64,000 nucleotides of DNA from Rhodopseudomonas sp. P2A-2r (GTDB lineage: Bacteria; Pseudomonadota; Alphaproteobacteria; Rhizobiales; Xanthobacteraceae), in the NCBI RefSeq assembly GCF_026015985.1, contig NZ_CP110389.1:3752001-3816000 (forward strand), written 5' to 3'. Below the pieces are notes generated by a model. The model was given only the letters and a program-made list of their open reading frames with translations, was not told where the DNA came from and made no database searches. Positions 1 to 64,000 of this stretch are shown here, piece after piece. Every line of letters starts with the position of its first letter. The first letter of the stretch is position 1. The position numbers and the translations under genes are program-made.

Positions 1-1150
1 GCACGATTGCCATCGCCGCGAGAAACAGCGGCTGCTGGAACTGAATGCCCCAGCCAAGACTGACCCCGGCCCATTTCATCAGCACCAGCGCCGCCGCCAG
101 AACCAGAAACGAGACGATCATGCCGGCCGCGCAGGCCGCAAAGCCAGCGCGTACCCGGCGACGGTCACTGCTGTCCTCCTGCACGAACCCCATCAGCTTC
201 AGCGACAGCACCGGAAACACGCAGGGCATCAGATTGAGCGTCAGCCCGCCCAGCAGCGCGGTGGCGATGATCACCAGCAGTGCGAGCCAGGACACCGCTG
301 TCGGGGCCTCCGGCTGCGCGACCGGCGCGGACCGCCGCGAGGAACTGGCCGTGACCGCCTGGTCACCGTTGACCACGACTGCATTCAGCGTGCGTTCCGC
401 GAGGCCGGCCGCGGTGCTGTCCGGCAGCACCACGGTAAACGTCGCCACACCGTCGCCGTCCAGCACCAGTTCGGGCCTGGCCGCGACGATCGGCGGATCG
501 CTGTCGATCAACACGTCCGGGCTGGCGAACGGCGCAATTGCCGACGCCGTGATCTGCAGCTTCTCCGGATCGGTGCCGAGCCGGGTGATGGAGTGGACCG
601 TGATCGCCGGCGATTGTGGCAACGGCACCTTTGCCAGCCACGCTACGATCTGCTGCTGGCCGGCGCGCGGCGCCAGATCCGGGCCGAACGTGGCCTTGAG
701 GGCATATTCCTCCCGCACGCAAACGTTGCTGCAGGCATAGATCGCGAGCTTGAGGACGATCGCGGTGTCTGCCGCCGGATCGCGCCGCACGATCTTCACC
801 GGAAATACGACCTCGCCGGAATAACCGATGGTGTCGAGACCGAGGATGGACGTGCGATGCGGCAGCGGCCAGTTCACCTCGGGAGCCTTGATGTTGGACG
901 ACGCCGTCCAGTCGAACTCAGGCGGCAGCCCGGCATCGCCTGGCGATTTCCAATAGGTCTTCCAGCCCGGACCGAGCAAGACGCGGACGCCTAGCCAGAT
1001 CGAATGCGGGTCCGCAATATCGGTGTTGCCGACAATGAGGTTGGCGGTGATATCGGGCCTCGCGGGCGCCGCCGCGGACGGCGGAGCGGCGAAACCGGCG
1101 AGCAGCGGAATGAAAACGAGCATCGACCAGCAGCGGGAGCGGACAGTCAT
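1..1150 (-). CDS. DsbD/ScsB-like protein-disulfide reductase, N-terminal part (runs off the window)
   Basis: Reading leftward from an ATG at 1150 gives an open frame to the window edge, about 383 residues, so the C-terminal end is missing. A signal peptide (about residues 1-28) is followed by a periplasmic domain with a CxxxC pair (C140, C144) like the N-terminal domain of ScsB/DsbD proteins. From about residue 285 a membrane domain begins, carrying the NLMPCVFPVLSLK motif that holds the first redox cysteine of DsbD/CcdA membrane domains. By family it passes electrons across the inner membrane to periplasmic thiols. It starts 2 bp after the L,D-transpeptidase stop, so the two are probably cotranscribed. 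Whether the usual C-terminal thioredoxin domain is present cannot be seen. Confidence 0.85.
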   Translation of the reverse strand, partial: MTVRSRCWSMLVFIPLLAGFAAPPSAAAPARPDITANLIVGNTDIADPHSIWLGVRVLLGPGWKTYWKSPGDAGLPPEFDWTASSNIKAPEVNWPLPHRTSILGLDTIGYSGEVVFPVKIVRRDPAADTAIVLKLAIYACSNVCVREEYALKATFGPDLAPRAGQQQIVAWLAKVPLPQSPAITVHSITRLGTDPEKLQITASAIAPFASPDVLIDSDPPIVAARPELVLDGDGVATFTVVLPDSTAAGLAERTLNAVVVNGDQAVTASSSRRSAPVAQPEAPTAVSWLALLVIIATALLGGLTLNLMPCVFPVLSLKLMGFVQEDSSDRRRVRAGFAACAAGMIVSFLVLAAALVLMKWAGVSLGWGIQFQQPLFLAAMAIV

Positions 1151-1152
1151 CG

Positions 1153-1893
1153 TTAGCCCTCCTTCGCAGGCGCGTCGGCCGGCGCGGCCTGATCGAGGCG
1201 CACCGTGGGCGCCCCATGCTTGCGGTCAGTCAGCACGACGACCTTGGTGCCCACCGGCAGCCGGTTGAACAGGTCGATGACGTCCTGGTTGATCAGCCGC
1301 ACGCAGCCACTGGAGACGTTGCTGCCGATGCTGCCGGGATCGTTGGTGCCGTGGATCCGGTACAGCGTGTCCTTGCCGTTCTGGTACAAATACAGCGCAC
1401 GGGCGCCGAGCGGGTTGTCGATCCCCGCCTGCATGCCGCGTCGATACTGTTCAAGCTCGGGCTGCCGCTTGATCATCGGCGCTGGCGGCGTCCAGGTCGG
1501 CCACGACGCCTTGTGGCGGATTTCCGCGGTGCCGCTCCAGCCAAAGCCTTCGCGGCCGACACCGATGCCGTAACGCATCGCGTATCCGCCCTCCATCACC
1601 AAATAGAGAAACTTGGCGCCGGGGTCGACCACGACTGTCCCCGGTTGCTGCTCAGTCACATAACTCACGCGCTGCTTGAGATACCTGGACGAGACCGTAT
1701 TGGCCTCGACCGCCGGAACCGGGAATTTTTCGTTCGACATGGCGGCGTATTGCGGCGGCACGGCGGCAGCTAAATGGGCTTCGGGCGGAGCGAAGGTCTG
1801 GTTGCAGGCCCCCAGCAACACGGCAAGCCCCGCAAGAGAAAGCCCACGCAGCAGCGGACGTGCCGCGCGACGCGCGGCGAATTGCGTTATCAT
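1153..1893 (-). CDS. L,D-transpeptidase (YkuD family) lipoprotein
   Basis: 246 residues. The N-terminus is a lipoprotein signal ending in the lipobox LLGAC (C30), so the protein is probably anchored in the outer membrane or periplasm. The YkuD domain spans about residues 80-222 and contains the conserved H181 of RIHGTNDP and the catalytic motif SSGCVRL (C197, R199). The family forms 3-3 meso-DAP crosslinks in peptidoglycan or attaches proteins to it; several alphaproteobacterial paralogs exist and the exact role cannot be read from sequence. The downstream disulfide reductase gene begins 2 bp after the stop, suggesting linked envelope functions. Confidence 0.9.
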   Translation of the reverse strand: MITQFAARRAARPLLRGLSLAGLAVLLGACNQTFAPPEAHLAAAVPPQYAAMSNEKFPVPAVEANTVSSRYLKQRVSYVTEQQPGTVVVDPGAKFLYLVMEGGYAMRYGIGVGREGFGWSGTAEIRHKASWPTWTPPAPMIKRQPELEQYRRGMQAGIDNPLGARALYLYQNGKDTLYRIHGTNDPGSIGSNVSSGCVRLINQDVIDLFNRLPVGTKVVVLTDRKHGAPTVRLDQAAPADAPAKEG

Positions 1894-1949
1894 GAAGATC
1901 TCCAGGGATTTCGGACGCAGCTAGGCTATCGGCCGCTGACGCGGCGGTG

Positions 1950-2345
1950 CTACGCCAAATCCCTGGGAGGTCGGAAGGGAGAGCCCGCCAGCCATTGTAC
2001 GCCAAGGGCGTTACCAGACAGCGGGCGGATGCCCGCGGCGCTGGCGGAGCGCTCGATCACGCCGACGGCGCCCGCCGATGCATCGAGAAAGACCACGGTG
2101 TTGCAGGTGGTACCGACGCGGGACAGACCGCCGCGTTCGCACGGTTTCTTGCTTCCGGAACTCTGCGACACCGTCAAAATCGCCTCATACCCCTGGAAAG
2201 CCCTAGCGGCAGCCGGCACAGGACGGATCACAAACACCGCCGAGATAACGATACACAGCACGCACAACAACGCGACGAGCGCACGAAGCCTGCTCATCGA
2301 TCGGCCGGCGATAACCCGCCAGGCATTGCTGTCCATCACTCGCAT
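1950..2345 (-). CDS. small secreted or anchored hypothetical protein
   Basis: About 131 residues from an ATG at 2345; other in-frame ATGs at 2336 and 2297 are possible. The 2297 start would place a basic N-terminus directly before a hydrophobic segment ending in PVPAAARA, a good signal peptide or anchor. The rest is low-complexity with two cysteine-containing stretches and no family I recognise. It lies just upstream of the L,D-transpeptidase gene on the same strand. It could be spurious. Confidence 0.35.
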   Translation of the reverse strand: MRVMDSNAWRVIAGRSMSRLRALVALLCVLCIVISAVFVIRPVPAAARAFQGYEAILTVSQSSGSKKPCERGGLSRVGTTCNTVVFLDASAGAVGVIERSASAAGIRPLSGNALGVQWLAGSPFRPPRDLA

Positions 2346-2424
2346 CCCGAGTGTCTCGCCCAGTGGGCACCGCCTTGGCAACTCATTTGTGCGTGACTCC
2401 TTGCCACGCCGTGGGCTGAGATCA

Positions 2425-2754
2425 TCAAAAGATAAAGGCGCGATCAGCGGACTGGTGAGAACGCGGCGGGCGCCAGAAAAAGCTTTCCTGATGCACCAGG
2501 TAAGGCAACATCTTCGGCACAAAGACTTTCCAGTCCTCATCTTGTCCAAGTTCGGCACGCCGGGCGGTTCGGGCTGCAAGATCGTTATACGCCCAGATGA
2601 AGACGACAGAGTTCAAGACCCCGCTCTCCGTTGTCCAGCAACCGATAAGCTTGGCATACTTCGAAATGATCGGCAGCCCCTCACGCTCGTATAGCGCCAA
2701 CAGGGCCGGCGCCTGGCCGGGATGAACCCGATATGTGCGATGTTCGAAAATCAT
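2425..2754 (-). CDS. NIPSNAP family protein
   Basis: 109 residues from ATG 2754, with a strong GGAGGGAGA ribosome-binding site just upstream that fixes the start. The sequence opens MIFEHRTYRVHPGQ and contains a conserved ESGVLNSVVFIWAYNDL segment, both typical of single-domain ferredoxin-like (dimeric alpha/beta barrel) NIPSNAP proteins. Their biochemical role is not established; bacterial members often sit in catabolic operons. It is divergent from the tetR gene and shares its intergenic region, so co-regulation with the transporter operon is likely. Confidence 0.85.
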   Translation of the reverse strand: MIFEHRTYRVHPGQAPALLALYEREGLPIISKYAKLIGCWTTESGVLNSVVFIWAYNDLAARTARRAELGQDEDWKVFVPKMLPYLVHQESFFWRPPRSHQSADRAFIF

Positions 2755-2847
2755 CGTTGTCTCTCCCTCCCGATCGCCACGCCCGCAAGAGCCGCCTGTA
2801 TAGCGATGGCGTAGCCCGCCGACGACGCGTACTACCATGCGCGAATT

Positions 2848-2860
2848 AGTCGTCAAGTGA
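2848..2860. promoter_or_regulatory. putative TetR operator half in the divergent intergenic region
   Basis: AGTCGTCAAGTGA between the NIPSNAP and tetR genes matches, with one mismatch, the reverse strand of the core of the palindrome at 3665-3686 upstream of the ABC operon. Two copies of a shared motif on both sides of a TetR gene suggest its operators. This is inference from sequence only. Confidence 0.4.
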
Positions 2861-2897
2861 ATACTTGTTGCCCTGAAAAATTGCAATCCGGCGCGTT

Positions 2898-3650
2898 TTG
2901 ATGCATGACACGCCGGTTTCAGAGGCATCAGACCAAGGGTATGCTGTGAAGGCACAATCAACCAAGCTGCGCGCCGGGGCGGGCAAAAAAGCCGCAACCA
3001 AACTAGCCAAGCGTGGCAAACCCGAACAGGTCCGGATGAGCCCGCAGGACCGCCGGCGCCAGATCCTCGACGAGGCCGCCGACTTCTTCTCGCAATTCGG
3101 GCTGACGGCCCAGACCCGGGGTTTGGCGGCAGCGTGCGGAATTTCGCAGCGGCTGCTGTATCGTTACTTCCCGACAAAGGAGGCGCTGCTCGACGAGGTC
3201 TACAAGAGCGCCATCGCCGGGCCTTTCAAGGCAGTGTGGTTTGCGGAACTCGCGGACCGCACTATTCCCTTGGAAACCCGGCTTACGGTCTTCTACCGCG
3301 ACTATTTCGCAACCATTTTCACCAGTCGCTGGCTGCGTCTATTTATGTATGCATCTTTGGCGGATATCGGGATGGCGCCGAATTACACCTCCACCGTGGT
3401 GATCCAGTTGCTCGAGACCATCATGGCGGAAGCGGCCCACGAGCAATCGATCAAGCTGCCAGCCGACAAGGACCTTCTGCACGAGATCGCCTGGACCCTG
3501 CATGGGGCGCTTTCGCACTACGCAATTCGACGACACCTCTACCGGTTCGACCAGTCGGTCCCCGAGGAAAGCGTGGTGGCAATCCACATCGCCCAGTTTC
3601 TCGGCGGCTTTCGGGCCGCTGTCGCCGCGGCGGGCCAAAAGCCGGCCTGA
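2898..3650 (+). CDS. TetR/AcrR family transcriptional regulator
   Basis: Up to 250 residues; the first 45 are basic and low-complexity, and the real start may be the GTG at 2946 or the ATG at 3036. The helix-turn-helix is clear: RRRQILDEAADFFSQFG, then GISQRLLYRYFPTKEALLDEVY (split here only by description), the standard TetR DNA-binding core at about residues 52-100. The remaining 150 residues form the variable ligand-binding domain. The gene lies divergent from the NIPSNAP gene and 131 bp upstream of the ABC binding-protein gene, so it is the likely local regulator. Confidence 0.88.
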   Translation: MMHDTPVSEASDQGYAVKAQSTKLRAGAGKKAATKLAKRGKPEQVRMSPQDRRRQILDEAADFFSQFGLTAQTRGLAAACGISQRLLYRYFPTKEALLDEVYKSAIAGPFKAVWFAELADRTIPLETRLTVFYRDYFATIFTSRWLRLFMYASLADIGMAPNYTSTVVIQLLETIMAEAAHEQSIKLPADKDLLHEIAWTLHGALSHYAIRRHLYRFDQSVPEESVVAIHIAQFLGGFRAAVAAAGQKPA

Positions 3651-3664
3651 CGACGCGACCGGTA

Positions 3665-3686
3665 TAAATCGTCAGTTGACGACTTA
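3665..3686. promoter_or_regulatory. 22-bp imperfect palindrome, putative TetR operator of the ABC operon
   Basis: The left arm TAAATCGTCAG and the right arm TTGACGACTTA are reverse complements except at two positions. The palindrome lies between the tetR stop and the ABC binding-protein start and shares its core with 2848-2860. Size and symmetry suit a TetR dimer. Confidence 0.5.
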
Positions 3687-3781
3687 TTGGCCTTTCACTA
3701 GGCTTTCGATGTTCGTTGGCCAACGGCGCGGGGGTCGATACGCCGGGAGGTTGCCGCAATCCGATCCGACAGGGCATATCG

Positions 3782-5123
3782 ATGAAGAATTCAGGCACGC
3801 TCACCCCGCCCGCTCACGGCGTAGCACGACGTCAGTTCCTCAAGGGCGCTGCCATCGGCGCCGCGGCTTTTGCGGCGCCGGGGCTGGTGAGACCGGCAGC
3901 CGCCGCAGACTCCTCAACATGCAGACATGGTCGGCCGCTGTCGATGTGGTGAAAAGCCATCTGGCGGCTTTCGAGTCGAAAACAGGCATTCACGTCGACT
4001 ACGGCAACGGCCCCTACGCGCAATATCGCGAAGCCATGGTGGCGAAGTTCGCCGGCGGCGCGCCCGTCGACCTGCTCTGGGTGTCGGACGCATGGCTTCC
4101 TGAATGGGCCGAGGCCGGATGGATCGCACCGATCGACGGCTACAGCTCCCTCATGCAGTACAACGCAGACGCAATTCCGTTCTGCACGGAATCGATGACC
4201 TACAAGGGCCACCAGTACGGGCTGACCTACTACACGGATTTCATGGCGTTCCTGTACGACGCCGACAAGCTCGCCGCCGCCGGCTTCAGCGCACCGCCGT
4301 CGAGCTGGGAAGAAGTGGTGCAGCAGTCCATCGTCATGAAGCAGAAGGGATCGCGGAATTCCCGATGATGCTGTCCATGGCGCAGGAGAGCTGGCTGATC
4401 GAATTCATGACCGCGTTGATCTATTCGCATGGCGGCCATTTCACCGACGCCAGCAACAACGCTATCATGCAGCATCCCAAGGATGGCGCCGTAACGGCGC
4501 TGCAGTGGGTGGTCGATGCCGTTCGCAAGCACAAGATCGTGTCGCCGGCCTGCGTTGAGACCGGCGAACTGGCGGGGCTCAAGGCGCTCTCGGCGGGCAA
4601 CCACGCCTTTGCGCTGCTGCCGAAATACCGGCTGCGCACGCTCAACGATCCCGCCCAGTCCAAGGTCGCCGGCAAGATCAAGGAAGCCCTGATGCCGATG
4701 GGACCCGGCGGCTCGCACGAGACCGTCGGCTGGATGCGCTTCCATGGCATGACCGCGCAGACTGCAAAGAACAAGACGCGCGCCGACAATGCCGCCCGCC
4801 TCCTTGAATGGTTCGGCGGCAAGGCGGACGGAAAGTACACGTTCCAGAAGCTGGTGTTCCTCGACGCCGGTTCCGACTTCGCAGTCACGCCGCTGTACCA
4901 GGACCCCGAGGTTCAGGCGGCCTATGCGAAGTATGCCGATTTCGAAATGATCAAGAAGCAGCAGGCGCTCGCCCGCAAGAAGGATACGATCCAGCCGTGG
5001 TTCGGCGAGTGGAACGAGACGAACGGTTCGGCCTGGCAGGCGGCCATCGTCGGCAACACGACGCCGGCAGCAGCGCTCGACCAGTCCGCCAAGGCCTGGA
5101 ACAAGCTGAAGTCACGCGCCTGA
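3782..5123 (+). pseudogene. ABC transporter sugar-type substrate-binding protein, two frameshifts
   Basis: Start ATG 3782 gives a TAT signal (VARRQFLKGAAIGAAA, then PAAAAD). Near 3913 the frame shifts by one missing base into LNMQTWSAAVDVVKSHLAAF, and near 4350 by another missing base into KGIAEFPMMLSMAQES. Joined, the three parts give about 447 residues, the normal length of COG1653/UgpB-type periplasmic binding proteins, with continuous family-like sequence on both sides of each break. The protein would deliver solute to the permeases encoded just downstream. The breaks are either real inactivation or base-calling indels; if real, the importer lacks its binding protein. Confidence 0.8.
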
Positions 5124-5253
5124 CCGCCCACCCGCCCATGATCGCCATCGGCCGCCGCTGCTCGCGCGGTCGATGGCAAACAACGGCCGATGCGCGCCCG
5201 CGTGCATCGACACCGTCCGAACAAGGCTGGATTTGCCAGGAAAGCCCAAGGCG

Positions 5254-6165
5254 ATGAGCCAGCCCCAGATAGCCGTCAGCAATACCCGGCGCCGCTTCAA
5301 CTACGAGGAACGCAGCGCATTTTTTCTGTTGCTGCCGGTCATGACCGTGCTGATGACCGTCGCGGTATTTCCGATCCTGTATTCGTTTTACCTGAGTTTC
5401 TTCGAGGTCAAGCTGACGCGGCCGAACCGGATGCCGTTCGTCTGGTTCGAGAACTACACCGAATTGTTGCAGCTGCCGCTGTTCTGGACCTCCGTTCGGC
5501 ACACAGTGGCATTCACCGTGATATCGGTCGCGGCGGTGACCGTGATCGCGCTGCTGGTTGCGCTACTGCTGAACCAGAATTTTCGCGGCCGACGCATCCT
5601 CAGCACCGTCATTCTGATCCCTTGGGCGATTCCCTATGTCGCCGACGCCCTAATGTGGAAGTGGATCTATGACTCCGGCTACGGCGCCCTGAACGGGTTG
5701 CTGTACCAGCTCGGCCTGATCGACAAATATCTGATCTGGCTCGGCGACCAGCACAAGACGATGTGGCTGATCGCCAATGCCTTTGTCTGGAAGGAAGTGC
5801 CGCTGGCGGCAATCCTGTTGCTGGTCACGCTGAAATCCATTCCCGAGGATCTGTATGGGGCGGCCAGGGTTGACGGCGCGACAGTCTGGGCCCGCTTCGT
5901 CCATATCACGCTTCCATCGATGCGGCCCGGCTTCATGCTGGTGCTGATCTACGAGACCATGGTCGCGATCCGCCATTTCGACCTGTTCTTCGTGCTGACC
6001 GAAGGGGGCCCCGCCAACGCGACCCATACGCTGTCCTGGCACATCTATGTGGAGACCTTCCGCAGCCTGTCGTTCGGCACGGGCGCGGCGATGTCCTACA
6101 TGCTGGCCATGATCACTTTCGGCCTCGCCTATTTCATCATACGCGCCTTTGCCAGGACGACCTGA
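5254..6165 (+). CDS. ABC transporter permease (MalF/UgpA type)
   Basis: 303 residues from ATG 5254 (MSQPQIAVSN); an in-frame start at 5173 would add a poorly conserved leader. Six transmembrane segments are visible, and the cytoplasmic EAA loop reads YGAARVDGATVWARF followed by ITLPSMRPG, the ATPase contact site. This is the CUT1 sugar-importer type. It lies 130 bp after the binding-protein gene and 1 bp before the second permease. The substrate is unknown. Confidence 0.9.
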   Translation: MSQPQIAVSNTRRRFNYEERSAFFLLLPVMTVLMTVAVFPILYSFYLSFFEVKLTRPNRMPFVWFENYTELLQLPLFWTSVRHTVAFTVISVAAVTVIALLVALLLNQNFRGRRILSTVILIPWAIPYVADALMWKWIYDSGYGALNGLLYQLGLIDKYLIWLGDQHKTMWLIANAFVWKEVPLAAILLLVTLKSIPEDLYGAARVDGATVWARFVHITLPSMRPGFMLVLIYETMVAIRHFDLFFVLTEGGPANATHTLSWHIYVETFRSLSFGTGAAMSYMLAMITFGLAYFIIRAFARTT

Positions 6166-6166
6166 C

Positions 6167-7132
6167 ATGAACGAGATCGTCGCGCCAGCCCGGCGGAAGA
6201 GCAGCCCCGACTACCGTCGGCGAGCCGCATTGTCCCGATGGACGCGCAACCTGGCCATCTTCGTTGGATCGCTTGTACTGCTAACCTACGTGCTTGCGCC
6301 GGTGGCATGGCTGGTCTCATCCTCATTCCAGACCGAGAAGGAAATTGTGTCGGTGCCGCCGCACTGGATCCCCGATGAACCGACGGCGCAGAACTTCCGC
6401 GCCATCTTTTCCGCAGGTAGCGAGAAGGTCACCTACGAAAACCGCAAGGTTGGCGATGCATCGTCCGGCGGCTACATTCCTCCGACGGCCAGCAACCTGT
6501 TGCCGGCCATGTGGAACAGTTTTCTGATTGCCAGCATCGTGGTAATCCTCAATCTGCTGATCGGCACCCCGGCAGCCTATGCAATGGCCAAGATCCACTA
6601 TTGGGGACGTAACGGCTCGATCTACTTCATCCTGCTGACGCGGGTCGTGCCGGACATCGCGCTGGTCGTGCCGTTCTTCCTGGTCATCCGGAAGCTCGGG
6701 CTGCTGGACAATATCTGGTCGCTGGTCATCACCTATCTGGCCGTCACCGTCCCGTTCACAGTGTTCATCCTACTGCAATATTTCGAAGGCATTCCCGACG
6801 AACTGGACAAGGCGGCGCGTGTCGACGGCTGCTCCCGGTTCCAGGCCCTGATCCGGATCTTCATTCCGCTGGCCATGCCGTCGCTGGTAGCCGTGATCCT
6901 GTTCACGTTCCTGACCAGCTGGAACGAGTTCCTGTTCGCGCTGATGTTCACCCAGACTGCGAAGTCACAAACGCTGCCGATCCTCGTGGCGTCGTTCACA
7001 TCGGACTTCACGATCAGCTTCTCGTTCATCAACGCCGCCGGGGTGCTGGCCATCGTGCCGCCCGTCCTCGTCGCCATTCTCTTCGAGCGTTATATCGTTT
7101 CCGGTCTGACCGCCGGCGCCGTCAAGGGCTAG
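6167..7132 (+). CDS. ABC transporter permease (MalG/UgpE type)
   Basis: 321 residues from ATG 6167, immediately after the previous stop (TGACATG), indicating translational coupling. Six transmembrane segments; the EAA loop reads DKAARVDGCSRFQAL followed by IFIPLAMPSL. The periplasmic loop after the first segment is longer than usual (about residues 55-105). It pairs with the upstream permease as the heterodimeric channel of a CUT1 importer. Confidence 0.9.
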   Translation: MNEIVAPARRKSSPDYRRRAALSRWTRNLAIFVGSLVLLTYVLAPVAWLVSSSFQTEKEIVSVPPHWIPDEPTAQNFRAIFSAGSEKVTYENRKVGDASSGGYIPPTASNLLPAMWNSFLIASIVVILNLLIGTPAAYAMAKIHYWGRNGSIYFILLTRVVPDIALVVPFFLVIRKLGLLDNIWSLVITYLAVTVPFTVFILLQYFEGIPDELDKAARVDGCSRFQALIRIFIPLAMPSLVAVILFTFLTSWNEFLFALMFTQTAKSQTLPILVASFTSDFTISFSFINAAGVLAIVPPVLVAILFERYIVSGLTAGAVKG

Positions 7133-7145
7133 ATCGGATAACTCA

Positions 7146-8231
7146 GTGACCAGCATTACCTTCAAGAATGTCAACAAGCGCTATGCCGGCGGCGTCCTTG
7201 CCGTGGACAATCTCAATCTCTCCATCAAGGACAAGGAATTCATCGTCCTGCTTGGTCCGTCCGGCTGCGGAAAATCGACGACGCTCAACATAATCGCCGG
7301 TCTCGAAGAAGTCAGCGACGGAGAACTGTGCTTCGACGACGACATCGTCAACTTCACGCCGCCGCATCGCCGGGATGTGGCAATGGTGTTCCAGAGCTAT
7401 GCGCTCTATCCGCACAAATCCGTCTATGAAAATCTCGCCTTCGGCCTGCGCATGCGCAAGACGAAGGCCGATGAGATCGATCGCCGCGTGCGCGACATCG
7501 CCGAACGCCTGGAGATCACCCATCTGCTGGAACGCCGCCCGAGCCAACTGTCCGGCGGGCAGCGCCAGCGCGTCGCTCTAGGCCGCGCCATGGTCCGGCG
7601 TCCGGGCGTTTTCCTGATGGACGAACCCCTGTCGAATCTCGACGCCGCGCTTCGCATCTCCATGCGCGCTGAGATCAAGGAACTGCATCGGGCGATGCAG
7701 ACGACTTTCGTTTACGTGACCCATGACCAGGCCGAGGCGCTGACTCTCGCCGACCGTATCGTCGTCATGCAGCACGGCGTCGTCCAGCAGATCGGCACGC
7801 CTGATCAGATCTATGAGAAGCCGGCCAATACGTTCGTTGCGTCATTTCTCGGCAACCCGCCGATCAATTACATCGATGGCAGAATCGAGGGCGCCCGGTT
7901 TCGCAGCGGCGGCCTGCAGCTCGCGCTCCCATCGGCTGTCACCGAACGTCTGGCAAACATCGAGGGTCGCCCTGTGCGGCTGGGGATTCGCGCCGAGGAT
8001 ATCAGCGAGGCAGCGCCTCACGTGGATGGCAGCACCCTCAGCGGTCCAGTGACCTCGATTTTGCCGGTTGGCTCCGACCAGTTCCTCGGCATGCGCGTCG
8101 AAGGCATTGAGATGTTCTTCCGGATCGGCAAAAGCGTGCGCCATTCCGAGCGCGAAGTGATCGCGCTGTCGGTCAACACAGAGCGCCTGCATCTCTTCGA
8201 CGCGGACAGCGGCGTGAATCTGGTCTGGTGA
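7146..8231 (+). CDS. ABC transporter ATP-binding protein (MalK/UgpC type)
   Basis: 361 residues from GTG 7146. Walker A GPSGCGKST (37-45), Q-loop at VFQSYALYPH, signature LSGGQ (135-139), Walker B FLMDEP (E160) and H-loop THDQ (H193) are all intact. The C-terminal 120 residues are the TOBE-type regulatory domain of MalK-like ATPases. It follows the permease by 13 bp and energises the importer. Confidence 0.93.
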   Translation: MTSITFKNVNKRYAGGVLAVDNLNLSIKDKEFIVLLGPSGCGKSTTLNIIAGLEEVSDGELCFDDDIVNFTPPHRRDVAMVFQSYALYPHKSVYENLAFGLRMRKTKADEIDRRVRDIAERLEITHLLERRPSQLSGGQRQRVALGRAMVRRPGVFLMDEPLSNLDAALRISMRAEIKELHRAMQTTFVYVTHDQAEALTLADRIVVMQHGVVQQIGTPDQIYEKPANTFVASFLGNPPINYIDGRIEGARFRSGGLQLALPSAVTERLANIEGRPVRLGIRAEDISEAAPHVDGSTLSGPVTSILPVGSDQFLGMRVEGIEMFFRIGKSVRHSEREVIALSVNTERLHLFDADSGVNLVW

Positions 8232-8235
8232 AGCT

Positions 8236-9116
8236 GTGAAACCCGCTGAATTTACCTACCATCGCCCGAAGACCGTGACCGATGCGCTCGGCCTGCTCGC
8301 CACGCTTGGCGACGACGTGAAATTACTGGCTGGCGGCCAGAGTCTTGGGCCGATGATGAACCTGCGCGTCGCGCGACCGTCGCACGTGATCGATATCAAC
8401 GACCTTTCCGATCTTGAATCGGTCAACGTCGATGGTGATCGGATCGAGATCGGCAGCCTGGTTCGTCACCACCGGCTGGCGACCGATCCACAGATCGCCG
8501 CGGCCTGCCCCATCCTGTCGGCTGCGGCCTCATCGATCGGCCACTATGCCATCCGCCAGCGTGGCACGATCGGCGGAAGCCTGGCCCATGCCGATCCCGC
8601 AGCGCAACTGCCGCTCATCGCGGTTCTGCTCGACGCCGGCATCCGCGTCGGTTCGCAACACGGAAGCCGGACCGTCGATGCGCAGTGCTTTTTGTTTCCA
8701 GCCTCGTCACCGAGCTTGCCGAAGACGAGCTGATCACGGCCATCGAATTCCCGGTATTTCCCAGCCGATCCGGCTGGGGCATCGAGATATTTGCGCAACG
8801 GCAAGGCGATTTTGCCATCGTCTCGGTCGCCGCAACGGTCGAGTTGTCAGCAGCCGGTGTGGTGAAATCCCTGCGGCTCGCCCTCGGCGGCACCGGCGTC
8901 GTGCCGATCCGACTTCCGGACGCAGAGCTGGCGGCTGTCGGCCGCGTACCCGACCATGCGTTAAGCGAAGAGATCAGCCGTTTTGCGGCAGCGGCGGTGA
9001 CAGCCGACGACGACGCGCGGATTCCTGTCGCCTACCGTCGGGAGCTGGCCGCGACGCTGACCGAGCGCGCGCTGACTATGGCGGCACAGCGGGCGGAGGG
9101 AGTATCCGAGCGATGA
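8236..9116 (+). pseudogene. molybdenum hydroxylase FAD-binding (CoxM-type) subunit, one frameshift
   Basis: GTG start at 8236, 4 bp after the ATPase stop. The N-terminal part has the FAD-binding motif LLAGGQSLGPMMNLR and RQRGTIGGSLAHADPAAQ, diagnostic of the medium subunit of CO dehydrogenase/xanthine dehydrogenase-type enzymes. Near 8690 one base appears missing; the other frame continues with SLVTELAEDELITAIEFP and the normal C-terminal domain to 9116. Joined length is about 293 residues, as usual for the family. The subunit passes electrons from the iron-sulfur subunit to FAD. Confidence 0.82.
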
Positions 9117-9596
9117 GCGAGATCCGCCAGGATCAACCTGTCCGTCAATGGGTCCCGTCATGTCGTCGACGTGACGCCGCGCCGCCTGCTGAGCGATGTG
9201 CTCCGTGAAGATCTCGGCCTGACCGGCACCCATGTTGGATGCGAGCACGGCGTCTGCGGCGCGTGCACCATCCTAATCGACGGTCGGCCCGCCCGCGCCT
9301 GCATCACTTTCGCCATCCAGATGGAGCGGCATGAGGTGACGACCATCGAGGCCGTGGCGCATGACGACGTTTACAGCCCGTTGCAACAGGCCATGCACGA
9401 AGAACACGGGTTGCAGTGCGGCTTCTGTACACCAGGCATCATCATGACGTTCGAAGCCTATCTGCGCGACAATCCAGATCCCAGCGAAGCAGACATCCGG
9501 GATGTGCTGTCCGGCAACCTCTGCCGCTGCACCGGATATCAGGGCATTGTCGCAGCCGTGTTCAAGGCTGCCGCTGACCTGAGGCGCCGGTCATGA
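9113..9596 (+). pseudogene. molybdenum hydroxylase [2Fe-2S] (CoxS-type) subunit, one frameshift near the start
   Basis: The expected start ATGAGCGAG at 9113 overlaps the previous stop. One extra base around 9128-9134 separates it from the main frame, which continues NLSVNGSRHVVDVTPRRLL. Joined length is about 160 residues. The first cluster is bound by CEHGVCGAC, the second by QCGFCTPG and LCRCTGYQ, both complete. Without the frameshift the only start in the main frame would be a GTG at 9171, which would cut the ferredoxin fold. Confidence 0.82.
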
Positions 9597-11953
9597 AGGC
9601 GCCCACCGATACCTTCACCGAAATCGGCCGCGACTTGCCGCGGCGGGAGGATCGCCGCTTTCTGACCGGTCAGGGCCAGTACCTCGACGACATGACAATC
9701 GCCGGCGCCCTGCATGCGGCATTTCTTCGCTCGCCCCACGCCCATGCCCGCATTATCTCGATCGGCACCGAAGCCGCTGCGGCGCTTCCGGGCGTCGTGA
9801 AGGTGGTGACGGGCCGCGACGTCGCCGCATGGACCACCATCCTGCAGATGGCACCACCCATCGACGGCCTCGCCCCGACCGCGATGCCGGCGATGCCGAT
9901 CGACAAGGTGCGTTTCCAGGGAGACATCGTCGCCTGTGTCATCGCCCGCGATCGCTACCTTGCCGAAGACGCGATCGAGGCGATCGAGGTCGACTACGAT
10001 ATGCTGCCTGCGATCACCGATCTGCCGTCGGCCTTTGCCGCCGGTGCCGCACTGGTCGACGATGCGGTGCCTGGCAACTTGTTGGCACAGCAATCCTTCG
10101 CGGCAGGCGACGTCGCGGGCGGCATGCGCGCCGCGCACGCCATCGTCGAAGCGAGCTTTTCGCAACAGCGCCAGACTCACCTGCCGCTGGAGACGCGCGG
10201 CTGTGCGGCGATATGGAATGAAGGTCGCCAGCACCTGACACTGCACATCGGAAATCAGGCGCCACATCCACTGCGCACGCAACTCGCCCGCCGGCTGTCG
10301 CTGTCGGAGTCGCAGGTGACGGTCATCTGTCCGGATGTCGGAGGAGCGTTCGGCCAGAAGATCGTGCTGTACCGGGAAGAATTGATCGTGGCGGCGATGG
10401 CCCGGCAGCTCCGACGGCCGGTGCGCTGGCGGGAAGACCGCATGGAAAACCTCCAGGCGGCCTGTCATGCGCGCGAAGCCACTTGCCGGACCCGCGCGGC
10501 AGTCGCCGAAGACGGCCGCATCCTCGCGCTGGAGCTCGATATCTCCGAGGATTTTGGCGCCTACAGCTTTTTTCCCGGCAACTACATTGCCCGCGTCGTG
10601 GCCCTGATTTTGACGGGTCCTTACCGAGATCAGCGACTACTCTTACGAAATACGCGTCGCCATGACCAACAAATGCGGCGCCGGCCCGATGCGGGCACCC
10701 ATGGCCATGACAAGCTGGGTGATGGACGGGACCCTCGACGCGATCGCCCGTCGTCTTGGGCTCGACCGGCTGGCGGTTCGGCAGATCAACATGCTGCAGC
10801 CCGGCGAATTCCCCTACACGATGGCGACTGGCGAGGTGGTGGATGACATCACGCCCAGCCAGACCCTCGCCGCCGTAGCGGAGAGCATCGACTACGCCGG
10901 ACTTGCCGCGCGCCGCAAAGAAGGAAAGGCGCGCGCGCGCCTGCGGGGATTGGCCTTTGCTCGGTGGTGGAATCCACCACCTACGGCTCGCGGTTCTACA
11001 AGGAAGCCGGCATCGCCGGTTCCGGCCACGAAGCTGCATGGGTGCGCATCGAACCGAGCGGCGCCGTCAACGCCTCGGTCGGCCTGATGGGCGCCGGACA
11101 AGGCTATGAAACATCGCTGGCCCAGGCCGTCGCCGAAGGGCTCGGCGTCGACGCGGAGGTAGTGCGCATCGACCTGGGCAATACCGACGTCTCTCCTTAC
11201 GGCATGGGGACGCGCGGCGCCCGGGGCGCGACCGCCGGAGGCGGCGCGCTGTATCTGTGCGCGCGCAAGGCGCAGGATCAAGTGCTGCGGATCGCTGCGC
11301 ATCTGCTGGCGTTGAACAGCGCAGCGGACCTCCGGCTCACCGGTGCCACGGTCCAGCGGTTGATCGACGGCGCGTGGTCTGCGACCGGCGTGGCTCTGGC
11401 TGACGTGGCGCGGATCAGCTACCTCGATCCAACAGCACTGCCGGATGGAATTCCGCCCGGTCTTGATTTCTCGCTGACCTACGACCCGCCGCCGATGACC
11501 TATTCGAATTCCGCGCATGCGTGCGAAATCGAGATCGATCCGCAGACCGGCCGCATTGAAATCCTGCGCTACGTCGTGGCCGAGGATTGCGGCACAGTGT
11601 TGAATCCCATCGTGGTGGCGGGGCAACAGCGCGGGGCAATTGCCATGGGGCTGAGCGGCTCGTTGCTGGAGCAGGTCTACTACGACGAAAGCGGCCAGAA
11701 CCTGAGCAGCACGCTGGCCGACTATCTGGTGGCGACGGCCTGCGAATTACCAAACTTCGAGATCCTGCCGATGCATACGCCGAACCGGCGCACGCCTGCA
11801 GGAATCAAGGGCATGGCCGAAGGAGGCGTGATGGGCGCCATCGGCGCTCTGACCGGTGCCGTCAATGACGCGCTTGCGCCATTCGGCGTGACCGCCGACA
11901 AGCTTCCCCTGACACCTCCCTATATCCGCAGCCTGCTGCGCGGCCACATCTAA
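9593..11953 (+). pseudogene. molybdenum hydroxylase large (CoxL/XdhB-type) molybdopterin subunit, two frameshifts
   Basis: ATG 9593 overlaps the previous stop. The first frame carries DLPRREDRRFLTGQGQYLDD, the standard N-terminus, and VICPDVGGAFGQK, a molybdopterin-binding motif. Near 10625 one extra base moves translation to a frame with RVAMTNKCGAGPMRAP; near 10955 one missing base returns it to SVVESTTYGSRFYKEAG and on to GIKGMAEGGVMG, which holds the catalytic glutamate. Joined length about 786 residues, normal. The loop normally reading YRGxGRxE is MRAPMAMT here, so the substrate or activity may differ from known enzymes. The substrate is unknown. Confidence 0.82.
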
Positions 11954-12864
11954 TGACAGGAACTGACATCGTGCCAAATCCAATGCCTCTTCAAAAGGTC
12001 GGCTTCATCGGGCTCGGCATCATGGGCAATAGCATGGCCGGGCATCTACTGGCTGGCGGCCATGAACTGCACGTGTTCAATCGAACCCGCGCCAAAGTCG
12101 ATAACCTCCTGGCCAGAGGCGCGGTCTGGCACGACGCGCCCGGTGAAATCGCGGCGGTCTGCGACGTTGTCATCACCATGGTCGGCTATCCCGCCGACGT
12201 CGAAGCGATCTATCTCGGCGCCGATGGCCTTATCACCAGGGCTCGACGAGATTCCATCCTGATCGACATGACCACATCCAGCCCGTTGCTGGCGCAACGC
12301 ATCGCCGAAACGGGACTCGGGCATGGCTGCCACGTGCTGGACGCTCCCGTCTCGGGCGGCGACGTCGGTGCACGCAACGCCAAGCTTGCGATCATGGTCG
12401 GCGGCGATGCCGAAGCCCTGCAGCGCGTGATGCCGTTGCTGGCGCTAATGGGGAATAATATCGTCCATCAGGGTGCCGCGGGCGCGGGTCAGCACACCAA
12501 GATGGCCAACCAGATCGCCATCGCATCGACCATGATGGCCGTCAGCGAGAGCCTCGCCTATGCCAAGCATGCAGGACTTGATCCGAAGCGGGTCCTGTCC
12601 GTAATCGGCACCGGCGCAGCCGCCAGTTTCCTGCTCAACAATCTGGGACCGAAGATGCTCGACGGCGACTTTGCCCCAGGGTTTCTCGTGCGGCATTTCC
12701 TCAAGGACATGGAAATTGCCATTGCAGAAGCCCACCGCATGAGATTGGACCTGCCGGGACTGACCCAAGCCAAGGCGCTGTATTCACGCTTAACCGAAGC
12801 GGGGTTTGAGGATGATGGCACGCAGGCACTATTTCGACTTTACACCGACATCAGCTTCAATTGA
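11953..12864 (+). CDS. NAD(P)-dependent 3-hydroxyisobutyrate dehydrogenase-type reductase
   Basis: 303 residues; the start ATG overlaps the previous stop (TAATG). Rossmann motif GFIGLGIMG (residues 17-25), substrate-binding DAPVSGGDVGA, and the catalytic lysine in GQHTKMANQ are all present. The family includes tartronate semialdehyde (2-hydroxy-3-oxopropionate) reductase and 3-hydroxyisobutyrate dehydrogenase. As the last gene of the transporter/molybdenum hydroxylase operon it probably reduces a semialdehyde produced in the pathway. Confidence 0.9.
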   Translation: MTGTDIVPNPMPLQKVGFIGLGIMGNSMAGHLLAGGHELHVFNRTRAKVDNLLARGAVWHDAPGEIAAVCDVVITMVGYPADVEAIYLGADGLITRARRDSILIDMTTSSPLLAQRIAETGLGHGCHVLDAPVSGGDVGARNAKLAIMVGGDAEALQRVMPLLALMGNNIVHQGAAGAGQHTKMANQIAIASTMMAVSESLAYAKHAGLDPKRVLSVIGTGAAASFLLNNLGPKMLDGDFAPGFLVRHFLKDMEIAIAEAHRMRLDLPGLTQAKALYSRLTEAGFEDDGTQALFRLYTDISFN

Positions 12865-14218
12865 AGCTCAACATATACAAGCTCGCAAGCACGCCTAGTA
12901 GATCCTAGTATATCCTTCTCAGCCCATCTGACGCAGTTGAGACAGAAATGAGGCGCCTCTCCACAGCATCAACCCAGACGAATATTAATGGCCGCTTTGC
13001 GCCAAGAGTTGCCAGTCATCAGCGCTCGTCTGAGCGAAGGGATTTCCGTCGGTTACGCGTGGTTCGTTCGTCACAATGTCCGTTTTCTATCAGACGTCGC
13101 CGATGTTCGTCGCATATGGTGCCGGCGCCGACGAACTGCACTGCGCTGTCGGGTAAAGCTGCGCTGGTCTCGCAACTTGCTCTGGATCCGTCATCGATTT
13201 CACCGGGCGTGCAGCCGCGGAGAGCTATTCCTGCATTTGGTGTTCCGCTACCAACCTTATATTCCTCGACCAGACAGTCTCGGATTTCTACAGAGAGAAA
13301 CGTTTCAGCCTCATTGGGCCGGCGAAGATAGGGCCACTGACCGTCAATCCTTGATCCTTCCCTGCCCGAATCGCAAGACGCCGCTTCAGCATGCTTAAAT
13401 CGGTGCACAATCGGCTGCGAATGCCTGGCGTCGACAGGGAGTAATAGAGTCCTTATCGCCGTCATCACGCCTGAACAGACATCGAGCTCGCAACTGCACC
13501 GACGACCTCGCCGGTAAGATCCGCGCAAATGAACCTAAGAGCCTACGTGAGAGCCACCTGCTCCATCCGTTAAGTAAGGCAATAATATCGATTCAAAACG
13601 TGAGAGTTCTGATTCATTGATCAGGATTTACGTTACATTTTTCAACAGCGTGGGGCTTCCGTTCAGATTCGGCCGATATCAAGATTCAAATATTTGAAAA
13701 CCGCGAGCAACGTTTCCGGCAAGTTGCATTGGTGGGCATTCGGGCTTGTTTCCAGTTCGCTGCAACACGGCGTAAGTTGTATGTTTGTCGAATAGAGCTC
13801 CCGGCGACACAAAAGCAGTTGCGTAATTTTGATTCAAAGCTCGAGAAAGCCGATTCAAAGTCCGAAATCATCGTTGCAATCATCGATATCGACGTTGCTA
13901 AGTTCGGGAATTCCGATTCACGCTGATAGCAGCGGGACATTGGAAGCACGACGAGCCGGCGGACGACCTTCGATTGTGTTTATGCTTTTTCGAGCGCCGG
14001 CATGAAGTCGATAGTCGTGACATGCGCGCCCCCGCCCACGTAGCAGCAGGCTTTCTGGATCCTTCATTCTCTGTTCCCCTAAGTACCTTGAGTTTTTCTC
14101 TTTTTGGACATTCTTCGCTGGCGCAAGTTTGTGGCTTGCTTCGATTTGGCTCAGACTTGGATGGCCAATACCTGCGTTCCGCGCAGGCGCCGCGGCCGCA
14201 TCATCCACAGGAGTAGAG
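12865..14218. other. 1.35-kb stretch without a convincing gene
   Basis: Several open frames of 80-170 codons exist on both strands, but none has a convincing start, ribosome-binding site or family-like sequence. The part from about 13560 to 13950 is visibly poorer in GC than its surroundings. It may be degraded DNA at the left edge of the sigma/protease island. Confidence 0.5.
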
Positions 14219-14536
14219 ATGGCCAAACCGATCACGAGACGCCGCGCCAAGCAGGCTGATCACCAACGTGCCTACCGACTGCAACAAAAAGATCTGCGCA
14301 AGCCGTCTCGTGACGATGTCGCAAGGCTTGCGCTGCACCTGATGATCAATGAGGCGCTCAGGCGTGGCCAGGATGAAGAACTTAGCAGATGGTGCGAGAC
14401 TATTGTTACACAGTTGGCCGCGCAGGGTTTCGAGCGGGACGCGGCATATCGCCGAGTAGACCAGCTCATTGAACGGTATGCGGATGGCTGGACATTCCAG
14501 CGCAAGCCCCATCTGGCCCGATCTAGCTTGGATTGA
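14219..14536 (+). CDS. small basic hypothetical protein opening the sigma/protease island
   Basis: 105 residues from ATG 14219, with AGGAG 8 bp upstream. The N-terminus is strongly basic (MAKPITRRRAKQADHQRAYR) and is followed by predicted helices (DDVARLALHLMINEALRRG). Not recognised as a named family; a nucleic-acid-binding or adaptor role is only a guess. It lies 340 bp upstream of the sigma-ParA fusion on the same strand. Confidence 0.6.
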   Translation: MAKPITRRRAKQADHQRAYRLQQKDLRKPSRDDVARLALHLMINEALRRGQDEELSRWCETIVTQLAAQGFERDAAYRRVDQLIERYADGWTFQRKPHLARSSLD

Positions 14537-14873
14537 CGCGCACCAGACACGACCTATTCCCCCCGTTACTCCGGCAAACGGCGTTGACCTCTGAATCGCC
14601 TGCGATTTTCCTTCCGGAGGATATCACGGACAGTCGTTTAGCCTCGACGGACCAACCTCGTGGAAGAGTTCGCGACGTGAACCGATCGATGGATCTGCTG
14701 GCAGCTAAGCCAGAAGCAAAGCGCGGCGCTATCCGCAGTGAGTCTCAGCGGACGATGGCCTGAATTGTTGACCGTTCCAGGCAAGCGCAATGCCGGTCAA
14801 TATTTTAGGATCAAGATCCTAGACACGCGTCTGAGATCCTGTCACGTTGCGACCTCAACCAGAGGAACCGCCA

Positions 14874-16229
14874 ATGTCGCCGCCCAGGTTTGCCGTCGAA
14901 TTCATTGATCGCATCATGGCCGAACGCCCGGCTCTGCGCCGGCGGGCGGCCTTTCTGATCGGCAGCCGAGCACAGATCGGATCGCCTGACGATTTTCTCC
15001 AAGACACGATCATTACCGCGCTGCAAAGTGCGGATCGGGTCGTCGATGATAATCTGGGTGGTTGGCTGATGGCGTTACTTCATAACCATATCCGCAACGC
15101 CCGCCGCCGGGCCCACGTTCACACATCGGTGCCACTGGTGACGACGGACGCTGGCGATCCGGATGAGATCGAGGTACCGGTCGCGGCGAGCCAAGAGTTT
15201 ATGCTCGATGTCGACGACGCGATGAGGGCACTTCGAACACTGTCCGCGGCAGATCAAGAGATCATCTGGCTAGCCCGGATCGAAGAGCTGCCGAATGAGG
15301 AGATTGCGACACGGCTCGGCCTGCCGCTCGCTACGCTGTATTCGCGCCTGTCCCGCGCAACAGCGCGGCTTCGGGCCGCCTATGCAGCTGAACCGGCCGC
15401 GGCGAAGACACTCGCCTGCCCCCTCATCATTGCGCCGCGTGAGGATGCGTTCATGGTAATGCGGATCTGTTTGGTCGCTGGGTTCAACGGCGGCGCAGGA
15501 CGTACCTTGACCGCAGCACTGCTCGCCTACGGACTGTACCTTCAAGACGGTCGGACGATGCTGGTGCGACAAACTTGCGAGGGCTTTCTCTCGACAATCG
15601 ACCCAATCGAGACGACGCTGCCGTTGCCATGCAGCGAGCTAGCATTGCCGCCGCCCTATGCGCTTCCTTCCGACCTCCCGGGTGGGATGACGGCGATGAT
15701 TCACGGCGCCGACGGTCGTTTCATGGCCGCATTGCACGACATGGCGATGTCGGAGGTTGGCAACAACGGGAATGTCGTCGTTGATCTCTCCAGTCATGAG
15801 CGTGCATTTAACGTGGCCACCATGCGCGACGCCGCCGTAATCCTTCTACCGGCGCGATCGTCGGCGTTTGAGGTGGATTGGTCGGTGCGCAGCCTCGCAC
15901 GCGCCTGCGACATCCAGCGCTATCGCGAAGCTCGCGTGCCGACGCTAATCGCATCGATTGTTCCGGAAGCCGGGCGTGCTCGCCAGATGGAGTTGCTGAG
16001 TCAGATGGTGCGCGCCTGCGACCCGGAGCACGAGCTCGTGCCGGGCGAGCCGTCGGAACTGGTCGTGGAGGTTCCCTTCCTCGACGACGCCACCCTTCTG
16101 TCGCTGTTCGATGAACGTTCGATCTGGCTGGATCCGCATCTGATGGCCCGCTGCCGCGCCTTCGCCACAGCAGTAACCGTTCAATCAGACGCCTTCATGA
16201 GCATGCTTGCGGATGCCGATGACCTTTAA
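14874..16229 (+). CDS. ECF-type sigma factor fused to a ParA/MinD-like domain with degenerate P-loop
   Basis: 451 residues from ATG 14874 (GAGGAACC upstream). Residues about 10-75 look like sigma region 2 (DDFLQDTIITALQ, then NLGGWLMALLHNHIRNARRR) and residues about 105-165 like region 4 (LSAADQEIIWLARIEELPNEE, split after 20, and ATRLGLPLATLYSRLSRATA). From about residue 193 a second domain begins MRICLVAGFNGGAGRTLTAA, the position and context of the ParA/MinD deviant Walker A, but both lysines of KGGxGKT are replaced (N and R). A Walker B-like VVVDLSSHE and a typical ParA-like strand AAVILLPARSSAFE follow. The fusion has no stop or frame change. An ATP-binding-impaired ParA-like module on a sigma factor suggests signal sensing or localisation; this is inference. 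Confidence 0.8.
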   Translation: MSPPRFAVEFIDRIMAERPALRRRAAFLIGSRAQIGSPDDFLQDTIITALQSADRVVDDNLGGWLMALLHNHIRNARRRAHVHTSVPLVTTDAGDPDEIEVPVAASQEFMLDVDDAMRALRTLSAADQEIIWLARIEELPNEEIATRLGLPLATLYSRLSRATARLRAAYAAEPAAAKTLACPLIIAPREDAFMVMRICLVAGFNGGAGRTLTAALLAYGLYLQDGRTMLVRQTCEGFLSTIDPIETTLPLPCSELALPPPYALPSDLPGGMTAMIHGADGRFMAALHDMAMSEVGNNGNVVVDLSSHERAFNVATMRDAAVILLPARSSAFEVDWSVRSLARACDIQRYREARVPTLIASIVPEAGRARQMELLSQMVRACDPEHELVPGEPSELVVEVPFLDDATLLSLFDERSIWLDPHLMARCRAFATAVTVQSDAFMSMLADADDL

Positions 16230-16291
16230 TCAGCGCACCAACTCCGCTTGGCGCTGCCGTACCGTTGCCGTCTGACTTCGAAAGTCCTCCT

Positions 16292-16690
16292 ATGTTGACC
16301 AGAATCTATCGATTTCTTGATCCCGCACGGATCCCCCACGAACTCCCTGGACGGCTTCAATCGCTGGCCCAAGACTGCGCCACCTTGGAATACGACGTCG
16401 CATTTGTGCTGGCCCGGTTGCGTACCGCACCATTTCTCGATCTTTATTCCCCTGTAGTCACGCCGCTCGGCCTGAAACTCGTCGGCGAGGTCACGCAGCA
16501 TCCAAGCCTTGGATCGCGCAGAATCATTACCTCTCAGGTGTGGTTTGCGGATCCCGACGGCTGCTGGGCCAGGACCGTGTCCCGGTTCTACCGGCTCGGT
16601 CGACCCGCTGATCGCATCGACATCATGAGGTCCCCGCCATTGGCATTCGACGGTCTCAGTGATTCCAGCTGGCCGGTAGACGACGAATGA
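16292..16690 (+). CDS. hypothetical protein between sigma-ParA fusion and protease
   Basis: 132 residues from ATG 16292 (MLTRIYRFLDPARIPHE). It has no signal peptide or membrane segment. The C-terminal half has a regular strand pattern (RRIITSQVWFADPDGCWART, RFYRLGRP). I do not recognise a family. It starts 62 bp after the fusion stop on the same strand, so it is probably part of the same transcript. Confidence 0.6.
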   Translation: MLTRIYRFLDPARIPHELPGRLQSLAQDCATLEYDVAFVLARLRTAPFLDLYSPVVTPLGLKLVGEVTQHPSLGSRRIITSQVWFADPDGCWARTVSRFYRLGRPADRIDIMRSPPLAFDGLSDSSWPVDDE

Positions 16691-17138
16691 CAGACGATGA
16701 CGATAAGGATGGTGCGAAACATCGATGAATTCTGTCGTACGTGCCGCCCGGCGGAGCCCGGGCAGCCTCAAGATATCCGAACACCGGCCTCACCCCTTGC
16801 ATTGAGCTCGACCGGCTCAGTGTTGTCAGTGATTTCGCATGCTTGGGTAGGCCTAGTGATTGCGATGGCCTGCTCTGGTCGTCGCGACCGTTCCTGCGGA
16901 GCCGTCTGCAAACTTTCGCGAACTGGGACACCATGACCCCTGCTTGCGCTCTGATCGACGCGGGCAACATGACTGCCATCGATAGTCAAGGTTTTGGCAC
17001 GGCGAAGCCAGCAAGATTGGACGCCGTCCAGGTCAGCGTTCAGAGCCGACACACGCGCCTGCGCCCCGAAACAGGGTTTCCCCGCCTCCCCGCCTGATCG
17101 GTCTTTCTATTCATCAACTGCCGTCGGTCACCGATCCC
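16691..17138. other. 450-bp stretch without a convincing gene
   Basis: Short overlapping frames are open here on the plus strand (for example from 16697 and 16741), but none shows conserved-looking protein sequence or a good ribosome-binding site. It may carry the promoter or leader of the protease gene. Confidence 0.4.
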
Positions 17139-19115
17139 ATGGAATCGAATGCAATCCCGTACGAGCGCCCGCGAGCCATGGATTTAGATGCGCGTTGGAA
17201 TGGAAAGCGAATGAACGAGTTTCGTAATTTTCCCATAAAACGGAAAAGTGCCAACGACGGGCCCAAAGATGTCGGTGTGCTGGTCGCGCTAAGCCTAATT
17301 GTTCGCACGCTGCGGCTCCATGGTCTTCATCATGCCTTATCGGGCTGCCCCTGCGTCGTCGGTTTCATCTTAAACAATCCAGCCGACGGCGAGATGTTCG
17401 TGCGGGCCAGTCGGTACGCTCTGCGCAACCGCTCTCGCATGAAGCTTGATGTAAGAACTGAATGCTTGAACTTTGATGGCGAAGGGTCCGCTCAACGGCC
17501 TCGGGACGCTGAATTGGCCGCAAGGCTTGTATTAAATGATCACGTATTCGGGTTCGCAACTGACATCGATGGAATTCCTTTGCAATTCCGCCTGGTAGCC
17601 GATGGCATCGTGCACCTTTCATCCGTTGATCTGGATACCCTCAAGGCTTCGCTTCGGGCCGTCGGGATTCGCCCGCTTCCGGAGGACGTCCTCAAGAAGG
17701 TCGTTGGCGAGCCACTGTCGCTCCTCAGCGCCGTGATCAAACCCGGTCGTAGCACGCCGCACATTGTGCAGAGCCTCAGAGCATTTCAAAAGGAGGATTC
17801 CCCTGAACGACAACAAAAACCCTTGCCAAAAAAGCCAAGCCTTGCCGATCTGAATGGATTTGGCGAGGCCGCGATTTGGGGCCAGGAGCTTGCGAAAGAC
17901 CTCATCGAATACCAGGCCGGTCGACTGTCATGGGCAGATGTTGATCGAGGTGTCCTTGTGAGCGGCCCAACAGGTACCGGCAAAACGACATTCGCGCAGG
18001 CGCTTGCTGAGTCCTGCAAGGTCCCGATTCATATTCACTCGCTCGCACGCTGGCAAGCTAAAGGCTATCTCAACGATCTCCTCAAGGCTATGCGCGGTGC
18101 TTTCAGAGAAGCCGTTCTGGATGCCCCCTGCATCCTCTTCATCGATGAACTGGATTCGTTCGGTGACCGCGAAACGCTCGACGGAAAGAACGAAACCTAT
18201 AATCGTGAGGTCATTAATGCACTGCTGGAGTGCCTCGACGGCGTCGATGGCCGCGAGGGCGTCGTGGTTGTCGGCGCCACCAACATGCCTGACGAGATCG
18301 ACAAGGCGATCCTCCGTCCCGGTCGTTTGGGTAAGCACATCCGAATTCCCCTGCCCGACGCCGCGGCACGCCTGGGTATTCTGCAACACCACCTCGGACG
18401 GGGTGTGGTTATCGCAAATCTCGCAGACATCGCCAGCCGGCTGGAAGGCGCCTCTGGAGCGGTCATTGAGCAGTTGGTCAGGGACGCGAGACGTAATGCC
18501 CGCTCTGAAAGCCGCCCGTTGAATGTCACCGACCTGGAACGCACTTTGCCGCCTAGGATTGTGCAGACCGAGGAGGCATACCACTTGTCGTGCGTTCATG
18601 AGGCTGGACATGTCGTGGTCGGCCATTTTCTGGGTAAAGAGGCGGGCCGCCGCTTCATCGAGGCAGAGGTCTTCCGGGAGGTCACTCGTGATGGGACTGG
18701 CGGCTGGACCATCTTCCACCAAATTCCAAGCGTGAGCCAAGGCAAGGCCGCATACCTCGCTCAGATCACGATCCTGCTCGCTGGCATCGCTGCCGAAGAG
18801 GTGGTTTACGGCGAGAGATCGGGCGGAGCCGGCGGCGATGACGACTGCGATCTCCGTCACGCAACACTCATTGCAACAACTATGGAGATGTCTCTCGGCC
18901 TCGGCAACAGTCTCGTTTACCTTTCGTCGGCTCGCATTCCGGCCAATATGTTGTCGCAACTAGCCAACGATCTTTTTCTGCGTAGGCAGGTCTCAGGAGT
19001 ACTCGACGCATGCCTGCAGAAAGCGAAGGACTTGATTGCCGAACACACCGACTTACTCGATCCTGTGGTTCAAATTCTTCAGGACCGAGGTCATATCACC
19101 GCTAGCGACATTTGA
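17139..19115 (+). CDS. soluble FtsH-like AAA+ ATPase with M41 peptidase domain
   Basis: 658 residues from ATG 17139 (an ATG at 17211 is an alternative). There is no N-terminal membrane anchor; instead about 230 residues of unknown domain precede the AAA+ module. Walker A is SGPTGTGKTTF (about 274), Walker B CILFIDELDS (about 331), and the second region of homology NMPDEIDKAILRPGRLG includes the arginine finger. The M41 zinc site HEAGH is at about 487, with the third ligand in GGDDDCDLRHAT (about 567). All catalytic residues look intact. FtsH proteins degrade regulators such as sigma-32, so pairing with a sigma-ParA fusion suggests regulated proteolysis of a transcription factor. Confidence 0.85.
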   Translation: MESNAIPYERPRAMDLDARWNGKRMNEFRNFPIKRKSANDGPKDVGVLVALSLIVRTLRLHGLHHALSGCPCVVGFILNNPADGEMFVRASRYALRNRSRMKLDVRTECLNFDGEGSAQRPRDAELAARLVLNDHVFGFATDIDGIPLQFRLVADGIVHLSSVDLDTLKASLRAVGIRPLPEDVLKKVVGEPLSLLSAVIKPGRSTPHIVQSLRAFQKEDSPERQQKPLPKKPSLADLNGFGEAAIWGQELAKDLIEYQAGRLSWADVDRGVLVSGPTGTGKTTFAQALAESCKVPIHIHSLARWQAKGYLNDLLKAMRGAFREAVLDAPCILFIDELDSFGDRETLDGKNETYNREVINALLECLDGVDGREGVVVVGATNMPDEIDKAILRPGRLGKHIRIPLPDAAARLGILQHHLGRGVVIANLADIASRLEGASGAVIEQLVRDARRNARSESRPLNVTDLERTLPPRIVQTEEAYHLSCVHEAGHVVVGHFLGKEAGRRFIEAEVFREVTRDGTGGWTIFHQIPSVSQGKAAYLAQITILLAGIAAEEVVYGERSGGAGGDDDCDLRHATLIATTMEMSLGLGNSLVYLSSARIPANMLSQLANDLFLRRQVSGVLDACLQKAKDLIAEHTDLLDPVVQILQDRGHITASDI

Positions 19116-19480
19116 TGCCTCACTAGCCTAATCGGCGAGCCAGACTGTGATTGCGCCGTTCATGCCGACACGGCCAAAACTGCAACCCGAAGGACGGCGC
19201 GAGGGCCTCACAGAGGGTCTCGCTCCAACCCTTCCCGAATCACTTTCAGCTGAAACGCATTACCAAGTTAGCCCGAGTTCAAGTAACGGGCTGGAGACAG
19301 ATTCCGAGAGCGCCCGAAATCTTGGAAAGGAAATTTGGCTGTGGATCGGCTCCGAACTTTCCCCTATCGGCGCCCAACCGTGCCCCCCGCCCACGGCTGA
19401 TTTCCATCACGGTGTCAGGGACATCGAGCGGCACGGGTGGGGTCAACCTTGGGCTCTGACGCATGTTTGATGACGGCATG
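19116..19480. other. stretch without a gene, right edge of the island
   Basis: No supported coding sequence. The left end of the ISL3 element probably lies at about 19430-19480, but I could not identify an inverted repeat because its partner end is missing. Confidence 0.4.
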
Positions 19481-19484
19481 CAGA

Positions 19485-20585
19485 TCATGCTGCACCGAGC
19501 AATCGTGCTTCGAGAAGGTCAATTTTTGCGCGCCCATACATTTGTCGTTTGACAAGTTTAAGTTTCGTAATCTGTCCTTCGACTTGACCGTTTGACCAAG
19601 GGTGCGTGATTGCAGCGCGCACGGCAGCGATATCCTTGAGGACTCCCGTCGCGAAGGATGAGACGAGGCTTGCTTTTGCGTTCGCGATCCAGGCATCGAG
19701 TTTGGCCTCGTCCTTTTTTCGGATCATATCGTGGAACTGGTCGATGAGCGTGCGGGCCTCAACAAGGGACGGCACGCCAGCCTCGATGGCGGCAATGACC
19801 AGAGCATCAGCCTTGGTCATGCAATCTCGCTTAATCGTCATAAGACCGGCGATAGTTCTGGCGGAGGGCACCCTTTGCAGCTGTTGTTTGCTGACCGCTT
19901 CCGACCGACGTCGACGTGTTGTCCACTCGCCAACCGTACGGAGGGATCCCCGGAACCCCTGCACTTGCAAGCGACGCCAGAGTTCGGCGCCGTTGCGACA
20001 GCCACTGCTCCACAGGCCCTCAGGGAACAGATAATACGCGTCGAGCGAACGCTCCCGTGTTTGGAACACGTCGGCTCGCCCACCCCGCAACGTCTGGCGA
20101 ACGAGATTGCGACTATGACCGAGGCGGCGGACAATCTGCTTGATCGAAACGCCGTCCCTGGCGAGCGTCATGATCGCCGCATTTGTATCCTCGCGCCGCA
20201 GATAGCTCTCGTATCGTAGTTTTTCTGCCGAGGTGAGCAACTCTGGGGTAATTGTCGTCGAGCCAATGGCGCTGCGGATTGCGCGCATGGACTTGCGCAC
20301 CGCGTCGAGGAAGGCCGCGCTGGCGTTCTCCATCAGGTGCCAACGGTCAGCGACCTGTATCGCGTCAGGGAGCGCCTTTGCCGAGGCTTCGCCGTAGCCG
20401 CCGCCACGGTCGCGCGATACGACCCTGATCTCCGGATGATCAGCGAGCCACGCTCGAACTGTGGCGACCTCGCGATCTGGAAGCAGGGTTACAATCCGCC
20501 GCCGCTCGAGATCGCAGACGATCGTTCCGTAACGGCGATTGCGTCGAAAGGCCCAATCGTCGATGCCGACGACGGTCAAGGCTGC
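19485..20585 (-). pseudogene. ISL3 family transposase, 5' truncated
   Basis: The catalytic domain is long and uninterrupted: [17 protein letters not shown] carries the first Asp, [10 protein letters not shown] the second, and [20 protein letters not shown] the final Glu. The N-terminal zinc-ribbon and helix-turn-helix (about 150 residues) are missing. The frame stays open past about 20585 but the added residues are antisense of a DUF1259 gene. The element was cut at this junction, so it cannot transpose itself. Confidence 0.85.
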
Positions 20586-20799
20586 GATCACAGGTGACTT
20601 TCTGGTGACCGGCGACGAGGTCAATCCGCTGATCCGGGCGCTGCGGGCCAACGACATCGAAGTGACCGCGATTCACAGCCACATGCTGGGCGAGACTCCG
20701 CGTCTCTTCTTCATTCATTTCTGGGCCAACGATGACGCGCTGAAGCTTGCGCGGGGGATCCGGTCGGCATTGGAGAAAACGGCGATCGCCAAGGGCTAA
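20573..20799 (+). pseudogene. DUF1259 family protein, C-terminal fragment
   Basis: About 75 residues in frame to the stop at 20799. It contains [38 protein letters not shown] and KLARGIRSALEKTA, the typical end of DUF1259 (LppY/LpqO-like) proteins. The upstream part is gone and abuts the ISL3 fragment. It is likely a host gene truncated by IS-mediated rearrangement. Confidence 0.75.
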
Positions 20800-20881
20800 C
20801 GCCCAGACCGATGACCTCGCGTTCCGGAGGGACGAACGCAGTGCAATGCAGGCTGCGGCCGTCGCTTCGTCGATCCGAAAG

Positions 20882-22096
20882 CTATTTCTCTTCGGGCGGC
20901 TTCGTGTGCCGGAACATGCCAAGCAGCGCGAGGTCGTAGGCAATCTTAAGACACCCGCATACGACAAGCGGGAGCCCGGAGAACGGGCCAGCCAGCATGA
21001 AGCCCGCAATTGCGGGGCTGACGGACGACGCCAGGCTGCGCGGGACGGCGGTCACGCTCGCTGCCGCAGTCCGTTCCGGCGGCGTCACCACAGCCATCAC
21101 GTATGAGGAACGCGTCGGCACATCCATCTGCGACAATGCCGACCGAACCAGTAGGAGCGCCAGGACGAGCGTCAAATTGGAGGAGAAGGCCACCGCGATC
21201 AGGCAGATGCTTGGGGGAATGTGGGTGAACACCATGGTGTTGACGAGACCGATGCGCTTCGCAAGCCAGGCCGCCACCGGAAACGAAAAGGCACTTAACA
21301 CGCTGGAACAGAAGAAAAAGACGCTGGCTGCGGCGAGCGAGAGGTCGAACTGCTGGAAAAGCCACAGCGCCAGCAACGATTGCACGACAAAGCCGCCCGC
21401 AAAGGAGTCCAGACTGAACAAGGCCGCGAGCTTGTAGACGATCATGCGGGACGGCCCCAGCGACGACTTGGGGCGGTCCGCCGCGTGCATCTGGTCTCGC
21501 GGCAGACGGCCATACAGGAGCGCCGCCAGCAGTCCGAGAACCGCGTACCCATAGAACATCAGCCGGAGTGCGCCGAGCTCCGGCATTCCCCTTGAGGCGA
21601 GCAGTTCCGGCACCGCCGCCGCGAGCGATCCGGCGGCGGCGGTGAGCGCCCCAATCAGGCTGTAGCGGGCGAACACGCGCGTGCGGTCGCGGTCCTCCGT
21701 CTCTTGCGTCAGCAGAGCGTGTTCCAGGGGAATCAGCATCCCCAGATCGCCCGCCGACGGATTGATGGTTCCGACGAATGCGACGAGAAGGATCGGTGCC
21801 ACGGTATCGACTACGGGAAAGCTCAGCCCGGTCACCACCGTCAAAATCGCGCCTGCCAGAAACAGGTTGCGGAGGTCGAAGTGGGGAGCCACGAACCCGA
21901 CGATCAAGGTCAGGGCGGCGGTCCCGAACAGCGACACGCTTGCGACGATCCCGACCTGCTGCGGCGTCAAGCCGATCGCCAGAAGGTAGACGGGCAGAAT
22001 GATGATGGCGAAGCCGTCGCCGAACCCGCGCAGCGCCCGCGCAGCATATAGATACTGGACGTCGGGGCGCGTCTTGACTGATGCGATATCCTTCAT
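20882..22096 (-). CDS. MFS transporter
   Basis: 404 residues from ATG 22096, which overlaps the upstream stop as ATGA, indicating translational coupling with the DUF1127-like gene. About 12 transmembrane segments; the N-terminus has RALRGFGDGFAIIILPVYLLA and the loop between segments 2 and 3 is short. Near the end SQMDVPTRSSYVMAVVTPPE resembles the motif of permeases of the drug/unknown-substrate MFS group. The substrate is unknown. Confidence 0.85.
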   Translation of the reverse strand: MKDIASVKTRPDVQYLYAARALRGFGDGFAIIILPVYLLAIGLTPQQVGIVASVSLFGTAALTLIVGFVAPHFDLRNLFLAGAILTVVTGLSFPVVDTVAPILLVAFVGTINPSAGDLGMLIPLEHALLTQETEDRDRTRVFARYSLIGALTAAAGSLAAAVPELLASRGMPELGALRLMFYGYAVLGLLAALLYGRLPRDQMHAADRPKSSLGPSRMIVYKLAALFSLDSFAGGFVVQSLLALWLFQQFDLSLAAASVFFFCSSVLSAFSFPVAAWLAKRIGLVNTMVFTHIPPSICLIAVAFSSNLTLVLALLLVRSALSQMDVPTRSSYVMAVVTPPERTAAASVTAVPRSLASSVSPAIAGFMLAGPFSGLPLVVCGCLKIAYDLALLGMFRHTKPPEEK

Positions 22097-22356
22097 CCGT
22101 GGACAAGCCACATCGTCGAGCGCGTCCGATAGGCCTCGAGGGCATCATCGGCGACTTCCTGCAGCGATTGATCGATATCGGCGAGGAGCCGGTCATCCAG
22201 TTCGAGAATCTCGCGACGCCGGAACCGTCGCGCGAAATACCAGGAAATATCGGCCAGATGTCGAACGAAGAGTCGCCAATGCAGGCTGAGGTTTGGGATG
22301 GAAACCGGCGGCTGTTCTTGCTTTAGCGATGCACAAGTCGCGTTGACGCAAGACAT
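22093..22356 (-). CDS. DUF1127-like small protein
   Basis: 87 residues from ATG 22356 with an AGGAGG site 6 bp upstream. The C-terminal half, RREILELDDRLLADID, matches the arginine-rich DUF1127 pattern in which a basic helix is followed by LDDRLLxDIG. Short DUF1127 proteins in alphaproteobacteria bind RNA or affect phosphate and stress responses in some species, but this longer version is uncharacterised. It overlaps the MFS gene. Confidence 0.7.
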   Translation of the reverse strand: MSCVNATCASLKQEQPPVSIPNLSLHWRLFVRHLADISWYFARRFRRREILELDDRLLADIDQSLQEVADDALEAYRTRSTMWLVHG

Positions 22357-22636
22357 GCCTCGCCTCCTGACTGGAGAGAGACAACGCTTGACCGCAAGGG
22401 CTCGTCGGGCGGTTGTCGACGACCCGAAGACAAATCTTATCACTTGGAACAAGCGGTCTCAAGCGACGCCTCGTCCAAAACAGTGCGTCCGTCAGCTACT
22501 TGACCGCAAGGTCTTCGGCGAGAATCAACCGAGGTGGACGCTTCGTGGCTTGGGTATAAAGCGAGCACAATGTCCAGGTGCCGTTTCACAGGCATCTAGG
22601 GAACGTGCACGACAACGCTGTCGCTTTTATTTTCCT

Positions 22637-25600
22637 CTACTCCGGCATCGGCTCGGCCCGCAGAGGCACGGCCTGCTCGTCGGAGACGAGATCCGCTTCC
22701 TTCACCAATCCATAAATCGCTGGAATCACAATCAGCGTCAGCAGGGTCGATGAGATCATGCCGCCGATCATCGGCACGGCGATCCGCTGCATGATCTCCG
22801 AGCCGGTGCCGGTGCTCCACATGATCGGCAGCAGGCCGGCCATGATAGCGACCACCGTCATCATCTTCGGACGCACTCGTTCGACGGCGCCGACCATGAT
22901 CGCTTCATAGAGGTCGCGCCGTGTCAGATTCCGGGCTTCGACCGCGCATCGCGCCTTAGCTTCGTCCAAGGCATGATTGAGATAGATCAGCATCACCACG
23001 CCCGTCTCGGCGGCTACGCCTGCGAGCGCGATGAAACCGACGACCACAGCCACCGACAGGTTGAAACCGAGCCACCACATCAGCCAAATGCCTCCGACCA
23101 ACGCGAAGGGCAGAGACAGCATCACGATCATGGCGTCAACGACGGAGCGGAAGTTGAGATAGAGCAGCAGGAAGATGATCATCAGCGTGACCGGAACGAC
23201 GATCTTCAGACGCGCTGTCGCGCGTTCAAGGTATTCGTATTGACCGCTCCACATGACATAGTAACCGGGGGAAACTGGATACTGGCTTGCACGGCCTGCC
23301 TGGCGTCGGCGACGTAGCCCCCAAGGTCGCGATCGCGGATGTCGACGTAGACGTAGGTCGCCAACTGACCATTCTCAGTCCGTATCGACGTCGGTCCCCG
23401 GGCCGGCTCGATCTTGGCAACCTCCCCGAGCGGCACTGCTCCGCCGGCCGGCATCGGGACAAGGATGTCGCTGGCGATAGCTTGCGGATTCTCCCTCATA
23501 TCCCGGGGATAACGCATGTTGACGGCGAAGCGCTGCCGACCTTCCACAGTCGTGGTGACCGTCTGGCCGCCGAGCGCCGTGCCGATGACATCCTGGACGT
23601 CCTGGATCATGATGCCGTAGCGCGCGAGTGCCGCGCGGTCCGGCGTCACGTCGAGATAGTAACCGCCGATCCCGCGCTCCGCGTATGCTGACGAAGTTCC
23701 GGGAACGGCTTTGAGCACCTGCTCGATCTCCTTCGCCAGTCTGTCGATCTCGACCAGATCGGTACCGATCACCTTCACGCCGATCGGAGTCCGAATTCCC
23801 GTCGACAACATGTCGATGCGGGCCTTGATCGGCATGGTCCAGGCGTTGGACACCCCGGGAAACTGCAGCGCCTTGTCCATTTCCGAAATCAGGCTGTCTA
23901 CCGTCACTCCGGGGCGCCAATCCTCCTTCGGCTTGAGATTCACGATCGTCTCGAACATCTCGGAAGGAGCAGGATCGGTCGCGGTCGCAGCGCGGCCCGC
24001 CTTGCCGTAGACCGACGACACTTCGGGGAAGGAGCGAATGATGCGGTCCTGCATCTGCAGAAGTTCGGCGGCCTTGGTGACCGAAATGCCGGGCAGCGTC
24101 GTCGGCATGTACAGCAACGTTCCTTCGTTCAGGCTGGGCATGAACTCGGTCCCCAGCTGACGTGCCGGCCAGATCGTGACCGCCAGCACCGCAAGCGACA
24201 GCACGATCACCAGCACTCTTGCCCGCATCACGGCCTTGATTACCGGCCGATATATCCAGATTAGGACACGATTGATCGGATTCTTGTGTTCCGGGACAAT
24301 CCGCCCGCGGACGAAGACGATCATCAGCGCCGGCACCAGAGTGATCGACAAAAGTGCTGCCGCCGCCATGGAAAAGGTCTTGGTGAACGCCAACGGGCTG
24401 AAAAGGCGCCCCTCCTGCGCCTCCAGCGTGAAGATCGGCATGAATGACACGGTGATGATCAGCAAGCTGAAGAACAGCGCCGGCCCGACCTCGGACGCTG
24501 CCTCGATCAGCACCGCGACCCGCGATTGACCAGGCTGTGCCCGCTCGAGATGCTTGTGCGCATTCTCGATCATGACGATCGCAGCGTCGATCATCGCCCC
24601 GATGGCGATGGCGATGCCACCAAGACTCATGATGTTGGCGCCGAGTCCCAGCAGCTTCATGGTGCCGAAAGCCATCAGGATGCCGACGGGCAACATGACG
24701 ATCGCCACCAGTGCGCTCCGGAAATGCAGCAGGAACACGATGCATACCATCGCGACGACCAGACTCTCCTCGAGAAGGGTGTGCTTGAGCGTTTCGATAG
24801 CCGCGTTGATGAGCGTCGAGCGGTCATAGACCGCCACGATCTCGACCGACTTCGGCAGGCTGCTGGCGATCTCCTTGAACCGCTTCTTCACGTTCTCGAT
24901 GACATCGAGCGCGTTGACGCCGAAGCGTTGCAGCACGACGCCGCCGGCGACCTCCCCTTCCCCATTCAGTTCGGTGATGCCGCGCCGTTCGTCAGGGCCT
25001 ATCTCGACCCGGGCAACGTCGCGGAGCAGGACGGGCGTGCCATTGTTGGTCTTCAGAACGATATTCCCGAGGTCGTCGATACCCTTCAGGTAGCCCTTGC
25101 CGCGGATCACATATTCGAACTCGGACAATTCGACAGTCCGTCCACCGACGTCGGCGTTGCTCGCGCGGATCGACTCGCGCATCTTCTGCATGGTAATGCC
25201 AAGGTCCCGCATCCGCTGCGGATCCAGGATCACGTTGTACTGCTTGACGAAGCCGCCGACGCTGGCGACCTCCGCCACCCCTCCGCCTTGGCGAGCGCAA
25301 ATTTCAGGTTCCAGTCCTGGATGGTGCGGGTCTCGGCCAGGTTTAGTTCCTTGGACATCACGGCATACTGGTAGACCCAGCCCACGCCGGTGGCGTCCGG
25401 TCCGATCGTCGGCGTCACTCCAGTTGGCAACCGCGACGTTGCGCTGTTCAGGAACTCCAGCACCCGCGACCGGGCCCAGTAGATGTCGGTGCCGTCCTCG
25501 AAGATGACGTAGACGAACGAAACGCCGAAGAACGAGAAGCCACGCACGACCTTGGAGCGCGGTACCGTCAACATGGCTGTCGTCAGCGGATAGGTGACCT

Positions 25601-25790
25601 GATCCTCGACGACCTGCGGCGCCTGTCCGGGGTATTCCGTATAGACGATGACCTGGCTGTCGGAGAGATCCGGAATGGCGTCGAGCGGCAGATGCACCAG
25701 CGCATACATCCCCGCAGCGGCAGCAAAGGTGGCGCCGAAGAACACCAGCAACAGGTTGCGCGCAGACCAAGCGATCAGACGGGCGATCAT
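22637..25790 (-). pseudogene. cusA: heavy-metal RND efflux pump inner-membrane protein (CusA/CzcA type), two frameshifts
   Basis: ATG 25790 begins MIARLIAWSARNLLLVFF. One base appears missing near 25275, then SVGGFVKQYNVILDPQRM and the main body follow; another appears missing near 23235, then the last transmembrane bundle to 22637. Joined length about 1050 residues, as for CusA/CzcA. The fourth transmembrane helix reads GAMIDAAIVMIENAHKHLE, closer to CusA (Cu/Ag) than to CzcA. The pump exports metal from periplasm or cytoplasm through CusB and an outer-membrane channel; no cusC-like gene is seen nearby. Confidence 0.83.
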
Positions 25791-27198
25791 TTCTGTGCTC
25801 CGGCGTCCGAGAAGCCCTTCAGGGCGGCCTTGAGATTGCTCTCGGCGTCGATCAGGAAGTTCGCCGAAACGACCACCAGATCGCCATTGCCGACACCCTC
25901 TCGGACCTCCACGTAGCCTCCGCCGCGATGCCCGAGCTTCACCTCCCGCGGCTCGAAGCGGCCCTGTCCCTTATCGACGAATACGGCCTGCCTGGTGCCT
26001 GTATCCAGCACGGCGCTCTCCGGAACGGCAAGGACGGGCTGCGGGATTCTTGTGGCGATTGCAGCATCGACATACATGTCCGGAAGCAGAGCGAGATCTG
26101 GGTTCGCCAATTCGATGCGTAGGCGGGCCGTCCGGCTCTCGCGGTTGATCTGCGGATAGACGATGCCGATGTTCCCTGCGAACTCCCGCCCTGGCAATCC
26201 GCGTGCCCTAACTATCACCGGCTGTCCGACGGCGATGGCGCCGAGTTCGCGCTCGGCGATATCGACCATCGCCCACACCACCGAGGTATCGGCGACGCGG
26301 AACAGCACGTCGCCCGGTTGGGCCCGCATGCCCTCGATGGCATTGCGTTCGAGCACGATGCCGTCGCGCGGCGCAGACCACTGGATAGCGAGCGGTACGG
26401 ACGCGCCCTTTTCCATGGCGACGATGGCCGCTTCCGGGACGTCGAGATTCATCAGCCGCTGCCGTGAGCCGCGTCCATATGGTCCAGCGCCGCCCGTGAT
26501 CTTCGAATTGATGGTGGCAGTATATTCAGCGGCGGCCGACGAGATTGACGGACTAAAAATTTCCATCAACGGCTGGCCCTTGCTCACCCGTGAGCCGGTC
26601 GTGACATCGGCGACCTTCTGGACCCAGCTTTCCGACCTCATCGAAATAACCGAAATGCGGCGCTCGTCGAGTTGGATGGTGCCGGGCGCCCGAATTGCCG
26701 TCCGGATGATCCGAAGCTCAGCCGGTTCGGACTTGACGCCTGTCCGCTGGATCTTTCCCGGTGAAAGCTTGATCGACCCATCGTCGGTATCGTCGCCTTC
26801 GTAGACAGGGATGTAGTCCATCCCCATCGAGATCTTTCTTCGGGATTGGCGAGGTGTCCGCCAGGCCCATGGGATTGCGGTAAAATTTGACCTTCCGGTC
26901 TACAGCACCGGCCACGGCAGGCGGCGCAGCAGGCTCATCGTCGAGATCTCAGATCTGCACTTGCCGACACGCCCCGGAAATCCCGCCCCTCCGCGGTTTT
27001 CCTCGGTGTCAGGGAATAGATCGGCTTCCCATCCGGGTCCTGATAGTACACCGGTTCATCGGCGGTCTGCGCGACCCCGGTCGAAACGAGCGTTCCGGAT
27101 CCGGCGGACGAAGGCAGGTAACGGACCCCGACGAATGCGCCGGCCACTGCCGCTATCACAGCAGCGACGCCGGCAACCCTGAGGATGGCGCGCTTCAT
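25787..27198 (-). pseudogene. cusB: periplasmic adaptor of the metal efflux pump (CusB type), two frameshifts
   Basis: Start ATG 27198 (MKRAILRVAGVAAVIA, an N-terminal anchor). The first frame has VYYQDPDGKPIYSLTP; one extra base near 26945 leads to KVKFYRNPMGLADTSPIPKK, and another near 26832 to MGMDYIPVYEGDD and the rest. These segments are the heavy-metal-binding YHCPMHP-like region typical of CusB. The remaining 346 residues form the hairpin, lipoyl and barrel domains and are intact. The stop overlaps the cusA start by 4 bp. Confidence 0.82.
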
Positions 27199-27602
27199 TT
27201 CTGCGCCTTGATGACGAGCTTGCCTTCGACCGATCCGGTCTCGCCCTGCACCTTGGCGCCAATCGAAAGCAGCCACTGCCCTTCCATTCCAAAGGTCGCC
27301 TTGAAGCGATAGCTGCCTGGCTCCCCACCAGGTTCGCCCACGATCTTGGTGGCCATCTCCGGCATTCCTTCCGGAGCCATGTCCAGACGGCTTGCGAAGA
27401 TCACCGCGTCAGGCACCGGCTTGCCGGTCGTTTTGTCGACGAGCCGGACCGTGATGATCTTATCCCTGCCGGCGGTGATGGTCGTCTCAACGAGCTTGAA
27501 TTCGTAATTCTTGATGTCGGCGCGGGCGACTCCGGCCGAACCGGCGACAGCGATGGCGGTCAGCGCAGCCCCGAGGGCGCGCGCGATATGGAGCTTCTTC
27601 AT
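27195..27602 (-). CDS. FixH/YtkA-like secreted protein of the efflux operon
   Basis: 135 residues from ATG 27602 (GAGGA upstream). A signal peptide (MKKLHIARALGAALTAIAVA, cut after GVARA) precedes an Ig-like fold with ITVRLVDKTTGKPVPDAVI and GQWLLSIGAKVQGE, the pattern of FixH/YtkA-like domains found beside cus genes. It probably binds metal or assists the adaptor in the periplasm. The stop overlaps the cusB start. Confidence 0.78.
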   Translation of the reverse strand: MKKLHIARALGAALTAIAVAGSAGVARADIKNYEFKLVETTITAGRDKIITVRLVDKTTGKPVPDAVIFASRLDMAPEGMPEMATKIVGEPGGEPGSYRFKATFGMEGQWLLSIGAKVQGETGSVEGKLVIKAQK

Positions 27603-27696
27603 CCTGAAATCCTCGATTGTCATGGTCGTGCCGCAAGACGGCATGCATCGACCACGCGACAAGGTCGCGTGGCATCGAACGGCGGCTTGGCGCCGC

Positions 27697-28080
27697 TCAG
27701 ACCAGACTTCGAGGCGGATATTCGGGTGGTGGGCGGCCGAAACTGTCAGGCCGAGCATCGTTGCGTCGAAGCGAAATCGCATCGGAAGGAATCGGCAACG
27801 GCTGGGAGATACCCGCCGAAATGCCGACGAAACATGCCGACCCGCAGGCTCCCATGAAGACGCACTTGTCGCAATCGACAGGTGCGGGCGCCGTTGAAGG
27901 ACAGCACCGCATGTCGTCTGCTATTTCGTCTGTCTTGGCCGTGACAGAGGTATCCTGTACCGCCTGCATCGACACGTCCGAAGACATTTCCGCCGTGCCA
28001 GACCGGAAGAACGGAGCCAAGGTAAGGCCTGCGATCAAGAGGATCGCGATCGCCCTGCGGATGGCAAACGTGTGTTTCAC
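27697..28080 (-). CDS. Cys-rich secreted small protein, first gene of the metal operon
   Basis: 127 residues with a clear signal peptide (AIAILLIAGLTLAPFF). The mature part contains MRCCPSTAPAPVDCDKC and FMGACGSACF, a cluster of six cysteines that could bind copper. No named family recognised. It precedes the FixH-like gene by about 95 bp on the same strand and probably belongs to the cus transcript. Confidence 0.65.
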   Translation of the reverse strand: MKHTFAIRRAIAILLIAGLTLAPFFRSGTAEMSSDVSMQAVQDTSVTAKTDEIADDMRCCPSTAPAPVDCDKCVFMGACGSACFVGISAGISQPLPIPSDAISLRRNDARPDSFGRPPPEYPPRSLV

Positions 28081-28188
28081 GGACCTGAATTCTCGTGTTT
28101 CGCGGTAGATCCACTGCTTTGAGGGGACAGCAGTTTCATTTGCCCGGCATTGATCAACATCAAGGTGCTGGCGAATATCTAGTTCAGT

Positions 28189-28362
28189 TTATCTGTCGGA
28201 TCGACCGATCACGGCCATGAGCTCAGTTATCTTAGCCCGCTGATCAGCCCTATCGCCACTGGCAATTGCGTGTTCGACGCAGTGAGACACGTGGTCCTTC
28301 AATATTTCTTCTTCGACACGCCGAAGCGCCGCCCTCACAGCGGAGATCTGCGTGACGAGGCA
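28189..28362 (-). pseudogene. CsoR/RcnR-family metal-sensing repressor, 5' truncated
   Basis: In frame to a TAA at 28189-28191 the sequence reads VTQISAVRAALRRVEEEILK, then DHVSHCVEHAIASGDRADQR, the second half of a CsoR-family repressor with its HxxxC metal-site motif. The homology stops at about 28357-28360, and in frame just upstream there is a stop, so the first ~40 residues and the start codon are missing. It stands directly upstream of the cus operon, where the regulator is expected. It is too short for standard gene finders. Confidence 0.75.
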
Positions 28363-28445
28363 TGTCGGAATCGGCGGTGAAGGTCAACGTGCATCGGGGA
28401 ATGAAGGCTTTGGTCGCCTCGATCGCACGGGGGAAGCGCATATGA
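28356..28445 (+). pseudogene. ECF sigma factor, last ~29 codons only
   Basis: From 28356 the plus strand reads RGMSESAVKVNVHRGMKALV and ends ASIARGKRI with a TGA that overlaps the ATG of nrsF. This is the C-terminal helix-turn-helix end of region 4 of the SigF-type ECF factors that pair with NrsF. An in-frame stop at 28353 and the abutting antisense CsoR fragment show that the rest is deleted. Confidence 0.75.
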
Positions 28446-29083
28446 AGACCGAAGACCTGATCTCCATGCTGAGCAACAATGTCGAGGCGGTCGATCATCG
28501 GCAGGTCGGACGGAACATCGCCCTCGCGGTCGCGGCGGGCACCGCCATTGCAGTGGCAATAGTGTTTCTTGTGTTTGGACCACGTACGGATCTCTCGACG
28601 GCGGGAAGCTATTTTGCAGCGCTCTTCAAGGTCGCTTCTACTTTCATCATCCTCGTTCCGGCGTCGATCTACCTGATCAGGCTTACCCGCCCTGGCGGTG
28701 AGCGAAAGTCTTCGGGGGCTCTGATCGCCTTGCCGTTCATCGCCGTCATGCTGCTGTGCGCGTTAAGCCTCGCCTTCGCGCCAGCCCCGCATTGGAAGGG
28801 GGCAGTTCTCAGCAGCGAAGCGCTCGAGTGCGTGATCTCGATTCCGCTCATCGCCATCGTTCCGTTTGCCGTGATCGTTTGGGCGGTTCGCCAGATGGCC
28901 CCGACAGACCTGGCGCGCACCGGCGCATTCGCCGGTCTGGTCGCGGGCTGCCTGAGCGCAACCGGCTATGCGCTTCATTGCGCCGATGACTCGGTGCCAT
29001 TCTTCGCGTTGTGGTATGGCGGGACCATCGCCCTATGCACCTATGCCGGTTGGAAGCTGGGTCCGCGACTACTACGTTGGTAG
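28442..29083 (+). CDS. nrsF: NrsF-type (DUF1109) membrane anti-sigma factor
   Basis: 213 residues from ATG 28442, overlapping the sigma remnant stop as ATGA. The N-terminus MKTEDLISMLSNNVEAVDHR is the cytoplasmic sigma-binding part of DUF1109/NrsF proteins; six transmembrane segments follow (for example ALAVAAGTAIAVAIVFLVFG). In Caulobacter NrsF holds SigF inactive until heavy-metal or oxidative stress. Here its cognate sigma gene is destroyed, so it is an orphan unless a sigma factor elsewhere is its partner. Confidence 0.82.
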   Translation: MKTEDLISMLSNNVEAVDHRQVGRNIALAVAAGTAIAVAIVFLVFGPRTDLSTAGSYFAALFKVASTFIILVPASIYLIRLTRPGGERKSSGALIALPFIAVMLLCALSLAFAPAPHWKGAVLSSEALECVISIPLIAIVPFAVIVWAVRQMAPTDLARTGAFAGLVAGCLSATGYALHCADDSVPFFALWYGGTIALCTYAGWKLGPRLLRW

Positions 29084-29201
29084 CCTTTGCCGTGCCCACC
29101 CGACGGGCCGACCTCGACATGGGCAAAACATGCCCCGCCGTTCGAACGCAGGGCCTGGCCCCTTACTTGATGGAGGGTATCGCAAAAATTCTACGGGACT
29201 T

Positions 29202-29227
29202 GTAACCGCCCGGCATCCTGTTCCGAA
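29202..29227 (+). promoter_or_regulatory. putative SigF-type ECF promoter
   Basis: GTAACC at 29202-29207, then exactly 16 bases, then CGAA at 29224-29227. As I recall, this matches the GTAACC-N16-CGAA form of Caulobacter SigF promoters. It lies 145 bp upstream of the Spy-like gene, in the same locus as nrsF. Confidence 0.5.
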
Positions 29228-29371
29228 CTTATCAACGAAGGCACACATCAAGTGTTTCGGTGCGACGCCCGGGAATAATTAGGTCCGGATTAATGCTCTG
29301 GACCACCATCGAAATCGAGAAATCGCGGCCAAGACGGCTCGCATCCGACTCTAACAGCAGAGGATCAGGTC

Positions 29372-30106
29372 ATGAAGCATTTGACGATGGTAGTAGCACT
29401 TGCAGCGGCAGCACTTTCGACCCCGGCCTGGTCGCAATCACCGGCCGACCACAACGCTCATCACCCGTCGGATACGAAATCCGAGGCCGTTCCGGCAAAT
29501 CCGGCGCCGCCCGCAAGTCAGCCGGACATGAAGCCGCCGCAAGGCGGCATGGGAAACATGCCGATGATGGGCATGATGACCGACATGAAGAACATGATGA
29601 GCAGCATGTCCAGGATGAAATCGGCGGGTCAAAGCATGGAAATGATGGGGCGCGGCATGGTCGCCATTGATCACGTCGAGGGCCGCATCGCGTTTCTGCG
29701 AACCGAGATCAATATAACGGACGCTCAGGCAGGCGCCTGGAACGGATTTGCCGACGCCTTGCGCGTAAATGCGAACAAACTGGCCGAGGTTCGAGCATCG
29801 ATGATGTCCGGCATGGACGGCGCGCAAGCACCTGTTGCGACACTGGCCGATCGTCTCGACCTGCAGGAAAAATGGCTTCTTGCACGTCTCGACGGCACCC
29901 GGACGATGAAATCCGCTTTCGCCAAGCTGAACGAGATCTTGTCGGACGACCAAAAGAAGGCGGCTGACGATCTCCTCGCCCCGCACATGGGTATGGGAGC
30001 GATGGCCGTGACGGCTTCGCCGATGTCGCGGGACCAGATGCAGTCCGGCCAGATGGGACCGGGACAAATGCAGCGCGGCCATACCTCGGGCATGAAGAAC
30101 AAGTAG
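29372..30106 (+). CDS. Met-rich periplasmic Spy/CpxP-like protein (LTXXQ family)
   Basis: 244 residues with signal peptide MKHLTMVVALAAAALSTPAW. The mature N-terminus is rich in Met, His and Pro (MGNMPMMGMMTDMKNMMSSM), as in copper-binding periplasmic proteins. The central part (RTEINITDAQAGAWNGFADA, and ILSDDQKKAADDLL) carries the repeated LTxxQ-like helices of Spy/CpxP chaperones. The C-terminus again has Met/Gln repeats. Likely periplasmic metal-stress chaperone or copper buffer. Confidence 0.8.
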   Translation: MKHLTMVVALAAAALSTPAWSQSPADHNAHHPSDTKSEAVPANPAPPASQPDMKPPQGGMGNMPMMGMMTDMKNMMSSMSRMKSAGQSMEMMGRGMVAIDHVEGRIAFLRTEINITDAQAGAWNGFADALRVNANKLAEVRASMMSGMDGAQAPVATLADRLDLQEKWLLARLDGTRTMKSAFAKLNEILSDDQKKAADDLLAPHMGMGAMAVTASPMSRDQMQSGQMGPGQMQRGHTSGMKNK

Positions 30107-30148
30107 GCCCGGAATTCTTCCTACCTGCTGGTCTGACAGGAGATCTCG

Positions 30149-30406
30149 ATGTCGATGCACGATCATTCACATGGTGAAAGCGAGACACCTCAAGCCAGCT
30201 TTCTGACATCGCGCGCAGGGCTGGTTTTCATGGGATTCGCCATCATCGCCGGCGCGCTCCTGTTCACCGAACATCGATCGCACGTCCTCGGTCTGCTGAT
30301 TTGGCTGCCCCTGCTCGCCTGCCCCTTGATGCATCTCTTCATGCATCACGGGCATCATGGCCGAGGAGGCACCGGTCAGCCAGGCGACGGGAGGAAGGCA
30401 CCATGA
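30149..30406 (+). CDS. DUF2933 family membrane protein
   Basis: 85 residues. His-rich N-terminus (MSMHDHSHGESE), two hydrophobic segments (GLVFMGFAIIAGALLFTEHR and LGLLIWLPLLACPLMHLFMH) and a final HHGHHG cluster. This is the DUF2933 pattern seen in copper-resistance islands beside cus genes. The His clusters suggest metal binding. The stop overlaps the next gene start. Confidence 0.78.
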   Translation: MSMHDHSHGESETPQASFLTSRAGLVFMGFAIIAGALLFTEHRSHVLGLLIWLPLLACPLMHLFMHHGHHGRGGTGQPGDGRKAP

Positions 30407-31095
30407 ACGACTCGCCGGCCTATGGCCTTTGGGGCTTGGTACTCGTCAATTCGGTGGTTTTCATCCTGTTCGCGTACAGCTTCTTCAAGCCTCAAACGAC
30501 CCGTGACTGGCGGTCGTTCGGCGCCTTCAGCGCGTTTTTGGTGGCGCTGTTCACCGAGATGTACGGATTTCCGCTTACGATATACTTCTTCTCTGGCTGG
30601 TTACAATCACACTATCCCAACGTCGACTGGTTCTCGCACGACGCCGGGCATCTGCTCGAGATGATGTTCGGCTGGAAGACAAACCCGCACGCGGGACCGT
30701 TTCATGTCTTGAGCTTTGCATTCATTGCTGGCGGCTTCTTTTTGATCTCGGTCGCCTGGCGCGCGCTGTACGTCGCGCAACAACGTCGAAAATTGGCGAC
30801 GGAGGGCGCCTACGCCTATATGCGTCATCCGCAATATATGGGCTTCATCCTTGTGATGTTTGGTTTCATTCTGCAGTGGCCAACAATACTGACGCTCGCA
30901 ATGTTTCCCGTACTGGTCGCAATGTACGTCCATCTGGCGCACCAGGAGGAGCGTGACGCTCGCGCAGAATTCGGCGAAGCATACGAACAATATGCTGCGG
31001 TCATCCCGGGCTGGATGCCCACATTTGGCGGTCATAACGGCGCAAAACCCTCTCGATCGGCATTTAACGACTACATCGGCCGCGAAGATCCATGA
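30403..31095 (+). CDS. membrane methyltransferase, isoprenylcysteine carboxyl methyltransferase-like
   Basis: 230 residues from ATG 30403 (GAGGAAGG upstream, 4-bp overlap with the DUF2933 gene). Five or so transmembrane segments, and the ICMT signature GAYAYMRHPQYMGFILVMFG followed by HLAHQEERDARAEFGEAYEQ, the S-adenosylmethionine-binding region. Members of this family regularly accompany DUF2933 and copper efflux genes; the bacterial substrate is not known. The next gene overlaps it by 4 bp and is broken by IS66. Confidence 0.8.
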   Translation: MNDSPAYGLWGLVLVNSVVFILFAYSFFKPQTTRDWRSFGAFSAFLVALFTEMYGFPLTIYFFSGWLQSHYPNVDWFSHDAGHLLEMMFGWKTNPHAGPFHVLSFAFIAGGFFLISVAWRALYVAQQRRKLATEGAYAYMRHPQYMGFILVMFGFILQWPTILTLAMFPVLVAMYVHLAHQEERDARAEFGEAYEQYAAVIPGWMPTFGGHNGAKPSRSAFNDYIGREDP

Positions 31096-31237
31096 AGCAA
31101 CCTCGCGAAACATGGCCAGTCTCGTCGGTCTTGCTGATCTTGTTCGGCGCGGGCCTGCTAGTCATGGGAGCGTATTTCTTGGTGCTCCGCCCGCCGTTGC
31201 TTCCCGAAGACCTTCGGTACGTTGGTAAGCGTCGTCC

Positions 31238-32761
31238 TCAAGCCACGGCTCTGAGGTCTTGCTTTCTGTAGGCCCACGGCAGTAGCGCTTCGATATCGCG
31301 GTTGGGGTGACCGTTGGCGATCCTGGCGAGAACATCCGAGAGATAGCCGAGGGGATCGATGTCGTGGAGTTTGCAGGTCTCTATCAGCGTTGCGATCGTT
31401 GCCCAGTGCTCGGCGCCGCCGTCGGAGCCCGCGAACAAGGCATTTTTCCGGTTCAGCGTGATCGGGCGGATGGAGCGCTCGACGGTGTTGTTGTCGAGCT
31501 CGATGCGGCCATCGTCGAGGAAGCGGGCCAGGCCCGCCCAACGTGACAGGGCGTAGTTGATTGCCTCGGCGAGTTTGCCCTTTTGGCTGATCAGCCCGAG
31601 TTTTGCGCGCAGCCAACTCTCCAAGGCGTCGATCAGCGGTCGGCTTTTCTGCTGCCGAACCAGGCGACGCTCCTCGGCGCTGCGGCCGCGGATTTCCTTC
31701 TCGATCGCATACAGCGCAACGATGCGCTGAAGCGCTTCGCTGGCGATCGGCGCAGGACCGGGCGTGGCGAGCTTGTAGAAGTTACGCCGCACATGGACCC
31801 AGCAAAATGCGAGCTGCACGTCGCCGCGCTCGGCCAACCTGCGGTAGCCGGCATAGCCGTCCACCTGCAGGATGCCCTTGAAGCCTTCGAGATGGATGAT
31901 CGGCCGCTCGGCCTTGCGGTCCGGGGCGTAGACATAGGCCACGCCCGGCGGATCGGATCCATTCCATGGCCGGTCATCGGCGGCATAGGCCCATAACTGG
32001 CCGGTCTTGGTGCGGCCGCGGCCGGGATCCAGCACTGGCAACGTCGTCTCATCGGCAAACAGTTTTGGCCGCTCTTTGAGCTTTTCGAGCAGGCGTTGGT
32101 GCAACGGACGCAGATGCCAGGCGGCATTCCCCACCCAGTCTGCCAGCGTCGAGCGGTCGAGGTTGACGCCCTGGCGGGCATAGATCTGGGACTGCCGATA
32201 GAGCGGCAGATGATCCGCATATTTGGAGACGAGTACTTGGGCGATGGTGGCTTCGGTCGGCAGCCCACCCTCGATCAGCCGCGCCGGCACCGGGGCCTGC
32301 ACGACGCCATCCTCACATTGGCGACAAGCGTATTTCGGCCGGATCGTGACCAGCACCCGGAACTGCGCCGGCACGATATCCAGCCGCTCGCTCTTGTCTT
32401 CGCCAATCCGGTGCAACGCGCCCCGGCAGCAGAGGCAGGTCTTGTCGTCGATGTCGATGGTGGTCTCAATCCGCGGCAGATGCGCCGGCAGCGCGCCGCG
32501 GTTGGCCCGACGCTTCGCAGCTCCGGCCCGTCGTGCGGCCGGTGTCGCCTGCTCAGCTTCTGCGGCGTCACGCGCCGCCGCCTGCTCGACGTCTTCCAGG
32601 CCCAGCAGCATCTGGTCCTCTGGCAGCGTCTCCGCCCGGCGGCCAAACTGGTGGCGCTGCAGGTCCCTGATGATCTGACGCAGCCGTTCGTTCTGCACCC
32701 GCTCGGCGAGCAGCATCGCTTTCAGCGTCTCGGAATCATCGGGCAATGCGTCGCGCGGCAT
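31238..32761 (-). CDS. tnpC: IS66 transposase TnpC
   Basis: 507 residues from ATG 32761 (a TTG at 32767 is an alternative). An N-terminal leucine-rich coiled region (LKAMLLAERVQNERLRQIIR), the zinc-finger CLCCRGALHRIGEDKSERLD, the DDE domain (KLFADETTLPVLDPGRGRTK, QVDGYAGYRRLAERG) and the C-terminal NNTVERSIRPITLNRKNALF are all intact. It catalyses strand transfer of the element. Confidence 0.95.
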   Translation of the reverse strand: MPRDALPDDSETLKAMLLAERVQNERLRQIIRDLQRHQFGRRAETLPEDQMLLGLEDVEQAAARDAAEAEQATPAARRAGAAKRRANRGALPAHLPRIETTIDIDDKTCLCCRGALHRIGEDKSERLDIVPAQFRVLVTIRPKYACRQCEDGVVQAPVPARLIEGGLPTEATIAQVLVSKYADHLPLYRQSQIYARQGVNLDRSTLADWVGNAAWHLRPLHQRLLEKLKERPKLFADETTLPVLDPGRGRTKTGQLWAYAADDRPWNGSDPPGVAYVYAPDRKAERPIIHLEGFKGILQVDGYAGYRRLAERGDVQLAFCWVHVRRNFYKLATPGPAPIASEALQRIVALYAIEKEIRGRSAEERRLVRQQKSRPLIDALESWLRAKLGLISQKGKLAEAINYALSRWAGLARFLDDGRIELDNNTVERSIRPITLNRKNALFAGSDGGAEHWATIATLIETCKLHDIDPLGYLSDVLARIANGHPNRDIEALLPWAYRKQDLRAVA

Positions 32762-32838
32762 GATCAAATCAGAGCATATTTACCGGCATTTTGCGACGTG
32801 CTCGATGCTGCTGATTCACTTTGCCACAGCAACAGGCG

Positions 32839-33195
32839 TCAGCCAGGCTGCGCCGGCGTCACCGTCTCGCGCGCCGTGTGGACACGCCGCCAATCCAGCC
32901 CTTCGAGCAGCGCCGACAATTGCGCGGCCGATAAATGGATCACGCCGTCTTCGATCTTCGGCCAGCGGAAGATGCCATCCTCCAGCCGCTTGGCGAACAG
33001 ACACAGACCCGTGCCGTCCCAATACACCAGCTTGATCCGATCCGCGCGCTTGGCGCGGAACACGTAGACCGCGCCAGAGAACGGATCCGCCGCCATGCTC
33101 TCGCGCACCAGTGCCGCCAGCCCATCGGCGCCCTTGCGGAAGTCCACAGGTCTGGTCGCGACCATGACGCGGACCGCGCCGGTCGGGCCGATCAC
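32839..33195 (-). CDS. tnpB: IS66 accessory protein TnpB
   Basis: 118 residues. MVATRPVDFRKGADGLAALV and VYVFRAKRADRIKLVYWDGT, followed by GLCLFAKRLEDGIFRWP, are the diagnostic IS66 Orf2 motifs. The start overlaps the tnpA stop by 4 bp. Needed for transposition of IS66 elements; its mechanism is not settled. Confidence 0.95.
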   Translation of the reverse strand: MIGPTGAVRVMVATRPVDFRKGADGLAALVRESMAADPFSGAVYVFRAKRADRIKLVYWDGTGLCLFAKRLEDGIFRWPKIEDGVIHLSAAQLSALLEGLDWRRVHTARETVTPAQPG

Positions 33196-33632
33196 GCGCC
33201 GGCTTTCAGCGCCCGCAACACCGCGGCGATCGTGTCCGCCGGGGCGCCCGCGCCGATGCGCACCGTCACGCCGTCGATCGCAACCTCGATCATTCCGGCG
33301 GGCGGTTCATCCCGATGCTGTCGCCGCGTCTTGCGCTGCCGAGGTCCCCCGGTGTCGGACGGTGCCGCATCGATGACCGCCGGGACGAACCGTGGTTCGT
33401 CATCCTTGGAAACGACCGCTTGAGATTCTTTGACTTGCCGGCGCCAGCCAAACAATTGCTGCGGCGACAATCCGTGCCGGCGTGCCACCCCGGAAACCGA
33501 GTCGCCGCTGGCTTCGATCTCCGCGACCACCCGCGCCTTGTCCGCGTCGCTCCATGTCCGACGGCGCCCCGCACCGGTGAACACCTCCAGCCGGCGAACC
33601 GGCTTGGTGATAGCACTATCCACTGTGTCCAT
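33192..33632 (-). CDS. tnpA: IS66 accessory protein TnpA (helix-turn-helix)
   Basis: 146 residues from ATG 33632; a longer open frame upstream extends over the inverted repeat and is not needed. The helix-turn-helix RRRTWSDADKARVVAEIEAS and VARRHGLSPQQLFGWRRQVK is typical of IS66 Orf1. First gene of the element, overlapping tnpB. Confidence 0.92.
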   Translation of the reverse strand: MDTVDSAITKPVRRLEVFTGAGRRRTWSDADKARVVAEIEASGDSVSGVARRHGLSPQQLFGWRRQVKESQAVVSKDDEPRFVPAVIDAAPSDTGGPRQRKTRRQHRDEPPAGMIEVAIDGVTVRIGAGAPADTIAAVLRALKAGA

Positions 33633-34089
33633 TCTAAGCCTTGCGGTTCGACGTAACCGCAAAATCGCAGATCTGCACATTGGCCGGAAGGTGGCGCCGG
33701 AACGACGCTTACGTACGTTGGGGCGTCGCAGCCACAACTCGAAGCCGCCGCTCCCCGCCTGGCGTCTTGGCTCACGCAGGTGTTCCGGGTGCTAGGAGGA
33801 TACGTCTCTCACAACGCGATGCACGCCAGCGGCGCGCCGCTCTAGCAGCCGACGATCCAGATAACGCCGCCGTCAGCGTGGAAAGAAACAGCCCGGTCCT
33901 CTCGGGGTCTGGGGGGAATGAGGACGGGGCAAAAGTTATGAGGGCAGCACGCTTTTGTAGTTTTGCGCTGACATCGAAGGATGGGGCGGCGATTCGGCAA
34001 TATAGCGGCGGGACGCTGTCGGCCGGTTCATCAGCCAGCACCGATTGACTTGCAAGCTTGCCACGCGGAGCGCATCGCGGCGGTTCCAG

Positions 34090-34318
34090 TCTCGATTCTG
34101 AGCGGACTCAAGCGCCAGATGGCAGATCGCAAGGTGCCGAACGTAACCGTTACAACAATTCCGGCGGCCAGTCTCAGACATCGACGGCAACAAATGGCGA
34201 CGTCACGATTACGATCGACAAGATGGTCGATTCCGCCGTCGGCAAATCCTTATCGACCGGCACCGGCAGGTGCTTCCTTAATGGCCAGTACGGAGTCAAG
34301 CAATTCGCAGGGCAGTAA
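34090..34318 (+). pseudogene. phage tail tape-measure protein, C-terminal remnant
   Basis: One frame reads KVPNVTVT and the adjacent frame continues NNSGGQSQTSTATNGDVTIT and IDKMVDSAVGKSLSTGTGRC to the stop at 34318; a one-base shift lies near 34155. The pattern 'VxVxNNSGxQ...DGxxxIxIDxMVxxxxxxxLxxGxG' is the usual end of lambda-type tape-measure/minor tail proteins. Only about 70 residues remain, far from the prophage module at 58-63 kb. Confidence 0.6.
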
Positions 34319-34374
34319 ATTGTCGCTTGCAATTCACCACTTATCGACGACGCTTGTACAATAAATCCACGTCT

Positions 34375-34518
34375 TCACGTTGGCGGCTTCTTTTTGGCTT
34401 TTTCCTCGGCGAGCAACCGCAGTATTGTTGCATGGCGCACTGGGTCATTCGCGACACCCGGATCCTCAAGCAAGATCCGATAGTGCTTCGAATTTTCGTC
34501 ACTTATAAAATGCTCCAT
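34375..34518 (-). CDS. 47-residue conserved hypothetical protein
   Basis: Start ATG 34518 is fixed by a GGAGG site 5 bp upstream. It reads MEHFISDENSKHYRILLEDP and ends in TILRLLAEEKAKKKPPT. It is a paralog of the protein at 36687-36869 (shared MExFIxxEN, R..L, LL/I-A-E/K-E pattern). Small Bradyrhizobium-type protein of unknown function. Confidence 0.65.
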   Translation of the reverse strand: MEHFISDENSKHYRILLEDPGVANDPVRHATILRLLAEEKAKKKPPT

Positions 34519-34731
34519 TGAACCTCCGGTAGGGGTACATGGGCTGAGACGGCGCGCAGTTAAGCGCGGGGGATCCAACAGTCCGTAACGGATTGGCTTC
34601 TAGGAAAGCGAGCTATGAACTGACCGCGGCCGGATATGTTCCAAAATCAATTTCCGCATATATCGCGGCTGCAGGTTCCGAGTTTGTGGCTTTATTGGAC
34701 GTGGTGTTTAAAATGACGCCCTGAGGGACAG

Positions 34732-34854
34732 ATGCCGAAGAAGCCCATCACCGCTGACGAACTGATTTATATGTTTCACGAAGAATTGGTGCTTCTCTAC
34801 GACTGGGGCCGAACACCAAGTGTCGCCATCGTTCCGGACTCGCAGTACGGGTGA
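34732..34854 (+). CDS. 40-residue hypothetical protein
   Basis: ATG 34732, MPKKPITADELIYMFHEELV and SVAIVPDSQYG, stop at 34852-34854. The upstream CTGAGGGACAG may serve as ribosome-binding site. It resembles the N-terminal half of short Bradyrhizobium hypothetical proteins and may be truncated. Function unknown. Confidence 0.45.
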   Translation: MPKKPITADELIYMFHEELVLLYDWGRTPSVAIVPDSQYG

Positions 34855-35207
34855 GCGGCGATGACATCCCGCAAGCACCTGCGCCGTTCCGAGCATCAGG
34901 CCCAAGCAACGTCATCCTGTTCTGCGTTCCCGCGAGCCTCGATCTTTAGTTCTGCATCGGGCTGCGGTCTTTGCAAGGCGGCAGCCTCGGTCCACGGCGC
35001 GCCCTCATCCATACGTCCCATTCTTCGGCCCCGTGAAGATCGCCGGCATGGCCTCGGGGCTCATGGCAAGCAGATTGCCGCACCCCGTCCCTTGCACTTG
35101 AGTAGGAGAACATAGCCCCAATTCCATTGTTGCAAATAGCAACACTTCGAAACATTGTACTGTCACTTATCGGTTGCGTTCCGATGCGCGCGAACGTCGG
35201 GGGCGGC
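34855..35207. other. stretch without a supported gene
   Basis: No frame with convincing protein sequence. It probably holds the promoter of the acyltransferase gene. Confidence 0.4.
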
Positions 35208-36048
35208 ATGCATCGAAAAATTGGGACGCTACAGGGGCTTCGCGCGGTCGCTGCGAATCTTGTTGTCATAGATCACTTAATAGGGCTTCAGAGCCGTCTT
35301 TATCCTGTGCTTCAGCCCCTACGTCTTGTTCGGACACCAACTCGGCCGGCTTGGGGTCGACATGTTTTTCGTCATTAGCGGCTTTGTCATAGCCCGCGTG
35401 GCCCTTCAGCAAGACTGCAGGACTTTCGTTTTTCTTCGGATTTCGCGTATTTATCCGATTTACTGGTTTTATCTCGGCCTGACCGTTGGCTTTTTCAAAT
35501 TCTGGCAATCTCATACATTCTCTACCGCAGAGCTTTTGCCTGCGATTTTGTTGGTGCCATCGAGCTCAGCGCCGATCGTACCTGTTGCGTGGTCACTCAT
35601 CTATGAAGTCTATTTTTATGCGGTCGTTTCCCTGTTCATTGCGGCGAGAATAGAACTTCGATCTGCATATCTGGCCTGGGCCATTATAACAGCGACAATT
35701 TGGATCTTCGACAGTTCGGCGTTTCTAGGGTCCGTTAATACTCTCGAATTCATTGCGGGCGGCCTTCTCAGCTTTTTTGCTGGCGGATGGACGGATTCGA
35801 AACTTCTAAAGCTCAATTGCCCTCGCTGGATCGAGGCGCTGGGAGACGCCTCGTATTCCATCTATCTGTGCCATTTTCTGTTGATAGCTACTCTCGGGAG
35901 GCTTCTTTTTTCGGCGGGTTTAACCGGCTGGATCATTACTGCGGTGCTTTCCTTAGTCATGGCCAACTTTGCGGGGCTAGCAAGTTACCATTGGCTTGAG
36001 AAACCGATACTCAGGTTCGCGCGAATTGTCCGAAATAGATGGGCGTAG
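35208..36048 (+). pseudogene. acyltransferase 3 (OafA/YrhL type) membrane protein, frameshifted
   Basis: The first frame starts MHRKIGTLQGLRAVAANLVV then IDHLIG, the standard N-terminal helix of acyltransferase-3 proteins. Near 35325 the frame changes to FGHQLGRLGVDMFFVISGFV, the signature GVDxFFVISGF, and continues through about eight transmembrane segments to SYHWLEKPILRFARI at the end. Joined length is about 280 residues, short for the family (330-380). These enzymes O-acetylate surface glycans. The gene is noticeably AT-richer than its neighbours, suggesting transfer. Confidence 0.78.
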
Positions 36049-36089
36049 CGCGTGTATTGTCACCGATCACTCTGAACCAGGACGCTCAA

Positions 36090-36272
36090 ATGCTAAAAGA
36101 CCGAGAGAAAGTTATCGCTGCGTTGCGCGAGAAGCCGATGAAGGTCTTCGACGTCATGAAGCGGACGAACATCGCCAATCAAGAGGCCTGTCAATCGCTC
36201 CTCCTCAAGATGCGAGACGAAGGCTCCATCAAGTTTGACATCAATAAAGGCGTCTGGTCGGCGATTTCATGA
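36090..36272 (+). CDS. small winged-helix-like hypothetical protein
   Basis: 60 residues from ATG 36090 (an ATG-less extension to 36039 is open). KVFDVMKRTNIANQEACQSL and LLKMRDEGSIKFDINKGVW fit a short winged helix-turn-helix. It follows the acyltransferase by about 40 bp. Function unknown. Confidence 0.5.
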   Translation: MLKDREKVIAALREKPMKVFDVMKRTNIANQEACQSLLLKMRDEGSIKFDINKGVWSAIS

Positions 36273-36309
36273 TCGTCCGCGCTTCGGAGGCGGAGCGCGC
36301 AAGGACTAT

Positions 36310-36543
36310 CTAAGTCCGGGCCTTCCAACCGGCGGTGAAGGGCACCACATGCTGCGTGTTGGTGTGCCAGTGCGGTTCGAAGTGGACGGCGCCGACGCCG
36401 CCGCATTCTTCGCAGAGCATGCGCCGACCGATCTGAGCCCACGTCAGGTTCTGCGGCAGCGTCGCCAATTCGACTGTGACTTGGTGACGGCAAGATCGGA
36501 AGCGGGAGAACGCATCTCGTGGCTTGGCAAAAGTGCCCGCCAA
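36310..36543 (-). CDS. hypothetical protein with zinc-ribbon-like cysteines
   Basis: Up to 77 residues. SCRHQVTVELATLPQNLTWA and RMLCEECGGVGAVHFEPHW have the spacing of a small Cys-containing protein common in Bradyrhizobium. The first CxxC half looks reduced to one cysteine and the N-terminus may be frameshifted. Function unknown. Confidence 0.45.
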   Translation of the reverse strand: MAGTFAKPRDAFSRFRSCRHQVTVELATLPQNLTWAQIGRRMLCEECGGVGAVHFEPHWHTNTQHVVPFTAGWKART

Positions 36544-36686
36544 CTAATGCGGAGTCCGGCTGAGGGTAATCGCCGGACCCCTGACACATACCGGAACTGC
36601 ACCCCCTCAGGTCGTTCGGAAAGTGCTCTTATGACGATAGTCTCCAAGTCGGCGGCCACGTTGATCTAAGACAACTGAAGCGGCTC

Positions 36687-36869
36687 TCAGGGGTGCTTTT
36701 CTCGAGGCTGCGATTTGGCGGCGGCTTTCGCACGCGTTTCTATTTCATCGTCCCGGGCCATTTCCTTAGCGATGAGATCCAGCAATACCGCTCTTTTCTT
36801 TGGGTCAGTTGTCTCTGAAAGCTGCCTGCGCCACAGGTTAAGGTTCTCGTTATGGATGAATCGCTCCAT
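36687..36869 (-). CDS. 60-residue conserved hypothetical protein, paralog of 34375-34518
   Basis: ATG 36869 with GGGGAG upstream. MERFIHNENLNLWRRQLSET and RAVLLDLIAKEMARDDEIET. Shares the N-terminal pattern and helix layout with the 47-residue protein at 34375-34518. Function unknown. Confidence 0.65.
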   Translation of the reverse strand: MERFIHNENLNLWRRQLSETTDPKKRAVLLDLIAKEMARDDEIETRAKAAAKSQPREKHP

Positions 36870-36966
36870 AGGAAATCTCCCCGGCAATCTTGGTCAGAGA
36901 TGAAGCTAACAACGAGTCCGGAATTGATCCAAATCAGATTTGGCGGCGCGGCCAGACGAGGAGGAC

Positions 36967-37185
36967 TTACTCAGGTTGCCTTAGCGACGTGAGCAACCTT
37001 GCCACGTCGGGCGACTTCATCGGATCTTCTGAAGCGCCGCCTTTCCCAACCACTGACTTTGGACAACCCTCGCACCATGGGAACTCAAAGGCGCAAAGCT
37101 CCTCACCTGGCAGACACTCGCCGGCGGCTGGCTTAAATCTGCATGTAAATGGCGCGGGAACGGGTTCCATGGAACTTTGTGGCAT
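36967..37185 (-). CDS. possible small Cys-rich protein
   Basis: Up to 72 residues containing CRFKPAAGECLPGEELCAFE followed by FPWCEGCPKS, five to six cysteines at regular spacing. No recognised family and no clear ribosome-binding site. Could be spurious. Confidence 0.35.
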   Translation of the reverse strand: MPQSSMEPVPAPFTCRFKPAAGECLPGEELCAFEFPWCEGCPKSVVGKGGASEDPMKSPDVARLLTSLRQPE

Positions 37186-37255
37186 GTCCGCTACCGGACG
37201 TTGTGGTCAATTTTGCTCAGTAATCAAAAATTCACAAACTGGGCCACTGCCATTT

Positions 37256-37492
37256 TTAGTTCCGGCCACCGAGGTCGGAAACAGGCCAATACCAACTATC
37301 GGTGAAACGCCTCAAGGTCGCGGCGAGCCGAGTCTCGCTGCCTGTCGATGTATTCGGCTCCATGCGACCGGGCCGCCTTCGCGCTGGAATATGGCCCGCC
37401 AAATACTTGGATCCGCACGCAGGGCATGCTCGAGCATTTAGTGAGACCGGGTTTCCGCAGTCGTGGCAGTCGATCGTCTCGGCTCGCTTCAT
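37256..37492 (-). CDS. zinc-ribbon small protein, probably frame-disturbed at its C-terminus
   Basis: ATG 37492: MKRAETIDCHDCGNPVSLNA and RACPACGSKYL form a clean two-CxxC zinc ribbon. After it, the sequence becomes arginine-rich and loses resemblance to such proteins, suggesting truncation. The TM2 protein downstream also starts with a zinc ribbon. Confidence 0.5.
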   Translation of the reverse strand: MKRAETIDCHDCGNPVSLNARACPACGSKYLAGHIPARRRPGRMEPNTSTGSETRLAATLRRFTDSWYWPVSDLGGRN

Positions 37493-37538
37493 CCTCCGCA
37501 CCCTTCAGCGCTCGCGAAGTAGCATCGCATGATGTCGG

Positions 37539-37919
37539 CTAGCCGTATTTCATCTCAAAATCAGCATCGCTCATTGTCAGATAAATTATCCCTTCAACGA
37601 GGCCGATGATCGCGGGCACGAAGGTCCAGCAAAACAGCATGTAGAGTATGCCCTGCCCGACCCGCCCCAGGTAAAATTTGTGGATGCCTAAGCCCCCGAG
37701 CAGAATAGCAAATATTGCTGCCGCAACTCGGCTTCTGCCGCTTGCCGTCGTGGCTCCAAAAGCTCCTGGCGGGCTCATCTGCCTCACCCCGCACCGTGGG
37801 CAGATTTCAGCGCGCGCGCTGATTACTGATCCGCAATCTGTACAGTACTTCTGATTTTCGCCGCGCGTGACCGTGTTGGACAATTTGTATCTCCCCCGAC
37901 CCAGCACATCCAACCGCAA
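37539..37919 (-). CDS. zinc-ribbon plus TM2 domain membrane protein
   Basis: Up to 126 residues; the true start may be internal (TTG about 12 codons in). N-terminal zinc ribbon YCTDCGSVISARAEICPRCG, then two transmembrane helices of the TM2 domain (AAIFAILLGGLGIHKFYLGR and YMLFCWTFVPAIIGLVEGII) ending in DADFEMKYG. The domain combination is common in bacteria; its role is unknown. Confidence 0.8.
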   Translation of the reverse strand: MRLDVLGRGRYKLSNTVTRGENQKYCTDCGSVISARAEICPRCGVRQMSPPGAFGATTASGRSRVAAAIFAILLGGLGIHKFYLGRVGQGILYMLFCWTFVPAIIGLVEGIIYLTMSDADFEMKYG

Positions 37920-38038
37920 CCGGAGCGGGTAAGCAAGGGCCTGTCTCGGTGACGCGAGTACTAAAACCTTAGTGGTGGTTTCCGCCTGGGCTATTCGTGG
38001 ACGCGAGTGAATCCAACTTCACGACCTGGGAGGATGAA

Positions 38039-38176
38039 ATGGCGAAGAAGTCCACGACCACCATGTACCGAAGCGCTAAGACGGGGAAGGCCGTTACCAA
38101 GGCCTACGCAAAATCTCATCCAGCGACGACAGAAAAAGAGACCTATGTGCGCAAGCCCCCCAAGAAGGGCAAGTAA
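38039..38176 (+). CDS. 45-residue basic hypothetical protein
   Basis: ATG 38039 with GGGAGG 5 bp upstream. MAKKSTTTMYRSAKTGKAVT then KAYAKSHPATTEKETYVRKP, ending in a Lys-rich tail. The SAKTGxxVTKxYAKxHPxTTxxE pattern recurs in short alphaproteobacterial proteins. Function unknown. Confidence 0.65.
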   Translation: MAKKSTTTMYRSAKTGKAVTKAYAKSHPATTEKETYVRKPPKKGK

Positions 38177-38212
38177 TCAATCGGCAGCAAATCACAGATG
38201 GCAATAAGCGAG

Positions 38213-39095
38213 CTATTCCGCCTGTGCGGCCGATATCAGCCCGGTTTTTCTGGATTTGTTGACTAGATACGAGAGGAAAGCGGAGCATGCTCCGATCATG
38301 AACAGCGCGTCTGCTTCGTCGACCGCTGGAGCCTCCTTTTCGAGAAGCGGGTGGCGGATGCCCTGCTCGTCGCTCGAAAATCCATAAATGGCCAGAAACC
38401 CCTTCTTCAGGGCACTATGTAGATTTGTTTTTAGCTCAAGCTTCGAGAGGGCTTTGCTGAAGTCTCCGCTCGGCTCCATCACCCTCACGGCGGATTCTAC
38501 TGCATGGATACTCTCACGCACGCTGTCGGAAAATTCACCAGCACTGAGCGCGACGCTAGCCGTCCTCAAGTGTTCTCTAGCTCCAACCAATCCTGCTAAT
38601 TTGAGGCTTGCAAACGCTTCGCTGACCGTCCTTGCATCTTCCTCGGATCCAATAGGGCACAAAACGTCACCGTCCATCACGCGATATGCGGAACGGCAGT
38701 AGCGCAGCCTCGAGATCGAGCTGTTTGGAAAATTCGGCGGATGGTTTCTTCCGTAAGACGAATTGCAGCCAGCCGTAGATGTCCAGATAATTCCCCTTTT
38801 CGAAAACCAACTTGACCGGCACAACTGCATCTTTGAAGCGGTTTGAGAATTCGTCTGCAGGCAGATGGTTGTGAAAAATGTGGACGGTCTTGAGCACGCC
38901 TGTCCATGGTGTACCGACGTAAGTGTACGTGTCGCGGTGCGACGTCTTATCAAGCAGATCGAAAATGAAACTCCAAAGAACAGCTCTTAGCTCCTGCGTG
39001 ACTTCGGATCGCTGCAGCTGGGAGGGTAAAGCCTGGGCGCCTTCCGCTTGGGCAAAAGTCAAAGCTCTTCGGCGCGCTATTTCATCGTCGCTCAC
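38213..39095 (-). pseudogene. AbiJ-NTD4-like abortive-infection type protein, one frameshift
   Basis: GTG 39095 with CGGAG upstream. The first part, ALTFAQAEGAQALPSQLQRS and LRAVLWSFIFDLLDK, resembles the AbiJ N-terminal domain 4. A one-base shift near 38695 joins LEAALLPFRI to AYRVMDGDVLCPIGSEEDAR. The C-terminal part has SVRESIHAVESAVRVMEPSG and NLHSALKKGFLAIYGFSSDE, then HPLLEKEAPAVDEADALFMI, the usual partner domain. Joined length about 294 residues. AbiJ-type genes are linked to phage defence. The neighbourhood is AT-richer, which suggests transfer. Confidence 0.68.
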
Positions 39096-39347
39096 GTCGA
39101 ACTCCGAATTTAACGAGTGTACGTTGAAGTGTGCATAAAAATTTTTTGAAATTAAAATGTCTTTTAAAATCAGATAGATAAGCAAGATTTTGGCGGAGGG
39201 AGAGGAGCTTGGGTCGAACCTTCTCCGCGTAAACCAGCGTCCCCGAGCCGCAGAACGGCGTCCTCCGAGCCCTATTGAAATCCGGTCTGGCTGGGTTCCC
39301 GATCCAAACGGCCTGTTTGGAGGTACGGTTTTCATCCGTGCGGCGGA

Positions 39348-39815
39348 TTAGCCCGCGCCGCGCATTTTTTCCTGATGCGGGAGCTTCATGGGATAGGATT
39401 GCTCCGTAATGCGACCCGTCGGACGGGAGCTCAGACCCTTCCAAAGGTTGTTTTTCTTCGGTTTCCGCGGTTTGGCTGTCTTTTCAATGGGAAGCGAAAC
39501 CTGAACCGCCGCCGCGAACGCCAGTCGAAGGCGCTCGTCGGGAATACGCGCCAGATGCTGGTGAAGCAAACAGGTGCGGCGCTCATCGGGCTCGCCAATT
39601 ATTGCTTGGCAGATTCCCACACTTGTTCTTTGAAAGAAATTAAAACATCTATCGAGATGCGGGTAAGCGATTCCATGCTTGTCGAGCTCAGCGGCCACCG
39701 CAAGCAAGACCAGCTTGTCTTCGTTCTGCAAAGTCACGGCAAATCGCAGCGAGGCGAGCAGCCACGAGCGCAGCGCAATAGGCAGGTTGTCTTCTTCTAA
39801 TGCTTTAGCCGGCAT
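39348..39815 (-). CDS. hypothetical protein
   Basis: About 155 residues from ATG 39815 (MPAKALEEDNLPIALRSWLL). Predicted mostly helical with a Lys/Pro-rich stretch (EKTAKPRKPKKNN) towards the end. No family recognised. Between the AbiJ-like gene and corA on the same strand. Confidence 0.45.
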   Translation of the reverse strand: MPAKALEEDNLPIALRSWLLASLRFAVTLQNEDKLVLLAVAAELDKHGIAYPHLDRCFNFFQRTSVGICQAIIGEPDERRTCLLHQHLARIPDERLRLAFAAAVQVSLPIEKTAKPRKPKKNNLWKGLSSRPTGRITEQSYPMKLPHQEKMRGAG

Positions 39816-39950
39816 GCTGCTCACTAATAGATAGTCTCGACTGTATTCTTGCCATTAGGCCGCGATGTCTTCGTCGGATCGGATTCTTGCTATTCGACCT
39901 GTCATTCCTGCTCTCGCGGAGCAGACCGTGCACTTCTGAGACTTTCGATA

Positions 39951-40961
39951 TCACAACCAGCCGTAGTGCCGAAATCTGAAATAGAGTACCGAGCATGCCG
40001 AAACGATGCCAGCCACCACGATGTAGTAGCCGTATTCCCATTTCAACTCGGGCATGTGTTCGAAGTTCATTCCGTAAATGCCCGCAACTGCCGTCGGCAC
40101 AGCAAGGATTGCTGCCCAAGCCGCCAGACGCCGGGTGATTTCCGTCTGCTGCGTCTGGCCGGACATCAGGCTGGCCTCGAAGGCGAACGCAAGAACCTCT
40201 CGGAGGGAATCTATTTCTTCCTGTGCCCGCTTCACATGGTCGGAAACATCCCTGAAGAGCGGCAGCATCTCCGCATCGATCGACAAGCTTTCCGCATGTT
40301 CGAGGCGTCGACACACCTCTGCCAGGGGCCCGATTGCTCTACGCAACCTCAGCAGATCCCGGCGCAACTTGTATAGCCGTTCGAACTGCGCGGTCCGCAA
40401 CGGCTTGTTAAGTACTATTGCCTCCAAAGCATCGACTTCAGTCCAGATCGTCTCAATGACTGGACTGTAATTGTCTACGATGAAGTCCAGTATCGCGTAA
40501 AGAATGTAATCTTCCCCGTGCTTCAAGACCGTCGGGCATGATTCGCAACGCTCACGGACGGGAGCGTGTGACGTCGATGCGCCATGGCGCACCGACACGA
40601 CGTATCCGTGCCCGATGAAGATGTGCGTTTCGCCAAATGCGATATGCCCGTCCATCAGCTGTGCTGTACGCGCGACGACAAACAGCGAGTCTCCGTACTG
40701 CTCGATCTTGGGATACTGATGCGCCTTCTCGGCGTCCTCAATTGCCATGGGATGAAGACCGAGCTGATCCTGAACGCGCGCCAAAAGGTCGGCACCAGGT
40801 TCAAGCAGACCGATCCAGACAACGTGACCATCCTTGCTCGACCATTTTCCCGCCTCTTCGATCCGAACGTCATCGATCTTTTTGCCGAAAGCGTATACGC
40901 TGGAGGCAACAACGCCAGGCTCCGGCACCGTGATCTTGGAGCGATTTGTCATGGCGTCCAT
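39951..40961 (-). CDS. corA: magnesium/cobalt transporter CorA
   Basis: 336 residues from ATG 40961 (GGAGA upstream). The large cytoplasmic N-terminal domain is followed by the first transmembrane helix ending in the selectivity motif YGMNFEHMPEL and a second helix near the C-terminus (YYIVVAGIVSACSVLYFRFR). All expected CorA parts are present. A Mg2+ channel of the inner membrane; its position near ptsN and kdp suggests a cation-homeostasis region. Confidence 0.92.
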   Translation of the reverse strand: MDAMTNRSKITVPEPGVVASSVYAFGKKIDDVRIEEAGKWSSKDGHVVWIGLLEPGADLLARVQDQLGLHPMAIEDAEKAHQYPKIEQYGDSLFVVARTAQLMDGHIAFGETHIFIGHGYVVSVRHGASTSHAPVRERCESCPTVLKHGEDYILYAILDFIVDNYSPVIETIWTEVDALEAIVLNKPLRTAQFERLYKLRRDLLRLRRAIGPLAEVCRRLEHAESLSIDAEMLPLFRDVSDHVKRAQEEIDSLREVLAFAFEASLMSGQTQQTEITRRLAAWAAILAVPTAVAGIYGMNFEHMPELKWEYGYYIVVAGIVSACSVLYFRFRHYGWL

Positions 40962-41048
40962 CGCGCATCTCCATTCGCAAAGCACTTGCTTCTTATTGCT
41001 GTAAAACGAGCAGCAGATCGATTGTCGCGGGCCGTAAAAATCTGGCCA

Positions 41049-41495
41049 CTACGCGGTCAATACGGAATACAAACCGGATGTGTCACTGGCCCGCCTGAGC
41101 AGCCTCAGGGTTTCCTCATCCCTCAGCTTTCGCGCCACGCATGCAAGCGCATGAAGCGGCCTGCATTCGGCTCCATCGGGCAGCAGAAGCACGAACACCA
41201 GATCAACTGGAAGATCATCGACGGCCCCGTAGTCAATGGGCCTCTCAAGCCGCGCAAAATGAGCAACTGGCTCCTTAAGCTGGGACATGCGCGCGTGCGG
41301 CAGAGCGACACCGTTCCCCGTCCCCGTTCCGCCTAGCCGCTCCCTTTCTTCCAGGCCGGACGCGATGACATTAGCAGAGACGCATGTCGATTTCGCAATT
41401 ATCCGTGCAAGGCCATGCAGCAGCGCCAGCTTGTGATGAGCTGCCCTGAAATTAATCGAAACGTCGACCGGCGATAGAAATTCGTTAACGCGCAT
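41049..41495 (-). CDS. ptsN: PTS IIA-type nitrogen-regulatory protein (PtsN-like)
   Basis: 148 residues from ATG 41495 (MRVNEFLSPVDVSINFRAAH). The phosphorylated histidine lies in GVALPHARMSQL, with the expected context ERERLGGTGTGNG. C-terminal ALACVARKLRDEETLRLLRR is standard. EIIA-Ntr proteins regulate potassium transport; in E. coli dephosphorylated PtsN binds KdpD. This copy lies less than 1 kb from kdpE and looks like a paralog dedicated to ion transport. Confidence 0.85.
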   Translation of the reverse strand: MRVNEFLSPVDVSINFRAAHHKLALLHGLARIIAKSTCVSANVIASGLEERERLGGTGTGNGVALPHARMSQLKEPVAHFARLERPIDYGAVDDLPVDLVFVLLLPDGAECRPLHALACVARKLRDEETLRLLRRASDTSGLYSVLTA

Positions 41496-41803
41496 GCTAG
41501 TCCCAAATGAAGCCACGGTGCCGCACTGCCGACCGACTCGCGATGCGGCAGGCACTGCACTTGCCACTCACGGCATAGGAATTCGAGGTGATTGCCGCTA
41601 CGAATTCATAGGAATGTTCGGATGGGTCCACTCCCGCGCCGGGCGTCTTTATGAACTCGAGGCCAAATTATATGGAATACTTATTTCATCGCCGTCTGGC
41701 TCACCTGCCAATCTTCGATCAGCGGGTCCATCATGCCGTCCAATCAAACCTCAGGCGGCCCGGCGAAATTTGCAGCTCGGCCAGCATAGAGACGGTTGCT
41801 GTG

Positions 41804-42076
41804 ATGATATCGAGGGCATCTTCAAGCGTGACAAGAGTTGGCGCCCGTTTCGTACTGCGTTTTGCTATCCTCTTCGGATTCGCATCTTTGACGGGCGTCG
41901 ATTTCGTCAAAAGCTTTGTCCCGCTGCTCTGGATGGCCACGATGCTCTGCGCGGTCGTTGCAGCGCTTCGAAAAGAGACTCCCTTGGATAATTCGTTGAA
42001 CCATTGGGACGAGGCGGCCATTTTTGGGGCGCTTTGCTGCTTAGCGTCCGCGATCAACACCTCTATGCTGCAATAG
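41804..42076 (+). CDS. small membrane protein, paralog of 51285-51548
   Basis: 90 residues. Two hydrophobic segments (FVLRFAILFGFASLTG and FVPLLWMATMLCAVVAAL) and a conserved end, WDEAAIFGALCCLAS. It shares ARF..R....FAS...............LLWM and R.E.PL..SL..WDEAA with the protein at 51285-51548. Function unknown; paralogs sit on both sides of kdp. Confidence 0.65.
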   Translation: MISRASSSVTRVGARFVLRFAILFGFASLTGVDFVKSFVPLLWMATMLCAVVAALRKETPLDNSLNHWDEAAIFGALCCLASAINTSMLQ

Positions 42077-42083
42077 GCCGACC

Positions 42084-42242
42084 ATGAAAAGCGCATCTGC
42101 ACCTGGCATCCTGTACAAAGTCTCTCGGTGGTGGGCCGAAACCCATGACCGTAGACAGGAAGCAGAACTCGCCTTGGCATTGGCCATCGTCGCGGCGGCG
42201 GTCATCACGGCGAGCTTGAAATCCGTCTTCGAGCGTCTATAG
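42084..42242 (+). CDS. 52-residue small membrane protein
   Basis: ATG 42084, 7 bp after the previous stop. MKSASAPGILYKVSRWWAET, then one transmembrane helix LALALAIVAAAVITASL, stop TAG 42240-42242. It converges on kdpE, 11 bp away. Function unknown. Confidence 0.55.
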   Translation: MKSASAPGILYKVSRWWAETHDRRQEAELALALAIVAAAVITASLKSVFERL

Positions 42243-42253
42243 AACCGCCGAAT

Positions 42254-42943
42254 CTAGTCTGACGGACGCAGCCGATAGCCGATGCCGGTTTCGGTCAACA
42301 CGAAGTATGGCCTCTCCGGATCGATCTCGATTTTCTGCCGGAGTTGCCGCACGTACACCCGGAGGTACTGGGCGTCGGTCACCTCATCCCAAAGTTCCTC
42401 GAGCAGAAAGCGGTGAGTCAACACCTTGCCGGCATGCTGCACCAGCACGCGAAGCAGTTCGTATTCCTTCGGCGACAGTTTGATATCCTTGTCGCTGACC
42501 TTGACGAGACGGCGGACCAGATCGACCGACAACTCGCCGGACTTGAACACCGGGCGTTCGCCATGCACCTGCAATTGATGCCGCAATGCTGCGCGCATAC
42601 GCGCCAGCAGCTCGTCCATCCCGAACGGCTTTGTCAGATAATCGTCGGCACCGAGATCCAGCGCCTGCACCTTGCCCGCCTCGTCGCCGCGGCTCGACAG
42701 CACCACGATGGGCACGCTGTCATTGCGGGCGCGGATCATGCGCAGCAGATCGTGGCCCTGGATGTCGGGCAGGCCGAGATCGAGGATGATCAGCGCCGGA
42801 TCCTGCGCTAGCAGTTCCAGCGCCAGCTTGCCGTTGCTGGCCTCCAGAATGTCGTAACCCTGGGTGCTGAGGCCCATGCGCAGCAGCTTGCGGATCGGCG
42901 GCTCGTCGTCGATGACGAGAACCTTGATGGCGGCGGCATTCAT
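42254..42943 (-). CDS. kdpE: response regulator KdpE
   Basis: 229 residues. OmpR type: receiver with phospho-acceptor Asp in LIILDLGLPDIQGHDL and Lys in DYLTKPFGMDELLARMRAAL, then winged-helix DNA-binding domain (LSPKEYELLRVLVQHAGKVL, VRQLRQKIE). Start overlaps the kdpD stop (ATGA). It activates kdpFABC under potassium limitation or osmotic stress. Confidence 0.95.
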   Translation of the reverse strand: MNAAAIKVLVIDDEPPIRKLLRMGLSTQGYDILEASNGKLALELLAQDPALIILDLGLPDIQGHDLLRMIRARNDSVPIVVLSSRGDEAGKVQALDLGADDYLTKPFGMDELLARMRAALRHQLQVHGERPVFKSGELSVDLVRRLVKVSDKDIKLSPKEYELLRVLVQHAGKVLTHRFLLEELWDEVTDAQYLRVYVRQLRQKIEIDPERPYFVLTETGIGYRLRPSD

Positions 42944-45660
42944 GCGGCGGTGTCCAGGGCTTCGGTGGCCGGCGGGATCGGCAGCCGGATGATCATGGCG
43001 GCGCCGCTGCGGTCGGTGCGGTTGGTAGCCGCAATCGTGCCGTGCATGGCCTCGATGAAGCCGCGCGAGATCGCCAGCCCGAGCCCAGTCCCGGCGCGGA
43101 CGTGATCGCCCTTCTGCACGCGATAGAATTTGTCAAACACGTGCTCGAGATCGTTGGGCGGAATGCCCGCGCCCTCGTCGAGAATCTGCAGCACCACGGA
43201 ATCCTTGTCGCGCTGCGCCCGGATCGTGATCGCAGTGCCTTGCGGCGCGTATTTGGCGGCATTGTCGAGCAGGTTGAACAGCACCTGTTCGAACAGCACG
43301 GCATCCAGTTCCAGCATCGGCGGATCGGTCGCGAGTTCGAGGTTGACCTTGTGATCGCCCAGAATCTTGCTGGCGCGGCGAAGGGCACTGCCGACGATCT
43401 CGCCGAGATCGTGCAGCGCGCTGTTGGGCACGATGGCGCCGGCTTCCAGCTTGGTCATGTCCAGCAGGTTCGCGATGAAGCGGTTGAGTCGCTCGGATTC
43501 GTCGATGATGGTACCGAGAAGCTCGGTCTTCTCCGTGTCGCTCAGTTTCGTCGCGAGGTCCCGCAGCGTGCCGGCGGCACCGAGCACCGAAGCCAGCGGC
43601 GTCTTCAGGTCGTGCGAGATCGAGGTCAGCAGCGCCTGGCGCAGCCGGTCGGATTCGATGCTGCGCTGGGCGCGGTCCATGTCCTCCACCAGTTGCACGC
43701 GTTCGATGGCCAGCGCGCCCTGATCGACCAGCGCGTCGAGCAGCCGGCGCTGGTCCGGCGTCAGCAGCGGTCCGGTGCGGTCGTCATCGATGCCGATCAC
43801 GCCGATCGGCCCGCGCCCGGTGCGCATCGGCAGGAACAGTCGCTTGGCGCCCGGCAAGGTGTCCGAGCCCCGCCCGGCCGGGCGATCATTGGCCCACGCC
43901 CAGTTGGCGGCGGCGAGATCGGCCTTGTCGAGTTCGTCCTCCGGCGGATAGCCGGCCTTCACGGTGATGACGCCCTGCTCGGGCAGCAGCAGCACCACGC
44001 GCACCCTGAGCATCAGCGCGGTCTGGTAGGCGGTCGCCCACAGTACGTCGTCCATGGCTGCCGTGCCCGCCAGCTTGCGGCTGAAGGCGTAGAGCGATTC
44101 AGTGGTCCGCACCCGCCCCATCGCCGCCACCGCCTGGCTGCGCACCCGCGCTGCCAGATTCGATACAAGCAGCGCGATCAGCATGAAGAAGAAGAACGCC
44201 GCCACATTGGTCGGCTCGGTGATGGTGAAGGTATGGACCGGCGGCAGGAAGAAGAAATTGTAGCACAGCGACGCCACCACGCTGGCCAGCAGCGACGGCC
44301 AAAGCCCGTAGCGCACGGCCACGCTGACCACGGCGGTGAGGAACACCAGATCGACGTTCTCGATGCCGAACATCGGCTGGATCAGCTTGGCGACGCCGAG
44401 CGCCACCGCGACAATGGCCAGCGCGGCGAGATAGGGTTTTGGATCGAACGGCTCGCTGCGCTCGGCCGCCTGCACCGACTTCTTCGCCACGGCGCCCGCG
44501 GCGGCATCGCCGGCGATGACATGCACGCTGATGTTTCCGGCGCGCCGTACCAGGTCGTGCACCACGGAGCCGCGCAGCAGCTCGAACATCCACGACCGCG
44601 ACGCCTTTCCAGTCACGATCTGGGTGACGTTGTTGGCTCGCGCGAAGCCCAGCACGTCGTCGGCAATGCGCCGCCCGGCGCCGGGGATGGTCAGCGCTTC
44701 GGCGCCCAGCGCCTCCGCCAGTCGCAGCGTGTCGGCGAGCCGGTCGCGCTGCTCCTCGGTGAGCTGCAGGCTGCGCCTTGTCTCGATGCTGATCGCGCTC
44801 CATGGCGCGTGCAGCCGGTCGGCGAGGCGCTTGGTATAGCGCACGAGGCCAGCAGCACGCGGGTCCTCGCTGACGCACACCAGGATGCGCTCGCCGGCGG
44901 CCCAGGGGCCGGCGATCGCATTGGCCTGCATGTGGGTGAGCAATTGCTCGTCGACCCGGTCGGCCGTGCGGCGCAGCGACATTTCGCGCAAGGCAGTGAG
45001 ATTGCCGGGCGAGAAATAATGCTCGAGCGCCCGCTCGGCCTGCCGGGGCACATAGACCTTGCCTTCCTTCAGACGCTGGATCAGGTCGTCCGGCGTGAGG
45101 TCGATCAGTTCGATGGCATCGGCGCCGTCAAATACCGAGTCCGGCACCGTCTCGCGCACCCTCACATGGGTAATCTGCGCGACGACGTCGTTGAGGCTCT
45201 CGATATGCTGGATATTGACGGCGGTGTAGACGTCAATGCCGTGGCTCAGCAATTCCTGCACGTCGAGGTAACGCTTGGGATGCCGGCTTCCCGGCGCATT
45301 GGTATGGGCGAGTTCGTCGACCAAAGCGATTTGAGGATGCCGGGCGATCAGTGCGTCAAGATCCATCTCCTCGAGATGCTGATCCTTGTAGTCGAACTTG
45401 CGCCGCGGGATCACTTCCAGCCCGTCCAGCAGCGCCTCGGTCTCGGCGCGGCCGTGGGTTTCCACCACGCCGACCACCACATCGACGCCGGCCTTGCGTT
45501 TGGCATGCGCGCTCTGCAGCATCTCGTAGGTCTTGCCGACGCCCGGGGCAGCGCCGACGAAGATCTTCAGCCGCCCTGTCCCATTGTCCTCCCGCCGGGC
45601 CGCTTCCAGCAGCGCTTCCGGCGAGGGTCGATGTTCACTGTCGCGGCGCTGATTTGCCAT
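42940..45660 (-). CDS. kdpD: sensor histidine kinase KdpD
   Basis: 906 residues. N-terminal KdpD domain with Walker A GAAPGVGKTYEML, then a universal-stress-like domain, four transmembrane segments (about 400-500), a GAF domain, the HisKA domain SISHDLKTPLASVLGAAGTL with the phospho-accepting His, and the ATPase domain (NLLDNAAKYAPQG, GAGIPPNDLEHVFDKFYR, GTGLGLAISRGF). Complete and normal in length. Confidence 0.96.
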   Translation of the reverse strand: MANQRRDSEHRPSPEALLEAARREDNGTGRLKIFVGAAPGVGKTYEMLQSAHAKRKAGVDVVVGVVETHGRAETEALLDGLEVIPRRKFDYKDQHLEEMDLDALIARHPQIALVDELAHTNAPGSRHPKRYLDVQELLSHGIDVYTAVNIQHIESLNDVVAQITHVRVRETVPDSVFDGADAIELIDLTPDDLIQRLKEGKVYVPRQAERALEHYFSPGNLTALREMSLRRTADRVDEQLLTHMQANAIAGPWAAGERILVCVSEDPRAAGLVRYTKRLADRLHAPWSAISIETRRSLQLTEEQRDRLADTLRLAEALGAEALTIPGAGRRIADDVLGFARANNVTQIVTGKASRSWMFELLRGSVVHDLVRRAGNISVHVIAGDAAAGAVAKKSVQAAERSEPFDPKPYLAALAIVAVALGVAKLIQPMFGIENVDLVFLTAVVSVAVRYGLWPSLLASVVASLCYNFFFLPPVHTFTITEPTNVAAFFFFMLIALLVSNLAARVRSQAVAAMGRVRTTESLYAFSRKLAGTAAMDDVLWATAYQTALMLRVRVVLLLPEQGVITVKAGYPPEDELDKADLAAANWAWANDRPAGRGSDTLPGAKRLFLPMRTGRGPIGVIGIDDDRTGPLLTPDQRRLLDALVDQGALAIERVQLVEDMDRAQRSIESDRLRQALLTSISHDLKTPLASVLGAAGTLRDLATKLSDTEKTELLGTIIDESERLNRFIANLLDMTKLEAGAIVPNSALHDLGEIVGSALRRASKILGDHKVNLELATDPPMLELDAVLFEQVLFNLLDNAAKYAPQGTAITIRAQRDKDSVVLQILDEGAGIPPNDLEHVFDKFYRVQKGDHVRAGTGLGLAISRGFIEAMHGTIAATNRTDRSGAAMIIRLPIPPATEALDTAA

Positions 45661-45700
45661 ACGGCTTTATAGTCTCCGCGCCCGGCCGGGGCCAGCCGGG

Positions 45701-46314
45701 CTATTTCGCCGCCGCGTCCAGCGCGAGATTCAGCGCCAGCACGTTGACACGGGGCTCGCCGAGCAGGCCGCCGAAGCGGCCTTCGGTCTGCGCCGTCACC
45801 AGCGCGCGAATCCTTTCTTCCGGCAGTTTTCGCGCCTTGGCGACGCGCGGCACCTGGAATAGTGCACCCTCCGGCGAGATGTTCGGGTCGAGCCCGGAGC
45901 CCGAGGTGGTGACGAGATCAACCGGCACCGGCATCGACGGGTTTTCCGCCTTCAGCTTTGCCACATCTTCCTTGATGCGGTCGTTCAGCGCCTGGCTCGT
46001 CGGGCCGAGGTTGGAGCCCATCGAGTTCACGGCGTTATAGGGCGCCGGCACCGTCTTGGTGGCATCCTTCGGGTCCGGGCCGAGGGTCGCCGAGGGACGA
46101 CCGTGGAAATACTCGTCGGTGGTGAATTCCTGGCCGATCAGCGTGGAGCCAACCACCTTGCCGTCACGTTCCAGTAGGCTACCCTCCGCCTGCTTCGGGA
46201 AGACCGCTCCGGCGATCCCGGTCATGGCGAGCGGATAGGCGGCGCCGGTGATGACGGTGAGCGCCAGCAGGATGACGATGGCGGGACGGATTTCTTTCAA
46301 CATGATGTATCTCC

Positions 46315-46318
<4 letters not shown>
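45701..46318 (-). CDS. kdpC: potassium-transporting ATPase subunit KdpC
   Basis: 205 residues with one N-terminal transmembrane helix ([20 protein letters not shown]) and the conserved periplasmic motifs [33 protein letters not shown] and [17 protein letters not shown]. Start overlaps the kdpB stop by 4 bp. KdpC is required for complex assembly and for ATP affinity. Confidence 0.96.
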
Positions 46319-48432
<2,114 letters not shown>

Positions 48433-48454
48433 GGATAGTACTCCGGGAGATCGA

Positions 48455-50164
48455 TCAGAACAGGGTGTGGGCGGACATCGCGAGGTGCTCGACGATCGGT
48501 CCGAGCGCGAGCGCCGGGAAGAAGGTGAGACCGCCGATGATCAGGATCACGCCAACGACCAGGCCGACGAACAGTCCGCCCGTGGTCGGCAGGGTCCCCG
48601 CCGAGGCCGGGATCGATTTTTTGGCAGCCAATGATCCCGCCAGCGCCATCGCCGGCACGATCATGAAGAACCGGCCGACGAACATTGAGCTGGCCAGCGT
48701 CAGGTTGTAGAAGAAGGTGTTGCCGGTGAGCCCGCCAAACGCCGAACCGTTATTGCCGGTCGCAGAGGTGAAGGCGTACAGCACCTCGGTGAAGCCGTGC
48801 GGGCCGGCATTGGCCATCGACGCCACCGCCGAAGGCAGCACCACCGCCACCGCGGTCCAGCCGAGATACATCAGCGGCAGCACCAGGATGGCGAGCATGG
48901 CCATCTTGACCTCCCGCGACTCGATCTTCTTGCCGACATACTCCGGCGTGCGGCCGACCATCAGGCCTGCGACGAAGATCGCCAGCACGACGAACAACAG
49001 CATGCCGTAAAGGCCAGCGCCGACGCCACCGATGATGATCTCTCCGAGTTGCATGTTGATCAGCGGGATCATGCCGCCGATCGCGGTGAAGCTGTCGTGC
49101 ATGGCATTGACCGCGCCGCACGACGCCGCCGTGGTGATGACGGCGAACAGGCTGGAGGCGACGATGCCGAAGCGGACTTCCTTGCCCTCCATGTTGCCGC
49201 CGGTCAGGCCGAGATCGGCGAGCATGCTGGTGCCGGAAGCCTCGGCGCCATAGGTGACGGCGACGCCGGCGATAAACAGCACGCCCATCACGCCCAGGAT
49301 CGCCCAGCCCTGCTTCTGGTTGCCGACCATGCGGCCAAACACGTTGGTCAAGGCCGCACCGAGCGCAAAGATCGAGATCATCTGAATGAAGTTCGACAAC
49401 GCCGTCGGGTTCTCGAACGGATGCGCCGCGTTGGCGTTGAAGAAGCCGCCACCATTGGTGCCGAGCATCTTGATCGCAACCTGGGAGGCCACCGGGCCGA
49501 CCGCGATGGTCTGCTTGGCGCCTTCAAGAGTGGTGGCGTCGACATAGGCACCGAGCGTCTGCGGCATGCCCTGCCACACCAGGAACAGCGTGTAGACGAT
49601 GCAGATCGGCAGCAGCACATAGAGCGTGCAGCGCGTCACATCGACCCAGAAATTGCCGATGGTGCGCATCGACGAGCGCGAGAAGCCGCGGATCATCGCC
49701 ACCGCGAGCGCAATTCCGGTCGCTGCCGACAGAAAATTCTGGTGCGTCAGGCCGATCATCTGGGTCAGATAGGACAGCGTGCTTTCGCCGCCGTAGTTCT
49801 GCCAGTTGGTGTTGGTGATAAAGGAGACCGCCGTGTTGAACGACAGGTCCTGCGCCACCGCCGACTGTTCGGCCGGATTGAGCGGCAGGAGCGCCTGCAG
49901 CCGCAGCACCGCATAGAGAACCAAGAAGCCCCCAACATGGAACAGCAGCATGGCCACCGTATAGGTCAGCCAGTGCTGCTCGCGTTTCTCATCGACGCCA
50001 CCCATCCAGTACAGGCCGGCCTCGACCGGCCGCAGCACCGGCGACAGGAATGTGCGCTCGCCATTGAACACGCGGGTCATGTACCAGCCGAGCGGCTTTA
50101 CCAGCGCGACGACGATCGCGCAGTACAGAAGAATTTGAATCCAGCCAACGAAAGTCATGATCAT
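48455..50164 (-). CDS. kdpA: potassium-transporting ATPase K+-binding subunit KdpA
   Basis: 569 residues, ten or so transmembrane segments. Family motifs visible include [40 protein letters not shown] and [18 protein letters not shown], three of the four selectivity-filter loops. Start 50164, 7 bp after kdpF. It forms the K+ channel-like part of the complex. Confidence 0.97.
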
Positions 50165-50171
50165 ATTCCCC

Positions 50172-50261
50172 TTAGAACCGCTCGGGACGCAGCAAAGCGT
50201 AAGTGAGGTAAAACAGCAGTCCTGCCGAGACGAGGCCGGCGAGTGTGTAGTCGAACATCAT
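50172..50261 (-). CDS. kdpF: small subunit KdpF
   Basis: 29 residues: [20 protein letters not shown] then YALLRPERF, a single helix with the typical YxLLxPExF end. Start ATG 50261 (an ATG at 50258 is equivalent). KdpF stabilises the KdpABC complex. Confidence 0.9.
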
Positions 50262-50272
50262 GGTCGTTCTCC

Positions 50273-50356
50273 TCAGAGCCGTTCGCAGGCGTAGGCGTAG
50301 CCGACCGTCAGGACGAAGAAGCCCAGACCGAGCGCCAGCATCAAAATGTCCAGCAT
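50273..50356 (-). CDS. 27-residue membrane peptide upstream of kdpF
   Basis: ATG 50356 has AGGAG 6 bp upstream. It encodes MLDILMLALGLGFFVLTVGY then AYACERL, one transmembrane helix with a short charged end. It is 11 bp from kdpF and on the same strand, so it should be cotranslated with kdp. It is similar in layout to KdpF but not in sequence; possibly a second small subunit. Confidence 0.65.
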   Translation of the reverse strand: MLDILMLALGLGFFVLTVGYAYACERL

Positions 50357-50562
50357 GAGTTGCTCCTGTTGCGAGATGTTTCGGGGCATCATCACAGCCC
50401 GCGAGTTGAAGACCTTGCGCCACATCAACCTGCGGGCGAATTCGATCCCGCGGCGATCCATTGGCATGGTGATCAAGTGCCACCCGGCGCATAGGTTTTC
50501 GAGACGGCGGGGTGGGCGAACTTATAGGAATCCCATAAAGACGCGCGGGGGGCAGCGATGCG

Positions 50563-50680
50563 GACCGTCATCGCGAGCCGACGGGTCCGGCTTCGCCGGC
50601 CCGATGATGAACTCCGCGAAGCAATCCGGAAGCCACAAGCAAGACTGGATTGCCTTGTCGATTCCTCACAATGACGGTCA
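50563..50680. repeat. dispersed palindromic intergenic repeat, copy 1
   Basis: About 118 bp whose ends are imperfect inverted repeats (GACCGTCATCGCGAG and CTCACAATGACGGTC). The inside (CTTCGCCGGCCCGATGATGA, ACTCCGCGAAGCAATCC) recurs in the opposite orientation at 53042-53160. REP/MITE-like element between the kdp promoter and the next gene. Confidence 0.7.
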
Positions 50681-50797
50681 GGGCACTTATGCCGCGCCTA
50701 TATCTCTGGGCTGCACCTTGTCTCGTTTTCAAATGACTTTGCACCCATCTTCCGGGAGCGGTCGAAATTGGGACCGCACTTTGGACGAGACCACGCC

Positions 50798-51259
50798 ATG
50801 TCGCTCAATCATCAGGCTCACGAATTCGGCCCCGCTGAATGGCTCCGCGACGCGCCCGCCGCAACGGCCGACATTTTCACGGACATCCTCGCCACCACGC
50901 GTCGAGGCAACCCAATGATTCGGGCCCTCGAGGTCGCCCGCATCAAGCACCTGATCACCTGCTGCGCCTGGACAGACGCCGCGCTGGCGCTGCTGGCCCT
51001 GGAATTGCCGCCCTGGCAGTTGCGCCGCCTCGCTTATGACGACGGCGAATGGCATTGTGCCCTGTCGAAGTACCGCGAAATGCCGGACTGGCTCGACGTT
51101 GCCGTCGAAACGCATCACGCCGACATGGCGCTGGCGATTGTCGGCGCCGTTCTGCAAGCGCAGCAGGAAAGCCTCGGCCCGGCTCTGCCAGAGGTCGCCA
51201 TGGGTCCCAAGGCGCCTGACGCGTCCTGGGAGCCCGTGCTGTGCGACAATTTTGCCTGA
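50798..51259 (+). CDS. conserved hypothetical protein
   Basis: 153 residues from ATG 50798 (MSLNHQAHEFGPAEWLRDAP). Mostly helical; a Cys-Trp segment ITCCAWTDAALALLALELPP and GEWHCALSKYREMPDWLDVA are the most distinctive parts. Not recognised as a named domain. Followed 25 bp later by the small membrane protein gene. Confidence 0.65.
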   Translation: MSLNHQAHEFGPAEWLRDAPAATADIFTDILATTRRGNPMIRALEVARIKHLITCCAWTDAALALLALELPPWQLRRLAYDDGEWHCALSKYREMPDWLDVAVETHHADMALAIVGAVLQAQQESLGPALPEVAMGPKAPDASWEPVLCDNFA

Positions 51260-51284
51260 CCGCCGGATGCCGCAGCTTGGCCGG

Positions 51285-51548
51285 ATGACGACCGAATTCT
51301 CCAGCGCCCAGGTGGCGACCCGCTTCGCCATGCGCATTGTCGTTCTGTGCGTGTTCGCGTCATTCGGCAGCATTGGATTCGCCCGCAGCTTTGCTGCGTT
51401 GCTGTGGATGTCGGTGATCATCAGCGTCTTCGCAGGCGTCGTCCGACGGGAACTGCCGCTCGGCGCATCGCTGACCTACTGGGACGAGGCCGCCGCCTAT
51501 GGCGCACTGTTCTGCCTGGCCAGCCTCGCCGCCGCAGAGGCATCCTAG
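51285..51548 (+). CDS. small membrane protein, paralog of 41804-42076
   Basis: 87 residues from ATG 51285 (an ATG at 51267 is possible). Two hydrophobic segments (FAMRIVVLCVFASFGSIGFA, FAALLWMSVIISVFAGVV) and the end WDEAAAYGALFCLASLAA. About half identical to the protein at 41804-42076. Function unknown. Confidence 0.68.
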   Translation: MTTEFSSAQVATRFAMRIVVLCVFASFGSIGFARSFAALLWMSVIISVFAGVVRRELPLGASLTYWDEAAAYGALFCLASLAAAEAS

Positions 51549-51686
51549 GTCTGCCGGCTCCTATGATTTCCCTATGAGATCGGCGCAGGCTTACTCTCGC
51601 ATTCATATCCCGCCGCGAAGATATTGCGAACATGCCCGATCGGGCAGCGGCGCTGCGGCGCCGGTCATCGTCACAGGAGACTTTGC

Positions 51687-51947
51687 GTGAATCTCGTCGA
51701 ACCTCCCTCATGTCACATCGTGTTGATTGGAAAGAACAGCCGCGGCCAGTGGGTGGCCCGCGAGCGCGACGGGCTCTATGGCGGCCTGTTCGTCAGCCAG
51801 CAGGCCGCGGTCCGCTACGCGCTGTTTGAGAATCACCATCACCCGGAAGCCATCATCTCCCTCGCGACACCGCTAGAGTTCGACGTCGGCACCACCATAT
51901 CCGCTGCCGAAGGCGCCGACATCGCGCAGCCACGCCGCGCCGCCTGA
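51687..51947 (+). CDS. small hypothetical protein
   Basis: 86 residues from GTG 51687 (AGGAGA upstream). CHIVLIGKNSRGQWVARERD and GLYGGLFVSQQAAVRYALFE suggest a small alpha/beta fold; I recognise it as a recurring Bradyrhizobium-type protein but not a named family. Confidence 0.6.
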   Translation: MNLVEPPSCHIVLIGKNSRGQWVARERDGLYGGLFVSQQAAVRYALFENHHHPEAIISLATPLEFDVGTTISAAEGADIAQPRRAA

Positions 51948-51960
51948 CCGGCCGCGAACG

Positions 51961-52923
51961 GTGATCACCATGACCAGCGCCACCCATCGCACCGCCTGGC
52001 TGGCGGGCTGCATTCCCGACCTGCCGACGCCATTCGACGACAGCGACAGCATCGACCTCGTCGCCCTCGCGCGCCTGTGCGAACGGCAGATCGCGGCGGG
52101 CTGCACCGCCATCGTGGTCGGCGAGACCGCCGGCGAGATGGCCACACTGACGCTGGACGAGCACGACGCCATCGTCCGCGCCGCGGTGAAGACCGCGCGC
52201 GGACGCGTCCGCGTCATCGCCGGCGCCGGCTCGAACTCCACCAGCCAGGCGATTGAGCTCACGCGGCGCTCCGATGCAGCGGGTGCCGACGCCATCATGT
52301 CGGTCGTCCCCTATTACAACAAGCCGATGCAGTCGGGCATATCAGCGCATTTTGCGGCGGTGGCCGACTGCACCGAGTTGCCGATCGTCCTGCACGACAT
52401 TCCACAGCGTACGATGCGCGTCCTTGCCGACGACACACTGTTGCAACTCGCGGTCTCGCCGCAGTTTGTCGGCCTGCGCGACGGCTCCGGCGACATCACC
52501 CGTCCGCTGCGCCTAAGGCCGCTACTGCGACCCGGCTTTCGCCTGCTGTCCGGGGACGATGCGACTGCGGCCGGCTTTGCGACGCAGGGCGGCGACGGCT
52601 GGATCTCAATGACCGCTGCCGTGGCGCCGCAGCTCTGCCGCAAGCTCGATGATCTGCGAGGACACGCCGACCTGCGCAGCGCGCAGGCAATCGCCGGCCA
52701 GCTGTGCCGGCTGACCTCGGCGCTGGCATTGGACGGAACGCCGGCAGCGTTGAAACATGCGCTCGGCCTGCTCGGCCAGGTGTCAGCGCGGGTGCGCCTG
52801 CCAATGGTCGAGCCCGACACAACGGCAAAGGCCACAATCGCAGAGGTGATCGCAGCGCTTTACGCCGATATGGAAAGTTGCGACGTCGAGCATCGGCTCC
52901 TGCTAGAACTCAGCCGGCTCTAG
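51961..52923 (+). CDS. DapA-family (dihydrodipicolinate synthase-like) protein with altered catalytic residues
   Basis: 320 residues; the start is 51961 or 51970. TIM-barrel family motifs are present: GETAGEMATLTLDEHDA, SVVPYYNKPMQSGISAHF and GLRDGSGDITRP. At the position of the Schiff-base lysine (K161 of E. coli DapA) there is Arg173, and at the position of Tyr133 there is His145 (VLHDIPQRT). Both canonical catalytic residues are therefore replaced, so lyase activity is doubtful. The stop codon lies inside the left arm of an inverted repeat. Confidence 0.82.
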   Translation: MITMTSATHRTAWLAGCIPDLPTPFDDSDSIDLVALARLCERQIAAGCTAIVVGETAGEMATLTLDEHDAIVRAAVKTARGRVRVIAGAGSNSTSQAIELTRRSDAAGADAIMSVVPYYNKPMQSGISAHFAAVADCTELPIVLHDIPQRTMRVLADDTLLQLAVSPQFVGLRDGSGDITRPLRLRPLLRPGFRLLSGDDATAAGFATQGGDGWISMTAAVAPQLCRKLDDLRGHADLRSAQAIAGQLCRLTSALALDGTPAALKHALGLLGQVSARVRLPMVEPDTTAKATIAEVIAALYADMESCDVEHRLLLELSRL

Positions 52924-53041
52924 CAGTCTGCTGAAAAACTCAATTCCGCCGCAGTTCGATTCCGTTCCAGACTCTTTTAGATTCCGTTTTGTTCACGGTT
53001 TTGACGCCCGGCACCGGAGTTTTTCAGCAGACTGCTAGAGC
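52917..53041. repeat. 125-bp element bounded by 25-nt perfect inverted repeats
   Basis: The arms are 52917-52941 and 53017-53041, exact reverse complements; the core is TAGCAGTCTGCTGAAAAACT. The left arm contains the stop codon of the DapA-like gene. The ends resemble a MITE or the ends of a lost insertion sequence; as RNA it could form a long hairpin and act as terminator. Confidence 0.75.
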
Positions 53042-53160
53042 TCGTCATTGCGACGGAGCACGTCCGACGCCGCAACCCAGTCTGCGCTGATCTGGATTGC
53101 CGCGCGGAGTTAATCATCGGGCCGGCGAAGACGGTCCGGTTGGCTCGCAACGACGGCGAG
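53042..53160. repeat. dispersed palindromic intergenic repeat, copy 2 (inverted)
   Basis: Reverse complement of this stretch shares CTTCGCCGGCCCGATGATTA, ACTCCGCG.GCAATCC and the GTCGTTGCGAG/CAATGACG ends with the copy at 50563-50680. Adjacent to the inverted-repeat element. Confidence 0.65.
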
Positions 53161-53173
53161 ACGAGCCGCCCCC

Positions 53174-53383
53174 TTACGCATCGCATTTATCTCTGGTAAC
53201 GTCGGGCCATTGTAAGCCGTGTTTCTCGCGCCATTTCGGTCCAGGGCCGCGCATGTAGTGCGCGCCGGGATGATAGCTGGGGGGACCGATTAGTAGCCCG
53301 CGCAACCAAGCGAACAGCACGGGCAGGGTCTTGCCGTAGGCGCCGATGCGCGCGAACAGCGCGTCTGATGGGTGCTTGCTCAT
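53174..53383 (-). CDS. small hypothetical protein, second gene of a pair
   Basis: 69 residues (MSKHPSDALFARIGAYGKTL, then PVLFAWLRGLLIGPPSY). Overlaps the upstream gene stop as ATGA. One weak hydrophobic stretch. Function unknown. Confidence 0.6.
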   Translation of the reverse strand: MSKHPSDALFARIGAYGKTLPVLFAWLRGLLIGPPSYHPGAHYMRGPGPKWREKHGLQWPDVTRDKCDA

Positions 53384-53676
53384 CGCCCGCCCCGATCGGT
53401 CGAGGCTTTTGGCGGCGCGTCGTAGCGAACGCCGCGCAGGGCTAGTTCGCGCTGCACCCGGCGCATCTTGTCGGCAACGATAGCGACATGGACGGCGGCC
53501 AGCAATCCCTTGATATGGTTGAACGTCAGCCGCGCCAGCACGCGCAGCCGCTTCCAGTGCATTGCGCCGGAATGATGGACGATCGGCGCCTGCTCGCGGC
53601 TGATCAGCCAGGACCGATAGGCATCGTCGCCGGTGAGGTCGCGGAACTTGTCCGAGTGGTGAGAAACATACGTCAT
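53380..53676 (-). CDS. small hypothetical protein, first gene of a pair
   Basis: 98 residues (MTYVSHHSDKFRDLTGDDAY). The C-terminal half is basic (KMRRVQRELALRGVRYDAPP). No family recognised. Translationally coupled to the next gene. Confidence 0.6.
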   Translation of the reverse strand: MTYVSHHSDKFRDLTGDDAYRSWLISREQAPIVHHSGAMHWKRLRVLARLTFNHIKGLLAAVHVAIVADKMRRVQRELALRGVRYDAPPKASTDRGGR

Positions 53677-54121
53677 CGCAGCTCTCCGGGTCAGAAAACG
53701 GCTATTCGCCGTTCACTACCGGAAGATGCTGAAGAGCCCATATAAAATCGAGACTGGCGGCCACTGCCTGTTATAGCCGCGGCGTATATTATATGGTCCA
53801 GGACTCGACGCATCAGGACCACGATGTCCCAGATGTTGGGCCGTGCCACTTCGCAATCTTGTTGGGGCTATGGAGAAGGCGCTCGCAGATGAGCTCGCGG
53901 CAGGAGGCGAAGATTTCTTAAGTGCAAGCGACGTAGAAATACGGGCTTGCAGCACAATAAAGCAACTTCCATAATATAATTGAGAGTGCTGCGCCGCAGA
54001 GGTTTCCTTTATCGTGCTCCTCCCGCGATATTCGCGTTGTTCCTCGTCAGCACCTCTGAGACAAATTGAGGGACTTCCCGAAGGGAGGATTTCTGGTTCA
54101 TCGTAGCCGTAAGGAGCGAAG
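53677..54121. other. stretch without an intact gene
   Basis: Contains a short possible fragment around 53870-53970 and, from about 53990 on, what looks like the upstream non-coding end of an IS3 element leading into the orfA stump. No other feature supported. Confidence 0.4.
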
Positions 54122-54283
54122 ATGAAACAGAAATCCGGGCCGGATAAAGCTCCGGCAGAACGAGTGTTGAAGGAGATTCGGCGCCAGACCCGCCGCCAGT
54201 ATTCTGCGGAAGAGACGATCCGCATCGTGCTGGAGGGACTGCGCGGTGAGGAAAATATCTCCGAGCTGTGCCGCCGATATTCA
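54122..54283 (+). pseudogene. IS3 family transposase orfA, truncated
   Basis: ATG 54122, MKQKSGPDKAPAERVLKEIR then RQTRRQYSAEETIRIVLEGL and GEENISELCRR, the helix-turn-helix of IS3-type OrfA proteins. After ELCRR (about 54283) the family sequence stops abruptly. orfB and the other end are missing; the junction lies about 110 bp from the 3' end of the patatin gene. Confidence 0.8.
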
Positions 54284-54396
54284 CTTTACGACAGTAATCG
54301 TCGATCGACGATATACCCCAAAGCGAAACTAGATCACGTAAGCCCTAATAGACTCATACCGCGAGTTTCGCGCGCATTGAGCGCTCCGCATCGACA

Positions 54397-57300
54397 CTAC
54401 AATGAGTTTAGCAGCCGTTTGGCCAGGGATTGCCTGGACGATGTCGATACATCTTCAATACATTTGGAGAACATCTCGCTGCGCTCCTCGACAAGGGCCT
54501 GATCGGAAGCGGCGCTGTCCATGTCCGACTGGAAGCCTCGCACGGCAGCCCAACTCAACTTCTTGTCCTGCAGCAGTTCAAAAAGTGTGTGGCCGCTGTA
54601 CTTGAACGTTTGAAAGTGAGCGAAGGTCACCTTCGCCGAGATCTTTGCGTTCCACAGCGCATCCGGGAACGCTGTGATATCCAGGCTTGGAATTTGTCCA
54701 AGTTTCTGGAGCGGCCCACTCTCGCGAGCATATTGTTCTCGCCCGACGAGTTGGTACATACCCCGAGGGCGAAAATCCCAGCCATCGTTGCTGCCGGGGA
54801 TATTGCCGTAATCCTCTTTGTTCGAACCCCAGATCGTATTGGCTAGTTCGACCGGATTATTTAGCAGCTTATTTACGTCAATCGGCAGCCCACCCTTAGC
54901 GACCCGCCTAGAGTTGATCTGGTCGATCCGCGCAACCCAGACTTTTGGTATCTGGTCTACGCTGCTAAACGACAGGTTCTCGCTGGTGTGAACGAAGTCC
55001 GCGCTATCGTAGGATACCGAGCCGAGCACATAGGCCAAGATCCGTGGATCGGTTTCCTTGAGACTATCCCATTCCTGCAAAAGCGCCTTGACCTGTTCCG
55101 CCTGAAAATAGGCGATGTATCCCTCACGATGGGGCGCTAGGGGCTTCGGCGGCGGAACATTCCGCTTAGCGGACTCCTTGATCTCCTGCTCATAAGCACC
55201 GAGTCGGGCCAAATACCTCTTGTACCTGCGCTCCTGAAACCATTTGGCTTCGTAGCAGGCAAGTAGCCCTTGATGATCTAGTTTTGGTTCGAATTGACCA
55301 TTGCTGCCAAGGGAGTTGACGTACTTGTCGGCGGTTTCGGAATCTCTCTGCGCCTGAAACGCGGCAGCAACCGATCCGTTGAGTAGGTGAAACACCCGGA
55401 CCTGCAGGCAATCCGCATTGCTCTGCTGACTGCGGGATTGGGTAAATGCGCTGTTTGGCAGGCAATCCCAGAACCGGCCGCTACTCAACGAAACGACATC
55501 CCTCGTCTTGTCCGATAGGGTCCAGCCAAGCGGTAAATTATAGAACAAATCCTTGATATCGGACCGGCCGAACGTATCGAAATTTCGAACGCTGGCACCG
55601 CTTTGATCCAAAGGCAGGCGGTCATCTTGGGCGGCCCGGTTCAGAGCTATATAAGCCCGTGAGCTGCGTGTACTGAGCAGGGCACGGATAGGCTCCATGA
55701 CTTCGCCGAACGAAAAACTTCCGTGATCCGGAAAGTCGCCACCCGCCAATGACAGCAGGTAGATGCGAAATTTCGGCGCATCTGAAGTACCTTGAACGGT
55801 TTTGATCTTTCCGACCAGACTTAGCGCCGTTTCCAATCCGGAGTTATCGATATAGCCACCATCGACAAGATGGGCGACCTTGTTCTCCGTAATGCAATCA
55901 TTCTTGAGCCTTACAGTGGCGGCCGGAGTTACCCATGGAAACCTCGCGCTGATGAAGGCAGCTGCGCTGAGTGGAATATGCAAAGAGCTACTCTCCACTT
56001 TGGCATCTGCACCTTCTCCATGCCTATTCAGGTCGGCGAAAATGCAAAGATCTGAACCCTTGGGGTGAGACTCGTCTATATCAAACGGTGAAAAGACCAC
56101 TCGCTTTCCGCTGCCGACATCCGTGGCGTTCAACAGCAACGCCGGCATTTGATTACTGGGCGTCCAATGTGACTGATAATCGGACTTCAGGAGGTTTGGC
56201 GGATTGACCTGACGATTTTCGCTTTTTGCTGCTCTATCAGCCGCATTTTCCAGCGTGTACTCGAGAAAACGCGCCCGATCGAAGATAGGAATTGAAAATG
56301 GCAGGAAACTCTGGGTGAAATCGGTAAACAGGAATCCTGCAGTGAGCGGCGCGAGGAAGTCGGTCGTCAGAATCGACTCTACGCGCGCTTCAACTGTTCC
56401 TGGGGTATCAACCTGTTCGCGGCCGGTCCCGGCAAGAAACGCAGCGATTCTTGGACAGGCTTGCGCCGAATCTGCGTGGTAAGCAGTCGGACTGTTGTCT
56501 GCATTGAGAGCCGCGGCAAAAACGGCTGCGCCAACACTGCCGCCCGAGACAGAACTCACCGCAAACAAGTGGCGGCGAAATGTTGGACACAGGTCCTGCA
56601 TCCGCGCCAGAAATTTGGCCGCATTATGCGCAGCGTAGATCCCTCCACCCTGCGCCGACACGATGAATACTGGATATTCGCCGATCCTCGCCGCCTCGGC
56701 GACTCTGTCGGGCTGCTTGAGCCAATCGTCGAACGCCGAAACGGCCGAAACACGCGGCGAGGTTGTGATCAGAGCCTTGTCGGTTAGCAGCCGCACCTCA
56801 TGATCGTCATTGCCAATAACAGCGAGCAGCAGAGCCCATGCGAAAATGACGGGTAAGTAAGGAAAGCTGTGCTTGATCGTCAGCAGCGAGAGATGGACCG
56901 TGAAGGCTGTAACGCAGAGCGTAAATAACGCGACGACGCCGAAAGTGCCGACAAACTGAGCCGGCCGGTCCGGATAAGCGACGAACATGACTGTCAACGC
57001 GATGATCGCGCTAATCGTCAGTAAGAAGAACCGGAGTGAAAAGAAATATGTTTCGTTTGAACGCCTGGAAAAGGTGATCAAGCCGCCTTTTCCGCCGGAG
57101 CGCCACATCACGATTGCCGACATGATCGCTATCGCGAGAAGCGCAGCAAAAAGCACCAAAAGGATGAACCTATCGTGCTCGAACGCCCTTGCCTGGATGC
57201 GAAAAATGCTTCCCACTTCCTCGATAACATGGCGTTGGTCGGGTGATAGATGGAGATTTCCCGGCCGGGACGCAAGTTGACCGAGCATCGCGGCGAGTAC

Positions 57301-57600
57301 TGGTAGAACTCCGATGACCACCGGAATGGTCCTGAAATAGAATGCGGTGCGTCCCGTCGGGGCGGGTATGCGAACCAGTGTCTCGGTCGTAAGTTGAAGG
57401 GCGCCGAACCAGATCGTGATTGAGATCAGCAGGATTGCGATACATTCTTTCACAGCGATCCAGCCAGCGTCGGCCGCCGCTATGCGGTAGAGCTCTCGAA
57501 TCTGATCGGGCAAGAATAGTAGTACCGAGATAACGACGGAAATTGCGATCAGCCATCTCAGGTTCCGCAACAGCATATAGAGTTGTTCGCGCGTTGTCAT
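54397..57600 (-). CDS. membrane patatin-like phospholipase fused to a GH19/lysozyme-like domain
   Basis: 1067 residues in one frame. Residues 1-270 hold about seven transmembrane helices. Then comes a patatin/cPLA2-type hydrolase: oxyanion loop GGGIYAAHNAA (about 318), nucleophile elbow SSVSGGSVGAA (about 350) and dyad Asp in DGGYIDNSG (about 581). The last 220 residues resemble the GH19 chitinase/endolysin fold: DSADFVHTSENLSF (about 868), then YGNIPGSNDGWDFRPRGMYQ and LVGREQYARESG (about 940), matching the GNxxPGDGWxxRGRGxxQLTGRxxY motif. The catalytic Glu of the HES motif appears as Asp. Joining a membrane lipase to a cell-wall-type domain suggests an envelope-targeting effector or defence role; this is inference. 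Confidence 0.75.
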   Translation of the reverse strand: MTTREQLYMLLRNLRWLIAISVVISVLLFLPDQIRELYRIAAADAGWIAVKECIAILLISITIWFGALQLTTETLVRIPAPTGRTAFYFRTIPVVIGVLPVLAAMLGQLASRPGNLHLSPDQRHVIEEVGSIFRIQARAFEHDRFILLVLFAALLAIAIMSAIVMWRSGGKGGLITFSRRSNETYFFSLRFFLLTISAIIALTVMFVAYPDRPAQFVGTFGVVALFTLCVTAFTVHLSLLTIKHSFPYLPVIFAWALLLAVIGNDDHEVRLLTDKALITTSPRVSAVSAFDDWLKQPDRVAEAARIGEYPVFIVSAQGGGIYAAHNAAKFLARMQDLCPTFRRHLFAVSSVSGGSVGAAVFAAALNADNSPTAYHADSAQACPRIAAFLAGTGREQVDTPGTVEARVESILTTDFLAPLTAGFLFTDFTQSFLPFSIPIFDRARFLEYTLENAADRAAKSENRQVNPPNLLKSDYQSHWTPSNQMPALLLNATDVGSGKRVVFSPFDIDESHPKGSDLCIFADLNRHGEGADAKVESSSLHIPLSAAAFISARFPWVTPAATVRLKNDCITENKVAHLVDGGYIDNSGLETALSLVGKIKTVQGTSDAPKFRIYLLSLAGGDFPDHGSFSFGEVMEPIRALLSTRSSRAYIALNRAAQDDRLPLDQSGASVRNFDTFGRSDIKDLFYNLPLGWTLSDKTRDVVSLSSGRFWDCLPNSAFTQSRSQQSNADCLQVRVFHLLNGSVAAAFQAQRDSETADKYVNSLGSNGQFEPKLDHQGLLACYEAKWFQERRYKRYLARLGAYEQEIKESAKRNVPPPKPLAPHREGYIAYFQAEQVKALLQEWDSLKETDPRILAYVLGSVSYDSADFVHTSENLSFSSVDQIPKVWVARIDQINSRRVAKGGLPIDVNKLLNNPVELANTIWGSNKEDYGNIPGSNDGWDFRPRGMYQLVGREQYARESGPLQKLGQIPSLDITAFPDALWNAKISAKVTFAHFQTFKYSGHTLFELLQDKKLSWAAVRGFQSDMDSAASDQALVEERSEMFSKCIEDVSTSSRQSLAKRLLNSL

Positions 57601-57934
57601 GAACCCTCCTGCGGATCAAGACCCAGTCAATGAATAAAGACTACCGCCAACTCGATAGACTACTCATCATCAAAAGACATATTGGAAAAGTCGGGCCTGC
57701 AAAAACGTAACCTGAAATCGTATCCGCAGCTCAATCAACCTAAAGATGGTATATATTATTATTGCAACTGTCGAGAGACTTCACGCGATCATTGTTGCGG
57801 GAGAATGGGGGGCAAGACAAAATGCGATCCGCGCCAAGTGAATTACACCGCTTCTGCTGCCTCGAACGGCCGCCCCGCCAAACCGGGCCAACTCTAACGT
57901 CGGTGATACGCCCTCATTTTCAAACGAGAGGAAC
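57601..57934. other. stretch without a supported gene
   Basis: AT-rich immediately upstream of the patatin gene, which probably has its promoter here. No coding sequence supported. Confidence 0.4.
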
Positions 57935-58110
57935 ATGTCAACGGAGCTCACACGCCGCGCGGGAGCGACATTTCTGCTCTCCATCGCATTCGCCGTCGCA
58001 ACAACGGGCATCCCAGTCGGCTTTTCCGCAGCCAATGCCGACGTTGGCGCGACGCCGCCCACGGAAGCAAAGGCCGAATACCAGAGAAAACTCGCGGAGT
58101 ATAATGCGGC
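57935..58110 (+). pseudogene. signal-peptide protein, N-terminal fragment fused to phage DNA
   Basis: ATG 57935 with AGAGGAAC upstream. MSTELTRRAGATFLLSIAFA is a good signal peptide; the mature part reaches AEYQRKLAEYN and then runs out of frame into phage capsid sequence at about 58105-58111. A host gene cut by the prophage rearrangement. Confidence 0.6.
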
Positions 58111-58572
58111 ACCGTGGGCTACACCCCGTCGGGCGGCGCCAGCAACTTCGCCGCGTCGAATCCCGCTGATGCGCTGATCGATCTGTTCCACGGAATCAAG
58201 ACGCCATACCGCGCCAACGGCGTTTGGATGATGAACAGCACCACGCTCGGCGCCATCCGCAAGTTCAAGGATGGCCAGGGCCGATATCTGGTCAACATCC
58301 AGGGTCTCGACAATACGCCGGTCACCACCATTCTCGGTCGGCCCGTGGTCGAAGCACCGGACATGCCTGACGTCGGTGCCAACACCACGCCGGTGATCTT
58401 CGGTGACTTCAGCCAGGGTTATCGCATTTTCGACCGCACCTCGCTGTCGATCCTACGCGACCCGTACAGCCAGGCCACCAACGGAATGACCCGCTTTCAC
58501 GGTCGTCGTCGCGTCGCCGGTGGCGTCGGTAAGGCTGAAGCCATCCGCAAGCTCAAGATCGCAACGTCCTGA
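58111..58572 (+). pseudogene. HK97-type major capsid protein, C-terminal part
   Basis: About 153 residues: GYTPSGGASNFAASNPADAL, PYRANGVWMMNSTTLGAIRK and VTTILGRPVVEAPDMPDVG, ending in DFSQGYRIFDRTSLSILRDP. These are characteristic of the C-terminal two-thirds of HK97-fold capsid proteins. The N-terminal delta domain and upstream portal and protease genes are missing. Confidence 0.82.
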
Positions 58573-58632
58573 TCATAGCGGGGCACGCTCGCCGCGCCCC
58601 GTCACCTCAACCATTTTACAAGGAAGCGAACG

Positions 58633-59058
58633 ATGCGCGATCTCGCGAACAATCTGCACTTCAAGCCGGCATTCTTGCCTGGCCCCGCCGTCACCGACAA
58701 CACGGCCCAGGTTTCGACCATCCTGGACACGTTCGGTGCCGGCGCCGCCGTGCTGGCCTATGTCACCGGTGTTCTGTCGGACACCGATGCCACGTTTACA
58801 GAGTTGCTCGAGGAGTCGAATTCTTCCGACTTGAGCGGTGCCAACACAGTTGCAGCGACCGACATGATCGGGACGGCGGCGCTGGCCAGCTTCGGATTCG
58901 CGGACGACGGCGAGTGCAGGAAGATTGGCTACATCGGCAGCAAGCGCTACGTCCGCGCCACCGTCACGCCAGCCGCCAACACCGGCAACCTGTTCATGGC
59001 CGGCATGTGGATCCTCGGCCGCGTAGCCAGCGTGCCGACGCCGAATCCGCCGCAATAA
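58633..59058 (+). CDS. phage virion-associated hypothetical protein
   Basis: 141 residues (MRDLANNLHFKPAFLPGPAV), AAGG upstream. GECRKIGYIGSKRYVRATVT is typical of a small protein found after capsid genes in alphaproteobacterial prophages. Probably a head or decoration protein. Confidence 0.7.
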   Translation: MRDLANNLHFKPAFLPGPAVTDNTAQVSTILDTFGAGAAVLAYVTGVLSDTDATFTELLEESNSSDLSGANTVAATDMIGTAALASFGFADDGECRKIGYIGSKRYVRATVTPAANTGNLFMAGMWILGRVASVPTPNPPQ

Positions 59059-59172
59059 CGCCAAACCGAACACTAATCGCCGGATTTCAAAATCCGGCGC
59101 TGGCGGCTGTCCGGTCGAGTGTCATCCCCGTGTCCAGCTTTATCGGGCAGCCGCATTTCACTTGAGGCCATC

Positions 59173-59760
59173 ATGTTGACCGTCATCACCGCAGCCGAGA
59201 GTTATGACATTGCGACGCTCGCCGCCGTGAAAGCTGCGCTGGGCATCACCGGAACCGCCGAAGACCTCACGCTTCCGCCGCTGATCAGCCGGGCCAGCGC
59301 CGCGATCGCCACGGCATGCAATCGGGTGCTCGTCGAGGAGACGGTCGAGGAGACGGTACGCGACGCCCGCTGCGGCATCATGCTGCAGCGCTACCCGGTC
59401 ACGTCTGTCACCACCGTCACAGAAGACGGCACCGGACTCGTCCCGGCCGATTACGAGGCCGATCTCGGTTGCGGCATCATTGAGAGGCTGCGCTCAGATA
59501 GCGTGGGATGCTGGGCGCGCGGTCGCACCGTCATCCGGTACCGGGCCGGCTACACCCTCGAGACCATGCCACCGGACATCGTGCAAGCCCTGGTCATGGT
59601 GGTCGCGCAGTTCCGCTCGCAGGCCGCCCGCGACCCGCTGCTGAGGGCCGAAGAGACCACCGACGTCGAACGCCTCGAATGGCAGGTTGGAATCGATGAC
59701 GGGATTCCCGCCTCCGTGCGCGCGCTGCTGGTCGACCACCGCAGGCCAGCAGGCGCATGA
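59173..59760 (+). CDS. phage head-tail connector (gp6-like) protein
   Basis: 195 residues from ATG 59173. LAAVKAALGITGTAEDLTLP then LISRASAAIATACNRVL is the gp6-type N-terminal helix pair; RYPVTSVTTVTEDGTGLVPA and IRYRAGYTLETMPPDIVQAL follow as expected. Forms the ring between portal and tail. Confidence 0.82.
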   Translation: MLTVITAAESYDIATLAAVKAALGITGTAEDLTLPPLISRASAAIATACNRVLVEETVEETVRDARCGIMLQRYPVTSVTTVTEDGTGLVPADYEADLGCGIIERLRSDSVGCWARGRTVIRYRAGYTLETMPPDIVQALVMVVAQFRSQAARDPLLRAEETTDVERLEWQVGIDDGIPASVRALLVDHRRPAGA

Positions 59761-60140
59761 TGGCCCGCCGAGCACCACGCCTCCAATCCTGCGGCTGCAT
59801 CACCAGCGGTGCGCCGTGCCCGCACCAGCATGCCCGCAAGGCCGCCTTTGAGCAGCGCCGCCCCTCCGCCAGAGCACGTGGGTATGATAGCCGCTGGGAC
59901 AAGGCGCGTACCGGCTTCCTCCTATCGCACCCGACATGCGTGATGGTCGTGGCCACTGGCCAGCGCTGCGGCCAGCCTGCCAGCGTCGTCGACCACATTA
60001 TCCCGCATCGTGGTGATCGCGCGCGGTTCTGGGATCGGACGAACTGGCAGCCCCTCTGCACCCACTGCCATGCCAGCAGGAAGCAATCAGCGGAGCAACA
60101 GACGGGCCTTCGCAGGTCCGCCTGTCAGTTCGAAAAGTGA
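59757..60140 (+). CDS. HNH endonuclease (phage packaging type)
   Basis: 127 residues, start overlapping the connector stop. The HNH site is VVDHIIPHRGDRARFWDRTN followed by WQPLCTHCHASRK. Phage HNH proteins next to terminase assist DNA cleavage in packaging. The first cysteines (CGCITSGAPCPHQH) fit a zinc site. Confidence 0.88.
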   Translation: MMARRAPRLQSCGCITSGAPCPHQHARKAAFEQRRPSARARGYDSRWDKARTGFLLSHPTCVMVVATGQRCGQPASVVDHIIPHRGDRARFWDRTNWQPLCTHCHASRKQSAEQQTGLRRSACQFEK

Positions 60141-60151
60141 CAAATCAAAGG

Positions 60152-60229
60152 TTAGATATGCGCGAGCAATATCGCCACGATCGTCAGCAGGGCTGCCGCA
60201 ATATGCAGCCACTCAGTAACGCTGATCAT
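60152..60229 (-). CDS. possible 25-residue membrane peptide, antisense in the phage module
   Basis: ATG 60229 with GAGAGGA about 8 bp upstream: MISVTEWLHIAAALLTIVAI then LLAHI, a single helix. Layout resembles small hydrophobic toxin or holin-like peptides. The surrounding 60141-60504 stretch has no other supported gene. Confidence 0.35.
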   Translation of the reverse strand: MISVTEWLHIAAALLTIVAILLAHI

Positions 60230-60504
60230 TCTCAGGTCCTCTCATTCGGTGAGGTACCTGGTCCCGAGCCCGCGCAAAATGTGCACGGGTTCACGTCTAA
60301 GAATCATCATGTAGTCGGGACCTCCAAGCCAACGCCTGGAAGCACCATCCCAGCATTGGCAGGGACAGGTACTCATATAGGAGCGGGATCAACTGTCGCA
60401 AGCCGGGGGGTGGTCGGAACTTTGGCCGAGGGGGCCGGGACCGCCCTGGGTCAGCAACGCAACATTTTCTCAGATTTTTCCTCCCCGGAAAAAGGCGCAA
60501 ATTC

Positions 60505-60897
60505 ATGACGGCAAAAGTGCTCAAACTGGTGCCGTCGGCGGTGGCGGGCACGGCCGCGGCAGCGCCGAAAGGCCTTACGAAACCGGCGCGCGCGGAGTGG
60601 TCGCGCCTGGCGCCGCTGCTGCGCGCCAAGGGCACGTTGACCGCCGAGAACGAGCCGCTGCTTATCGCCTACGTCAACGCGCTGGCGCTGATCGCCGAAT
60701 GCGACAGGGAACTCGGCAAAGGCAAGCTCCTTATCAAAAGCGCCGGCGGCACCATGCGGCCTCACCCGCTGCTCGGCGCCCGCAACAAGGCCGCGCAGAA
60801 CGCGCTGCAGTTCGCCAAACGGCTCGGCATCGTCGGCGACGGCAAGGCTCCTCCGGCCGCGGGAGGGACCGATGCTTGGACCGACATGGATCTTTGA
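60505..60897 (+). CDS. phage terminase small subunit (P27 family)
   Basis: 130 residues. PKGLTKPARAEWSRLAPLLR, then TLTAENEPLLIAYVNALALI and GTMRPHPLLGARNKAAQNAL are the P27-type helices. The stop lies inside the terL start region. Recognises phage DNA for packaging. Confidence 0.88.
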   Translation: MTAKVLKLVPSAVAGTAAAAPKGLTKPARAEWSRLAPLLRAKGTLTAENEPLLIAYVNALALIAECDRELGKGKLLIKSAGGTMRPHPLLGARNKAAQNALQFAKRLGIVGDGKAPPAAGGTDAWTDMDL

Positions 60898-62460
60898 CGG
60901 CTCGCAGATCGCGGATCCGGCCGGCCGCGGGCAGCGCGCCGTCGATTTCCTCCGGCTGCTGAAGCACCCGAAATCGCCGTTGCCCGATCAGGCCTTCCAG
61001 CTGGACCCGCCTTTCGAGCGCATCGTCCGGGCAATCTACGGGCCGACGGACGACCATGGTGCCCGCCTGGTCCGCGTTGTCTATCTGCAGGTCGGCAAGG
61101 GCAGCCGGAAAACGTCGCTCGCCGCGGCCCTGGCGCTGCTCCATACCTACGGACCCGAGCGACTGCCGCGTGGCGCCAACTACGTCGCCGCCGCGAACAA
61201 GGGCCAGGCCCGCGTCGCCTTCGAGGAGGCGCTCGGCATCGTGGAATCGATCCCGCAACTCGCCGGCGCGTCCCGCCCGGTCGACAGCAAAAACCGGTTG
61301 ATCCATCCGAGATCGGGATCGTTTTTCGAGGCGCTGTCGTCCGAAGGAAGGAACGCTCACGCCCGGACGCCGATGTTCATCCTCGTCGACGAGCTCTGGG
61401 CCCACGCGAAAGCTGATCTCTGGCAAGCGCTGCGCACCGGCGCCACCAAGGCGCCGGGTTCGCTGCTGATCGTCGCCACCACGGCCGGCCGCGGCAACGA
61501 GTCGCCGGACTATCCTATTTTCGAGTACGGCAAAAGGTGCAATCCGGCGAGATCGTCGACCCGCACTTCCTGCCGATCATCTTCGAGGCCGACCCTTCCG
61601 ACACATGGGATGACGAGGCGACCTGGGCAAAGGTGCTGCCCGGCCTGCCGTACGGCTATCCCGATCTCCCGTCGATGCGCCAGCTTGCGCGTGAAGCCAA
61701 GGAACGGCCCGGCGATCGCGCCGCGTTTGAGCAGTTCTTCCTCGGTCGTCGGCAGGACAATTCGCTCAGCCCGTTCGTCCAGATGGCAGTCTTCGATGAA
61801 GGCCGCACCGAGATTGACATCGATGCGCTGGCCGGCCGCGAATGCTGGGTCGCGGGCGACATGGCCAGCACCACCGACCTTGCGGCCATCGTGGCATGCT
61901 TCAAGGACGGTGACGATTTAATCGTGAAGTGCTGGGCCTTCGTGCCGGCCGACAACCTGCAGGCCCGTGCCGATCGCGACGGCGTACAGTATCCCCGCTG
62001 GGCGAAGGAAGGCTGGCTCATCCCGACGCCGGGCAATGTGATCGATTATCGAGTGATCGAGCAGCATGTTCGCGACCTCTGCGACAAATACGATGTTCGC
62101 GAGATCGTCTTCGACCCCGCCTATTCGGCCGCTGTGCTGTCTCCGCTCGTCGAGGACGGAATGCCCGCCATCACCATGCAGCAGGGTTGGAAAACACAGT
62201 CGCCAGCGCTGAACGATCTGGAGCGGGCCATCACCGGCCGGCGTCTGAAATGGGACTCGCCGATCCTCCGATGGTGCATGGAAAACGTCGCCATTCACAC
62301 CGACACTGCCGGCAATCGCCTCATGCATAAAGGCAAGTCGAAAGACCGAATCGATCTCGCCGTCGCGTTGTGGATGGCCATTTCGCGCGCATCGGCCGGC
62401 GACGCCGGCGTCTCCATCTATTCTTCAGACGCGCGGCCCGACGGGCTACTGTTCGTTTAA
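60872..62460 (+). pseudogene. phage terminase large subunit, one frameshift
   Basis: ATG 60872. VYLQVGKGSRKTSLAAALAL contains the Walker A-like motif, FILVDELW the Walker B, and LLIVATTAG the coupling motif. Near 61535 a base seems missing from an A-run (CAAAAGG), where the frame moves to VQSGEIVDPHFLPIIFEADP. The nuclease half follows with WVAGDMASTTDLAAIVACF and VFDPAYSAAVLSPL to 62460. Joined length about 530 residues, normal. Packaging motor of the prophage. Confidence 0.85.
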
Positions 62461-62470
62461 GGAGCCAGTT

Positions 62471-62851
62471 ATGTCAGGCCCAATTGCCCGTCTCGACGCT
62501 TCGCTCATGAAGAAGGGCGAGGATGTTGTGCTGCGTCGCTCGATCAGCGGCGTATCAAAAGCCGTGACGGTTCGAGCGCACGTCAGAAATTTCCACCTGA
62601 GCGCGTCGGACATCGTGACCGGAATTTCGAAGGTGCCGTTCATCGTTATCCTGTCGCTAACACAGATCCGCGCCGCCGGCTGGCCGCAGGGTGCGCCGGC
62701 ACCGGCAGCACCGCCGTTCAACGTCGATTCCGCCATCCCGGTAGTCGGAGACACATTGGTGATCAAGGGCGCGGTCCGAACCGTGAAGGCGGTCGACCCG
62801 CGGGCAGTCAACGGTATAGTGGTGCGAGTCCATATGATCGTCGAGGGCTGA
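62471..62851 (+). CDS. phage head-tail joining/hypothetical structural protein
   Basis: 126 residues (MSGPIARLDASLMKKGEDVV). VTVRAHVRNFHLSASDIVTG and TLVIKGAVRTVKAVDPRAVN are consistent with a head-closure-type protein of tailed phages. 10 bp after terL. Confidence 0.62.
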   Translation: MSGPIARLDASLMKKGEDVVLRRSISGVSKAVTVRAHVRNFHLSASDIVTGISKVPFIVILSLTQIRAAGWPQGAPAPAAPPFNVDSAIPVVGDTLVIKGAVRTVKAVDPRAVNGIVVRVHMIVEG

Positions 62852-62855
62852 CGCC

Positions 62856-62957
62856 GTGGCGCGGATTTCGACCTTTGCAAAGGATCTGCGGCTGGCCACC
62901 GCCGGCATTTCACCTGAGGCCATCGCGCCGGCTCTCGCCGCGTTCGCGCGGAGTGAG
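62856..62957 (+). pseudogene. phage structural gene, N-terminal fragment cut by IS5
   Basis: GTG 62856: MARISTFAKDLRLATAGISP then EAIAPALAAFARSE, the start of a common phage tail-completion type protein. After about 62957 the sequence is antisense IS5. The rest of the gene is not in the window. Confidence 0.6.
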
Positions 62958-63190
62958 CCACATGCCAGCCATCCGCCAATGAACAAACCGGTTGTCGCAG
63001 GTTGTGTAAGGCCCAAAGTTCTCCGGCAGATCGCGCCATGGCGCTCTCGACCGCAATATCCAGAAGATGCCGTTGAGGATCCGCCGGTCGTCCACCCTTG
63101 GCGCGCCACGCGGCTTTTCCGGAAGGAACGGCCTGATGGCAGTCCACAAATAGTCCGTGAGTTCGTATCTCGTGATTCGAGGCCCGCTTC
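62958..63190 (-). pseudogene. IS5 family transposase, N-terminal fragment
   Basis: Minus strand reads TRYELTDYLWTAIRPFLPEK then PRGAPRVDDRRILNGIFWIL, RSRAPWRDLPENFGPYTTCD and NRFVHWRMAGMW, the conserved N-terminus of IS5-type transposases. It ends abruptly at about 62958 against phage DNA. The expected start codon position has ATC in place of ATG. Non-functional. Confidence 0.78.
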
Positions 63191-63314
63191 GGGAGCTTGA
63201 ATCATGTCTATCTTGGTGCTCGCAACACGAAACGGAAGGTCCGAAATGGGTCGGATAGCGAACATGCCGCTGACATGTTAAATGCGACGCGAATGACCCA
63301 TAGCTGACCTACCC

Positions 63315-63944
63315 TTAATCTTGAATCTTTTTCAGCATCATCTCGGCGTCGCCTCGGACTCCCGCAGCTCGAATTTCAAATGGTGATCCGTTCACATTCT
63401 CGTTGATGAGCGAGACGAACTCCCCTAGGTCTTCCCAGAATTGATGCCATTGCGGCCACGTCGCCGCTCCTATCGGTTCACCGGCCATTATGGTATCAAG
63501 GTCTGCGTGAGCAGTCAGTTTGTTTCGCGCTTCTATGATGCGTTCCCGATGTTCTTCCAAACTGGCCTGGAGTTCGGTGAGCCGCTGATGCAGAGGCTCA
63601 AACCTGCTCAACAGATTTGTGAAAAACCCCACGGTGAGGTTTTTATTGCCGAACTTGTCGATCCAAGGATCAGTGACGCGGCAGGCTGACGAAATTGTAA
63701 ATTCGTTATAAACCTGCGCCAAATCTTCGAAGAGCCTAGGAGCGACGGCCTCCATCGCTGCGTATTCCGCGTCAGTGCCCTCCCTGAACATCCGATGATA
63801 GTACTCGAACACGGACCGTATGTAGACGCAGTGCTCGGCAAAGAGTCTGATCTCATCACGCGAGACCCACAACCGCTTGAGACGACAGTCGTCGTGCTTG
63901 ACGATATTCTTGCTTAAGTAACCGCCGAACATCTGGGCGGTCAC
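63315..63944 (-). CDS. HEPN domain protein, AbiU2-like
   Basis: 209 residues. The motif EARNKLTAHADLD gives R140-x5-H146, the HEPN RNase motif, after a long helical region (LSRFEPLHQRLTELQASLEE). Overall layout matches AbiU2-type HEPN proteins linked to abortive infection, though the C-terminal ATPW segment is its own. It is located just beyond the prophage/IS5 scar and is AT-richer than the chromosome. Confidence 0.6.
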   Translation of the reverse strand: MTAQMFGGYLSKNIVKHDDCRLKRLWVSRDEIRLFAEHCVYIRSVFEYYHRMFREGTDAEYAAMEAVAPRLFEDLAQVYNEFTISSACRVTDPWIDKFGNKNLTVGFFTNLLSRFEPLHQRLTELQASLEEHRERIIEARNKLTAHADLDTIMAGEPIGAATWPQWHQFWEDLGEFVSLINENVNGSPFEIRAAGVRGDAEMMLKKIQD

Positions 63945-64000
63945 TAGATCAGTAAATACGAGATCGATGCCAATCGTCCGACTCCGGAATCCACCAAAAG

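Follow-up and report, generated by a model that had tools for sequence, protein, structure and literature searches.

The window, a 64,000-nucleotide stretch of DNA from Rhodopseudomonas sp. P2A-2r, holds one worn, partly decayed copy of a rare and apparently undescribed gene set, hereafter called the cassette. We put at roughly one half the probability that the window carries, in partly decayed form, an island-borne, sigma-controlled and probably defensive AAA+ switch, a function that we infer from genomic context. All window features described below lie on the + strand.

The gene order small basic protein, ECF sigma factor, ParA-like protein and DUF6634 protein is kept in all 12 loci, which come from 10 genomes belonging to a single family; the named carriers are Tardiphaga and Rhodopseudomonas, and this family, the Nitrobacteraceae, is that of the window itself. 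The original prediction had described an island in which such genes co-occur with an FtsH-like protease. The basic protein, sigma/ParA-like and DUF6634 genes are indeed together in every cassette, but the FtsH-like gene is present in only two of the 12 (the window copy and L054). Cassette proteins are under purifying selection, with dN/dS values of 0.07–0.31 across all unsaturated pairs, the ParA-like protein included, and of 0.11–0.24 for the basic protein in the unsaturated window pairs. Searches of PADLOC-DB 2.0.0 at E 0.001 returned no family for the basic protein, the sigma–ParA fusion, DUF6634, the Lon-type AAA+ protein or the ParA-like protein, and only generic AAA matches for the FtsH-like protein. 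A literature search by titles and abstract starts found nothing on the gene set, so that the claim that no described system has this composition stands within the literature and database searches made. By sequence, no gene of the cassette was recognisable as an anti-sigma factor, and no known RNA was found at gathering score within 13400–19600.

The cassette tends to adjoin anti-phage defence genes, an association that is not in itself function. All 64 called ORFs of at least 250 aa outside the cassette spans of 11 loci were compared with 112 of 115 ORFs from 11 control regions, which start about 60 kb further out than the case regions (50 kb in one instance), three ORFs having been dropped for a residue limit; L053 has no flank, a methyltransferase at L059 lies inside the excluded span, and both sets were called by a simple GC-by-codon-position rule rather than by a gene finder. 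Matches to PADLOC at E ≤ 1e-30 were obtained for at least 10 of the 64 flanking ORFs versus at most 5 of the 112 controls (3 families), where the figure of at least 10 rests on candidates picked by eye and the matches listed cover 25 of the 63 case families. While the 20 PADLOC candidates were eye-picked, the comparison of flanks with controls constitutes the unselected test. The defence matches in the flanks comprise type I restriction–modification, CRISPR I-E, BREX, DISARM-like/IIG, and cytosine and type II methyltransferases. For L009 and the window copy no PADLOC-recognised neighbour is known, and the neighbours of L054 gave only a weak match to ZacB (E 1.4e-10).

Defence islands might, however, merely collect accessory DNA, and the cassette could be a selfish or mobile unit or an addiction module whose sigma, ParA-like and AAA+ proteins serve its own maintenance or spread. 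We consider this doubtful. In its favour, the cassette has a patchy distribution, with a strong match in 10 of 391 family genomes, and the host genome holds three cassettes plus a relic (L066), further relics being present in relatives. A discrete block of 5.78 kb, 97.8% identical, occurs at two unrelated places in the genome with similar edges (CTAGA...), and L010 is flanked by direct repeats of about 505 bp derived from the end of a host gene. Against mobility, no transposase or integrase was seen among the genes of the block, a search for an empty site and for a clear target duplication recovered neither, and the DUF6634–AAA+ pair is widespread without the rest of the cassette. Damage is apparent in three of the four copies and relics of the host genome, namely in the window (gene fusion and a lost Lon-type gene), in L010 (ParA-like frame broken) and in L066; the window copy may therefore be non-functional.

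Two kinds of DNA element that the original prediction had missed, 21-bp repeat arrays and a promoter-like element, precede the genes. The proximal array (13831–13914) consists of four GATTCAAAGTTCGAAATTTCC-like 21-bp units behind a conserved GCAGTTGCGCATTTTT-type leader; the distal array (13590–13631) has two units with scores of at least 13 out of 21. Phased 21-bp arrays were found in 12 of 12 cassettes, in relic L066 and in one of 52 other loci scanned (L171). Since the units are too diverged for Tandem Repeats Finder, which missed the window array and reported 1.9 copies in L057, the arrays were measured by 21-base unit matching. That the upstream repeats form a coding heptad gene was considered and rejected; the information content shows no three-base periodicity, which argues that the proximal array is a DNA element. 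Allowing up to 3 mismatches, a 27-base pattern of the proximal array picks out, among 18 genomes of the genus, just the three that have an extant cassette; the relic in a fourth genome (G066) is visible by blast only.

At the head of the genes, as originally described, lies the small basic protein (14219–14536, 105 aa, pI 10.2), homologues of which also adjoin DUF6634–AAA+ pairs outside the cassette. The ParA-like sequence (15453–16229) begins with an ATG of its own. ParA/MinD ATPases carry the deviant Walker A motif KGGxGK[TS]; the window protein instead reads FNGGAGRT, which bears out the earlier observation that both lysines are missing. Among 27 ParA-like sequences the Walker A lysine position is Arg in all 27 and the signature lysine position is N in 22, H in 3, A in 1 and K in 1, and the protein thus appears, as judged from its motifs, to fall outside the deviant Walker A definition of the ParA/MinD ATPases; it is read here as a putative pseudo-ATPase. 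What likens it to ParA, MinD and Soj is a confident structure model of alternating strands and helices (pLDDT 88, pTM 0.89) and a PDB profile search in which six of eight weak matches bear the names ParA, Soj, MinD or site-determining protein, alongside an uncharacterised protein (the best match, E 0.004) and the putative ATPase Rv3679.

These features raise the possibility that the cassette is a partition or replication-control module of an integrated element, in which the 21-bp arrays would be a centromere-like site for the ParA-like and basic proteins. The exact 21-bp phasing in every cassette, the basicity of the small protein and the names of the ParA-like matches are in keeping with such a module, but we judge it unlikely: the Walker A lysine is invariably replaced, the ParA matches are weak and no replication gene is present in the cassette. 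The expectation that the ParA-like gene would occur on plasmids fails as well, because none of 72,556 plasmid records matched at E 1e-5, and a pattern scan found none on viral contigs.

The third gene (16292–16690, 132 aa), previously assigned to no known family, belongs to DUF6634 (PF20339, E 8e-14), which is named by no paper in the literature searched. DUF6634 is a usual neighbour of AAA+ genes: at 32 of 37 places across the order an AAA+ gene lies within 2 kb (17 FtsH-like, 15 Lon-type), the distant loci having been picked from the matches of earlier homologue searches, and the pairing is seen across Alphaproteobacteria. The FtsH-like gene with DUF6634 is a common pair outside the cassette. 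Sigma and ParA-like genes were not found beside the other DUF6634–AAA+ pairs examined and are therefore not required for this core. These data provide a concrete hypothesis for DUF6634, namely that AAA+ unfoldases and proteases have it as a dedicated partner.

The fifth gene differs between cassettes. A Lon-type AAA+ gene is present in 10 of the 12 loci (seven uninterrupted, one split, two remnants). In the L009 copy it encodes 527 aa with only AAA-type domains in Pfam at E 0.1; its PDB matches are Lon in 32 of 32 cases and cover the Lon AAA+ part only. It resembles the AAA+ module of Lon protease but, unlike Lon, stops after that module, no C-terminal serine protease domain being found by Pfam (E 0.1) or PDB profile matches. 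In the window, a decayed Lon-type remnant at 16687–16890, also overlooked before, retains the first codons, a stop and, beyond it, 45 residues that share 42% identity with the L053 copy (tblastn E 9e-7). This remnant precedes the FtsH-like gene, which now occupies the position of the lost Lon-type AAA+ gene. The FtsH-like gene was accordingly rejected as a constant member of the cassette.

The FtsH-like gene extends to 19115. The most probable start, at 17211, gives 634 aa and agrees with P0054 and P0055, whereas the first reading began at 17139. About 208 residues, fewer than the 230 first given, then precede the FtsH-aligning part. AAA (E 2e-30) and Peptidase_M41 (E 2e-12) domains with HEAGH agree with the original assignment and identify the product as a putative AAA+/M41 protease. 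The order AAA+ then M41, the HEAGH motif and the invariant Asp are as in FtsH (TIGR01241), and the alignment with FtsH 2ce7 spans residues 232–654 of the 658-aa reading. It departs from FtsH in scoring 167 bits against an NCBIfam equivalog cut-off of 600, in its N-terminal domain, and in that VCP/Cdc48-type chains score best on its AAA part. Its originally assigned solubility is at most tentative, as a borderline hydrophobic stretch covers residues 21–39, with a 19-residue mean hydropathy of 1.65 versus 1.84 and 1.76 in the FtsH homologue L014 of the same genome (L013, an extracted ORF with no HExxH, was left out). Rhizobial plasmids also carry FtsH-like genes, with 22 records matching at E 1e-60.

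The sigma sequence (14874–15452) matches Sigma70_r4_2 (E 1.4e-11) and scores 51.6 bits against the TIGR02937 (sigma70-ECF) cut-off of 42.9; region 2 scores 20.7 bits in the window copy, below the cut-off of 24, and 27.1 bits in the L009 copy. With both regions 2 and 4 recognisable, it qualifies as an ECF sigma factor. A promoter-like element, TTTGTNNCTTGC-N12-CANACTNGRA, lies at 14128–14161 and is present with 0–1 mismatches in 11 of 12 cassettes; in L055 it is degraded (5 mismatches) and the main basic-protein gene is likewise a broken remnant. To our knowledge it resembles no ECF −35/−10 motif. With up to 2 mismatches, it occurs in the 6.7-Mb host genome only at the three cassettes and the relic; at 3 mismatches there is one further genome match versus three control matches. 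Its restriction to the cassette within the host genome keeps a self-contained sigma/AAA+ switch plausible; in the sigma/ATPase/protease switch originally envisaged, the FtsH-like protease, confined to two cassettes, does not generalise. The same data bear on a host-serving system of regulated proteolysis with no role in defence, in which a stress-responsive sigma factor has an operon that supplies a protease. Conserved M41 and AAA motifs, the ECF sigma and strong purifying selection accord with this explanation, but it is made improbable by the very patchy distribution, the frequent decay, the defence-rich surroundings and a promoter-like motif that has no target outside the cassette in the host genome.

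In the window, sigma and ParA-like sequences form a single open frame of 451 aa (14874–16229), as originally reported. The two are encoded separately in 11 of 12 cassettes, the outcome originally named as a refutation of the fusion, and the ParA-like protein stands alone in 52 of 53 protein matches, the sole fused one being the window's own (proteins of 0.55–1.75 times the query length were scored, from the 8000 best candidates). In both other copies in the host genome a stop codon ends the sigma gene and the ParA-like gene has its own start; the window copy differs from them by one base just upstream of the stop. This difference could be either natural or a sequencing error, and the ParA-like ATG at 15453 is still present. 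We therefore rejected the fusion as a general architecture and conclude that it arose by accident in this single, decayed copy. That the fusion protein is itself a device controlled by the FtsH-like protease, as first proposed, is highly improbable. In its favour, the cluster of the fused protein, listed with 5 member sequences on 1 contig, allows for independent sightings, an FtsH-like gene lies downstream in the window copy and L054, and P0002 and P0056 come from contigs that share a length of 6263, which suggests that ParA-like and FtsH-like genes are neighbours there too. Against it, the closest relative, P0002, is unfused (259 aa), as are 52 of the 53 protein matches and 11 of 12 cassettes, and 10 of 12 cassettes have the Lon-type AAA+, of which the window keeps a remnant.

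In the switch that we favour, the ECF sigma factor would transcribe its own operon from the element at 14128–14161, and the basic protein and/or the ParA-like protein would bind the 21-bp arrays, holding the operon silent or localising it. DUF6634 may serve the AAA+ machine as its adaptor or as a regulated subunit. Upon release of the cassette, for example when a phage or plasmid enters, the AAA+ protein would unfold a target or the sigma factor's own inhibitor, whereas the window copy, with its M41 domain, would degrade it instead. The cassette would then be a candidate defence system missing from PADLOC-DB 2.0.0, with its own transcriptional switch and a conserved ParA-like protein devoid of the Walker A lysine. 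More tentatively, and against the odds, DUF6634 with an interchangeable AAA+ protein (FtsH-type with M41, or Lon-type with no protease) could represent an undescribed alphaproteobacterial defence class. In Nitrobacteraceae this class would be armed through a private ECF sigma factor together with a ParA-like protein that lacks the lysine and acts on the 21-bp phased arrays, and would amount to a second, independent invention of an immune protease/sigma switch like that of CalpL/T/S.

Among known defence systems, IetAS combines an AAA ATPase with a protease, which is subtilisin-like. The AAA domain of the FtsH-like protein has IetA as its best PADLOC-DB match (E 8e-23); unlike in IetAS, the M41 protease resides within the same chain and the cassette has no separate protease partner. 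CalpL–CalpT–CalpS, a type III CRISPR-associated Lon protease, anti-sigma and sigma factor, provides a precedent for defence through a protease, an anti-sigma and a sigma factor (PMC12751052). The cassette differs in that domain searches revealed no SAVED sensor or type III CRISPR partner (the one CRISPR system seen beside a cassette being type I-E), in that no CalpT homologue was recognised in the course of these general searches, and in that its Lon-type protein retains the AAA+ module without a protease domain. The two would be comparable in logic, each pairing a dedicated sigma factor with a protein descended from ATP-dependent proteases in a set linked to defence.

All four genes of the original prediction are present in the window, where a single reading frame (14874-16229) joins a sigma half of ECF type to one that is ParA-like. 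The third gene, first described as of unknown family, instead encodes a DUF6634 protein (PF20339), and the fourth was confirmed as an AAA+/M41 protein; its start is most likely at 17211, giving 634 aa, as in the relatives P0054 and P0055. Directly after the FtsH-like gene comes an ISL3-family transposase gene (19485-20657), which is encoded on the opposite strand. Elsewhere on the same contig, a fragment (L012; G000:C1:3396705-3397193) matches the M41 end of the window FtsH-like protein (residues 495-658) at 48% identity.

The cassette occurs twice more in the genome, a single contig of 6.74 Mb, at 1.873 Mb and 5.277 Mb. In each of these copies a stop codon closes the sigma gene, and the ParA-like gene has a start of its own ∼10 bases further on. 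The window differs from both by one base (natural or an assembly error) just ahead of the sigma stop, and the two frames are therefore merged. A sigma–ParA fusion cannot be upheld as a general architecture, since the genes are unfused in 11 of 12 cassettes (10 genomes) and 52 of 53 protein matches span the ParA-like part alone, the window's own being the only fused one (8000 candidates scored, lengths 0.55–1.75 times the query). P0002, the closest relative (85% identity), is likewise unfused. The cluster of the fused protein has five member sequences and one contig, so the same protein has possibly been seen by others. The ParA-like start codon is still present at 15453, so that a separate ParA-like product could still be made.

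The basic protein, sigma, ParA-like and DUF6634 genes occur in the same order in all 12 loci, with the basic-protein gene a broken remnant in L055 and the ParA-like frame broken in L010. The expected co-occurrence thus holds for these genes but not for the FtsH-like gene, which is the fifth gene only in the window and L054. In the other 10 cassettes the fifth gene is a Lon-type AAA+ gene (seven uninterrupted, one split in L061, remnants in L059 and L060), whose product gave 32 PDB matches, all to Lon and restricted to the AAA+ module. A decayed piece of a Lon-type gene is kept in the window between the DUF6634 and FtsH-like genes, indicating that the arrangement in the window is a derived one. 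Judged by eye, the longer upstream frame of P0056, another FtsH-like relative, is similar to the window's gap region, and the contigs listed for P0002 and P0056 are of the same length; this suggests that a window-like arrangement may exist elsewhere. The window copy is damaged and may be non-functional.

Among 297 genomes of the order, DUF6634 was found at 37 places (24 genomes) and FtsH-like proteins (E ≤ 1e-60) at 42 places (28 genomes). An AAA+ gene lies within 2 kb on the same strand at 32 of the 37 DUF6634 places (17 FtsH-like, 15 Lon-type; counted by hand, with three places of the window's genome included), in L219 with a metallophosphoesterase gene in between. The remaining five are L187, with a weak ParA-like neighbour, two in L209, with an adjoining metallophosphoesterase, L207 and L214. 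Basic-protein genes adjoin the DUF6634–AAA+ pair in 5 of 16 loci looked at. Three of four plasmid DUF6634 regions (Bradyrhizobium, Paracoccus and Ketogulonicigenium) carry AAA+ and metallophosphoesterase genes; the Thalassobaculum region has neither. On these pairing counts, from the order and from plasmids, we regard DUF6634 and the AAA+ protein as the core, and sigma, ParA-like protein and arrays as extras observed in the family of the window.

FtsH-like genes without DUF6634 adjoin transposition-type genes in L185 (TniB) and L182 (a Mu-transposase C-terminal match). Upstream of each stands a gene of 212–214 aa, the two alike by eye; that of L185 has no Pfam match. In L202, a Rhizobium acidisoli plasmid locus, an S8 peptidase/ATP-binding pair and a Kiwa KwaB-like gene are annotated within a few kb of an FtsH-like AAA ATPase.

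Arrays of a 21-bp unit in exact phase precede the basic-protein gene in all 12 cassettes and were found in only one of 52 other loci scanned, L171. At that locus (11024-11220 and 11434-13134) the arrays lie upstream of a 427-aa ORF with no Pfam match and a weak basic-protein homologue, a hint of an association between arrays and basic protein. A 27-base stretch from the array was found in 3 of 18 genus genomes, the three with an extant cassette. A second element, which in the window lies 58–91 bases ahead of the basic-protein gene, has a constant 12-base spacing, with 0–1 mismatches in 11 of 12 cassettes and five in L055. Genome-wide, up to two mismatches return the three cassettes and the relic L066 only; three mismatches add one site, with three matches for the reversed control pattern. 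This element is a putative target promoter of the cassette's sigma; if so, the sigma would control only its own operon.

Within the window's family (391 genomes, an even sample of a larger group), 22 genomes gave any match, 10 of them strong (E ≤ 5e-99) and 12 short (E 2e-4 to 1e-3). Seven relatives carry names, all of them Tardiphaga or Rhodopseudomonas, genera that NCBI places in Nitrobacteraceae. Relics occur at 2.144 Mb of the window's genome (L066), next to the cassettes of L055 and L061, and in a further genome of the genus (G066). A mobile or selfish role of the cassette itself is a less likely alternative.

Defence-type neighbours are present within the fetched flanks of 8 of 11 loci: type I restriction-modification (L056), CRISPR I-E (L057), BREX BrxC (L058), DISARM-like/IIG genes (L060), cytosine methyltransferases (L010, L055, L059) and a type II methyltransferase (L061). 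L054 has a weak defence match only, and none is known within the fetched flanks of L009 and the window. In an unselected test, at least 10 of the 64 ORFs in the flanks had a PADLOC match at E ≤ 1e-30; among 112 control ORFs, three families were matched (SspA 2, DndA 2, mad3 1), the SspA and DndA matches presumably being housekeeping look-alikes. Some of the distant loci with DUF6634 or FtsH-like genes, a selection made by eye, adjoin Lamassu (L184), Gabija (L185) or Argonaute (L186) genes. At L010, a conserved host gene end is duplicated across the insert (L010 4536-5039 and G000:C1:5284610-5285116; 89% identical, about 505 bp), which looks like an integration footprint. The ∼9.6-kb insert includes a cassette copy, a cytosine methyltransferase and a DDE transposase.

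dN/dS is 0.10–0.30 for unsaturated window pairs and 0.07–0.31 over all unsaturated pairs. The DUF6634 model begins with helices and continues with six strands (pLDDT 82), and sequence search found no convincing PDB relative (best E 0.32). The ParA-like protein is modelled confidently (pLDDT 88, pTM 0.89), and its profile weakly matches eight PDB sequences (best E 0.004), six named ParA, Soj, MinD or site-determining protein, the others being the putative ATPase Rv3679 and, as the best match, an uncharacterised protein. All 27 sequences have Arg in place of the Walker A lysine of the P-loop, and in 22 Asn occupies the signature lysine position. A partition role for the cassette is a further, unlikely alternative.

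We favour the reading that the cassette encodes an accessory AAA+/DUF6634 machine, run by a sigma factor of its own and probably serving defence. Its logic would resemble that of CalpL/T/S, in which an anti-sigma factor is cut by a Lon protease (PMC12751052), but none of the parts that define that system was found with the cassette.
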